The notes beneath the pieces are model-generated. The model was not told where the DNA came from and made no database searches. It saw only the letters and a list, made by a program, of their open reading frames with translations. Made by a program: the position numbers and the translations under genes. A DNA stretch of 41,653 nucleotides from the NCBI GenBank assembly GCA_031277335.1, contig JAITMM010000172.1, positions 1 through 41,653 of the forward strand. Reading direction: 5' to 3'. Every line of letters starts with the position of its first letter. Within the stretch, counting starts at the first letter, position 1. This document shows, one piece after another, positions 1 through 41,653 of the stretch. Source of the stretch: Tannerella sp. Lineage in GTDB: Bacteria > Bacteroidota > Bacteroidia > Bacteroidales > Tannerellaceae.

Positions 1-152
1 ATGCGATACATATAGGCTTCTGCCAAAGCGCCGTCCTGCCAAACGGCGTCTGCCGTGATTTCCGTAGGCGGAGCATAATCCATAAAGTCGGTGCATGAAG
101 TGGAAAACAGTAGCGCCGCAAATAAGATGATAATAAAACTATATCTTTTCAT
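1..152 (-). CDS. SusD/RagB-family lipoprotein, N-terminal fragment (susD1)
   Basis: This is the first 50 codons of a SusD-like nutrient-binding lipoprotein; the rest lies beyond the window edge. The start at 152 gives a lipoprotein signal peptide ending in LLFSTSC, with Cys20 as the lipidated residue. It is followed by TDFMDYAPPTEITADAVWQ. This matches the N-terminus of the complete SusD2 at 7971 almost residue for residue (SDFMDYPPPTEISADALWQ), so the two are paralogues. It lies 13 nt downstream of susC1 on the same strand, as expected for a susCD operon. SusD proteins sit on the cell surface as a lid over the SusC channel and bind glycans or peptides. The substrate cannot be told from this fragment. 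Confidence 0.9.
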   Translation of the reverse strand, partial: MKRYSFIIILFAALLFSTSCTDFMDYAPPTEITADAVWQDGALAEAYMYR

Positions 153-165
153 ATTTATCTAATAT

Positions 166-3100
166 TTAAAAAGTTAATTTAAAACCGGCATTCAGAGTCT
201 TCAGTTGAGGATAACTCGTTGCGTTATTGCTCGTTGATTCCGGATCTCTGTCAATTCCCGTGAATGTCAGCAAATTTTGTCCGCTGACAAATATACGCGC
301 TCCGGCGATAAACTTGGATTGCTGTACGATATGACGCGGAAGGTTATAACCCAATTCCACATTTTTCAACCGCACATAGTCGGTTTTGAACATCCAGAAA
401 GTATTGTTTCCGGCTGCATTGCCGTTATCCCAATAAAAAGCCGCCCTGTCATGTACGCGCGGATACTTGTCGCTGGGATTATTGTACGACCAGCGATGGT
501 CGTAGATATATTTCGTCCAGTTGCCGATAGAACCGGCATCGTGATAGACTTTTGTCCAGGCATCGAATGCACCTTGAAACAGGAAGGAGAAGTCGACGTT
601 TTTATATTGGAACATTGCATTAAGCCCTCCATTCCATTTCGGGATATTCGTTCTGTTAATCCTCACGCGGTCATCGCCATCGATCACACCGTTTTTGTCG
701 TAGTCCACAATTTTCATATCACCGGGCTTAATACCGGAATTTAGCACGCCATCGACAACGGCATCGTTTGTTACGCCCGAATAAAGAGGACGGTTGGCAT
801 AATTATTGACTTCGTCCCAGTCTTTAAATGCACCATCATAAAGATAATACATATCGGCATCGATCATTTTGCCGGTGACCGTTTGATACGGAGGCGAGCC
901 TAATGCCTCATCCCTGAAGATAATCTTATTGTCTGCATAGCCACCGGAAATGCTGATATCGTACCAGAAATCTTTGCCGATTTGGTCTGTCCAACCGATT
1001 CTGAAATCAAATCCTTTGTTTTCAACTTTACCGATATTTTCTGCCGGCAGTGTCAAACCTGTTGATTGCGGAATGGAAGCATTTCTACGCCACAATACCT
1101 GCGACCGTTTGTTGATAAAATAGTCGGCTTCTAATGATAACCTGTTTTCTACGGCGCGCATTTCAAATCCGACGTTGACCATGTCTTGTACCTCCCATGT
1201 GATATTTGTATTCGGGAAGCGGCTGACTTCTATAGATTTGACATCCTGACCGCCAACGACATAACCAAAGCCGTACTGATAGGTAGCCAAGTACTGGTAT
1301 TCCTGCAAATAACGGTCGGTGCCATTGTTGGGGTCAAAATAAACCTGGTCATTTCCAACACGCGACCATGAACCGCGAACTTTGAAATATTCCAGGAACG
1401 GAACGTTTGATTTCCAGAAATCTTCTTCCGAGATGCGGTATCCCACCAGAACACCGGGGAAGAAACCGTAGCGTTTGTCTTTGGGGAACATATAAGAACC
1501 GTCGTAACGCCATAGGAACTCGAACAGATATTTTTCGGCATAGTTATATGCTAAACGTCCGAAATAATGCATCGTCCGGCGATCCCAGTTATCACGTCCG
1601 CCGCCTGCTTCGGCATTTTTTTCCACGTCGCCTCCGGCAGTAAGTGTCTGGACGGCTGTAGAGAGGTAGTATCTGCGGAATCCCCAGAAATAATTCCTGT
1701 TGCCTACATTCTTTTCGGTACCGACCAAAGCCGAAACGCCATGCGGCCCGAATTTCTTATCATACGTCAAGTATGCACCAAGTGTAGTTCTGGTTTCATC
1801 CGACATTTGTTCAGTAAGTTTAGGATCCATGGTCTGAACGGCGCTTAATGTCTTGTTCAGCACCGGAATATTATTGGCGTCAACTGTTACGCCGTCCCAT
1901 GTATAGAGATACCAAGGCTGTTCCCATATTTTATTACGCTGAAGCGCCTTGTCATAAGCTGCTGTGAACGACAATTTCAACCCGTCAATCCATGGATTGG
2001 TAATATCGGCTCTCAGGTTGGACTGTACACGATATGTTGTTTCGTGACGGTATCCTGTCTGGCTTGATCCGGCAATGACGGGATTACGTCCATATTCCTG
2101 CGCAGGACCTGGCAGACCATTAGGCCAGAAAGCAGGATCGGTCGGACGTCCGCGAGACGTAAGCCATAACATATCGCTTACATTGCCTTGAGCAGCTCTT
2201 TTATATCTTTCCTCGCGTCCAAGAAGACCTGCACTGAGTTTGATAAATTCGCTCACATTGGCGTCGAGATTGATACGCATATTGTACTGTTCATATCCGC
2301 CGTATCCGTTCCTGATGTTTGAAGGTTGATTCTGGTATCCGACAACGGCAAAATACTGAATATCTTTCGTACCGCCCGAAATGGTGGCAGAGTGTTTTTG
2401 TGTCGCTGTCCATCCCTTAAATGTTTCTGCATACCAGTCGGTATTCGGATAACGCCAAGGGTCGGAGCCGTCCTTGTATTTCTGGATATCTTCGGCCGTA
2501 AAGGGCAGATTCACTGTCGGGTTACGATCCGTATTTGTCATCTGTGCATTGAAAGCAAGTTCATTACGAAGATCGGCATATTCCCATGCATTGGCCATGG
2601 TTGGATACGATGTGACGCGTTCGAGTCCGAAATTGGCCGAATACTCTACCGTAGGCTTTGTCTGTCCGGAATCTCCTTTCTTTGTTGTGATCAGGATAAC
2701 GCCGTTGGCTGCACGGGCGCCATAGATAGCGGCTGCACCGTCTTTCAACACGGAAATCGTTTCAACTTCGTTGGGATCCAGGCGCGCCATTCCACCTCCA
2801 CGGTCGGCGATACCGTCAATCACAACGAGCGGATCGGCATATCCGAATGTGTTTGTACCACGGATCCGAATGGTGGCATTGTCCTGTCCCGGTTCGCCCG
2901 AACGCTGGAAAGTAACAACACCGGGCATACGTCCCGTTATGGCATGTGTAAGGTTCGAGGCCGGTGATTTCAACAGTTCTTCGCCCTTGACCATGGCAAC
3001 AGAGCCTGTCACGGTTTCCTTTTTCTGCACGCCATAACCTACGACGACGATTTCTTCAAGTGTCTGAAGGTCTTCGTGCATCGTTATATTGATGACCCGC

Positions 3101-3366
3101 TGGTTGCCTACCGTAACTTCCTGCGACAGGTAACCCACATAACTAAACGAAAGTACCGACTGGGCATTGGGCACCTGAATGGAATAATTTCCATCCACAT
3201 CGGTTGCAATACCTGTTGTCGTACCTTTCACTTGTACGCTCACGCCAATTAGCGATTCGCCGTTTACATCGGCAACGGTTCCCGTTACGCGGACTTGTGC
3301 GAATGTCATTGCAGACGTACATAACATGAATATCAAGGCAATAAAGCCTGTAATACTTTTTTGCAT
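166..3366 (-). CDS. SusC/RagA-family TonB-linked outer membrane protein (susC1)
   Basis: This 1066-residue protein has the SusC layout: a signal peptide (about residues 1-24, ending TFAQ), a carboxypeptidase-regulatory-like domain (about 25-105), a plug domain opening with VVVGYGVQKKETVTGSV and containing RIRGTNTF and VLKDGAAAIYGARAANGV, then a long beta-barrel ending in LTF. SusC proteins import oligosaccharides or peptides across the outer membrane using TonB energy, with SusD as the lid. The gene is intact and about as long as SusC2 (1052 aa), to which it is clearly paralogous. The first 18 codons are identical at DNA level to susC2 although much of the rest has diverged. The upstream leader is conserved with that of susC2, but no TAnnTTTG promoter is visible upstream. 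No sigma/anti-sigma or hybrid regulator gene is adjacent, so the substrate is unknown. Confidence 0.96.
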   Translation of the reverse strand: MQKSITGFIALIFMLCTSAMTFAQVRVTGTVADVNGESLIGVSVQVKGTTTGIATDVDGNYSIQVPNAQSVLSFSYVGYLSQEVTVGNQRVINITMHEDLQTLEEIVVVGYGVQKKETVTGSVAMVKGEELLKSPASNLTHAITGRMPGVVTFQRSGEPGQDNATIRIRGTNTFGYADPLVVIDGIADRGGGMARLDPNEVETISVLKDGAAAIYGARAANGVILITTKKGDSGQTKPTVEYSANFGLERVTSYPTMANAWEYADLRNELAFNAQMTNTDRNPTVNLPFTAEDIQKYKDGSDPWRYPNTDWYAETFKGWTATQKHSATISGGTKDIQYFAVVGYQNQPSNIRNGYGGYEQYNMRINLDANVSEFIKLSAGLLGREERYKRAAQGNVSDMLWLTSRGRPTDPAFWPNGLPGPAQEYGRNPVIAGSSQTGYRHETTYRVQSNLRADITNPWIDGLKLSFTAAYDKALQRNKIWEQPWYLYTWDGVTVDANNIPVLNKTLSAVQTMDPKLTEQMSDETRTTLGAYLTYDKKFGPHGVSALVGTEKNVGNRNYFWGFRRYYLSTAVQTLTAGGDVEKNAEAGGGRDNWDRRTMHYFGRLAYNYAEKYLFEFLWRYDGSYMFPKDKRYGFFPGVLVGYRISEEDFWKSNVPFLEYFKVRGSWSRVGNDQVYFDPNNGTDRYLQEYQYLATYQYGFGYVVGGQDVKSIEVSRFPNTNITWEVQDMVNVGFEMRAVENRLSLEADYFINKRSQVLWRRNASIPQSTGLTLPAENIGKVENKGFDFRIGWTDQIGKDFWYDISISGGYADNKIIFRDEALGSPPYQTVTGKMIDADMYYLYDGAFKDWDEVNNYANRPLYSGVTNDAVVDGVLNSGIKPGDMKIVDYDKNGVIDGDDRVRINRTNIPKWNGGLNAMFQYKNVDFSFLFQGAFDAWTKVYHDAGSIGNWTKYIYDHRWSYNNPSDKYPRVHDRAAFYWDNGNAAGNNTFWMFKTDYVRLKNVELGYNLPRHIVQQSKFIAGARIFVSGQNLLTFTGIDRDPESTSNNATSYPQLKTLNAGFKLTF

Positions 3367-3394
3367 ACTACACTTTTTTTAATTGTTTTGTTAA
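3313..3394 (-). repeat. 82-bp perfect inverted repeat, copy 1 (susC1 5' end)
   Basis: The 28 nt before the susC1 start and its first 18 codons are identical, in inverted orientation, to 4778-4859 at susC2. It is the strongest part of a longer inverted similarity that runs to about 3584 and, more weakly, through the coding sequence. Identity at synonymous positions suggests recent recombination or gene conversion. Confidence 0.93.
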
Positions 3395-3584
3395 TTTTTT
3401 TATGTTCACTCTCATTTTTTGTTTAGAATTTGTTTGATAAATTGAATGGTCTATCCCATCCAATCTCTTTGAAAAATCGCATCGTTTCATCTCTCTTCAT
3501 AGGCTCATCATTTTTTTTTAATTTGACTTGTATACATTAATATATTATCACTTGTTCAATTTAATCGTTCATTTAATTTCGACA
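3366..3584 (-). promoter_or_regulatory. Conserved susC1 leader (inverted copy of the susC2 leader)
   Basis: About 219 nt upstream of susC1 align almost end to end with the 220 nt upstream of susC2, with few indels. Shared blocks include GTCGAAATTAAA, GAACGATTAAATTGAACAAG, AATGATGAGCCTATG and TTGGATGG. Similarity stops abruptly beyond TGTCGAAATT. The leader contains a 25-codon ORF at 3423-3500. No Bacteroidetes-type promoter is visible just outside this copy. The rest of the gap up to higB is AT-rich and carries a small hairpin and the higB promoter. Confidence 0.85.
3423..3500 (-). CDS. Putative 25-aa leader peptide upstream of susC1
   Basis: An ATG-to-TAA reading frame of 25 codons inside the conserved leader. 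It aligns without indels to the 25-codon ORF at 4673-4750 and shares 17 of 25 residues: MKRDETM at the start, FFKEIGW in the middle and NKF at the end. The ATG overlaps the stop of a tiny MMSL ORF (ATGA overlap), also conserved in the second copy. The leader ORF ends 56 nt before the susC1 start. It resembles no family I know. The preserved length and frame suggest it is translated or serves as a regulatory leader, but most codon differences change the amino acid, so protein-level selection is unproven. Confidence 0.5.
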   Translation of the reverse strand: MKRDETMRFFKEIGWDRPFNLSNKF

Positions 3585-3667
3585 ACTTTTGACCATTTTT
3601 TAGAGAGGTAAGAAAAGCCCGTCATTCCGCACTTGATGCGTAATCTTTTCATTTTTACGAGGGAGAA

Positions 3668-3686
3668 TTGCGGAACAAATCCGCAA
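3668..3686. repeat. Small inverted repeat (TTGCGGA / TCCGCAA)
   Basis: A perfect 7-bp stem with a 5-nt loop (ACAAA) between the susC1 leader and the higB promoter. It is not followed by a T-run, so it is not a typical terminator. It could be a protein-binding site. Confidence 0.4.
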
Positions 3687-3734
3687 AGAATCAGATAAAA
3701 AACGTTTGTAAGCCTATTTTTGCGAGAAAACGCG

Positions 3735-3742
3735 TATCTTTG
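3735..3742 (+). promoter_or_regulatory. Putative -7 element of the higBA promoter (TATCTTTG)
   Basis: An exact match to TAnnTTTG, 14 nt before the higB GTG. The predicted transcript would begin a few bases before the start codon. No TTTG is present at the ideal 19-21 nt spacing; the nearest lie 12 and 26 nt away. Confidence 0.55.
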
Positions 3743-3756
3743 TCAAAAAAATTAAG

Positions 3757-4050
3757 GTGAGAGTTATTGCCAAAAAGACTTTGAGAGATTATTGGGAAAT
3801 TCATACGGATTGCGAGCAACAGCTAAAATCTTGGTTTCAGGAAACTGAAAAGACTTTGTGGACGAATCCGAATGATATAAAAATAATGTATCCCAGTGCA
3901 AGTATTCTAACAGATAATCGTGTGACTTTCAATATCAAAGGAAATAAATACCGTCTGATAGTGAAAATAAACTATGCTTATCAAATAGTCTGGATTCGTT
4001 TTATTGGTACTCATGCAGAATACGACAAAATTAATGCTGAAAAAATATAA
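3757..4050 (+). CDS. higB: HigB-family toxin (RelE-like mRNA interferase)
   Basis: This 97-residue protein fits the HigB family: N-terminal RVIAKKTLRDYW, a central charged helix (CEQQLKSWFQE), then NIKGNKYRLIVKINYAYQIVWIRFIGTHAEYDKI, the beta-sheet typical of ribosome-dependent RNases that cut mRNA. The start is GTG at 3757, preceded by a good -7 element, and no upstream ATG is in frame. The antitoxin starts one base after the stop, and toxin-first order is characteristic of HigBA. The pair is AT-rich compared with the flanking susC genes, which suggests acquisition by transfer. It lies exactly between the two inverted susC leaders. Confidence 0.88.
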   Translation: MRVIAKKTLRDYWEIHTDCEQQLKSWFQETEKTLWTNPNDIKIMYPSASILTDNRVTFNIKGNKYRLIVKINYAYQIVWIRFIGTHAEYDKINAEKI

Positions 4051-4051
4051 G

Positions 4052-4411
4052 ATGATGAAAATTAAAGCAATTAAAACAGAAAAGGATTATCAGGAAGCGT
4101 TGATAAGACTTGAAACAATTTTTGATGCAAAGGCAGGTTCGGCGCAAGGCGATGAACTTGAAGTGTTAGCGATATTAATTGACCAATATGAAAAAGAACA
4201 TTTTCCGATAGGTCTGCCTGATCCGATTGAAGCAATTAAATTTAGGATGGAACAACTCAATTTCACTCAAAAGGATTTGGCTATGATTATCGGTGAGAAA
4301 AGTCGTACTAATGAGATCATGAATCGTAAAAGAAAGCTCTCGCTTGGTGTAATTCGTCAATTACATAGCCAATTGAATATTCCTACCGATGTTCTTGTGC
4401 AGGCGTATTAA
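4052..4411 (+). CDS. higA: HigA-family antitoxin with HTH domain
   Basis: This 119-residue antitoxin has an N-terminal toxin-binding part (KTEKDYQEALIRLETIF) and a C-terminal XRE-type helix-turn-helix (FTQKDLAMIIGEKSRTNEIM, then RKLSLGVIRQLHSQLNI). A longer frame opens at 4004 inside higB, but ATGs at 4052 and 4055, directly after the higB stop, give the N-terminus expected for the family (MKIKAIKTEKDY), so the start is placed at 4052. HigA neutralises HigB and usually represses the shared promoter, here probably around 3735. Confidence 0.88.
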   Translation: MMKIKAIKTEKDYQEALIRLETIFDAKAGSAQGDELEVLAILIDQYEKEHFPIGLPDPIEAIKFRMEQLNFTQKDLAMIIGEKSRTNEIMNRKRKLSLGVIRQLHSQLNIPTDVLVQAY

Positions 4412-4544
4412 ACCTTCGTTTTTTTTCATCAGCCATCGAAAATTTCCTCACCATCCATTATGCCGTTTTAAGGGCATTTGAGGGGTGTAACTAAAGATTT
4501 TTTAAACTTTTTTTTGCGAAAGTGTAATTTTTGTGAAAAAAAAT

Positions 4545-4575
4545 TTTGAAATGTAATTTTTTGTCATTACGTTTG
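4545..4575 (+). promoter_or_regulatory. susC2 promoter (TTTG-N19-TACGTTTG)
   Basis: TTTG at 4545-4548 and TACGTTTG at 4568-4575 are separated by 19 nt, matching the Bacteroidetes housekeeping promoter. The predicted transcription start is near 4582, giving a leader of about 224 nt. The sequence conserved with susC1 begins at about 4587, so the conserved unit corresponds to the transcript and not to the promoter. The preceding stretch from 4412 is AT-rich and includes only a weak hairpin at 4446-4483. Confidence 0.75.
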
Positions 4576-4585
4576 CGCAGTTTTT

Positions 4586-4805
4586 CTGTCGAAATTAAAC
4601 GAACGATTAAATTGAACAAGTGAATATATAATATTAATGTATAAAAGTCAAATTAAAAAAAATGATGAGCCTATGAGAAGAGATGAAACGATGAATTTTT
4701 TCAATGAGATTGGATGGATTGCTCCATCAATTTTACAAAACAAATTTTAAAGCTAAATGAGAGAGAATATAAAAAATTTAACAAAACAATTAAAAAAAGT
4801 GTAGT
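4586..4805 (+). promoter_or_regulatory. Conserved susC2 leader
   Basis: This is the 5' leader of susC2 and the inverted counterpart of 3366-3584. It starts at the predicted transcription start and contains two related short segments (ATTAAACGAAC, ATTAAATTGAAC), the MMSL micro-ORF at 4662-4676, and the 25-codon ORF at 4673-4750. The last part is A-rich with no terminator-like hairpin, so classic transcription attenuation is not obvious. Confidence 0.8.
4673..4750 (+). CDS. Putative 25-aa leader peptide upstream of susC2
   Basis: A 25-codon ORF with start, length, frame and stop all conserved with 3423-3500. Shared residues include RDETM, FF, EIGW, P, L and the terminal NKF; one substitution is a conservative K/R. 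The ATG overlaps the TGA of an upstream MMSL micro-ORF, which would allow coupled translation. It lies 55 nt before the susC2 ATG and downstream of a good promoter, so it should be transcribed. Function is unknown; a role in leader control or an sRNA target are possibilities. Confidence 0.55.
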   Translation: MRRDETMNFFNEIGWIAPSILQNKF

Positions 4806-4859
4806 ATGCAAAAAAGTATTACAGGCTTTATTGCCTTGATATTCATGTTATGTACGTCT
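4778..4859 (+). repeat. 82-bp perfect inverted repeat, copy 2 (susC2 5' end)
   Basis: Identical, in opposite orientation, to 3313-3394. It covers 28 nt of leader and the first 18 codons of susC2. Recombination between the copies would invert about 1.4 kb that includes higBA, both leaders and the susC2 promoter. Confidence 0.93.
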
Positions 4860-7800
4860 ACCATGGCGCTGGCTCAGTTCAGAGTAACCGGAACGATCAC
4901 CGATTCAAAGAATGAGCCGCTTATTGGCGTGAGTGTACAGGTGAAAGGTACGACAATAGGCATGGCAACGGACGTTGACGGTAAGTACGAACTTCAAGTC
5001 CCCAATGCCCAGTCGGTACTGACGTTTTCATACGTTGGTTTTATCACGCAGGAAATTACTGTAGGTAACCAACGGAATATAAATGTCGTGTTGGAAGAAG
5101 ACTTTCAAACGCTTGAAGAAGTTGTCGTAGTCGGTTATGGCGTACAGAAGAAAGAAACTGTAACAGGTTCTGTGACAACGGTGAAGGGAGAAGACTTGCT
5201 GAGATCTCCGGCTACTAATCTATCCCAGGCGATTGTAGGACGTTTATCAGGTGTGGTCACGTATCAGCGTTCCGGCGAGCCGGGCTATGACGATGCCACA
5301 ATCAGAATCCGTGGTGTCAGTTCATTCGGCGAAACAGAGCCGTTGGTCGTTATTGACGGGGTGGCCGACCGCGCAGGCGGTTTGTCGCGCTTGGACCCGA
5401 ATGAAATCGAAAGCATGTCCGTATTGAAAGACGGTGCTGCCGCTATCTACGGCGCCCGTGCAGCAAACGGCGTTATCCTGATCACAACCAAGAAAGGTAC
5501 AATCGGCAAGCCGGTAGTGGAGTTTGCGGCCAACTTTGGCGTCAATACACCCACGATGCTGCCCAAGATGTCCAATGCTTGGGAATATGCCGAGTTGAGA
5601 AACGAACGACTGCTGAACGATGCGATGACGGCTTCCAACCCAAATCCATCCATCACCCTCTGGAAAACTCCGGAAGAAATCGAAAAATACAAGGAGGGTT
5701 CCGACCCTTGGCGTTATCCGAATACCGACTGGTACGACGCCACCTTTAAGGATTGGACACCACAGTCCTACTATACGGTTTCACTGAGTGGAGGAACAGA
5801 CAAGATGACGTATTTTGCCAATTTCGGTTACAGATCGCAGGGCAATAACTTTATCAAAGGATATGGCGGCGAGGATATTTACAACCTGCGTATCAACCTT
5901 GATGCTCAGGTAAACGACTATATCAAAACAAGCGTCAGCCTGATGGGACGTGAAGAGCGGTTTAAACGTGGTACTCAATCACCCGGCGATAACCTGTGGT
6001 TTACGTCGCGCGGACGTCCTACGGATATAGCCTACTGGCCGAACGGCTTACCAGGCCCGGCCCAGGAATACGGCCGTAACCCTGTCATCAGCGCATCTCG
6101 CGAAACAGGATATCTTCATGAAAATACGTATACCGTACAAAGCTTGGCCAAAACGGAGATTACGCAACCATGGATTGAAGGGTTGAAACTGACGTTAAGC
6201 GTTTCGTACGACAAGCGTCTGTTCAGGTACAAACAATTCTACCAGCCATGGTATCTCTATACCTGGGACGGCAGTACAGTGGATGGCAACAATATCCCGG
6301 TGCTGAACAAGGTATTGAGTTCGCCCGGCCAGAACAATATGTTTTCCGACCCCGCATTGTGGGAGCGTGCATCAGACCAGACCAATACAACGCTATCGGC
6401 GTTGCTGACCTACGACCGCACGTTTGGTGACCATGGCGTCAATATCCTTGTCGGAGCTGAAAAGGATACCGGTAACAAAAATGAAATCAGGGCATTCCGC
6501 AGGTATTTCCTCTCCGATGCCGTTCAGACGCTGGATGCCGGAGGTGACCTGGAAAAGAACAACGATGCCGGCGGAGCCGGAAACAACTGGGACCGCAGGC
6601 GTATGAATTACTTCGGACGTGTTGCCTACAATTACAAGGAGAAATATTTGGCCGAATTTTTATGGAGGTATGACGGATCTTACATGTTCCCTGCCGACAC
6701 GCGCTTCGGTTTCTTCCCCGGTCTCCTCTTGGGATACCGTATCTCTGAAGAAGATTTCTGGAAATCGTCTGTTCCCTTTATCGACTACTTTAAAATCCGC
6801 GCATCCTATGCCACCATCGGATACGACAGGATTTATTATAATGATGCATTGCAGGAATACCAGTACTACGCTACATATCGATACGGCGCCGGTACTGTCA
6901 TTAACGGCCAGGATGTGAAAACGATTGAACTAAGCCGTCTTCCCAATATGGCTATTACCTGGGAACGTCAGGATGATATGAATGTGGGAATTGAAGGACG
7001 CACACTGGACAGCAGACTTTCCTTTGAATTTGATGCTTTCCTGAAGAAACGTTCCAATATCTTGTGGCGTAGGAATGCTTCCATTCCGCAAACGGCAGGT
7101 CTGACGCTTCCGGCTGAAAATATCGGAAAAATGGACAACAAGGGATTCGATTTCAGACTTGCATGGGACGACCGTATAGGTCGCGATTTTGTCTATCAGG
7201 TTGCGCTCACGGGAGGTTATGCCCAGAATAAAATAGTCTTCTGGGACGAAGCAGCCGGAACTAAAGAATGGCAGCGATCGACCGGTAAAAAACGCGATGC
7301 CGGCCTGTACTTTGAATACGACGGTGTATTCAAAACATGGGAAGAAGTTCAAAACAAAACACTGGATTATTCCGGCGTAACAGCCAATTCCAATATGAAA
7401 CCCGGCGATATCAAATTCAAGGATATAGATGGCAACGGCATCATCAACGGCGATGACCGGGTAAGAATCAACCGGACAAATATCCCGACATGGAACATGG
7501 GACTTCAAGCTTTATTCCAATACAAGGGATTCGACCTGAATCTTCTTTTCCAGGGCGCCTTTGACTCATGGACAAAAGTCTATCACGACTCAGGAGATAT
7601 CGGAAACTGGACGAAAGAGATTTATGACAATCACTGGTCCATTGCCAATCCGTCCGACAAGTATCCGCGCGTACATGCCCGTCAAGTCGACTACTGGGAT
7701 CAGGGAGACGGCGGTAACAATACCTGGTGGATGTGGCGTACAGATTATATCAGGTTGAAAAATGCTGAGTTGGGATATACGATCCCCAGGCAGTTGCTGG

Positions 7801-7964
7801 CGCAAACCAATTTTATTTCCAGTTTACGCATATACGTAAACGGTCAGAACCTGTTTACTTACGCATTTTCAGGCATCCAGCGCGATCCTGAAGTAACGCA
7901 AAATAATGCAACCAATTATCCGCTTCTGAAAGTATTCAACGCAGGATTTTCAGTAACATTTTAA
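4806..7964 (+). CDS. SusC/RagA-family TonB-linked outer membrane protein (susC2)
   Basis: This 1052-residue SusC protein has a signal peptide (ending ALAQ at residue 24), a carboxypeptidase-regulatory-like domain, the segment VVVGYGVQKKETVTGSV, a plug with RIRGVSSF and VLKDGAAAIYGARAANGV, and a barrel ending in FSVTF. It is paralogous to SusC1, with the same block order and many identical stretches (for example DPWRYPNTDWY and NASIPQ), but differs in loops, so the two may take related but not identical substrates. The start at 4806 is supported by the matching susC1 start. SusD2 follows after 6 nt. A recognisable promoter at 4545-4575 and the conserved leader precede it. Confidence 0.97.
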   Translation: MQKSITGFIALIFMLCTSTMALAQFRVTGTITDSKNEPLIGVSVQVKGTTIGMATDVDGKYELQVPNAQSVLTFSYVGFITQEITVGNQRNINVVLEEDFQTLEEVVVVGYGVQKKETVTGSVTTVKGEDLLRSPATNLSQAIVGRLSGVVTYQRSGEPGYDDATIRIRGVSSFGETEPLVVIDGVADRAGGLSRLDPNEIESMSVLKDGAAAIYGARAANGVILITTKKGTIGKPVVEFAANFGVNTPTMLPKMSNAWEYAELRNERLLNDAMTASNPNPSITLWKTPEEIEKYKEGSDPWRYPNTDWYDATFKDWTPQSYYTVSLSGGTDKMTYFANFGYRSQGNNFIKGYGGEDIYNLRINLDAQVNDYIKTSVSLMGREERFKRGTQSPGDNLWFTSRGRPTDIAYWPNGLPGPAQEYGRNPVISASRETGYLHENTYTVQSLAKTEITQPWIEGLKLTLSVSYDKRLFRYKQFYQPWYLYTWDGSTVDGNNIPVLNKVLSSPGQNNMFSDPALWERASDQTNTTLSALLTYDRTFGDHGVNILVGAEKDTGNKNEIRAFRRYFLSDAVQTLDAGGDLEKNNDAGGAGNNWDRRRMNYFGRVAYNYKEKYLAEFLWRYDGSYMFPADTRFGFFPGLLLGYRISEEDFWKSSVPFIDYFKIRASYATIGYDRIYYNDALQEYQYYATYRYGAGTVINGQDVKTIELSRLPNMAITWERQDDMNVGIEGRTLDSRLSFEFDAFLKKRSNILWRRNASIPQTAGLTLPAENIGKMDNKGFDFRLAWDDRIGRDFVYQVALTGGYAQNKIVFWDEAAGTKEWQRSTGKKRDAGLYFEYDGVFKTWEEVQNKTLDYSGVTANSNMKPGDIKFKDIDGNGIINGDDRVRINRTNIPTWNMGLQALFQYKGFDLNLLFQGAFDSWTKVYHDSGDIGNWTKEIYDNHWSIANPSDKYPRVHARQVDYWDQGDGGNNTWWMWRTDYIRLKNAELGYTIPRQLLAQTNFISSLRIYVNGQNLFTYAFSGIQRDPEVTQNNATNYPLLKVFNAGFSVTF

Positions 7965-7970
7965 CATTCA

Positions 7971-9842
7971 ATGAATATGAAAAAATATAGTATAATTTTT
8001 ATATTGAGTATGGGGCTTCTCTTTGCTCCTTCTTGCAGCGATTTCATGGATTATCCGCCTCCGACAGAGATTTCGGCTGATGCTCTCTGGCAGGATGGGA
8101 TTTTGGCGGAAGCCCTTATGTATCGCATCTATTTTACATTCCAGGATGCAGGTTTTACCGAAGAAACGTTAGCTTCGGCTACCGATGAATCCATGTTTAT
8201 TCACGGACGCGAGTTTCGGCAAACGATGGCAGGCGCCGTGAACGATTTGCAGCTTGGCTATATCGGAAAAGAACAAAGCGGACATCAATGGGCAAAACTG
8301 TATCTGTCTATACGTACGTGTAACGACTTTATTGCCAATATAGATGCTGCCACGTTCGACAACCGCGACAAGAACCAGTTGAAAGGTGAAGCCTATTTTC
8401 TGCGCGCTTATTTCTACCACCGTCTCACGCGGGCATTTGGTGGTGTGCCGCTTATCTTGAATGTCACCACACTGCAAGACGATGTCGAATCATTCCAGGT
8501 GCCGCGTTCATCCTATACGGAATGTATAGATCAGGTACTGAGCGATCTGGGTCAGGCCGAAACGTTGCTGGCAGGCTATAACATGGACAATACGCTAAAA
8601 GGACGTGCCACGGCTGCCGCAGTCAAGGCGCTGCGTGTCCGCGTATTGACCGATGCAGCCAGCAATTTGCACGATGAACCGACGGCTACGGCTCATGCAA
8701 GTATTTTTGCATCCTACGCCAATAAGGAATTGCTTTTCTATAACAAGGGAAGCAGAGCCGACAGATGGAATGCTGCCAAGAATGCTGCAAAAGACCTGAT
8801 GGACAACCCATTGGGACATGAACTTCCGACATTTGGAGGCGATGGCCTCTCGGTCGAGGAAAAAGCGCAAGCGTATTGGAGCCATTTCAATCAGGATAGC
8901 CCTGACCATATTTTCTCACGCTATTTCATCTTCACCAAAGGTGAGGCCGGAACAAGATTTTCTCTCTTTAACGGTCCTGCCGGTTATCATGCGTGGGGCG
9001 GCAACGTGCCTACACAGGATATGGTGGATTCTTACAGCATGGCAGATGGCTCGGCATTCGACTGGAACAACGCTGAAATGAAGGCAGCTCCGTATAAGAA
9101 CCGCGAACCGCGTTTCTATGCCAGCATCTTCTACGACGGCGCGCAATGGATTCAAAGGCCTTCGGACTATGCAGTCTCCGATCCGTCCGGCAGAATCCAG
9201 ACAGGATATTATCAGCTGAACCCCGGTGATGCCGTAGCCGCCTATTGGCCCGGCATGGACACTCGCGAAGGTGGCGGTGAGAACTGGAATGCAACGTTTA
9301 CAGGCTATTATGTCAAGAAATTTGTCAATCCGAGAGATGGTGTACACGCAAATAATATTAATTCCGTATTCCCGTTTATTCGCCTTACGGAAGTCTATTA
9401 CGATTATATTGAGGCTTGTATAGAACTCAACGAACTCGACGAAGCAAAAACGTATCTCAACCAGATTCGTAAGAGCGTTGGAATGTCTGACATCACGTCG
9501 ACCAGTCAGGCCGAACTGCGCAGTATTTATCAGAACGAACGTCGCAAGGATTTCTTCTATGAAGAACATCGCTACTGGGATATGCGTCGCTGGCTGATCG
9601 CACAAGGTGCTCCTGGACTCAATTCCTTAAAAGGTGTCACTGTAAACGCAGCGCTGAAACCGGGCGTCACATTAGGTGCCGGAGAACGCTACACTCACGA
9701 CGAAACGCGCTGGAACTACACGTATACCGTTGAGGAATTGTCGGTTGAACCGCGTAACTTCCCCGATAAGTGTTATTTCATGCCGATTCACCGCGATGAA
9801 ATGAACCGTAATCTAACGTTGATTCAGAATCCCGGTTATTGA
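7971..9842 (+). CDS. SusD/RagB-family surface lipoprotein (susD2)
   Basis: This complete SusD protein (623 aa) has a lipoprotein signal ending in LLFAPSC (Cys22) and typical SusD sections: early TPR-like helices (LKGEAYFLRAYFYHRLTRAF), a central loop-rich region, and the C-terminal RagB part (TEVYYDYIEACIELNELDEA, NERRKDFFYEEHRYWDMRRW, PIHRDEMNRN). It would cap SusC2 and bind substrate at the surface. ATGs occur at 7971 and 7977; the second gives MKKYS, aligning better with MKRYS of SusD1, so the true start may be 7977. It begins 6 nt after susC2 and the operon ends at a strong terminator at 9885. Confidence 0.96.
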   Translation: MNMKKYSIIFILSMGLLFAPSCSDFMDYPPPTEISADALWQDGILAEALMYRIYFTFQDAGFTEETLASATDESMFIHGREFRQTMAGAVNDLQLGYIGKEQSGHQWAKLYLSIRTCNDFIANIDAATFDNRDKNQLKGEAYFLRAYFYHRLTRAFGGVPLILNVTTLQDDVESFQVPRSSYTECIDQVLSDLGQAETLLAGYNMDNTLKGRATAAAVKALRVRVLTDAASNLHDEPTATAHASIFASYANKELLFYNKGSRADRWNAAKNAAKDLMDNPLGHELPTFGGDGLSVEEKAQAYWSHFNQDSPDHIFSRYFIFTKGEAGTRFSLFNGPAGYHAWGGNVPTQDMVDSYSMADGSAFDWNNAEMKAAPYKNREPRFYASIFYDGAQWIQRPSDYAVSDPSGRIQTGYYQLNPGDAVAAYWPGMDTREGGGENWNATFTGYYVKKFVNPRDGVHANNINSVFPFIRLTEVYYDYIEACIELNELDEAKTYLNQIRKSVGMSDITSTSQAELRSIYQNERRKDFFYEEHRYWDMRRWLIAQGAPGLNSLKGVTVNAALKPGVTLGAGERYTHDETRWNYTYTVEELSVEPRNFPDKCYFMPIHRDEMNRNLTLIQNPGY

Positions 9843-9884
9843 TTAGGCTTTTCAAGCTTTTTAAAGTTTAACTTTTTCATTCTG

Positions 9885-9926
9885 ACAGGAGGAAAGCGTT
9901 TATACGTCTTTCCTCCTGTTTTTTTT
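9885..9926 (+). terminator. Rho-independent terminator of the susC2-susD2 operon
   Basis: ACAGGAGGAAAG at 9885-9896 pairs perfectly with CTTTCCTCCTGT at 9908-9919; the stem can extend by CGT/ACG with one bulge. A run of eight T follows (9919-9926). It stands 43 nt after the susD2 stop. Confidence 0.93.
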
Positions 9927-9937
9927 AACGCAGCGCT

Positions 9938-10633
9938 TCACAACACCTGCACAGCCGAGACTGCAAATATGCTGATGCGGAGGTCGGGGACAGCGTCCAA
10001 AGCTTTGATGCAAGCCCTTAGGGTGGCGCCGGTGGTGATGACGTCGTCGATAAGCAGGATGTGTTTTCCCGCGAGCGATGCGACGTCCGAGACGGAAAAT
10101 ATTTCTTCAACATTCAGGTTGCGTTCGTAAACTGTCTTGCGAGTTTGGGTCACGGTATCTACATTTCTGATTAACATGTCTTTACTAATCGGGCAATGAT
10201 AGACTTCTACAAATCCCTTAGCTATCCATTCGGCTTGATTATAACCGCGTTTGCGCTCCTTTCGTCGGTGCAGAGGCACAGGGACGAGCATATCAATTTG
10301 GCCGAACAAGCCGTCATCTTTCATTTCGAGCGCGGCAATTTTCCCCAAGTATCCGGCTAATTGTTTGTTGTCGTGGTATTTAAGCGAGTGGACAAGATGT
10401 TGGACGTTGCCGTCTTTTTCAAAAAACAGAAAAGCAGCCGTTTCATCAATCCTGATAAAACCTGTAAACAGTTTCAATAAAGGATTATCTGTACGCCTGT
10501 GATAATGCGTGCGTGGCAATTCGCAAAAGCAGTGCAGGCAAAGAAACTGCTCGTCGTCATTCAACCGCTTGTCGCAATACAGGCATAGCCGCGGGTAAAA
10601 CAGCTCCAGCAAATTACGTATCTGAGTCCACAT
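9938..10633 (-). CDS. comF: ComF-family phosphoribosyltransferase-like protein
   Basis: This 231-residue protein has the ComF layout: an N-terminal zinc-ribbon-like part (CLYC near residues 17-20 and CLHC near 32-35) and a C-terminal type I phosphoribosyltransferase fold with the PRPP-binding motif HILLIDDVITTGATL. VPVPLHRRKERKRGYNQAE is the other family signature. ComF relatives are linked to natural transformation, but in Bacteroidetes a role in DNA uptake is not established. It overlaps recX by 20 nt and is the last gene of prmC-recX-comF, converging on the susD2 terminator. Confidence 0.9.
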   Translation of the reverse strand: MWTQIRNLLELFYPRLCLYCDKRLNDDEQFLCLHCFCELPRTHYHRRTDNPLLKLFTGFIRIDETAAFLFFEKDGNVQHLVHSLKYHDNKQLAGYLGKIAALEMKDDGLFGQIDMLVPVPLHRRKERKRGYNQAEWIAKGFVEVYHCPISKDMLIRNVDTVTQTRKTVYERNLNVEEIFSVSDVASLAGKHILLIDDVITTGATLRACIKALDAVPDLRISIFAVSAVQVL

Positions 10634-11105
10634 CGAAATCGGTATGAAGAATTTTTTTTAGTTGCTTGACAATCAGGGAGCTTTCAAAGCCTCGCCCGGC
10701 AGCAAACCGGTAGAGCTTTTGAAAGGTATCATATTCGTTTTTCCCTTTGGTAGACTTTTTTTTATCTTTCAGCAAGCCATTCAGGACGGTTTCATATTCA
10801 TTTTCATCCAATTGTCCTATGGCCTCGTCAATCAGACTGCCTTGAATATTTTTTCCCCGCAGTTCGTAGCTGATTTTGATGCGCCCCCAGCGATTGAACT
10901 TGAATTTGTCATTGACGAAACTGCGGCAAAAGCGCGTTTCGTCGATGAATTTCTCTTGCACGAGCCGTTTGATAATCTTATCTGCCGTTTCAGGCGAAGC
11001 GCCGGCGTCAGTAATTTTACGGCTTACATCACTGATACATCGTTCAGCCATAGAACAATATGAGGCAGCCATTTGCAGCAATTCCGAATAGTTATGTTGT
11101 TTCAT
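10614..11105 (-). CDS. recX: RecX-family regulator of RecA
   Basis: This 163-residue protein is made of the three-helix repeats of RecX: AASYCSMAERCISDVSRKI, then IKRLVQEKFIDETRFCRSFVNDKF and the typical WGRIKISYELRGKNIQ, ending in KLYRFAAGRGFESSLIVKQL. RecX binds RecA filaments and limits their activity. It begins 3 nt after prmC and overlaps comF, so the three are almost certainly co-transcribed. Length is normal for the family. Confidence 0.92.
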   Translation of the reverse strand: MKQHNYSELLQMAASYCSMAERCISDVSRKITDAGASPETADKIIKRLVQEKFIDETRFCRSFVNDKFKFNRWGRIKISYELRGKNIQGSLIDEAIGQLDENEYETVLNGLLKDKKKSTKGKNEYDTFQKLYRFAAGRGFESSLIVKQLKKILHTDFDVDSDT

Positions 11106-11108
11106 TTG

Positions 11109-11966
11109 TTATTTTCTTGCTTTTATAAACCGTTCCTTTCCGGACAAATCATGTATCGTCTCAATCTCGCGGTATCCCTGTTGGGCGAGCATTCTGCTGA
11201 TTGTATCGCTGAAAGCCGCATTTATTTCAAAATACATTAATCCATTGAGATTCAATTTATTCAAACTGAATGAAGCTATCCGCAGATAAAAGATAATCGG
11301 GTCGTTATCGGGTACAAATAGAGCCGTTTGCGGCTCGTAGTTGAGTACATTGGGATGAAGCGAGGCTTTCTCACTGACGGTTACATAAGGCGGATTACTC
11401 ACAATCAAATCAAAATTAGGTAGTTGCGAAAGATTATCAATATCGTGCGAAAAGATATCAGCCTGAAGGAACCTGACATTTACAACGTTTTTTTGCGCAT
11501 TTTTCTTCGCGACAACGAGAGCATCCTCCGAAATATCAAGCGCATACACATTTGCTGAGGGTATATTTTTGGCCAGCGCGACGGCTATACACCCGCTTCC
11601 CGTACCTATATCCAACATGGAAATTTTATCATGCTTCAAACGCTTCATATCCTGTATTATGCGATGCACCAATTCCTCCGTTTCAGGTCGGGGAATAAGC
11701 ACGGCAGGTGTAACTTCAAAAGTCAATCCATAGAACTCTGTCTCCCCAAAAACGTACTGAATCGGCTCTGCATTTTTGAGGCGTTCGACAATCGCATGAA
11801 CTGATTTTTTTTGCAAAGCAGATAATTGTCTATCTTTGCAGAAAATTTGCCGGCTTCGTGACAGATTGCAACATTTTTCGAGTATCAGGCCCGTCAGACT
11901 GCGTATTTCCTCAGGCGGATACAGCGGAGCCAGCACTCGTTGGATATATGTAATTGTTTCGTACAT
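11109..11966 (-). CDS. prmC: Peptide chain release factor N5-glutamine methyltransferase
   Basis: PrmC (HemK) methylates the glutamine of the GGQ motif in release factors RF1 and RF2 using S-adenosylmethionine. The sequence shows the N-terminal helical domain, the SAM-binding motif MLDIGTGSGCIAVALAKN and the catalytic IVSNPPYVT. The frame opens at 11999 with MEYRIECSYLF, but MYETITYIQRVLAPLYPPEE at 11966 matches the usual N-terminus, so I place the start there (285 aa). It is the first gene of prmC-recX-comF and diverges from ribD across a region with a REP-like element. Confidence 0.92.
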   Translation of the reverse strand: MYETITYIQRVLAPLYPPEEIRSLTGLILEKCCNLSRSRQIFCKDRQLSALQKKSVHAIVERLKNAEPIQYVFGETEFYGLTFEVTPAVLIPRPETEELVHRIIQDMKRLKHDKISMLDIGTGSGCIAVALAKNIPSANVYALDISEDALVVAKKNAQKNVVNVRFLQADIFSHDIDNLSQLPNFDLIVSNPPYVTVSEKASLHPNVLNYEPQTALFVPDNDPIIFYLRIASFSLNKLNLNGLMYFEINAAFSDTISRMLAQQGYREIETIHDLSGKERFIKARK

Positions 11967-12003
11967 AAAAAGATATGAGCATTCAATGCGATACTCCAAT
12001 TCG

Positions 12004-12125
12004 GCAATCCGTTAGGATTGCATCGCTCGGTAGAAAAGATGTAGCGCGATTGGTTGCATTCCGTACGGAATGCATCCGGTTGACCACCTGTTTTTCTACC
12101 GAGCGTAGCATCCCTGACAGGATGC
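12004..12125. repeat. REP/BIME-like multi-hairpin element
   Basis: Three hairpins with related stems are regularly arranged: GCAATCC-gtta-GGATTGC (12004-12021), GCATTCCGTACGGAATGC (12056-12073, an 18-bp perfect palindrome) and GCATCC-ctgaca-GGATGC (12108-12125). A 14-bp perfect inverted repeat, CGCTCGGTAGAAAA at 12024-12037 and its complement at 12092-12105, encloses the middle hairpin. The two outer modules (hairpin plus CGCTCGGTAGAAAA) are thus an inverted pair, as in bacterial interspersed mosaic elements. I infer a non-autonomous REP-type repeat; such repeats are usually mobilised by a Y1 (RAYT) transposase encoded elsewhere. Confidence 0.75.
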
Positions 12126-12174
12126 TTGCGAACTTAGACATGATGTTTAGCATTCATTTTAAGAAATTGTGATA

Positions 12175-12182
12175 CAAAGATA
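12175..12182 (-). promoter_or_regulatory. Possible -7 element reading toward prmC (TATCTTTG)
   Basis: An exact TAnnTTTG on the minus strand, just upstream of ribD. If used, the prmC transcript would start near 12168 and carry the REP-like hairpins in a leader of about 200 nt. No TTTG occurs at 19-21 nt spacing. Confidence 0.35.
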
Positions 12183-12203
12183 TAAAAATAGCGTCAAAAA
12201 GAT

Positions 12204-13367
12204 ATGCAGATAGATGAAAAATTTATGATGCGTTGTCTTGAACTGGCCAAATGCGGCAGATCGACTGTCGCTCCAAATCCTATGGTAGGCGCTGTGATTG
12301 TGCATCAGGGGAGAATTATCGGAGAGGGTTTTCATCGCGTTTATGGCGATGCCCATGCCGAAATAAATGCTATTCAGGCTGTTGAAGATGAAAGCTTACT
12401 GCGTGATTCGACGTTGTATGTCAGTCTTGAACCATGCGTGCATATCGGAAAAACGCCTCCATGCGTGAATATGATTGTTGAGAAACGAATCCCAAGAGTC
12501 GTCGTCGCATGTATCGACCCCAATCCAAAGGTGTCCGGCAAGGGGATTCAGTCATTGCGTGAAGCCGGAGTAGAAGTAGTTCAAGGAGTTATGGAGCAGG
12601 AAGCCATAGAGTTAAACCGTTTTTTTATGACTGCCCATACAAAACAACGTCCTTATGTGATTTTGAAATGGGCGCAAAGCCGTGACGGATACATGGATGG
12701 CATTAGAAATAATACCATTTCGCGGCAAGATAAAGCTACTGCGGACAAAGCATCCACAATCGACTTGCAAAACGACTTCAATACAAGCGTCCCAGTAATA
12801 TTGTCGAATGCAGTTACATTCAGGCATTTACATAAATTACGCACAGAGATTTCGGCAATCATGGTAGGCACAAATACGGCTTTGATGGATAATCCATTGC
12901 TGACCGTCCGCCATTGGATAGGCAAATCGCCTGTGCGCGTGTGCATTGACCGCACGAGGCGTATACCGTTGTCGCATCATTTACTGGACGGTTCAATCCC
13001 TACGCTTATTTTTACATCGCAAAATACAATTCACGCAGTCGAAGAAAACAGTGAAAATATTGAATATATCCCGCTGGATTTCTCCCAACCCGTTCTTATA
13101 CAGATATTACAAGACTTATACGAACGAAAACTTTATTCATTGCTGGTCGAAGGCGGCGCACGCCTGCACGCAAGTTTTTTTAACGAAAAACTTTGGGACG
13201 AACTGCAAATAGAAACGTCTCCGCTCGAATTGAGAGGCGGCGTAAAAAGTCCTGCTTGTGATTTAAGTGAAATAGCTGTTTTTCAGAAATATATTGATTT
13301 TTCGTCGGACACACTCTCCGGAGAGCCTCAATCTTTTATTTCGGTATATACTTGTAATCAATTGTAA
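12204..13367 (+). CDS. ribD: Bifunctional riboflavin deaminase/reductase RibD
   Basis: RibD performs the second and third steps of riboflavin synthesis: deamination of the pyrimidine from GTP, then reduction of the ribose. The N-terminal deaminase (about residues 1-150) carries the zinc motifs HAEINAI and EPCVHIGKTPPC. The C-terminal reductase (about 150-370) has RPYVILKWAQSRDGY, VGTNTALMDNPLLTVR and LLVEGGARLHASF. At 387 aa it is slightly longer than many RibD proteins; the extra residues lie around 175-205 (between RNNTISRQ and VILSNAVTF), so it is not truncated. The ATG at 12204 gives a normal N-terminus (MRCLELAKCGRSTVAPNPMVG). Confidence 0.95.
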   Translation: MQIDEKFMMRCLELAKCGRSTVAPNPMVGAVIVHQGRIIGEGFHRVYGDAHAEINAIQAVEDESLLRDSTLYVSLEPCVHIGKTPPCVNMIVEKRIPRVVVACIDPNPKVSGKGIQSLREAGVEVVQGVMEQEAIELNRFFMTAHTKQRPYVILKWAQSRDGYMDGIRNNTISRQDKATADKASTIDLQNDFNTSVPVILSNAVTFRHLHKLRTEISAIMVGTNTALMDNPLLTVRHWIGKSPVRVCIDRTRRIPLSHHLLDGSIPTLIFTSQNTIHAVEENSENIEYIPLDFSQPVLIQILQDLYERKLYSLLVEGGARLHASFFNEKLWDELQIETSPLELRGGVKSPACDLSEIAVFQKYIDFSSDTLSGEPQSFISVYTCNQL

Positions 13368-13437
13368 ATAAATGACAGAAAGTCATTAAAAAAACATAAA
13401 ATTAAGTGGAATTGAATTTTAAAGCAAAAAATGTTTC

Positions 13438-13445
13438 TACTTTTG
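13438..13445 (+). promoter_or_regulatory. -7 element for the DUF6242-like gene (TACTTTTG)
   Basis: An exact TAnnTTTG, placing the transcription start near 13452. It argues against the upstream GTG at 13406 as the start and supports ATG 13472 (or 13460). No clear TTTG at ideal spacing. Confidence 0.5.
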
Positions 13446-13471
13446 TGGACTTGTTATCAATGATTGTGCGA

Positions 13472-14830
13472 ATGAAGAAGCAAAATTGGCAATTGTGGTT
13501 ATTGGGATGTTGTGTATTTCTTATGTCATCTTGTTTAGGCACTGACGAAATAGGAGATAGTTTGAATGATTCTAACTGTCTGATTTCAACGTTTCAATTA
13601 CTTTCCGACTCGGTTACGGGTCTGGAGAATGTCAAATTTACTATCGATCAGGTTAATGGCTTGATTTACAACGCTGATTCCATGCCTTACGGTACTGAAC
13701 TCAGATGGAAAGTGGTTTGTAAGGTCAGTTTTGAAGGATTTCCTTCAGCCGTAGAGGTCTTTCAGGCTGCAACGGGCGATTCAGCCGGCTGGAATACAAC
13801 TGATTCGCTGGATTTTTCAAACTTTGTACGCTTCGATATCTTTTCGCTTGACCAGACAAACTCTAAGCGATACTTCGCCCAAGTGAATATACATCAGCAA
13901 GTTCCGGACTCAATGTCATGGCAATGGTTTTCCAACAGATTGTTGGGAAAGACCGTTCAGGAACAACAAGTTATTGCTTATGACCAATATTATTTAATGT
14001 TCGCGCGAGCAGCAAGCGGATATGAACTATATCGCACGCCGCAGAATGATAAACGAACATGGATTCCGATCCGGTTATCGGGTTTAAATGGTAAATCATT
14101 TAACCTGAATCAGATAACAAAATTTGAAGACGTCTATTACATGCCTTCATCCGATGGAGGCTTATATGTGTCGGAGAATTGTCAGGATTGGACACCGATA
14201 GGACAGACACCGGTTGTAAAGTCTTTGTTAGGAGTGGTTTATGGCAATCAGACAGTAAAAACACAAAATGTGATGTGCGCCGTCATTCAAGAAGGCAACA
14301 CTTACTATTTTGCTACAATGGATGCTGATAATCAATGGACAAGAGGCTCCGTAGCACCTGCAACATTTCCCATAACAGGCTTTGGCAGTTCGACTTATGA
14401 AGCTGCGTTTTATTGGCATCTCTTGGTTGCAGCCGGTAAAGACCGCAACTCCAACCTAAGTAATGTTGTATGGGAAACAATGGACGGATTAAATTGGGTG
14501 AAGTCTACGAATGAAAGCAACACCATCATTGAGAAGCGCGAAGGCATAATGTTGACAAATTATGACGACCAACTATTCATGATAGGAGGCATAAATGCGT
14601 CGAATACGGCATCAAAAGAGATATATTATTCAAAGGACAGAGGTATTACGTGGTCATTGGCCGATTCAATGCTTTATTTACCCGGAGCATACAGGCCTCG
14701 CGGATATTCTTCTGTCATTGTTGATAAAAATAATTTTTTACATCTTTTCGGCGGAAAAGAGAACAATAGTGCAAATCATTTGGATGAGTTGTGGAGCGGA
14801 CGAATCAACAGGCTGGGGTTTAAACCTTGA
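13472..14830 (+). CDS. DUF6242-like lipoprotein
   Basis: This 452-residue secreted lipoprotein has a signal peptide ending in FLMSSC (Cys21). An upstream GTG at 13406 is in frame, but the -7 element at 13438 and the lipobox spacing make ATG 13472 the likely start. Residues about 30-130 form an N-terminal region (SVTGLENVKFTIDQVNGLIYN); the rest contains repeated strand motifs resembling a BNR/Kelch propeller (SKDRGITWSLADSM, HLFGGKENNSANHLDELW). It resembles Bacteroidales proteins annotated DUF6242, of unknown function, probably at the cell surface or in the periplasm. The stop codon lies within a palindrome that leads into a heptamer repeat. Confidence 0.75.
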   Translation: MKKQNWQLWLLGCCVFLMSSCLGTDEIGDSLNDSNCLISTFQLLSDSVTGLENVKFTIDQVNGLIYNADSMPYGTELRWKVVCKVSFEGFPSAVEVFQAATGDSAGWNTTDSLDFSNFVRFDIFSLDQTNSKRYFAQVNIHQQVPDSMSWQWFSNRLLGKTVQEQQVIAYDQYYLMFARAASGYELYRTPQNDKRTWIPIRLSGLNGKSFNLNQITKFEDVYYMPSSDGGLYVSENCQDWTPIGQTPVVKSLLGVVYGNQTVKTQNVMCAVIQEGNTYYFATMDADNQWTRGSVAPATFPITGFGSSTYEAAFYWHLLVAAGKDRNSNLSNVVWETMDGLNWVKSTNESNTIIEKREGIMLTNYDDQLFMIGGINASNTASKEIYYSKDRGITWSLADSMLYLPGAYRPRGYSSVIVDKNNFLHLFGGKENNSANHLDELWSGRINRLGFKP

Positions 14831-14874
14831 ACTTTAAAAGTTCAAGGTTCAAGGTTCAAGGTTCAAGGTTCAAA
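14825..14874 (+). repeat. Palindrome followed by five GTTCAAR heptamers
   Basis: An 11-bp arm CCTTGAACTTT and its complement, with one central base, occupy 14825-14847 and include the stop codon at 14828-14830. Five tandem heptamers (four GTTCAAG, one GTTCAAA) follow at 14840-14874. The same heptamer occurs at 30994-31013 and 35845-35887. Confidence 0.9.
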
Positions 14875-14970
14875 CTGTTAAAGACTACCGACTATACGGG
14901 CATCAGGATATAATTTTATGTGGTTTTTCACGTTAAAATGGATGGTGTACATATTAACAAATAACGTGTA

Positions 14971-15690
14971 ATGTCTTCAGTACGTTTGCAACGATGGATT
15001 ATCATCCTAATTCTCAGTAATATATTCCTGTTATCACAGGCACAGACTCCTATGCCGGAGTATAAGTTTGAGATAGGCGGAATGGCAGGAGGTGCATTTT
15101 ATATGGGAGATGTAAACAAGACAACCATGTTCCGAAACATGAATCCGGGCGCCGGTGTAGTCTTTCGTTACGTAGCCAACTTCCGAATCGCCATCAAAGC
15201 CGATTTGGCTTGGGCTTCGGTTTCAGGAACGACTCAAGGACTTGACAACGCTTTCCCGGACAATGCCCAAGCCTCATTTGAAAGGAATCTGTTTGAATTG
15301 GGCGGACAGTTTGAGTTCAACTTTTTTCCTTACAGCGACAAGTTTGCCTATTTGAATACGAAACGTTTGTCGCCTTATGTGTTGATGGGAGTCGGAGTGA
15401 CGTTTGCACCTGGCAACGGTGAAACGATGGTCAGCCCCAACATACCGATAGGCGTAGGCGTGAAATATAAACTGAAAAGTCGAATCAATATCGGAGGTGA
15501 GTTTACTTTCCGAAAATTATTCGGCGACGGATTGGATGTGACGGATGACAGTAATAGCATGCTCGACGACCCTTACGGTATCGGAGGAAGCACTTTGAAG
15601 AATAAAGACTGGTATTCGATGTTGATGATTTCGGTGACTTACGATTTTGGGGCACGAGATTGCCAATGTAACAATGCAGCAACGTATTAA
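14971..15690 (+). CDS. DUF6089-like outer membrane beta-barrel protein
   Basis: This 239-residue protein has a signal peptide (cleavage near SQAQ, residue 25) and alternating beta strands of a small outer membrane barrel ([42 protein letters not shown]). It resembles the DUF6089 family found upstream of uppS and bamA in Bacteroidetes. The role is unknown; its position just before uppS (stop one base before the uppS ATG) ties it to envelope assembly. The C-terminal tail is [11 protein letters not shown], so the last strand ([13 protein letters not shown]) is not at the very end. Confidence 0.8.
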
Positions 15691-15691
15691 C

Positions 15692-16429
15692 ATGTTGATA
15701 GAAGATATAGACAAAACAAAATTGCCACAACATGTGGCTATCATAATGGATGGAAACGGCCGTTGGGCAAAAGCCCGCGGAAAAGACCGTCGTGACGGCC
15801 ATCAGGAAGGCGCTACCGCAGTTCGCAAAGTGGTGGAAGCCGCTGCTACCATTCAACTCAAATACCTGACTGTCTACACTTTCTCAACGGAAAACTGGAA
15901 TCGGCCTGATGATGAGGTCAAGACGCTGATGGCGCTCCTTGTCTCATCCATCCACAGGGAAACGCCTGATTTAATGAAGAATAATATCCGATTGCTGGCC
16001 ATAGGAGACTTGGGGCGACTGGAGGCAGGTGTCATGCAGGCTTTGCAGAATTGTATTAATATAACATCCGGTAACACAGGCACATCGTTGATTCTGGCGC
16101 TGAGCTATTCATCGCGTTGGGAATTATTGAATGCCGTCAAACAATTGGCAACCGAAGTAAAACAAGGACATATCTCTGAAAAAGATATTACAGAAGACGC
16201 CTTCTCCAACTATTTAACTACAAAGGGAATACCTGATCCTGATTTGCTTATTCGCACAGGAGGAGAAAAAAGAATCAGTAATTTCCTATTGTGGCAGTTA
16301 TCATATTCGGAGCTTTACTTCACGGACGTTTTTTGGCCTGATTTCCGTGAAGATGAATTTTATAAAGCCATCTTATATTACCAGCAACGCGAGAGACGCT
16401 TCGGCAAGACAAGCGAGCAAATAATTTGA
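15692..16429 (+). CDS. uppS: Undecaprenyl diphosphate synthase (isoprenyl transferase)
   Basis: UppS condenses isopentenyl diphosphate units onto farnesyl diphosphate to make the C55 carrier for peptidoglycan and other envelope polymers. Clear signatures are [17 protein letters not shown] (catalytic Asp), [32 protein letters not shown] and [15 protein letters not shown]. The frame opens at 15647 inside the preceding gene, with ATGs at 15674 and 15692. The ATG at 15692, one base after the previous stop, leaves the usual ten residues before the first motif. bamA begins 4 nt after the stop. Confidence 0.95.
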
Positions 16430-16433
16430 TAAA

Positions 16434-19301
16434 ATGTTGTGTATGAGTATAAAAATACGCTTGATACTGGCCTTTACAGGCTTGATGATATTGAAGGGAT
16501 ATGCGCAGATTGATACGACACGTGTAGAGTCTGCTGCTTTTTCTTCGGACTTCACTCAACCCGATTCTGTTCGTACTCAGCCGATAATATCTACATCCGG
16601 AGATATTTCTTCCGACACCATTCCTGCAAATAGAGCAATTCCAATAAATACCTCCCTTATCGTTGACACAACATATCTTGACGATGTGATCCCGCCCGAC
16701 GAAGTACCTACAATTTCGTATCAATCACGTAAAAAATATACGATTGCCGATATAAAAATAAAGATGTTAGGCCCGAATAATTACGAAGACTATGTCTTGG
16801 TAGGTATTTCAGGTTTAGCAGTCGGCGATGTCGTAGATGTACCGGGAGATGAACTTTCTGAAGCCACGAGACGTTTTTGGCGGCATGGCCTTTTCTCTGA
16901 CGTCATAATTTCAGCCCTTCGCGTAAAAGACGATAAGGTCTGGCTCGAAATACAACTTCGTCAGCGTCCGCGCATATCAGAAATAAATTTCAACGGCGTG
17001 AAAAAAGGCGAACGCGAAGAACTGACCACCAGGCTCGGATTGAGAAAAGGCAGCACATTGACCACAAATGCAGCCGACCGTGCTAAGACATTGATACAGA
17101 AATATTTCGATCAAAAAGGTTTTAAAAACGTCGAAGTTGAGATAGTGCAGAAAGACGACCTCTCGAAAGAAGGCGAAATGATCGTGGACGTCAATATCAA
17201 CAAAAATCAGAAGACGAAGATAGAAGAGATTGTGATTGAGGGCAATGAAGCAGTGTCTGACTTTACTCTCAAACAGGCGATGAAGAAGACGAATGAAAAG
17301 TTCAGTTTGCCCAAACGGCTCAAGACAAGCATACTTGAAATATTCAGTACCAAGAAGTTTACGTCCGAAGAATACGAGAACGACAAGAAAAACCTGATTA
17401 ACAAATACAACGAATTCGGGTATCGTGACGCCATCATCCTTTCGGACAGCGTGGAGAATGTAAGCGATAAATATGTAAAAATATATCTGACCGTAGACGA
17501 AGGCCAGAAATATTATTTTAAAGATATTCAGTTCGTCGGAAATACAAAATATGCATCCGAATTATTGGAGACAGTGCTGAATATCAAGCCGGGAGACGTC
17601 TATAACACAAAAAAGCTTGACGACCGCTTGAATCAGGACGACGACGCCGTAGCCAACATCTATTACAACAACGGCTACCTCTTTTTTGGCGCCGACCCAA
17701 TAGAAGTTGATGTACAAAATGACTCTATCTCGCTCGAAATACGTATACAGGAAGGTCCGCAGGCTACTATCAACAAAATCATCATCAACGGCAACGACCG
17801 TCTTTATGAAGACATCGTGCGCCGTGAGTTGCGCACCAAGCCGGGGCAACTTTTCAGCAAGGAAGATTTGGTCAGGTCAGTGCGCGAGTTGGCACAAATG
17901 GGACATTTTGACCCTGAAAACATGAATCCTGTACCTCAGCCGAATATTGAGAACGGGACGGTTGATATTCAATATAACTTAGTATCGAAAGCCAACGACC
18001 AGGTAGAAGTATCTGCCGGCTGGGGGCAGACCGGTGTGATTGGTAAGTTGGCATTGAAATTCACCAACTTCTCCATGAAAAACCTGTTTCATCCCGGCAC
18101 CTACAAAGGCATTATCCCGCAAGGCGAGGGCGAGACATTTACCATTAGCGGCCAGGCAAGTGCGCAGAACTATCAGTCTTACAGCATATCGTATATGGAT
18201 CCTTGGTTTGGAGGCAAACGTCCAAACATGTTTTCCGTCAGTTTATATTATGCCAAATATACGGGCATGAATTCCAGCTATTTACAGCAACAAATGTCTC
18301 AATATGGCGGCTACAATCCTTATTACGGTTATGGCGGCATGGGCGGTGGCTCCGGCTACGGATATGGTTACGATAGCGGCCTTTATGAAGGTATATATGA
18401 AAGTGCTTATGACCCAAGCAAATACATGCAGATGATCGGCGCCACGATAGGATTCGGGAAACGACTCTCATGGCCTGACGATTATTTCCAGTTCTCGGCC
18501 ACGTTCAACTATCAAATGTATAGAATGAAAAACTGGTCGGGATATTTTATCATCAGTGACGGCGTAGCTCATAAATTCAGCCTCGATTTTGTGCTGCAAC
18601 GCAATTCGATTGATAACCCGTTGTATACGCGTTACGGTTCGCAGTTTTTAGGCTCGTTGTCAGTCACGCCGCCTTACTCTCTGTTCGACGGAAAAGATTA
18701 TGCAAGCATGACGGATAATGCTGAAATAAACAAACTTATTGAATATCATAAGTGGAAATTCTCAGGTAAAGTGTTCTTCCCACTGCTTCCTTTGCCGGCA
18801 AACAACGGACCAAAGCGGACTCCTGTTTTTATGACAAGGGCTGAATTTGGATTTCTCGGCTACTTCAACAAGCATAAGACCAACTATTTCGAGACATTCC
18901 AGGTAGGTGGCGACGGCATGTCGGGTTATCAAAGCTATTACGCAGTGGATATCATCGGATTGAGGGGATACGAAAACGGATCACTGTCCGGCACTCAAAA
19001 CGCATTTGTGCAGTATGGACGCGCCTACACGCGCATGACAATGGAGTTGCGATATCCTCTGATTCTGGAACCGTCATCAACAATTTATGCATTGGGCTTC
19101 CTCGAAGCAGGCAATGCCTGGGGCTCGGTCGCCGAATTTCATCCGTTCGACCTGAAACGCTCTGCCGGATTCGGAGTGCGTATCTTCCTGCCAATGATCG
19201 GGATGATGGGCATCGACTGGGGATATGGATTTGATACACCCTACGGAAGTCAGCAAAAAGGCGGTAGCCAGTTCCATTTTATTCTTGGACAGGAGTTTTA
19301 G
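16434..19301 (+). CDS. bamA: Outer membrane protein assembly factor BamA
   Basis: BamA (Omp85) folds and inserts beta-barrel proteins in the outer membrane. The 955-residue product has a signal peptide (ending GYAQ), a low-complexity linker to about residue 95, POTRA repeats through about 480 (for example ISEINFNGVKKGEREELTTR, KIEEIVIEGNEAVSDFTLKQ, ATINKIIINGNDRLYEDIVR) and the C-terminal barrel (GWGQTGVIGKLALKFTNFS to FHFILGQEF). It is longer than E. coli BamA partly because of a Gly/Tyr-rich insertion at about 624-657. Start could be ATG 16434 or 16443; the second gives a cleaner signal peptide (MSIKIRLIL). Confidence 0.95.
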   Translation: MLCMSIKIRLILAFTGLMILKGYAQIDTTRVESAAFSSDFTQPDSVRTQPIISTSGDISSDTIPANRAIPINTSLIVDTTYLDDVIPPDEVPTISYQSRKKYTIADIKIKMLGPNNYEDYVLVGISGLAVGDVVDVPGDELSEATRRFWRHGLFSDVIISALRVKDDKVWLEIQLRQRPRISEINFNGVKKGEREELTTRLGLRKGSTLTTNAADRAKTLIQKYFDQKGFKNVEVEIVQKDDLSKEGEMIVDVNINKNQKTKIEEIVIEGNEAVSDFTLKQAMKKTNEKFSLPKRLKTSILEIFSTKKFTSEEYENDKKNLINKYNEFGYRDAIILSDSVENVSDKYVKIYLTVDEGQKYYFKDIQFVGNTKYASELLETVLNIKPGDVYNTKKLDDRLNQDDDAVANIYYNNGYLFFGADPIEVDVQNDSISLEIRIQEGPQATINKIIINGNDRLYEDIVRRELRTKPGQLFSKEDLVRSVRELAQMGHFDPENMNPVPQPNIENGTVDIQYNLVSKANDQVEVSAGWGQTGVIGKLALKFTNFSMKNLFHPGTYKGIIPQGEGETFTISGQASAQNYQSYSISYMDPWFGGKRPNMFSVSLYYAKYTGMNSSYLQQQMSQYGGYNPYYGYGGMGGGSGYGYGYDSGLYEGIYESAYDPSKYMQMIGATIGFGKRLSWPDDYFQFSATFNYQMYRMKNWSGYFIISDGVAHKFSLDFVLQRNSIDNPLYTRYGSQFLGSLSVTPPYSLFDGKDYASMTDNAEINKLIEYHKWKFSGKVFFPLLPLPANNGPKRTPVFMTRAEFGFLGYFNKHKTNYFETFQVGGDGMSGYQSYYAVDIIGLRGYENGSLSGTQNAFVQYGRAYTRMTMELRYPLILEPSSTIYALGFLEAGNAWGSVAEFHPFDLKRSAGFGVRIFLPMIGMMGIDWGYGFDTPYGSQQKGGSQFHFILGQEF

Positions 19302-19386
19302 AATTAAAGTCAAACGATTATTTTATATCAAGATAAACCATTTGGTTGTTTGTGCAGTCTAATATAAGCATTAAAAAACGAAAGAT

Positions 19387-19905
19387 ATGAAAAGGAAAAG
19401 TATTTTAGCAGTTGGATTAGCCATGTTGTTTTCATTTACAACGATGGCGCAAAAATTTGCCTTGATAGACATGGAATATATCCTGAAAAATATTCCTGCC
19501 TACGAGATGACAAACGAACAGTTGTCTCAACTATCAAAAAAATGGGAAAGTGAAATCAGTGCACTTGAACAGGAAGCCCAGAATATGTACAAGAGCTATC
19601 AAGCTGATATGGTGTTTCTTTCGGCAGAGATGAAGACAAAACGCGAAGAAGCCGTCGTTAAGAAAGAACTGGAAGCTCGGGAGTTGAAACGTCAATATTT
19701 TGGAACGGAAGGCGAACTGTTTCAAAAACGCGCCAGCCTGATGAAGCCTATCCACGATGAAATCTATGAGGCGGTGAAAGAGATTGCCACGGACAAAGGC
19801 TATCAGGTGATCCTCGACAGAGCCTCCGCAATGAGCATTATTTTTTCGTCTCCGCAGATAGATATTAGCGACGAAGTGCTTGTCAAATTGGGATATTCAA
19901 AATAA
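19387..19905 (+). CDS. OmpH/Skp-family periplasmic chaperone (first copy)
   Basis: This 172-residue protein has a signal peptide (ending TMAQ), the start of the mature protein KFALIDMEYILKNIPAYEM, a long charged coiled coil (about residues 45-120) and a C-terminal KGYQVILDRASAM segment typical of Skp. Skp trimers hold unfolded outer membrane proteins in the periplasm on the way to BamA. It lies 85 nt after bamA and is followed by a second family member, the usual Bacteroidetes arrangement. Confidence 0.93.
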   Translation: MKRKSILAVGLAMLFSFTTMAQKFALIDMEYILKNIPAYEMTNEQLSQLSKKWESEISALEQEAQNMYKSYQADMVFLSAEMKTKREEAVVKKELEARELKRQYFGTEGELFQKRASLMKPIHDEIYEAVKEIATDKGYQVILDRASAMSIIFSSPQIDISDEVLVKLGYSK

Positions 19906-19918
19906 TTGTGTATCTTTG
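19887..19918 (+). promoter_or_regulatory. Internal promoter of the second ompH gene (ATTG-N20-TATCTTTG)
   Basis: TATCTTTG at 19911-19918 is an exact -7 match. ATTG at 19887-19890, inside the end of the first ompH, is at 20-nt spacing and fits TTTG at three of four bases. A transcript would start near 19925, 55 nt before the second gene. Confidence 0.55.
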
Positions 19919-19979
19919 CGCGCTTTTATAAAAATTTTATAGGGAGATTATTAGGAATTATTTAACAAACATAAAAAAA

Positions 19980-20477
19980 ATGAAGAAGATTATTTTATTA
20001 TTAGCACTGCTTTTGCCGCTTGGAGTATTTGCACAGGAAATTAAAATTGCAGTTGTGGATGCAAGCGCAATCTTTAACCTGATGCCGGAACTTGACGCGG
20101 CCGAAAAAGAAATGGCGGCCGTTGAAGAGAAGTATACGACGGAACACAAAACCATGCAGGACGAGTTTAATCTCAAGTATGAAGATTATATGAAAGTGGA
20201 AGCTACGCTGACAGATAATCTGAAAACGAGAAGACAAACGGAATTACAGGATTTGCAGGCTCGCATACAGAATTTCTTACAGTTAGCTCAGGAGGATATA
20301 CCAAGAGAACAGCAACGAATATACGCGCCTATCCAGGAGAAAATCACCACTGCCATCAAAGCTGTCGGTGACGAACAAGGATATACCCTCATTGTAAGCC
20401 CTCAGTACATGCTCTATGTCGGCAAGACAACGATTGACGCTACGCCGTTCGTAAAAGCAAAATTAGGAATAAAATAG
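19980..20477 (+). CDS. OmpH/Skp-family periplasmic chaperone (second copy)
   Basis: This 165-residue Skp relative has a signal peptide (ending VFAQ), mature start IKIAVVDASAIFNLMPELDAAEKE, a coiled-coil central part (KTMQDEFNLKYEDYMKVEATL) and the C-terminal QGYTLIVSPQYMLYVG. It is diverged from the first copy, so the two may handle different clients. Its stop codon (TAG at 20475-20477) overlaps the proposed AUA start of murI. Confidence 0.92.
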   Translation: MKKIILLLALLLPLGVFAQEIKIAVVDASAIFNLMPELDAAEKEMAAVEEKYTTEHKTMQDEFNLKYEDYMKVEATLTDNLKTRRQTELQDLQARIQNFLQLAQEDIPREQQRIYAPIQEKITTAIKAVGDEQGYTLIVSPQYMLYVGKTTIDATPFVKAKLGIK

Positions 20478-21310
20478 CTCAAAACGCCCCCATAGGAATC
20501 TTTGATTCCGGTTACGGCGGACTGACCATCTTTGAGAAAATCAGGGATTTGCTTCCGCACTACGATTATCTTTATCTCGGAGATAATGCTCGAGCGCCTT
20601 ATGGCGCTCGTTCTTTTGATGTCGTATATAAATTCACGCTTCAGGCTGTCAGACATCTTTTCAACGCCGGCTGTCCGCTTGTTATTTTGGCGTGTAATAC
20701 TGCTTCGGCTAAGGCATTGCGCACTATCCAGCAACGTGATTTGCCGATGCTTGCTCCTGACCGGCGCGTACTGGGTGTCATCAGGCCGACCGTAGAGGCT
20801 GTAGATGAATTAAGCCGCACAAAACATGTAGGCGTCATGGGCACGACGGGCACCATCGCTTCCGAATCCTATAAACTCGAAATAGCCAAGTTGTTTCCTC
20901 ACATCACGGTGGTCGACGAAGCCTGCCCGATGTGGGTGCCGCTTGTCGAAAACAGAGAATATGATACGCCCGGAGCCGATTATTATATCAGAAAGCATAT
21001 CGAGAGTCTGCTTTCAAAAGATACTTTGGTCGATACAATTATTCTCGGATGCACGCATTATCCGTTGTTGATAAACAAAATACGGCAGTTTCTGCCTGCC
21101 GGCGTTACGGTTTTCGCACAAGGCATGCAAGTGGCTGACCGTTTGAAGGATTATCTGTCACGCCATCCCGAAATTGATGTTCGGCTTACGAAAGGCCATA
21201 CAACACGTTTCCGGACTACCGAGTCTGTAGACAAATTTTCTGAAATGGCCTCCGTTTTTTTAGGCCGTGAGGTTAATGAAGTGGAGCGGATTTCATTCGT
21301 TGAAGCTTAA
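20474..21310 (+). CDS. murI: Glutamate racemase with apparent AUA start
   Basis: MurI makes D-glutamate for peptidoglycan. The sequence shows GIFDSGYGGLTIFEKI (catalytic Asp-Ser), LGDNARAPYG, the first catalytic cysteine in VILACNTASAKAL and the second in IILGCTHYPLLI. The frame is open from 20438, but there is no ATG, GTG or TTG before TTG 20549, and starting there would delete the catalytic FDSGYGG. The family's usual spacing before this motif is met by ATA at 20474, giving (M)AQNAPIGIFDSG, with AGGA seven bases upstream and an ATAG overlap with the preceding stop. ATT at 20462 is a second option. Sequence error is a third. Confidence 0.9.
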   Translation: MAQNAPIGIFDSGYGGLTIFEKIRDLLPHYDYLYLGDNARAPYGARSFDVVYKFTLQAVRHLFNAGCPLVILACNTASAKALRTIQQRDLPMLAPDRRVLGVIRPTVEAVDELSRTKHVGVMGTTGTIASESYKLEIAKLFPHITVVDEACPMWVPLVENREYDTPGADYYIRKHIESLLSKDTLVDTIILGCTHYPLLINKIRQFLPAGVTVFAQGMQVADRLKDYLSRHPEIDVRLTKGHTTRFRTTESVDKFSEMASVFLGREVNEVERISFVEA

Positions 21311-21355
21311 AGAATTACGACATAGTTTCTCATCACGATCTGAACTGAAATAATT

Positions 21356-21383
21356 GTTCATTATTCATTATTCATTGTTCATT
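21356..21383. repeat. Four tandem RTTCATT heptamers over the M23 stop codon
   Basis: GTTCATT, ATTCATT, ATTCATT, GTTCATT in tandem. The stop codon of the M23 gene (21368-21370, minus strand) and its last codons (MNNE) are part of the repeat. It lies between the convergent murI and M23 genes. Confidence 0.85.
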
Positions 21384-22633
21384 ATCGTATCAGTCTCCAA
21401 TAACCTTTTATACACCTGCTGCTTTACAACATAAAAACTATCTCTTAACTCCGGCCTGACCGGATAGGCCGGCGGAGATTCCATTTTCAACGGGTCGATA
21501 GGTTTTCCGTTTTTATATACCCTAAAATCAAGGTGGGCGCCGGTGGACAATCCCGTAGAGCCGACATATCCGATAACATCCCCCTGCTGCAACAGTCTGC
21601 CTACATTCATGCCTTGCGCAAATCCGCGAAGATGCATATATACAGTGGAATAGACAGAATTATGCTGTATCCTTAAATAATTGCCTCCGCCGCCGGCTTC
21701 ATATCCTCTGCCAATAATCTTGCCACTGCCGATGGTTCTGACAGGCGTTCCGGCCGGCGCTACGTAGTCGACACCATGATGAGCGCGGTAAGTCCTCAAT
21801 ATGGGATGAAAGCGCGAATTGGTAAAGCGAGATGAAATACGCGAAAACTCAAGAGGCGCCTTCAGAAACTCCCTACGCAGGCTTTGTCCGTCGTCATCAA
21901 AATATTCCATGATGCTGTCCTGCATGAAAGGGATGGCCTCAAACGTCTTACCCTCATGCAAAAAGATGGCACCGTCAATCACAAAGGTATTCAGCGAAAC
22001 GGAATCATCAAGTATAGACTCAGTATATAAAATCCGAAAAGAATCTTTTGGCTGCAAGGCGAAAAAATTGACCTGCCAAGCGAAAACATCAGACATCTCA
22101 TTAGCCAGCAATGGATTAGCTCCTATACTTTTCATTTCGTTCCAAAGAGACGACTTGACACTTCCGGACACAAATTGCTGTTTCTGAACTATTTCTTTTT
22201 GAAATGGCGAGACGACTATTTCATTATCGGTCAGTTTGATTACTACAAGATCGATAAGTGATTTAGTCACAATGATATATTGAATTGTCTGAAGACTATC
22301 TTGCTTCGACAACGTAAAATACGGCAAACCGGCACGCAGCTTTTTAGGATCGAGAAGGTCTGATGCGGCACGGTAAATACTGTCGCTTTTACCGGCAGAA
22401 AATCCTAACTTGATCAGGACAGATGACATATTGTCACCAGTTTTGAACTTATATTCCTTTAAGATAAGCGAATCAATACATATATCAAACAAATAATTAC
22501 ACGTATCATCAACTATAATATTATCAGGTATCACATCCTTTTTATCCGGTCTGCAGGAGAAACTCCAAAACAAGACGAAAAGGATGCAGCCGACAAGTGC
22601 GCATGGCTTGCAAAGCATAAGTCTTACTTTCAT
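21368..22633 (-). CDS. M23-family (LytM-like) peptidase lipoprotein
   Basis: This 421-residue protein has a lipoprotein signal ending in LFWSFSC (Cys27), an N-terminal LysM/OapA-like region (FKTGDNMSSVLIKLGFSAGK) and a C-terminal M23 domain (about 270-390) with the first zinc motif HHGVDYVAPAGTPV and GNYLRIQHNSVYSTVYMHL. The usual second motif HxH reads HLD here, so one zinc ligand is replaced by Asp. M23 enzymes cut peptidoglycan cross-bridges. A strong divergent promoter ends at 22641, so ATG 22633 would be almost leaderless and ATG 22618 (MLCKPCALVGC) is an alternative start. The C-terminus runs into a heptamer repeat. Confidence 0.9.
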   Translation of the reverse strand: MKVRLMLCKPCALVGCILFVLFWSFSCRPDKKDVIPDNIIVDDTCNYLFDICIDSLILKEYKFKTGDNMSSVLIKLGFSAGKSDSIYRAASDLLDPKKLRAGLPYFTLSKQDSLQTIQYIIVTKSLIDLVVIKLTDNEIVVSPFQKEIVQKQQFVSGSVKSSLWNEMKSIGANPLLANEMSDVFAWQVNFFALQPKDSFRILYTESILDDSVSLNTFVIDGAIFLHEGKTFEAIPFMQDSIMEYFDDDGQSLRREFLKAPLEFSRISSRFTNSRFHPILRTYRAHHGVDYVAPAGTPVRTIGSGKIIGRGYEAGGGGNYLRIQHNSVYSTVYMHLRGFAQGMNVGRLLQQGDVIGYVGSTGLSTGAHLDFRVYKNGKPIDPLKMESPPAYPVRPELRDSFYVVKQQVYKRLLETDTIMNNE

Positions 22634-22640
22634 AACGATG

Positions 22641-22671
22641 CAAAAATAAAGAAAAACCTGATAAAAGCAAA
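22641..22671 (-). promoter_or_regulatory. M23 lipoprotein promoter (TTTG-N19-TATTTTTG, minus strand)
   Basis: Read on the minus strand, TTTG (22668-22671) and TATTTTTG (22641-22648) are 19 nt apart. The -33 element lies in the left arm of a 16-bp inverted repeat shared with the divergent META-gene promoter. Confidence 0.75.
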
Positions 22672-22699
22672 AAAATGCGTGTCTTTTTTTGCTTTTATC
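22660..22699. repeat. 16-bp perfect inverted repeat between two divergent promoters
   Basis: GATAAAAGCAAAAAAA (22660-22675) and its exact complement (22684-22699) flank 8 nt (TGCGTGTC). Each arm carries the -33 TTTG of one divergent promoter, which makes the control region symmetric. Confidence 0.92.
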
Positions 22700-22717
22700 A
22701 ACTTTTCACTACCTTTG
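22688..22717 (+). promoter_or_regulatory. META-domain gene promoter (TTTG-N18-TACCTTTG)
   Basis: TTTG at 22688-22691 and TACCTTTG at 22710-22717, 18 nt apart. Predicted start near 22724, giving a 5' UTR of about 42 nt before ATG 22766. Confidence 0.7.
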
Positions 22718-22765
22718 TCAGGCAAAAAGTAAAAAATATATATTGAGTCTTTTAAATAATTGAGT

Positions 22766-23191
22766 ATGAAACATAACGGTTTTTTATTAATGATTTGCCT
22801 ATGTGTGGGTTTATGCAGTTCCTGTAAATCGGGGAGCGCCTATAAAGCACAGGACTTGGATGGAAAGTGGTTGATTATCGGAGTAAAGGATGAACCGGTA
22901 AAATTGGCTTTAATGCCTTTTTTGGAATTTGAAGTAGCTGACAATCATGTGAGTGGCAACGTAGGATGTAATAACTTCAGCGCCGGATTCGAATTGGACG
23001 CTAAAGATGCGTCAGCATTTACGCTTATTTCGCCTGCAATCACTACAATGGCCTGTATCTTTGGGGATACGGAAGACAAAATAGTTAAAGCTCTTAATGA
23101 GGTCGTTGCCGTAAAAGGCGGTAGTTCACCTAATCGTGTGATTCTTATCGATATAGACGGAAATACTTGCCTTGTCCTGGAGAAAAACTGA
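22766..23191 (+). CDS. META-domain (HslJ-like) lipoprotein
   Basis: This 141-residue lipoprotein has a signal ending in LCSSC (Cys20) and a single META domain: LDGKWLIIGVKDEPVK, PFLEFEVADNHVSGNVGCNN (compare the family GCNxF) and the closing DGNTCLVLEK. An in-frame TTG lies 6 nt upstream at 22760, but ATG 22766 gives the normal start MKHNGFLL. HslJ-type proteins are linked to heat shock and novobiocin resistance in E. coli; the role here is unknown. It is monocistronic and divergent from the M23 gene. Confidence 0.9.
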   Translation: MKHNGFLLMICLCVGLCSSCKSGSAYKAQDLDGKWLIIGVKDEPVKLALMPFLEFEVADNHVSGNVGCNNFSAGFELDAKDASAFTLISPAITTMACIFGDTEDKIVKALNEVVAVKGGSSPNRVILIDIDGNTCLVLEKN

Positions 23192-23223
23192 ACATTAACG
23201 CCATAATTTGCCTTTTGACGAAA

Positions 23224-23248
23224 GAGCCGGCAATTTTGTTGCCGACTC
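23224..23248. terminator. Possible weak terminator hairpin between META and HMA genes
   Basis: GAGCCGGCAA and TTGCCGACTC form a 10-bp stem with one mismatch around a 5-nt loop, between convergent genes. A real T-run is lacking on both strands, so activity is uncertain. Confidence 0.35.
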
Positions 23249-23300
23249 CATCGTTGTTGCTCGCTTGGATATGTCTGTAAATTAGATGTTTAATTTACTT

Positions 23301-23621
23301 TCAGTTGGAGGGTTTGAGCTTCGCATCCGTTTGAGCTTCGGCCGTGTAGCCTATTTTCTTGAATGCGCTGACCAAATTATCTTCCGTCGTCTTGTCTTTT
23401 CGATAAGTTACTTTGGCTGTGTGGGTTTTCAAGTCACATTCGAGACCGGTCACGCCTTTTTCGAAAGCGATATTCCCTTCAATCTTTTTCACACAGTTTT
23501 CGCATGTCATATTCACTTTAAAAACAACTGTTTCCCTCTCGTCTTTCTTTTTGGCGTCCTGAGAGAAAGCCGTTGAAAATGCAAAAATGGCACAAATCAT
23601 CATTAAAAAAACTCTTTTCAT
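23301..23621 (-). CDS. Secreted single-domain HMA (heavy-metal-associated) protein
   Basis: This 106-residue protein has a signal peptide (cleavage near STAFSQ, residue 21) and one heavy-metal-associated domain with the metal-binding MTCENC (Cys40, Cys43), then GVTGLECDLKTHTAKVTYRK. It would bind a soft metal such as Cu(I) in the periplasm. It follows the TonB receptor gene by 36 nt on the same strand, so the two probably form a metal-handling operon. HMA domains are more often cytoplasmic; a secreted stand-alone one next to a TonB receptor is a recurring Bacteroidetes arrangement, to my knowledge. Confidence 0.88.
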   Translation of the reverse strand: MKRVFLMMICAIFAFSTAFSQDAKKKDERETVVFKVNMTCENCVKKIEGNIAFEKGVTGLECDLKTHTAKVTYRKDKTTEDNLVSAFKKIGYTAEAQTDAKLKPSN

Positions 23622-23657
23622 AGCTATACTTTTTTTAAATAAAACAATATCAATTAT

Positions 23658-25895
23658 TTATAGTCTTTGTACTTTAAATCTGAACCCGGCATAAATTTTT
23701 CTTCCATGCACAGGTCCCCAAATCATCGTCGCGTCGAAATTGTCGCCGCGCGGATTGCCGGCGTCTATAATCGGTTTTGACTGCGTAAAATTAAACAAAT
23801 TTTCCGAACCAATGTATATAGACCAGGTACGAAAATATTTTGTCATTTGTATATTCCAGATATTGAATGACTTAAAATTTTCATCCCAACGTGGAAATTG
23901 ACTGTCGGGCGTTGGCATCCGGCCGCCTCCGTTGATTTGGGCCGTCACGTCGAACTGCCATTTCTTGAGCGGCGACTGATAGGAAGCTGTGACTAACGCC
24001 TTTCGATTGCTGATCAGCGGTTTTTGAAGCAGTCGCGTCTCGTCCGAAGCGTTGCGATAGTCTGTTTTTGAATCCATATACCGGTAGGCAGCCGTCATGG
24101 TAAAACCGGGCAGGAAAGGAAACGGATAGGTGGCTTCCACCTGAAAACTGTTTGAATAAGATTTTCCGTCGAGGTTATAAAATCTGACGGCATGTGGATC
24201 ACTGTCCATGTCCACTACGACCTGCTTGAGGAAATCCGTATAATACCATTCTGCATTGATTGTCAAATCTTTGCCGAACAATAGGATATAAAATGCAAGA
24301 TTCAATCCCGTGTTCCATGCTTCTTCCTGATCCAGATTGCCGGCAATCTCCGGCTTTCGGCTGCTGGCAAAAAGGAAGTTGTTTTCGGCCAGGATATTGG
24401 CCGTTCTGAATCCTTTTCCGGCTGAAGCACGCAGGTTGAACCAGGTGAAAGGATTGTATTTCAGGTGTATACGTGGAGTAAGGAAGAAATCGTACATTGT
24501 GCTGTAATCTCCTCTGACACCTGCCATAAAAATCAGTTTTTCTTCCAGATTTAAAGTGTATTGCAGGTAGGCGCCCGTGACGGTCTCGGAACGGTTGAAA
24601 ACAGTGCGCTGGCGGTCAAGAAACAGATTCTCATCGAATCCGTCGTAGTTCAGGCTCAATCCGGTGCTGATACTGTGTACAGGGGTAAATGATTTTTCGT
24701 ATAACAGGCTGGCGTACAGATTTTTTTGATAGACATTGTATGCCGTAGAGTCATACATGGATTGCTGTTCGTGGTACGAACCGGACAGGATCATCGCCAC
24801 ACTTTCCACCTTGTCAGGATCGATAATATAGGCTTGTTTTGTGTAGCCCTCCATTCTGTTGGTATGCAGATTGATATGGTACATATTGAGATGTTCGGGC
24901 ATTGTATGCGTCATGCCGTGCATCGTCTGGCCGCCCGTCCTGCTTTCATGCAAATAGCGTATCCCGTATTGGGCGACGTAGTTATTGACCCTGTGCCACC
25001 AGCGGTTCATCAGGTTCACCTGCTCGGTCATCGGCATGTCAAGGAAACTGTCGCCGTTGGCATCATGTTCTGAGTTTTCCTTTGAGTAATGCACAAAGAA
25101 CCCGGTATTTACGTTGTCGCTCACATGCCACGAGGCATCGGCATTGCCTTCATACCTGCCGGCATCGTTGACAAAGAGGTTGGACGAAAACTTGTCGGCT
25201 ATCTGCGGTTTTTTAAATTCCACATTTATCTGTCCTGCAATGGCTTCGTATCCATTTTTCACGGACGAAGTCCCTTTCGACACTTGAATGCTTTCCATCC
25301 AGGGACCCGGAATATAATCCATCCCGTACAATGTGGCCGCTCCCCGGAAATTGGGATAATTCTCGGTCAGCATCTGGACATACGTGCCGGCCAGTCCCAA
25401 CAGTTTGATTTGTCGGGCGCCTGTTGCCGCATCGGCATAAGATACATCGACAGAAGGGTTTGTCTCAAAACTCTCTGCCAGATTGCAACAGGCTGCGCGG
25501 AGAAGTTCCGCGTCTGTAATACGCTGAGTCTGAACGATTGCATTGCGCGATGAAATGGTTCCCAACTGCCTCTCCCTGATCACTACCTCTTCGAGCGCTA
25601 TGTCGTTGCTCAGTTCTATTCGGATAGGCTCGTCATCGCGTGTAATGGAAATGGTATCGTTGTTGTAGCCTATAAAACTGACAATCAGATGTGTATCGTT
25701 TTGTCTTTTCGTCAATTCAAAGTATCCCTCTGCATCTGTCGTCGCGCCCCTGGTCGTTTTGTCCCAACGCACATTGGCTCCAACTACAGGCTGACCTTCC
25801 GTATCAAAAACGCTCCCCTTGATTTGTCTGTTCTGGGCAAAGCAAGGCAACGTAAACAGGAAAATCACTAAGAACCATATATTTATTTTTTTCAT
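23658..25895 (-). CDS. TonB-dependent receptor, probably for a metal
   Basis: This 745-residue receptor has a signal peptide (ending CFAQ), a carboxypeptidase-regulatory-like domain (about 23-100), a plug (about 115-235) and a barrel ending FRFKVQRL. It is not SusC-like: shorter and without a SusD partner. Two neighbouring cysteines (RAACCNLAESF) lie at the plug start, and a His/Met-rich stretch (TMHGMTHTMPEHLNMYH) near residues 320-340 could bind metal. With the adjacent HMA protein this suggests copper or another soft metal, though this is inference. GGG lies 1 nt before the ATG. ThuA is upstream on the same strand, separated by a heptamer repeat. Confidence 0.9.
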   Translation of the reverse strand: MKKINIWFLVIFLFTLPCFAQNRQIKGSVFDTEGQPVVGANVRWDKTTRGATTDAEGYFELTKRQNDTHLIVSFIGYNNDTISITRDDEPIRIELSNDIALEEVVIRERQLGTISSRNAIVQTQRITDAELLRAACCNLAESFETNPSVDVSYADAATGARQIKLLGLAGTYVQMLTENYPNFRGAATLYGMDYIPGPWMESIQVSKGTSSVKNGYEAIAGQINVEFKKPQIADKFSSNLFVNDAGRYEGNADASWHVSDNVNTGFFVHYSKENSEHDANGDSFLDMPMTEQVNLMNRWWHRVNNYVAQYGIRYLHESRTGGQTMHGMTHTMPEHLNMYHINLHTNRMEGYTKQAYIIDPDKVESVAMILSGSYHEQQSMYDSTAYNVYQKNLYASLLYEKSFTPVHSISTGLSLNYDGFDENLFLDRQRTVFNRSETVTGAYLQYTLNLEEKLIFMAGVRGDYSTMYDFFLTPRIHLKYNPFTWFNLRASAGKGFRTANILAENNFLFASSRKPEIAGNLDQEEAWNTGLNLAFYILLFGKDLTINAEWYYTDFLKQVVVDMDSDPHAVRFYNLDGKSYSNSFQVEATYPFPFLPGFTMTAAYRYMDSKTDYRNASDETRLLQKPLISNRKALVTASYQSPLKKWQFDVTAQINGGGRMPTPDSQFPRWDENFKSFNIWNIQMTKYFRTWSIYIGSENLFNFTQSKPIIDAGNPRGDNFDATMIWGPVHGRKIYAGFRFKVQRL

Positions 25896-25933
25896 CCCTT
25901 CTAATTTTAGCTCTTAAAAGCTTATATTTTTTC

Positions 25934-25965
25934 ATTGTCAATTGTCAATTGTCAATTGTCAATTG
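25934..25965. repeat. Tandem ATTGTCA heptamers over the ThuA stop codon
   Basis: Four copies of ATTGTCA plus a partial ATTG. Each junction creates CAATTG. The ThuA stop codon (25959-25961, minus strand) lies inside the repeat, between ThuA and the TonB receptor. Confidence 0.9.
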
Positions 25966-26771
25966 GAAACGAGCCATTTCAGCCCTTCCAAATAATGCCT
26001 CATTAAAACCGGATCGCTGTAATACTCTTTGAGGTGTCCCAGCGCTGAAAACCATTGACGTCCACCGTCGAACGTATTCCACCATACACAGGGGAAGACT
26101 TTTCCGAACGTATTGGGCATCGGTGTGGCAGCAGGGATAAAATCGGGCGACGAGAAATCGGAGACCATCAATACGTGTACAGTAGGGTTCATCTCTTTCA
26201 TCACGTAGAGCTCATCTTTGATCAGCCAGGGCGAAGGAATACCGGCAACGGATGGATGCAAACTGTCTACCACCCACACCGGAAACTCCTGAAGCTGAGG
26301 ATGAAAGTCAAACGTGCCGCCTATCATCTGCTTAAACCAGTCCCAGTCCCGCTCCATCCCGCAGGCAATATGTACGCCCAGCACGCCTTTTCCCGAACGG
26401 ACAAACTTGACCAATCCGTCTCTTTCTTCCTGTGAATCAAAGACATCATTGTTTGTGTTCGACAAAACAATCACATCGTAGGTCTGCAAGTCAGGTGTCG
26501 CAAAGATAGCCGAATTGGCGTTCACATGTAATGTAAAATGCTCATCTTCAGCAAATTTAAGAAACATATCCACACTTGCCTGAATGTTGTCATGGACATA
26601 GCCTTCCCCATTTTCCGTGAAAACCAACACCTTCTTGCCCTCCAGACCCGATGGAGGAGGGGAGCAACTTTGCAGGAGCGGAAGTAAGGTTGAGAACAGA
26701 AGTAATAGAATAGTAATGAATACTTTATATGTACGGATATACGTGACGTATTTCAAATTAAGTTTTCCCAT
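25959..26771 (-). CDS. ThuA-like domain lipoprotein
   Basis: This 270-residue protein has a lipoprotein signal ending in LLPLLQSC (Cys36) after a basic N-terminus. The mature part matches the ThuA (trehalose utilisation) class I amidotransferase-like fold: KVLVFTENGEGYVHDNI, YDVIVLSNTNNDVF, GVLGVHIACGMERDW, GGTFDFHPQLQEF and HPSVAGIP, closing with WFSALGHLKEYY. The family is common in Bacteroidetes near sugar metabolism, but no enzyme activity is well established. It lies upstream of the TonB receptor and may be co-transcribed with it. A -7 element lies at 26798-26805. Confidence 0.88.
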   Translation of the reverse strand: MGKLNLKYVTYIRTYKVFITILLLLFSTLLPLLQSCSPPPSGLEGKKVLVFTENGEGYVHDNIQASVDMFLKFAEDEHFTLHVNANSAIFATPDLQTYDVIVLSNTNNDVFDSQEERDGLVKFVRSGKGVLGVHIACGMERDWDWFKQMIGGTFDFHPQLQEFPVWVVDSLHPSVAGIPSPWLIKDELYVMKEMNPTVHVLMVSDFSSPDFIPAATPMPNTFGKVFPCVWWNTFDGGRQWFSALGHLKEYYSDPVLMRHYLEGLKWLVSN

Positions 26772-26797
26772 GTCTATATAATTTTATATAAGACCGG

Positions 26798-26805
26798 CAA
26801 AAGTA
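26798..26805 (-). promoter_or_regulatory. -7 element of the ThuA-like gene (TACTTTTG)
   Basis: Exact TAnnTTTG on the minus strand, 26 nt before the ATG. No TTTG at the ideal spacing. Confidence 0.5.
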
Positions 26806-26876
26806 TAAAAAAAATCAGAATGAAGCCATGTTGTTCGTACGATTTTATAAAATTAAGAATTTTTATGCCTTTCTTT

Positions 26877-26975
26877 GCTCGACTTTCACTACCTTTGCTT
26901 CACAAAGCGAAGGTAGGCTGCGTCTCGGCAATTTGCAAATAAATTTGCAATTGCGCTCGATTTGCACTACCTTTG
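26877..26975 (+). promoter_or_regulatory. Duplicated promoter region with nested inverted repeats (PurF-like gene)
   Basis: A 21-bp segment starting GCTCGA and ending ACTACCTTTG occurs at 26877-26897 and again at 26955-26975 with two mismatches. The downstream copy completes a good promoter (TTTG 26944-26947, 20 nt, TACCTTTG 26968-26975); its start near 26982 supports ATG 27000. The upstream -7 lies in a 12-bp hairpin (26889-26916, one G-T pair). A second inverted repeat, TTGCAAAT/ATTTGCAA (26933-26950), covers the downstream -33. The pattern suggests operator control. Confidence 0.7.
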
Positions 26976-26999
26976 TACCCGCAAAGCAAAATTAAATCA

Positions 27000-28403
27000 A
27001 TGGGTGGTTTTTTTGGAACAATCTCTAAGTCGGCCTGCGCAGTCGACCTGTTCTACGGAACAGACTATAACTCACATCTTGGAACTCGCCGCGGCGGGAT
27101 GGCGACCCTGCACCAGGGCGTCTTTAAGCGCTCCATTCACAATTTGGAAAATTCATATTTCAGGACACGTTTCGAACCCGAGTTAGACAAGTTTCTCGGC
27201 AACTCCGGCATCGGCATCATCAGCGATACCGATCCGCAGCCTATTTTTATGAACACGCATCTCGGCAAATTTGCCATTGTGACGGTTGCCAAAGTGAATA
27301 ATATGTCCGAACTGGAGCAGGATTTGCTCTCCAAAGGATGTCATTTCTCAGAACTTAGCTCCGGACATACGAATCAGACCGAATTGATTGCCTTATTGAT
27401 AGCCGAAGGCAAAAACTTCGTGGACGGCATTGAGAATGTGTTCAATAAAATCAAAGGCTCCTGTTCCCTGCTGATGCTGACCGATGAAGGTTTGATAGCA
27501 GCGCGCGACAAACTGGGACGTACGCCGGTGATTGTCGCGAAAAAAGAAGGCTCGTATGCCGTCAGCAGCGAACCTTCCAGCTTCCCGAACCTGAATTTCG
27601 ATATCGTGCACGACGTCGGGCCGGGTGAGATCGTCCGGATCACGGACGAAGAGATGATTCAGCTCCGTCCGCCCAACGAACAGATGCAGATATGTTCATT
27701 CCTCTGGGTTTACTACGGTTATCCGACGTCCGAGTTTGAGGGCGTGAATGTGGATACGGCGCGCTATGTCAACGGGATACTCATGGCGGAGAAAGATAAT
27801 GTCGATGTTGATTTTGTCTCCGGCATTCCCGATTCCGGCACGGGAATGGCATTAGGCTATGCCGAAGGGAAAAAGATTCCGCACCGGCGAGCCATTGTGA
27901 AATATACGCCCACCTGGCCGCGCAGCTTTACGCCTGCCAATCAATCGGTTCGCGATCTGGTGGCACGCATGAAACTGATCCCTAACCGCCATTTATTGGT
28001 CGGCAAACGCGTCGTCTTTTGCGACGACTCCATTGTGCGAGGCACTCAGCTACGCGACAGTATGTCAATACTTTATGGCTACGGAGCCAAGGAGGTACAC
28101 ATGCGCGTCGGCAGTCCGCCCATCCTTTTCCCCTGCCCTTTTGTAGGTTTTTCAGCGTCCAAATCGGTGCTGGAGTTGATTGCCCGCCGCGTCATCAAGG
28201 AAATCGAGGGTGATTCGTCAGCCAACGTTGATAAATATGCAATAACAGGCTCCGAACAATACAACTGTTTGGTAGAATGTATTCGTAAAAAGCTAAACAT
28301 TACAAGTTTAAAATATACGGCTGTAGAAGATTTGGTAGCCTCCATCGGCCTACCCAAAGAACGTCTATGCACCCACTGCTATGACAATTCAAGCTATTTT
28401 TAG
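27000..28403 (+). CDS. PurF-like amidophosphoribosyltransferase homologue lacking the N-terminal Cys
   Basis: This 467-residue protein has the two domains of glutamine PRPP amidotransferase: an N-terminal Ntn glutaminase-like part (GTDYNSHLGTRRGGMA, GNSGIGIISD, SCSLLMLTDEGLIAARDKLG) and a C-terminal phosphoribosyltransferase with the PRPP motif VVFCDDSIVRGTQLRDS near 337-353 and GIPDSGTGMALGYAEGKKIP. True PurF needs Cys at position 2 after Met; here the start reads MGGFFGT, and no in-frame upstream start gives Cys. ATG 27000 is fixed by the promoter; a TTG at 26973 overlaps the -7 element and is unlikely. It may be an ammonia-dependent enzyme or have another role. No other purine gene is nearby. 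Confidence 0.82.
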   Translation: MGGFFGTISKSACAVDLFYGTDYNSHLGTRRGGMATLHQGVFKRSIHNLENSYFRTRFEPELDKFLGNSGIGIISDTDPQPIFMNTHLGKFAIVTVAKVNNMSELEQDLLSKGCHFSELSSGHTNQTELIALLIAEGKNFVDGIENVFNKIKGSCSLLMLTDEGLIAARDKLGRTPVIVAKKEGSYAVSSEPSSFPNLNFDIVHDVGPGEIVRITDEEMIQLRPPNEQMQICSFLWVYYGYPTSEFEGVNVDTARYVNGILMAEKDNVDVDFVSGIPDSGTGMALGYAEGKKIPHRRAIVKYTPTWPRSFTPANQSVRDLVARMKLIPNRHLLVGKRVVFCDDSIVRGTQLRDSMSILYGYGAKEVHMRVGSPPILFPCPFVGFSASKSVLELIARRVIKEIEGDSSANVDKYAITGSEQYNCLVECIRKKLNITSLKYTAVEDLVASIGLPKERLCTHCYDNSSYF

Positions 28404-28526
28404 TCATGTTTTGACTCTTTGTACTGAAAAATATAAAAATCAATAAGCGGCGTACAGATAGCCTGAAAGCCTATATTAAAACATTTTATAAGTTTTTTTA
28501 GATTTTCAGTGACATTATTTCTACTT

Positions 28527-28561
28527 TTTGCTTGTCAATAAAAAACTATTTCATATCTTTG
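28527..28561 (+). promoter_or_regulatory. Putative promoter before a small ORF (TATCTTTG)
   Basis: TATCTTTG at 28554-28561 is an exact -7. TTTG at 28527-28530 is 23 nt away; CTTG at 28531-28534 gives 19 nt. A transcript would begin near 28568 and enter the region 28579-28779, so something is probably transcribed there. Confidence 0.5.
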
Positions 28562-28596
28562 CACTTTGTTTAATAGATAAATGTTGGAAAAAGGCT

Positions 28597-28779
28597 ATGT
28601 GGTTAAAAGATGTTTCAAAATTTTCAATTCGGGCATATACTGCTCCTTTGTTTTGTGCCTCTACCCGCAGAAACCTGATGAGCTTGCAAAGCAGTATCGG
28701 TTTTTTCAATTCTGAGATTGCCGATACCTTTGAACAATTGTATAAAGTTGACAAAATTGATTTCCAAGTGAAATATTAG
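28597..28779 (+). CDS. Possible small protein (60 aa), unknown
   Basis: This frame (MWLKDVSKFSIRAYTAP to KVDKIDFQVKY) lies 36 nt after a good -7 element in a gap of about 525 nt (28404-28929). I recognise no family. Another frame from ATG 28579 gives 44 codons (MLEKGYVVKRCFK) and competes for the same transcript, so the coding assignment is unsure; the transcript could also be non-coding. The remainder of the gap is AT-rich, with a tandem TTTCATTTTG pair near 28788 and the MarR promoter. Confidence 0.3.
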   Translation: MWLKDVSKFSIRAYTAPLFCASTRRNLMSLQSSIGFFNSEIADTFEQLYKVDKIDFQVKY

Positions 28780-28870
28780 TCTATTGTTTCATTTTGTTTC
28801 ATTTTGTCCTTTATAATATTTTCAGTATCAACCATTAAAGTGTTATTAAAGAATTTTGTTTAAATCAATT

Positions 28871-28902
28871 TTTGGTGTATCTGATTAAAAACGTTATTTT
28901 CG
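28871..28902 (+). promoter_or_regulatory. marR promoter (TTTG-N20-TATTTTCG)
   Basis: TTTG at 28871-28874 and TATTTTCG at 28895-28902, 20 nt apart, one mismatch from consensus. A start near 28909 leaves about 21 nt before the TTG start codon at 28930, supporting that start. Confidence 0.6.
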
Positions 28903-28929
28903 TGGTTACAAACAGATAAATATATAGAT

Positions 28930-29394
28930 TTGAGAACGGACAAATCACCTTTTATAAAAAAGGACCTCAGAGATGATACAGGGTTTCTAATGTTACAAGT
29001 ATCACATTTATGGGCAGATAGCCATGATAAGGCTTTAAAGAAAAATCATGGGATTTCTCACATGCAATATGCTATATTGGCAAGTATTTGCTGGTTGGTA
29101 TATCATACAGATTCGTATGTTACCCAATCCATTCTTGCCCAGCATACTAAAGTCAATCCGATGACCGTATCGCAGATATTCAAGGTACTGGAATCGAAAG
29201 GCTTAATCTATCGTCAACAACACCCAACCGATATTAGGGCTAAAATCGTAAATCTTACGGATGAAGGTAATAAATTAATGCACAAGGCTTTCAAGACAAT
29301 TTGGGATGTTGACGAAAAGTTCTTTAGAATTTTAGAGCAAGACGAAAAATACTTTAATAGTTTGCTCTACGAATTGATAAAATCAAATAATTAA
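28930..29394 (+). CDS. MarR-family transcriptional regulator
   Basis: This 154-residue winged-helix regulator has HMQYAILASICWLVY, VTQSILAQHTKVNPMTVSQIFKVLESKGLIYRQ (recognition helix) and DIRAKIVNLTDEGNKLM (wing). The start is TTG at 28930; the next in-frame ATG would remove the first dimerisation helix (LRDDTGFLMLQVSHLW). MarR proteins usually repress their own gene and a neighbour, released by a small ligand. The phosphodiesterase-like gene begins 11 nt downstream, so they probably share a transcript. Confidence 0.9.
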   Translation: MRTDKSPFIKKDLRDDTGFLMLQVSHLWADSHDKALKKNHGISHMQYAILASICWLVYHTDSYVTQSILAQHTKVNPMTVSQIFKVLESKGLIYRQQHPTDIRAKIVNLTDEGNKLMHKAFKTIWDVDEKFFRILEQDEKYFNSLLYELIKSNN

Positions 29395-29405
29395 TTAATT
29401 CTCAG

Positions 29406-30206
29406 TTGATTAGATTAATATTTACTTTGTCGTCAGCGTTGTTGATCGTATGTAATACATTCGGTCAGAGACAGTTGTTTCATTCTCACAATGACTATGA
29501 ACAAGAGTTGCCATTTTATCAGGCTTATGCGCAACAGGCTGCGTCTATCGAAGCCGACATCTATTCAACCGACCGGTCGGATGAATTGTTAGTGGCTCAT
29601 AATAAAGAAGATTTAGATGAGGCACCAACATTGGAAGAGGCTTATATCGACCCGATTGTCAGCCTGTTTCGGCTAAATAAAGGCAAGGCTTGGAGAGATT
29701 CGGACAAATGGTTTGTGCTGCTGGTCGACTTGAAAACGCCGGTCGATCCGACATTGGATATTTTGATTCGCAAACTACAACGATATCCTGAAGTCTTTGA
29801 TCCGAATGTGAATCCGTTAGCCGTCCGTGTTGTGATATCAGGCAATCGGCCTCCGGCAGATACGTTTAAAGACTACCCGTACATTATCTCATTCGATGGT
29901 GACAGGATGGACTACACACCGCAACAATTGGAGCGTATTCCGATGATAAGTTTGAATTTCAGGAGTTTCTCTCAATGGAAAGGTGAAGGGGAAATAGCTG
30001 AAGGCGAATTGAAGAAGCTGAACGAACTGATTGCTCAGGCTCATGCTTTAGACAAACCGATTCGTTTCTGGGGAAGTCCGGACAGTCCCGAAGCCTGGAG
30101 TTTGTTTCTTCAAATGGGAATTGATTATATCAATACGGACTTTCCCGAAGCCTGTGCCGCATTTTTGAACTACACGATTTTTCAAGAGAATACAACAATA
30201 CCCTAA
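29406..30206 (+). CDS. Secreted PI-PLC/GDPD-like phosphodiesterase
   Basis: This 266-residue protein has a signal peptide (IRLIFTLSSALLIVCNTFGQ) and features of the TIM-barrel PI-PLC/GDPD superfamily: HSHNDYEQE (first catalytic His), ASIEADIY (metal-binding acidic pair), LLVAHN (second His) and FVLLVDLKTP. It would cleave a phosphodiester in a lipid headgroup or similar; the substrate is unknown. The start is TTG at 29406, as no in-frame ATG precedes the conserved part. It follows marR by 11 nt and converges on yebC after 20 nt. Confidence 0.82.
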   Translation: MIRLIFTLSSALLIVCNTFGQRQLFHSHNDYEQELPFYQAYAQQAASIEADIYSTDRSDELLVAHNKEDLDEAPTLEEAYIDPIVSLFRLNKGKAWRDSDKWFVLLVDLKTPVDPTLDILIRKLQRYPEVFDPNVNPLAVRVVISGNRPPADTFKDYPYIISFDGDRMDYTPQQLERIPMISLNFRSFSQWKGEGEIAEGELKKLNELIAQAHALDKPIRFWGSPDSPEAWSLFLQMGIDYINTDFPEACAAFLNYTIFQENTTIP

Positions 30207-30226
30207 AAGAAAGAGAAACAACTATT

Positions 30227-30946
30227 TTACTCTCCTTCTTTCATATTATGGAAGACATTCTGGACGTCTTCGTCTTCTTCCAGTTTCTCCAATAATTTGT
30301 CGAGCGTCTCGCGCTGTTCTGGAGTTATGTCTTTTACATCGTTAGGAATCCGTACAAATTCACTACTCGTGATTTCAAATCCATTTTCTTCTAAGTATTT
30401 CTGAATTACCGAATTGTTTGCGAACTCACCGTACAGGATGATCTCTTCTTCTTCCTCTTCCAGTTCGTCGACGCCATAGTCAATCAATTCCAATTCAAGG
30501 TCGTCCAACGAAACACCTTCTTTTTTAGCGATATGAAACACACATTTGTGATCAAAGAGAAACTCCAGCGACCCGCTGGTACCCAGTGACCCCCCGAATT
30601 TGTTGAAATAACTGCGCACATTGGCTACTGTGCGAGTGGTATTGTCTGTGGCCGTCTCGACAAAGATAGCGATACCGAAAGGGCCATAACCTTCGTAATT
30701 AACTTCTTTATAGTCTGTGAAGTCTTTCGAGGTGGCTTTCTTGATGGCACGTTCCACATTCTCTTTAGGCATATTTTCCTTCTTTGCCGTCTGAAATAAA
30801 ATGCGCAAACGCGGATTTGTCTCAGGGTCAGGACCTCCTGCCTTCGCTGCAATTGAAATTTCTTTTCCTAACTTGGTGAAAACACGGGCCATATTGCCCC
30901 AGCGTTTCATCTTTCTTGCCTTTCTATACTCAAATGCTCTTCCCAT
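30227..30946 (-). CDS. yebC: YebC/TACO1-family protein
   Basis: This 239-residue YebC protein starts MGRAFEYRKARKMKRWGNMARVFTKLGKEI, with GGPDPETNPRLR, MPKENVERAIKKA and GYGPFGIAIFVETATDNTTRTVANVRSYFNKFGG. Family members act as transcription regulators or, in recent work, help ribosomes through difficult stretches. The open frame extends to 31018, but the extension is translated tandem repeat, so ATG 30946 is the start. The C-terminus is acidic (LEEEEEEIILYG). It lies downstream of pheT on the same strand. Confidence 0.95.
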   Translation of the reverse strand: MGRAFEYRKARKMKRWGNMARVFTKLGKEISIAAKAGGPDPETNPRLRILFQTAKKENMPKENVERAIKKATSKDFTDYKEVNYEGYGPFGIAIFVETATDNTTRTVANVRSYFNKFGGSLGTSGSLEFLFDHKCVFHIAKKEGVSLDDLELELIDYGVDELEEEEEEIILYGEFANNSVIQKYLEENGFEITSSEFVRIPNDVKDITPEQRETLDKLLEKLEEDEDVQNVFHNMKEGE

Positions 30947-30952
30947 ATATAA

Positions 30953-31013
30953 TAATTGAATAACTGAATAACTGAATAACTGAATTTTAAACCTTGAACT
31001 TTGAACTTTGAAC
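30953..31013. repeat. Two tandem repeats: TAACTGAA octamers and TTGAACT heptamers
   Basis: Four octamers (first TAATTGAA, then three TAACTGAA) fill 30953-30984; three TTGAAC units at 7-nt spacing fill 30994-31013. On the transcribed minus strand they read TTCAGTTA and GTTCAAA. They lie between the pheT stop and the yebC start. Confidence 0.9.
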
Positions 31014-31024
31014 CTCAACGTTAC

Positions 31025-33487
31025 TTATCTTCTTTTCGCTCCAAGCCTGCTTTCGAGATTCTTCTCTATTTTGCTCATTATCAAATCAATTTGCATATCT
31101 GTCAATGTCTTGCGTTCATCTTGTAAATAAAAACTGACTGCATACGATTTTTTCCCTGTCGGCAGATGCTGACCTTCATAAACATCAAAGAGATTCACAC
31201 GTTTCAACAAATGGCGCTCACTTTCAAAAGCAACTTTCCTGATTGCATCAAAAGTAACTTCCTGATCTAACAATAACGCCAAATCCCTTTTTACTTCCGG
31301 AAATTTGTATATATCAGTAAATGAGATAGTTGTCTGTTCGCTTAACTTAAACAACTTGTCCCAAGACAATTCGGCGAAAAAAACGTCATTTTCAATATCC
31401 ATTGACTTGATAATCTTACGATTGACAATACCATATTTGCCGATACATTTTCCTGAGCGTGTTTGTAACTCAATTCCGTTAGAAAAGATGTCGTTAGAGA
31501 ATATGCTTTGAGTCAGACTATTGATATCAATACCGAGTCGTTGAAGAATATTTTCTACAACGGCTTTCAATTCAAATGCAGACATTTCCATATCAGCCGT
31601 TGTCCAACTGTTTTCTACCTGCTTACCTGTCATCCAAATACCTAAAAAGTATTCCTCACAATAAGAAGCAAGTGTATTGCTATCCTTTTTAATATCAGAC
31701 AGATACGAATAGCAATTTCCAAACTCGAAAAAGCGGATATTTTTGTATTTATGATTGATATTGAACGCAACACTTTGTAAACCACCAAATAACAATGTCT
31801 GACGCATGCCATTTAAGTCTGCACTTAAAGGATTTTCCAACATGACCGTTTGATCGGCAGGCTGTGAGGACAACCCTTCATAAAGAGAACGCCGTGTCAA
31901 CGAATTGTTCAGAATCTCATTGAATCCGGCTCCGCATAATTGCTCGGATATCAGGTTTTCAAGTTGATAACTGCGGTCAGTAGCTGTTTGATGGCTTAGC
32001 GTCAACTGCATGCGATTATTTAAATCGATGTTATTATATCCATAAATACGTAGAATGTCTTCAATCACATCTACTTCACGACGAACATCAAACCTATAAA
32101 CCGGTACGCGAATAGTAAGCTTTTCCTGCGTCTCATCCAAGATTTCCATTTCCAACGATGATAGGATGTTTTTGACAACATTTGCCGGTATTTCATTACC
32201 TATCAAAGAGTTTATTTTTTTATAAGTAAGCGTCACAGGATAAGGTTTGACCTCAGCCGGATAAACATCCTGAATGGCATCTGTGATCTTCCCGCCTGCC
32301 AATTCTTTGATTAATAGGGCAGCACGTTTCAGAGCATATACAGTTTGATTAGGATCGACACCGCGTTCAAAACGGAAAGACGAGTCGGTATGCAATGCAA
32401 AACGGCGAGCTGTTTTCCTTATCCAAGCAGGATGAAAACATGCCGATTCGAGAAACACGTCGGTAGTATGTTCTGTTACGCCTGAATCCAATCCGCCGAA
32501 TACACCGGCAATACACATCGGTTCTTCTGCGTTGCAGATAGTTAAATCATTGTTTGTCAGTGAACGTGATACTCCGTCTAATGTGATCACGACTGTTCCC
32601 GGTTGAGTTGTACGCACAACAATCTTGTCATCTTTAATTTTTGAAGCGTCGAAAGCGTGCAACGGTTGACCAAGTTCGTGTAGTACAAAGTTGGTAATAT
32701 CCACGATATTGTTAATCGGGCGTAATCCAATCACCGTCAATCTGTTCTTAAGCCAATCAGGACTTTCCTTGACGGTCACTCCGCGAATTGTCACACCTGA
32801 ATAGCGAAGGCAGGCTTCCTGATTTTCGATTGTTACCCGAATAGCCTGCGACGTGTCATCAATCTGAAACGAATCGATGGAAGGACGTTGTAATTCAACA
32901 TGTTTGCCGGTTTGGTTCAGATAAGCCGCCAAGTCTCGCGCAACTCCGAAATGCGAAGTCCCGTCAACTCTGTTAGGCGTGATATCTACCTCTAAAACAT
33001 AATCATTTTCAATGTGATAATACTCTTTGGCCGACATTCCGATTTGAGTATCCTCCGGTAATACTATAATCCCGTCGTGACTTGTTCCGAGACCTATTTC
33101 ATCTTCGGCGCAAATCATCCCGTTAGACTCTTCGCCACGAATTTTACTTTTCTTGATAACTATCTTTTCATCACCATGATACAGTGTAGTTCCTGTTGTA
33201 GCAACTACAACCTTTTGTCCGGCAGCCACGTTTGGAGCTCCGCAGACAATCTGCCGCGGGGCATCTTCTCCGATATCAACAGTCGTTATATGCAGGTGAT
33301 CTGAATTCGGATGCTTGATGCAAGTCAGCACTTTTCCGACAACCAAGCCCTCCATTCCTCCTTTTATCGATTCAATTTCTTCAACACTTCCTGTTTCCAA
33401 ACCAATGGCAGTCAACGCAGCAGCTACTTCGCGAGGCGTTAAATCAAACGGAAGATAGTCTCTCAACCAATTGTATGATATATTCAT
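31025..33487 (-). CDS. pheT: Phenylalanyl-tRNA synthetase beta subunit
   Basis: PheT forms the alpha2-beta2 phenylalanyl-tRNA synthetase with PheS, which is not in this window. The 820-residue product starts MNISYNWLRDYLPF and has a tRNA-binding (EMAP-like) domain (GLVVGKVLTCIKHPNSDHLHI, QIVCGAPNVAAGQKV), B3/B4 editing domain, B5 domain (DVIEDILRIYGYNNI) and C-terminal anticodon-binding domain (KFPEVKRDLALLLD to LGAKRR). The open frame extends to 33637, but ATG 33487 gives the canonical N-terminus, with a -7 element upstream at 33520. Length is usual for Bacteroidetes. Confidence 0.97.
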   Translation of the reverse strand: MNISYNWLRDYLPFDLTPREVAAALTAIGLETGSVEEIESIKGGMEGLVVGKVLTCIKHPNSDHLHITTVDIGEDAPRQIVCGAPNVAAGQKVVVATTGTTLYHGDEKIVIKKSKIRGEESNGMICAEDEIGLGTSHDGIIVLPEDTQIGMSAKEYYHIENDYVLEVDITPNRVDGTSHFGVARDLAAYLNQTGKHVELQRPSIDSFQIDDTSQAIRVTIENQEACLRYSGVTIRGVTVKESPDWLKNRLTVIGLRPINNIVDITNFVLHELGQPLHAFDASKIKDDKIVVRTTQPGTVVITLDGVSRSLTNNDLTICNAEEPMCIAGVFGGLDSGVTEHTTDVFLESACFHPAWIRKTARRFALHTDSSFRFERGVDPNQTVYALKRAALLIKELAGGKITDAIQDVYPAEVKPYPVTLTYKKINSLIGNEIPANVVKNILSSLEMEILDETQEKLTIRVPVYRFDVRREVDVIEDILRIYGYNNIDLNNRMQLTLSHQTATDRSYQLENLISEQLCGAGFNEILNNSLTRRSLYEGLSSQPADQTVMLENPLSADLNGMRQTLLFGGLQSVAFNINHKYKNIRFFEFGNCYSYLSDIKKDSNTLASYCEEYFLGIWMTGKQVENSWTTADMEMSAFELKAVVENILQRLGIDINSLTQSIFSNDIFSNGIELQTRSGKCIGKYGIVNRKIIKSMDIENDVFFAELSWDKLFKLSEQTTISFTDIYKFPEVKRDLALLLDQEVTFDAIRKVAFESERHLLKRVNLFDVYEGQHLPTGKKSYAVSFYLQDERKTLTDMQIDLIMSKIEKNLESRLGAKRR

Positions 33488-33519
33488 TCCTTTAAATATG
33501 ATTGCTTCTAAACAACCCG

Positions 33520-33527
33520 CAAAAGTA
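33520..33527 (-). promoter_or_regulatory. -7 element of pheT (TACTTTTG)
   Basis: Exact TAnnTTTG on the minus strand, 32 nt before the pheT ATG. No TTTG at ideal spacing. The divergent mtaB promoter lies 50-80 nt away. Confidence 0.55.
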
Positions 33528-33575
33528 AGAAAAAAAAATGACAAATCAGGTAGCAACTCAAACTGTCGTTCCAAT

Positions 33576-33608
33576 TTTCCGTTAAATCGTACGGAATTTG
33601 TATCTTTG
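33576..33608 (+). promoter_or_regulatory. mtaB promoter (TTTC-N21-TATCTTTG)
   Basis: TATCTTTG at 33601-33608 is exact; TTTC at 33576-33579 is one base from TTTG at 21-nt spacing. Predicted start near 33615 supports ATG 33627. Confidence 0.65.
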
Positions 33609-33626
33609 TCAAAAAATTGGGATAAG

Positions 33627-34937
33627 ATGATTGACAATAATACCTTTGAGCATAAGACGGCGGCTTACTTTACGTTAGGTTGTAAGTTGAATTTCGCCGA
33701 GACCTCAATGATAGGTAAAGAGCTTGAATTCCGGGGTATTCGTAAAGCAACAAACCGTGAACAGGCAGATATTTGTGTTATCAATACATGCTCGGTGACA
33801 GAATTGGCCGATAAGAAATGTCGACAAATGATCAGGCGAATAAATAAGTTGCATCCAAATGCATTTATCATTGCCACAGGCTGTTATGCACAGTTGAAAC
33901 CGGATGAAGTGTCGCGCATTGAAGGTGTCGACTTAGTCGTCGGACATGCTCAAAAATCAAATATTATTCAGATACTAAACAACTTGGATAATTCGCGTAT
34001 CATCACGTCGCCTGTAAACGAAATTGATACGTTTGTTCCATCATGTTCGGCGAGCGACAGGACACGTCATTTTTTAAAAGTTCAGGACGGATGTGACTAT
34101 TACTGTTCATTTTGTACTATACCTTTTGCTCGCGGCCGAAGTCGAAACGGAACCATAGCCGAATTGACGGCGCAAGCCCGGCAAGTGGCAGCAGACGGAG
34201 GCAAGGAAATAGTGCTGACCGGCGTAAATATAGGTGATTTCGGCAAATCCACGCATGATAGTTTCATAGACTTGTTACGTGCTTTGAATCAGGTAGATGG
34301 AATCGAACGATATCGTATTTCATCTATTGAGCCAAATTTGATAACCGATGAAATCATAGAATTTGTAGCCGACAACAAACGTTTTGCGCCTCATTTTCAC
34401 ATTCCGCTTCAAAGCGGAAGCGATGAAATTCTTCGTTTGATGCGCCGAAAATATGATACGGCATTGTTCAGACAACGTGTTGAAAAGATTAAAACATTGC
34501 TACCCAATGCGTTTATCGGTGTAGATGTGATTGTGGGAACGCGTGGTGAAACAGACAGATTTTTTGAAGACAGTTTAGACTTTATCAGTAGCCTTCCCGT
34601 TTCGCAGTTGCATGTCTTCACATATTCAGAACGTCCCGGAACTCAGGCACTTAAAATTACTCCCGTTGTATCTACGCAACTTAAACATCTACGCAGTAAA
34701 GAGTTATTGGACTTGTCAGAGCATAAAAAGACGGATTTTTACGATTCTCAAATCGGCCGACAGGCGCAAGTCTTATTTGAACATACACGGAAAGGCAAAA
34801 ATATGACCGGATTTACAGCCAATTACGTCAAAACTGTCGCTCCATATCAGACGAATATGATAAATTGCATGACAAATGTCCGTTTAGAAGGTTGGAATAG
34901 TGATAAAAGTGCTCTAACTGTTTCATTTACAGATTAA
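33627..34937 (+). CDS. mtaB: tRNA t6A37 methylthiotransferase MtaB
   Basis: MtaB is a radical-SAM enzyme that adds a methylthio group to t6A37 of tRNAs reading ANN codons. The 436-residue product has the N-terminal cluster domain (AYFTLGCKLNFAE, NTCSVTELADKKC, ATGCYAQ), the radical-SAM motif VQDGCDYYCSFCTIPFARG, IVLTGVNIGDFG, HFHIPLQSGSDEIL and a short C-terminal TRAM-like part. The open frame extends to 33471, but the promoter and family N-terminus point to ATG 33627. The acyltransferase gene begins 2 nt after the stop. Confidence 0.93.
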   Translation: MIDNNTFEHKTAAYFTLGCKLNFAETSMIGKELEFRGIRKATNREQADICVINTCSVTELADKKCRQMIRRINKLHPNAFIIATGCYAQLKPDEVSRIEGVDLVVGHAQKSNIIQILNNLDNSRIITSPVNEIDTFVPSCSASDRTRHFLKVQDGCDYYCSFCTIPFARGRSRNGTIAELTAQARQVAADGGKEIVLTGVNIGDFGKSTHDSFIDLLRALNQVDGIERYRISSIEPNLITDEIIEFVADNKRFAPHFHIPLQSGSDEILRLMRRKYDTALFRQRVEKIKTLLPNAFIGVDVIVGTRGETDRFFEDSLDFISSLPVSQLHVFTYSERPGTQALKITPVVSTQLKHLRSKELLDLSEHKKTDFYDSQIGRQAQVLFEHTRKGKNMTGFTANYVKTVAPYQTNMINCMTNVRLEGWNSDKSALTVSFTD

Positions 34938-34939
34938 AT

Positions 34940-35839
34940 ATGGCAAAGAAAAACTCATTTTTTCAATCATTTGGTTATGCGATAATTTGGGCCTACGTCA
35001 AGGTTCATGCCATGTTGCCTATGGCTGTGCTATATCTGTTTGCCGATTTTCTCTATTTCTTTGTCTATAAAATTGCTCGATACCGGCTAAAGATTGTTCG
35101 TCAAAACCTTCGACTTTCCTTTCCTGAAATGACTGATAAGCAGCTTAGTAAGTTGGAGAAACGGTTTTATCATCATTTTTCCGATTATATCGTCGAAACG
35201 ATCAAGTTGGCACATATCTCTCAAGAGGAACTTAATCGCAGAGCTGTACTGCATAATCCCGAGATCATCAATCCTCTTGTTGCACAGGGACATACATGCT
35301 TTATACTGTTGATGGGACATTACGGCAATTGGGAATGGTTCACAGGCTCGACGGTTTGGTTTGACAGTGTGAAGATTTATCAGATATATAGACCGTTGAC
35401 AAGCAAGATATTTGATCGACTTTTTATTTACTTGCGTACACGTTTTCAAGGCATCGGAATTAAAAAACAGGATACTGTACGCGATATTATCAAGCTCAAA
35501 CAGTCGAAAGAGCGGAGTTTGGTAATTTTTATTGCCGACCAGTCGCCCGGCAAAGCCAACCTTCTCTATTGGACAAACTTTCTTAACAGAGAGTCTTCCG
35601 TTTTGACAGGTCCTGAACGAATAGCCACAAAATTGGATATTCCTGTTATCTTTGTGGATGTCAAGAAGATAAAACGTGGATATTACACGGTGGATTTTGA
35701 ACTAATCACCGACAGTCCGCGCCGGGAACCGGAGTTCTGGATTACCGAACAATATGCGCGCCTAATGGAACGTTCTATTCTGCGTGACCCTGCGTATTGG
35801 CTTTGGACGCATAAACGGTGGAAACATCAAAGGGGATGA
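34940..35839 (+). CDS. LpxL/HtrB-like lysophospholipid acyltransferase
   Basis: This 299-residue membrane-associated acyltransferase belongs to the lipid A late acyltransferase family: an N-terminal hydrophobic segment (MLPMAVLYLFADFLYFFVYKI), YRLKIVRQNLRLSFPEM, the catalytic motif LMGHYGNWEW, IFIADQSPGKAN, FLNRESSVLTGPERIA and the ending YWLWTHKRWKHQRG. It would add a secondary acyl chain to lipid A at the inner membrane. It is between mtaB (2 nt) and a glycosyltransferase (58 nt), so probably part of an operon. The intergenic space to the next gene is mainly heptamer repeat. Confidence 0.92.
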   Translation: MAKKNSFFQSFGYAIIWAYVKVHAMLPMAVLYLFADFLYFFVYKIARYRLKIVRQNLRLSFPEMTDKQLSKLEKRFYHHFSDYIVETIKLAHISQEELNRRAVLHNPEIINPLVAQGHTCFILLMGHYGNWEWFTGSTVWFDSVKIYQIYRPLTSKIFDRLFIYLRTRFQGIGIKKQDTVRDIIKLKQSKERSLVIFIADQSPGKANLLYWTNFLNRESSVLTGPERIATKLDIPVIFVDVKKIKRGYYTVDFELITDSPRREPEFWITEQYARLMERSILRDPAYWLWTHKRWKHQRG

Positions 35840-35844
35840 GGGAG

Positions 35845-35887
35845 GTTCAAGAGTTCAAAGTTCAAAGTTCAAGAGTTCAAAGTTCAA
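35845..35887 (+). repeat. Six GTTCAA units at 7-8 nt spacing
   Basis: GTTCAA occurs at 35845, 35853, 35860, 35867, 35875 and 35882. It fills most of the gap between the acyltransferase and the glycosyltransferase, ending 10 nt before the latter's ATG. Same family as 14840-14874 and 30994-31013. Confidence 0.9.
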
Positions 35888-35897
35888 TGATTCGGTT

Positions 35898-36917
35898 ATG
35901 TCTGTGTCAGTCATTATATTAAATTGGAATGGAGAAGCTTTGTTAGAAAAGTTTCTCCCGTCTGTCATCGCCAATACTCCGACTGATTTGGCAGATATTG
36001 TGGTGGTAGATAATGGTTCGACTGATGACTCTGTGAACATGCTTAAAGAGAAATTCCCTTCGGTCAAATTGATTATTTTAGATAAAAATCATGGATTTGC
36101 CGAAGGATATAACCTGGCACTCAGCCAAATAGAATCAACTTACAGTGTGCTTTTGAACAGTGATGTGGAAGTAACATCGCATTGGTTGGATGCACCCATA
36201 CAGGCTATGGAAGCAGATCCTAATCTGGCGGGAGTTCAACCTAAAATCCTGGACTACAAGGATAAAAGAAAATATGAATATGCAGGTGCTGCCGGTGGTT
36301 GGATTGACAGATATGGCTATCCGCTTTGTCGCGGAAGGATATTAAATGTTGTCGAAGAAGATACAGGGCAGTATGATAGTCGTACTGATATATTTTGGGC
36401 GAGCGGCGCGTGCCTGTTCGTCCGCACCGATGTATTCAAAAAGGAAGGTGGTTTAGATGCCCGATTTTTTGCACATCAGGAAGAAATAGATTTGTGCTGG
36501 AGATTGCGCTCAAGAGGCTATAGGCTGGAATGCATTCCGCAATCTGTTGTATATCACGTCGGTGGAGCAACATTGAAAGTAGAAAGTCCTCAAAAAACTT
36601 TCCTTAATTTTCGCAACAATCTCTTGATGGTTTACAAGAACTTAGCTGCAGACAAGTTACAGTCAGTCATGTTCATACGTTTCTTGCTGGACTATCTTGC
36701 GATGGCTAAATTTATGCTTACAGGTAATTTTCAAAATGCAATTGCCATCGTTCGTGCACGTATTGCATATCGGCGTCTCAAAAGAGATTATGCCCCTATT
36801 CGCGCTGTAAACCTTTCAAAAACAGTAGTTTTCGATATCCCTGAAATGTTGCGGCAAAGCGTGATTCTCAATTTTTATTTCAAAGGAAAAACTAAATTTA
36901 GCGCATTCTTCAAATAA
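35898..36917 (+). CDS. Glycosyltransferase family 2 (rhamnosyltransferase-like)
   Basis: This 339-residue inverting glycosyltransferase has MSVSVIILNWNGEALLEKFL, IVVVDNGSTDDSV (nucleotide-sugar binding), LLNSDVEV (DxD-like metal site), FWASGACLFVRTDVF and FFAHQEEIDLCWRLRSRGYR, similar to rhamnosyl and other O-antigen or glycolipid transferases. An open frame begins at 35784 within the previous gene, but the extension is translated heptamer repeat, so ATG 35898 is the start. The C-terminal third has amphipathic helices typical of membrane-bound GT2. Co-directional with the lipid A-type acyltransferase, it is likely involved in surface glycolipid synthesis. Confidence 0.92.
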   Translation: MSVSVIILNWNGEALLEKFLPSVIANTPTDLADIVVVDNGSTDDSVNMLKEKFPSVKLIILDKNHGFAEGYNLALSQIESTYSVLLNSDVEVTSHWLDAPIQAMEADPNLAGVQPKILDYKDKRKYEYAGAAGGWIDRYGYPLCRGRILNVVEEDTGQYDSRTDIFWASGACLFVRTDVFKKEGGLDARFFAHQEEIDLCWRLRSRGYRLECIPQSVVYHVGGATLKVESPQKTFLNFRNNLLMVYKNLAADKLQSVMFIRFLLDYLAMAKFMLTGNFQNAIAIVRARIAYRRLKRDYAPIRAVNLSKTVVFDIPEMLRQSVILNFYFKGKTKFSAFFK

Positions 36918-36926
36918 TTTCTGTCG

Positions 36927-39770
36927 CTACCTGTAAAAATCTTTTTTCTTTACGTGAATCACATCTCCGAACGCGGCCAATTTCCGCATATCCATTTTGC
37001 GTGAATTGCCGACGAGAACGTAAACTAAATTACGTCCCTTCACATTTTTTTCGTAGAAACGAACGATATCTTCCATCTGCATTTGTTGAATGTCTTCCAG
37101 CAGTTTACGGTTTGGGTCTTCCGTATAGCCATCCTGTCTGTAGGAAGCAATTTTTGTGGAGATATTCCTAAATGGCGGGTAGTCGTTATTTGTCTGATTA
37201 ATAGCCATGTGTATAGCAGAGGTTATTTTTTCGGGATATCTCGGCATTTTCTGAATGAGCGAGTTAAGCACATCCAACGCATCGACAGTTTTATCGCATT
37301 GCGTTGAAAGATAGGCAATAAAACGCGACGGCTTATCAGCCCGACATAGCGGTGGCAGGCGATAAGCGCCGGATGTATAGTATGCAAAAGAGCGAAACTC
37401 GCGAATCTCCTGAAACATCAGTGACGACATCCCTTCGCCGAAATAACGAGAAAATAAATTTGCTTCATGGCGTTGCCGCATTGTCGCTTGCGGGTCGCAT
37501 GCCATGAAAGCGTAAATGATGTTTTGAAATACATCAGAAATATTATAAAAGAAAACGAGCGGTTTTGTATACGTGACAAACTCCCGATAAATCGGAGAAT
37601 TGGATTTCACCTTGATTTGAGATATTGCAATATGTTGATTTACAATATCTACTATCTTTTCGGTCTCTAAAGAACCGCAATAATGAAGCGAACATTCCAC
37701 TTTCTGTATATCAAGAAACAAGTCTACCAACACCTGACCTTTGATTTTTTTAAGCTCTTTCAATGACATTTTTGTCAGATATTGAGATTGCCTGCCATAC
37801 TGTATGTACTCGAATAGAGCTTCTGCCACTTCGTTATTAGATTTAAACAGAGCCTTTTGCGTCAGTTTAGCATCGTCAATCAGTGTCTTTAACTTATTTT
37901 TTTCAGCATTTGCGTTGGCAAGGAAATCAGCGACTGCCGCAATTGTTTCGTCGAACGCGCTGTCAAATCCACTCACCTTGACATTGAAACAATGTTCGTC
38001 AACGTCAAAGTCAAGCGTACTGCCCAATGCCTGCAAACAAGTACGAAACTCATTGAAAGTCTGCGTCTTTGTGCCTAATAATGGAATGTAGGCGGTAACA
38101 TATTTCAAGTTAGGCTGTTCCAGCGCACCGATACCGAATGTAAGTTTAAATGTGAAAATATGATTGACTTCATTTGGGGTCACGTATAAGGTCGCCAAGT
38201 CAGTCAATTGTATAGTTTGCACATCATTTTCAAAATCTACAAAACGCGGTTTTTCTTCCTGCAAATGAATGGTTTCAAGCCATTTACCATAAGCAGAAGT
38301 GGAGTCCGTATGTCTCGGCAGAATCGGTGCGAAGTCAGGTTTTGCGAGTTTTTCTTTCAAATATCTGCCTGTTTTTTTCCTGACATAGAGGTAATCGTCT
38401 CCAAAATAATGATTTGCTACTTTCACAACATCTGCTTTTGTAAGCGAGTTAGCACGAATCAAATCATTCAAATAATCATTCCATGTCTTTCCTTGCGAAA
38501 ACAAGCGTATCAGCACTTTACATCTGGAGTCAATATCTTCGAGTTCGGAAAATTGCCTTCGTAGCTGTTCCTGTTTCATGCTGGAAAACATATCGTCGGT
38601 GAAATAGCCGTTTTTGAGACGGTTTACTTCACGCCAAACTAATTTTTCAGCAGCTCGGTAGGTCTGGGAGACGAGTTTTGGGACGGCAACGATGCCGATA
38701 AAGCCTGCTTCATTGAATGCTTCGCCGCCTATTATGGCGCCCATCAGTTTGCGATTGACCATCAACTGATCTAAAAATCCTGTACCGTTAGAGTTGTTTA
38801 ACAGACCTATAGCTATATCCAACGCTGCCTGATCGGGATGATTTGAAGGTATGCCGCGAAATCCGAACGCAATGGCTTTCATCAACGGTATAGGTACTTT
38901 GATGATTGCCTTCTCACGTCCCTTGAACGAACGTATATGGATTGGCGGTTCTGATTCGACCTCGCCTTTGGGTATACGGGCAAAAGTGCGTTCTAAAATA
39001 GGCAGAACTGCCTCTGTGTCAAAGTCTCCACTGAGAATCAAGCCCATATTGGAAGCCACATAATATTTTTCAAAGAACTTGCGCATCTCCGAAAGACGTG
39101 GATTTTTTAAATTTTCAGCGCTTCCTATTATCGGATACGCATAAGGGTGGGGATGGAAGTATATCTCGGATATTTTTTCTATGGATTGATGCAGCATCAT
39201 ATCGTCCATCCTGTTTTTTTCTTCGTAGACGGTTTCGAGTTCGCTCTGAAACATACGGAAAACAGGATTAAGCAGGCGTTCACTGTTTAGTTCAGCCCAT
39301 TGCGCCATGTATTGCGGCGAAAAAATATTGTGATATTCTGTGTAATCGTATGATGTGCCTGCATTTAGCTTCGTACCACCGTATTTACTTATCAGCCTGT
39401 CGAACTCATTTGGAATGACATATTCCGCTGCAAGCACACTTAATTTGTTGATTTCTTGTTGAATGACAAGCCTCGACTGCGGGTTTTTCGTGATGGCAAG
39501 TTCATCGTACTTCTCGGCAATGGCATCAAGAAAGACTTTTTCTGCTTCATAGTCCACAGTCCCTATCTTATCAGTGCCCTTGAACATGATATGCTCGAAA
39601 TAGTGGGCAATACCTGTGTCCGGACAATGTTTTGCCCCGGCCTTTACAACTACAGCACCAAATACTTTCGGCTGACTGTTATCTTCATTCAGCCAGACTG
39701 TCAATCCATTATCTAATTTATACTCTTTTACTTCGGTTGAAATTCGCGCTTTTGTTGAACTTTTACCCAT
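36927..39770 (-). CDS. M16-family zinc metallopeptidase (duplicated domain)
   Basis: This 947-residue protein is an insulinase/pitrilysin-type peptidase. The first half has the inverted zinc motif HYFEH at 56-60 and the downstream glutamate region ELETVYEEKNRM. The second half (from about 520) is the inactive, structurally repeated M16 domain without HxxEH. No signal peptide is evident, so it may be cytoplasmic or use an unusual route. Similar Bacteroidetes proteins are close to 940 aa, so it is complete. It stands 9 nt from the end of the convergent glycosyltransferase. A -7 element is at 39843-39850. Confidence 0.93.
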   Translation of the reverse strand: MGKSSTKARISTEVKEYKLDNGLTVWLNEDNSQPKVFGAVVVKAGAKHCPDTGIAHYFEHIMFKGTDKIGTVDYEAEKVFLDAIAEKYDELAITKNPQSRLVIQQEINKLSVLAAEYVIPNEFDRLISKYGGTKLNAGTSYDYTEYHNIFSPQYMAQWAELNSERLLNPVFRMFQSELETVYEEKNRMDDMMLHQSIEKISEIYFHPHPYAYPIIGSAENLKNPRLSEMRKFFEKYYVASNMGLILSGDFDTEAVLPILERTFARIPKGEVESEPPIHIRSFKGREKAIIKVPIPLMKAIAFGFRGIPSNHPDQAALDIAIGLLNNSNGTGFLDQLMVNRKLMGAIIGGEAFNEAGFIGIVAVPKLVSQTYRAAEKLVWREVNRLKNGYFTDDMFSSMKQEQLRRQFSELEDIDSRCKVLIRLFSQGKTWNDYLNDLIRANSLTKADVVKVANHYFGDDYLYVRKKTGRYLKEKLAKPDFAPILPRHTDSTSAYGKWLETIHLQEEKPRFVDFENDVQTIQLTDLATLYVTPNEVNHIFTFKLTFGIGALEQPNLKYVTAYIPLLGTKTQTFNEFRTCLQALGSTLDFDVDEHCFNVKVSGFDSAFDETIAAVADFLANANAEKNKLKTLIDDAKLTQKALFKSNNEVAEALFEYIQYGRQSQYLTKMSLKELKKIKGQVLVDLFLDIQKVECSLHYCGSLETEKIVDIVNQHIAISQIKVKSNSPIYREFVTYTKPLVFFYNISDVFQNIIYAFMACDPQATMRQRHEANLFSRYFGEGMSSLMFQEIREFRSFAYYTSGAYRLPPLCRADKPSRFIAYLSTQCDKTVDALDVLNSLIQKMPRYPEKITSAIHMAINQTNNDYPPFRNISTKIASYRQDGYTEDPNRKLLEDIQQMQMEDIVRFYEKNVKGRNLVYVLVGNSRKMDMRKLAAFGDVIHVKKKDFYR

Positions 39771-39842
39771 TGAACTGCTGATATTCCGATAATTAAAACA
39801 TATTGTTTACCCCAATACATTTTGATTTTTTTACCTATTCGG

Positions 39843-39850
39843 CAAATATA
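39843..39850 (-). promoter_or_regulatory. -7 element of the M16 peptidase gene (TATATTTG)
   Basis: Exact TAnnTTTG on the minus strand, 72 nt before the ATG. GGCAAA and TTTGCC inverted arms (39841-39861) surround it. No TTTG at ideal spacing. Confidence 0.5.
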
Positions 39851-39871
39851 AGAACTTTTGCCAAATATCCT

Positions 39872-39928
39872 AATCATTTTTAATGATTTTTATCAAAAAC
39901 CTACTTATTCAATACAAAAATGTATTGA
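39872..39928. repeat. Two hairpins between nuoN and the M16 gene
   Basis: AATCATT/AATGATT (39872-39888, 3-nt loop) and TCAATACA/TGTATTGA (39909-39928, loop AAAA) are perfect. AT-rich; they could serve as a weak terminator for nuoN on the minus strand or as operator sites for the M16 gene. The rest of the 234-nt gap shows nothing else. Confidence 0.5.
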
Positions 39929-40004
39929 GTTGATTAACGATTTAAGGCCAATCGGAGAAAAAAGATACTTCACTAATCAGCTATTGAAAATTCAGGATAT
40001 TTGT

Positions 40005-41432
40005 TTATAAGCCATTAGATACCATTCGTATACCTTCGTAGATTGAACTTAAGAAACCGAGTAGCAGGATACCGGCAAGGCAGACGATCAAGCTGATGCG
40101 CGTATACGGGTCGCTCTTGAACGGGGCGATGGGTGCGTCGTTGGGAGTGATATACATTGCCTTGACAACCAGTAAGTAATAATACAATGAGATGACCGTA
40201 TTGACGATGGCTATGAACACCAATAACTCAAAACCTGCTTCAAAGGCAGTCATAAAGATAAAGAATTTGCTGAAGAATCCGGCGAAAGGAGGTATGCCGC
40301 CTAACGAAAACAATGCCAGTGTCATGATAAGAGACAGTCGAGGATTCGTCTTATACAGTCCGTTATAGTCTTCTCTTCCGACATTGTCGCCCGATTTTTG
40401 TTCGATAACTGAAATCACGCCAAAGACGGCTAAGTTGGCAAATAAATAGACTAAAATATAAAACAACATGGCTGCCATGCCGTTGGCATCGGCGCTGATA
40501 ATACCCAACGCGATATAACCGGCTTGAGAGATACTGCTGAACGCAAAAAAGCGTTTCAGATTCTTCTGCCTGATTGCAAAAAGGTTAGCTATGGTAATGG
40601 AGGCGATGATTACCCAAAACAGCATCTCCTGCCATATTTCAATCATGGGAGCAAATACTTTTATAAAGATGATCATCAGAGCAAAAGCAGCTGCGCCTTT
40701 GGATACTACCGATAAATAGGCTGTTACGTTTGTAGGCGCTCCCTGATAGACATCAGGTGTCCAGAGATGGAAGGGAACAAGCGAAAGTTTAAAGCCAAGA
40801 CCTGCGAAGAAAAATACCAAAGCCATGATTTGCAGGGGTGTGCCTGTCAGATGTCCAACCATGTCGTTGAAATAAAGCGTACCCGTCGTTGCGTACAGAT
40901 AGGAAATGCCAAACATCATCACACCGGATGAAAACATGGCCGACAGGATAAATTTCGCACCTGCTTCGGCCGATATGTGTTTGTATTTATCGAAGGCAAT
41001 CAGGCAGGCCATCGGAATGGTGGCTAACTCCAGGCCAATCACAAATACTAGGAAATTACCTGAACTGACCATGAAAAACATACCCAAGAGGGTGAATAGC
41101 AGCAATGTATAGAACTCTCCCTGTTTGTGACGGGTATCATCGCGTTTCAGCCAGATGTTTGATTGCATCAGAACAATTATTGTACCGAATGCAAGCATTA
41201 TTTTGACGCAGTTGATTAAGAAATTACTCCGATACATGCCTCCGAATATTTCTACGTCTAAATTAACAGGAATCAAAAGGTAAAGGACTTGAAGCCCCAT
41301 GAGCGCAACCATCAGATGCGGGAAAAAATTTCGTGCCTTTCCCGATGCAAACAGATCGAAAAAGAACATGATGAAAATCACTAAGATAAGTGATATCTCG
41401 GAATGCATATTTAAAAACTGACCGTAATCCAT
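40005..41432 (-). CDS. nuoN: NADH-quinone oxidoreductase subunit N
   Basis: NuoN is one of the three antiporter-like proton-pumping subunits of respiratory complex I. The 475-residue, highly hydrophobic protein shows the family core: [47 protein letters not shown] (conserved Lys and His), [13 protein letters not shown] (second Lys), [13 protein letters not shown] and [17 protein letters not shown]. It is the last nuo gene, following nuoM, whose 3' end lies at 41516-41653. The 83-nt gap between them is mostly octamer repeat. Confidence 0.97.
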
Positions 41433-41440
41433 ATAGATAA

Positions 41441-41513
41441 TAACTGAATAACTGAGTAACTGAATAACTGAGTAACTGAAAAATTTAGAAACTGAATAAC
41501 TGAATAATTGAAT
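41441..41513. repeat. TAACTGAR octamer repeat between nuoM and nuoN
   Basis: Five octamers alternating TAACTGAA and TAACTGAG (41441-41480), an interruption, then three more degenerate units. Transcribed sense is YTCAGTTA. The same octamer is at 30953-30984. Confidence 0.9.
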
Positions 41514-41515
41514 CT

Positions 41516-41653
41516 TTAACCATTAATCATGATTATACTGCTATTAATCAGCCGACTGATTCCGTAGGGGAACAATCCCATGAAGGCGATGGCCACAACT
41601 AAAAAGAACAGTGCGACCCGTTCGTCCCATGTGGCGTCGGTAAGTTTCACCGG
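41516..41653 (-). CDS. nuoM: NADH-quinone oxidoreductase subunit M, C-terminal fragment
   Basis: The last 45 codons of NuoM, read from the window edge to the TAA at 41516: [16 protein letters not shown], then the final membrane helix [20 protein letters not shown]. The position just upstream of nuoN on the same strand agrees with the standard nuoM-nuoN order. The remainder lies outside the window. Confidence 0.85.

Follow-up and report, generated by a model that had tools for sequence, protein, structure and literature searches.

A predicted Mpi-type invertible promoter, with a toxin-antitoxin pair in its segment, between two divergent susCD operons of Tannerella sp.

The window analysed here, 41,653 nucleotides of Tannerella sp. 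DNA, is an entire contig (JAITMM010000172.1) that starts within susD1, the rest of which opens contig C41. Two susC genes diverge from one another in it, each preceded by a leader with a candidate upstream open reading frame, and between them lie a toxin gene and then a gene for a helix-turn-helix (HTH) antitoxin, the order expected of HigBA. A Pfam domain search thus bore out the original prediction that higBA lies between the inverted repeats of the locus, while NCBIfam models matched neither of the two proteins. Rfam gave no match for positions 1-12500 of the window or for nine leader loci. The features are collected in Table 1.

Table 1. Features of the divergent susC locus, in window coordinates.
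Feature	Position	Strand	Basis or remark
susC1, 1066 aa	166..3366	-	TIGR04056 868.6 bits, cut-off 368.25
82-bp perfect arm, susC1 side	3313..3394	-	Covers 18 codons and 28 bp of upstream DNA; not within the predicted flipping segment
Candidate upstream ORF, susC1 leader, 25 codons, matching that of susC2	3423..3500	-	Sequence reading and leader alignment
Predicted left inversion site, 32 bp, palindromic; minus-strand reading TGTCGAAATTAAATG-AA-CGATTAAATTGAACA	3553..3584	-	Profile search, E 2.1e-5
Loop of predicted invertible segment, 1002 bp	3585..4586	.	Loops of 105-132 bp at the other eight loci
Extra loop DNA relative to other loci, ~890 bp including higBA	3593..4485	.	Approximate edges; from loop lengths and alignment
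Dispersed repeat	3618..3646	.	Matches of 26-29 bp, 93-97% identity, at seven further places in the genome
Candidate higBA promoter, -7 TATCTTTG	3735..3742	+	TTTG absent at canonical spacing
higB, RelE-like toxin	3757..4050	+	PF09907 114.6 bits, cut-off 27, 2.5e-33
higA-like antitoxin with HTH	4052..4411	+	HTH_3 22.4 bits, just below cut-off 23
Promoter-side part of loop	4486..4586	+	Left edge approximate; resembles the C280 promoter loop, 74% over window 4493-4613
susC2 promoter: -33 TTTG, 19-bp spacer, -7 TACGTTTG	4545..4575	+	11 bp between its end and the right site
Predicted right inversion site, 32 bp, palindromic; TGTCGAAATTAAACG-AA-CGATTAAATTGAACA	4587..4618	+	Profile search, E 3.2e-6
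Candidate upstream ORF, susC2 leader, 25 codons	4673..4750	+	Sequence reading and leader alignment
82-bp perfect arm, susC2 side	4778..4859	+	Exact-repeat comparison
susC2, 1052 aa	4806..7964	+	TIGR04056 889.6 bits, cut-off 368.25
susD2	7971..9842	+	SusD_RagB PF07980, 2.1e-50

The two genes had been predicted to share an 82-bp perfect inverted repeat inside about 280 bp of inverted similarity. The exact repeat lies where it was claimed, and the similarity around it was recovered (88% for 3313-3584 against 4587-4859), but this does not end there; since the two susCD operons are paralogs, it continues into the genes, at 76% across a 782-nt arm and in blocks of 70-91% further on. SusC1 and SusC2 share 66.5% amino acid identity, and synonymous divergence along the entire genes is close to saturation (pS 0.69; dN 0.27). 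By these comparisons the arms are far more alike than paralog divergence predicts: none of the 18 arm codons, 16 with synonyms, differs (P ~3e-5 given the amino acids), and with 18% differences predicted for 82 bp, scaled by one outgroup gene (G045), the probability of finding none is ~1e-7. The near-identical leaders and the arms are best read as the product of recent gene conversion, which would perhaps be favoured if one promoter has to serve both operons. A 35-base portion of the arm had no match in viral_contigs, and a literature search with GCCTATG returned no work on susC leaders by title among the matches listed.

The segment between the repeats had been said to hold the only recognisable susC promoter. 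It does hold the only strong one, that of susC2; a scan by the same rule gave susC1 just a weak match (TTTTTTTG, TTTG spaced at 19 bp; -7 from 3751, minus strand). A poor susC1 promoter is weak evidence taken alone, because seven of the 17 susC leaders scanned by this rule had no match and four had a full match, and its absence was therefore rejected as proof of switching.

The strong promoter abuts the right-hand member of two 32-bp palindromic sites that sit at the inner edges of the leaders, in inverted orientation and both with a central AA, so that it is flanked by inverted sites in the Mpi manner. According to PMC8375218, the capsule promoters of Bacteroides intestinalis are flanked by GTTCGTTTAA, which partly overlaps the B. 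fragilis Mpi repeat ARACGTTCGTN. The right site includes an exact copy of this 10-mer (minus strand, 4595-4604) and the left site a copy with one mismatch, although one-mismatch occurrences are themselves not unusual in the window (six, against 4.7 expected). The core ARACGTWCGT showed no genome-wide enrichment (23 matches, against 35 in the control). A candidate site matching an Mpi consensus, AGACGTACAT where the 82-bp arm ends, was rejected, as the window has 15 one-mismatch matches where 9.3 were expected, a number reached by four of 100 shuffles, and as the exact pattern lacks enrichment in the genome (the same 23 against 35).

Similar sites occur elsewhere in the genome. A profile built from 14 sites at seven loci was searched against the whole genome and returned, at E<0.01, 18 sites that make up nine loci with two inverted sites each and none alone, 14 of the 18 having been in the training set and "none alone" covering the 150 scored of 2,646 first-look candidates. 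The loci on C57 and C284 were found although they lay outside the training set. The central dinucleotides fall into four classes (AA, AC, GT and TT) and agree between the paired sites at every locus, an agreement equalled in 79 of 200,000 permutations. The paired sites start 137-164 bp apart at eight loci and 1,034 bp apart in the window, where ~890 bp with higBA sits inside. Seven of the eight other loci lie beside susC, the ten adjoining proteins being SusC family members (TIGR04056, all above cut-off); with the window, susC-linked loci number eight of nine, and four are divergent pairs. A weight-matrix scan showed a third, weaker site at each of C108 and C282, and in nine other genomes the profile gave one match with E below 0.01.

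Promoters accompany these sites in a regular manner. An exact TAnnTTTG stands 0-12 bp ahead of one site, within the segment, at eight of the nine loci including the window, C108 carrying TACCTTTA instead. TTTG is also present at 19 bp in C29, C114, C280 and C284, half of the eight loci with an exact -7 box, and is absent at the usual spacing from the remaining four. At C57 the promoter is directed away from the sole susC seen there, as would be expected of a switch in the OFF state. In the other three divergent pairs (C35, C282 and C108) the right-hand susC has its own promoter outside the two-site segment, full in C35 and C282 and partial in C108; strict either-or switching is therefore predicted for the window only.

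As the original prediction had it, whole-genome searches found no recombinase gene in the window, matches to PF00589 and PF00239 being confined to other contigs. The anatomy of the sites, with palindromic halves around a matched 2-bp centre, is in keeping with serine invertases. One PF00239 protein, on C113, belongs to the Mpi family of serine invertases (NF009949, 323.6 bits; cut-off 272), and its nearest solved chains are the DNA invertases 4m6f and 3uj3. The second, on C39, is truncated where its contig stops and reaches 42.4 bits with this Mpi model, short of the same cut-off. Four PF00589 proteins (tyrosine recombinases) are encoded in the genome. NCBIfam was run on those of C63, C197 and C203, and no invertase model scored any of the three above its cut-off: the C63 protein scored highest with XerC and passed only the XerA_Arch cut-off, and the C197 and C203 proteins were below every cut-off. 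Nothing clear emerged from a search for local inverted repeats near four recombinase genes. It is most likely that the C113 enzyme acts at no fewer than nine loci of this genome, its family and the core of the sites being what would link the two. The original prediction had offered RecA or an enzyme encoded elsewhere; the latter part now has a candidate, and since this invertase exists elsewhere in the genome RecA is not needed.

Taken together, the sequence data indicate that the locus is probably an Mpi-type (serine-invertase) invertible promoter serving two divergent susCD operons. Two 32-bp sites, with roughly palindromic halves around a central AA, would bound a 1.0-kb segment in inverted orientation. 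As assembled, and the assembly has this orientation only, the promoter inside the right site would drive susC2 and leave susC1 with its weak match; inversion would place the same promoter before susC1, again 11 bp from a site. From the location of the promoter, transcription would be expected to start within the proximal site. The proposal that a flip moves the promoter from susC2 to susC1 is thereby upheld as regards a segment with the promoter and higBA between divergent susC genes, but the crossover sites and the enzyme probably differ from those first envisaged. Crossover had been placed at the 82-bp repeats, and the promoter segment is indeed bounded by inverted repeats; the two 32-bp palindromes are nevertheless the likely crossover sites, giving a flipping segment of ~1.0 kb with the 82-bp arms outside. 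Likewise, higBA would be inside the segment as predicted, but the leaders, at whose inner edges it is likely bounded, would not. More broadly, the nine loci (eight susC-linked) may constitute a genome-wide surface-protein switch under one Mpi-family enzyme.

Alternatively, 1.4-1.5 kb could be flipped in the manner of the sap system, through RecA-dependent homologous recombination between the 82-bp arms, which lie inside the 272 bp of 88% similarity. The long identical 5' ends known from sap are present here (82 bp, perfect), and perfect arms between near-saturated paralogs point to recent recombination between them; moreover, in a sister genus the two sides of a divergent pair have exchanged susC bodies, which are joined within the 5' coding region. 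However, the arms speak for recombination rather than inversion, and gene conversion suffices to explain them. We consider this route unlikely, and rank it below the site-specific one, because at the three other divergent pairs long perfect arms are missing (at most 17 bp in the first ~900 coding bases) and paired sites are present. The two routes could also operate alongside each other.

A comparison of two sister-genus species bears on whether such promoters turn. G057 has a promoter between divergent susC genes that is enclosed by similar sites, an inverted pair perfect over 25 bp. In G058, whose copy of this locus shares an outer gene with that of G057 on each side, the promoter-plus-site piece (85% over 75 bp) is opposite to that of G057 while both side leaders are collinear, although separate gain of a promoter may also account for this. 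The profile did not recover these sites at E 0.5, and they are therefore regarded as relatives by anatomy and core; their matrix scores, from a matrix made with the same alignment as the profile, range from -6.7 to 8.3. The susC bodies have also changed sides, the left SusC and SusD of G058 resembling the right ones of G057 (92 and 94%), with flanking genes only 86 and 77% alike. Simple inversion was rejected for this exchange, since the outer genes are in place and the bodies are more alike than the flanks; cassette replacement appears likelier. In the wider genus, a DNA search with the 2-kb region gave no match at E 1e-20 in 40 other genomes, four of which had short and weak similarity to the leader by itself. 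In a genome_contigs scan, the best 80 of 176 SusC relatives had 43-50% identity.

It is very unlikely that the locus does not switch at all, the palindromes being operators of a dimeric regulator past the start site and the gene pair a fixed inverted duplication maintained by gene conversion. Such operators would account for palindromic sites that overlap the expected transcription start and lie mostly ahead of susC genes, as well as for the ordinary promoters outside the segment at other divergent pairs. However, inverted pairs with matched, locus-specific central dinucleotides are a requirement of strand exchange but not of an operator, and the spacing near 140 bp at most loci, the outward-pointing C57 promoter and the match to the published Bacteroides inversion repeat argue in the same direction. 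Plain operators were dropped in view of the paired inverted sites, their matching dinucleotides and the G057/G058 reversal. Inversion by another enzyme, either a tyrosine recombinase in the manner of Tsr0667, which PMC4747536 connects with SusC/SusD inversion in B. fragilis, or the C39 serine recombinase, is highly improbable despite the presence of these proteins in the genome, given the serine-type anatomy of the sites and the model scores reported above.

If the Mpi-type segment does invert, higBA would turn with the promoter and always point towards the susC that is on, the extra DNA that contains it enlarging a segment that is ~140 bp elsewhere. Consistent with the claim of novelty made for it, a search of open-licence PMC text found no invertible segment carrying a toxin-antitoxin module. 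The pair is unlikely, though conceivably, a working part of the switch, in that loss of the loop would be costly and read-through or HigA autoregulation would couple toxin-antitoxin expression to the active receptor. In that case the insert would serve to stabilise and modulate the phase switch rather than being a chance passenger, which raises the question of whether an addiction module that flips with a phase switch can stabilise or tune it.

The predicted segment can be compared with several known systems. The S-layer sap inversion of Campylobacter fetus, reportedly the subject of work by Dworkin and Blaser in 1996, resembles the window in that a single promoter, together with genes, lies on an invertible segment flanked by divergent homologous genes; there, crossover uses conserved 5' gene ends and RecA, whereas short sites and an invertase are favoured here. 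The Salmonella Hin/hix system likewise resembles the window in its ~1-kb segment with a gene inside and its palindromic sites (26-bp in hix) with a central dinucleotide, but the inside gene is the invertase and one operon is served, in contrast to a toxin-antitoxin pair and two divergent operons. Tsr0667 of B. fragilis is a tyrosine recombinase. Its inversions decide which SusC/SusD is expressed, as predicted here, but they are shufflon-type and multiple (PMC4747536, PMC11852207), whereas the window has serine-type sites and a simple two-site segment. Closest are the Mpi-controlled promoters of B. fragilis and the GTTCGTTTAA-flanked capsule promoters of B. intestinalis (PMC8375218, PMC4747536), which resemble it in having inverted sites with the same core, a TAnnTTTG promoter inside and an Mpi-family enzyme able to act at a distance on many loci. 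In the B. intestinalis capsule promoters transcription begins inside the proximal repeat (PMC8375218), where it would also be expected to start in the window. The targets there are capsule loci, whereas here susC loci predominate (eight of nine, with four divergent pairs), and the window segment differs in its 1.0-kb length and its toxin-antitoxin pair. Mpi-type invertible promoters are thus known, and what appears to be new is a toxin-antitoxin pair inside the segment.

The window locus is, by prediction, an Mpi-type invertible promoter serving two divergent susCD operons, with the flanked toxin-antitoxin pair higBA in its loop. The original prediction of an invertible promoter segment holding higBA was right in kind; its crossover in the 82-bp arms and its enzyme (RecA or one encoded elsewhere) need revision, most likely to a pair of 32-bp sites and an Mpi-family recombinase on contig C113. 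The source genome (3.43 Mb, 284 contigs, 98% complete) contributes all of contig C29 as the window, and susD1 is split by a contig break, the window beginning inside the gene and the remainder lying at the start of contig C41. SusC1 and SusC2 are 66.5% identical, each no more than 60% identical to any gene from the genus or sister genus that was compared over its full length, and with a whole-gene divergence of pS 0.69 and dN 0.27 the paralogs are evidently old.

Coordinates of features at the window locus and, where a locus is named, elsewhere
Feature	Position	Strand	Remark
Left arm	3313-3394		82-bp inverted repeat
Right arm	4778-4859		82-bp inverted repeat
Left site	3553-3584	-	32 bp
Right site	4587-4618	+	32 bp
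Promoter	4545-4575		canonical Bacteroides
susC1 promoter match	3751		weak
Insert	roughly 3593-4485		about 890 bp
Dispersed repeat	3618-3646		26-29 bp matched
C280-like stretch	4493-4613		74% identity to C280 loop
GCCTATG, susC2 leader	4669-4675		counterpart in susC1 leader
25-codon ORF, susC2 leader	4673-4750	+	starts at GCCTATG
25-codon ORF, susC1 leader	3423-3500	-	starts at GCCTATG
Paired site, L212 (G057)	5701-5725		25 bp
Paired site, L212 (G057)	6030-6054		25 bp
Tandem repeats, L210 (G058)	4237-4671		~83-bp units
Third-site stretch, L198 (G000:C282)	5939-6110		
Second serine recombinase, L154 (G000:C39)	10814-11248		truncated by contig end

The inverted similarity of the two leaders, strong outside, ends at 3584/4587. 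The shared leader opens with the 32-bp element TGTCGAAATTAAACG-AA-CGATTAAATTGAACA, which recurs elsewhere in the genome (its first 19 bases have 13 matches with up to three mismatches, control 3). The canonical promoter, scanned with the motif given in PMC4747536 and PMC8748976, lies just inside the right boundary, and the same rule gave only a weak match for susC1. As described in PMC8375218, 10-bp repeats GTTCGTTTAA flank the invertible capsule promoters of B. intestinalis and overlap in part ARACGTTCGTN, the Mpi repeat of B. fragilis; capsule transcription begins within the proximal repeat. GTTCGTTTAA is exact in the right window site and has one mismatch in the left, which alone is weak evidence. 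One version of the Mpi core showed no genome-wide enrichment (23 matches against 35 in the control).

Strong evidence comes from the genome-wide pairing of such sites. A sequence-only profile built from 14 aligned sites at seven loci was run on ten whole genomes, and at E<0.01 recovered 18 sites at nine loci of the source genome, including C57 and C284, absent from the training set. Every locus has two inverted sites, and no site stood alone, as judged from the 150 first-look candidates (of 2,646) that were scored; the nine other genomes gave one match with E below 0.01, in G005. With the left site read on the minus strand and the right on the plus, the central dinucleotides match at all nine loci (AA at C29, C35, C57 and C180; AC at C114, C280 and C284; GT at C282; TT at C108), an outcome reached in 79 of 200,000 trials when right sites were permuted among loci. 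Eight loci have their sites 137-164 bp apart, against 1,034 bp in the window. Furthermore, an exact TAnnTTTG promoter ends 0-12 bp before one site at eight of nine loci (TTTG at 19 bp in four), C108 having TACCTTTA in its place. A susC adjoins eight loci (four divergent pairs, four single); the C280 neighbour is a protein of 1243 aa that combines fimbrillin-like with IgGFc-binding-type domains, and the C57 promoter points away from the sole susC seen there. Each of the other three divergent pairs has, outside the two-site segment, a separate promoter for its right-hand susC, hence a strict either-or switch is predicted for the window only. At C108 and C282 a weight matrix also gave a weaker third site; that of C282 lies 140 bp from the middle site, beside a promoter facing the right-hand susC, and because its central dinucleotide differs, a second segment there is no more than possible.

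Four tyrosine and two serine recombinases were found in the genome. By NCBIfam the 196-aa serine recombinase on C113 is an equivalog of the Mpi family (323.6 bits against a cut-off of 272), and it aligns with 4m6f and 3uj3, both DNA invertases; a weight-matrix scan found no paired-type site on C113 itself. The second is weakly similar to the Mpi and Ccr families. The sequence itself establishes the sites, their pairing, the promoter and the family of the enzyme. We infer that the window sites are matched by the C113 enzyme, that the segment inverts and that expression is affected: the enzyme most likely pairs both sites, and cutting at the central AA followed by rejoining would turn 1.0 kb round and put the promoter in front of susC1, again 11 bp from the site.

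The perfect 82-bp repeat originally noted is indeed present, and RecA-driven inversion across it is a possible secondary route. All 18 arm codons are identical between susC1 and susC2. The block is somewhat constrained, being 74-86% identical in five other susC genes against 63-68% for the remainder; despite this, the expected difference, scaled by one of these five, is 18%, and zero in 82 has P about 1e-7; recombination between the arms has therefore been recent. Perfect arms do not by themselves show inversion, and they lie outside the segment predicted to flip; we read their identity as probable gene conversion between leaders.

Of 34 susC leaders examined, 13 (L101-L106, L110, L119, L126, L128, L136, L138 and L139; 0.38 expected from letter shuffles) carry the heptamer GCCTATG, 112-209 bases ahead of the automatically called start; in several it is followed, by eye, by a very short ORF or hairpin-like stretch. 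Nine leader loci (eight with GCCTATG, and L018) had no Rfam match, and the heptamer may be an undescribed leader element. The peptides of the two window ORFs, possibly leader peptides, have RDETM, FF, EIGW, P and NKF positions in common by eye.

In the sister genus, G057 (60% complete, contig C222) and G058 (83%, C93) carry the same divergent susCD locus, sharing the outer gene on either side. In G057 a perfect inverted pair of similar sites surrounds a left-pointing promoter; the homologous promoter-plus-site piece of G058 (85% over 75 bp) points right, with leader stretches collinear on both sides, for which inversion is the simplest account. These sites share core and anatomy with the window family, but were missed by the profile search and score low (-6.7 to 8.3) against a matrix derived from the profile's alignment. 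The G058 loop is packed with tandem repeats. Moreover, the susC N-termini stay with their side, and the bodies and susD genes are swapped, the changeover falling within the 5' part of the coding sequence. Compared with their right-hand counterparts in G057, SusC and SusD on the left of G058 show 92 and 94% identity, which exceeds that of the flanking genes (86 and 77%); this makes cassette replacement likely, and inversion was discounted for this exchange.

At its promoter-side end the window loop is similar to those of C280, C114 and C284, which are 107-109 bp long; the insert, containing the dispersed repeat and higBA, has no counterpart in them. The dispersed repeat, REP-like by eye, recurs almost exactly at seven further places in the genome. 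A higBA relative in genome G114 (67% DNA identity) lies between other genes. These two comparisons suggest that the module moved into, or was retained in, an invertible promoter segment that already existed. No earlier report of such a segment with a toxin-antitoxin pair was found in the open-licence papers searched.
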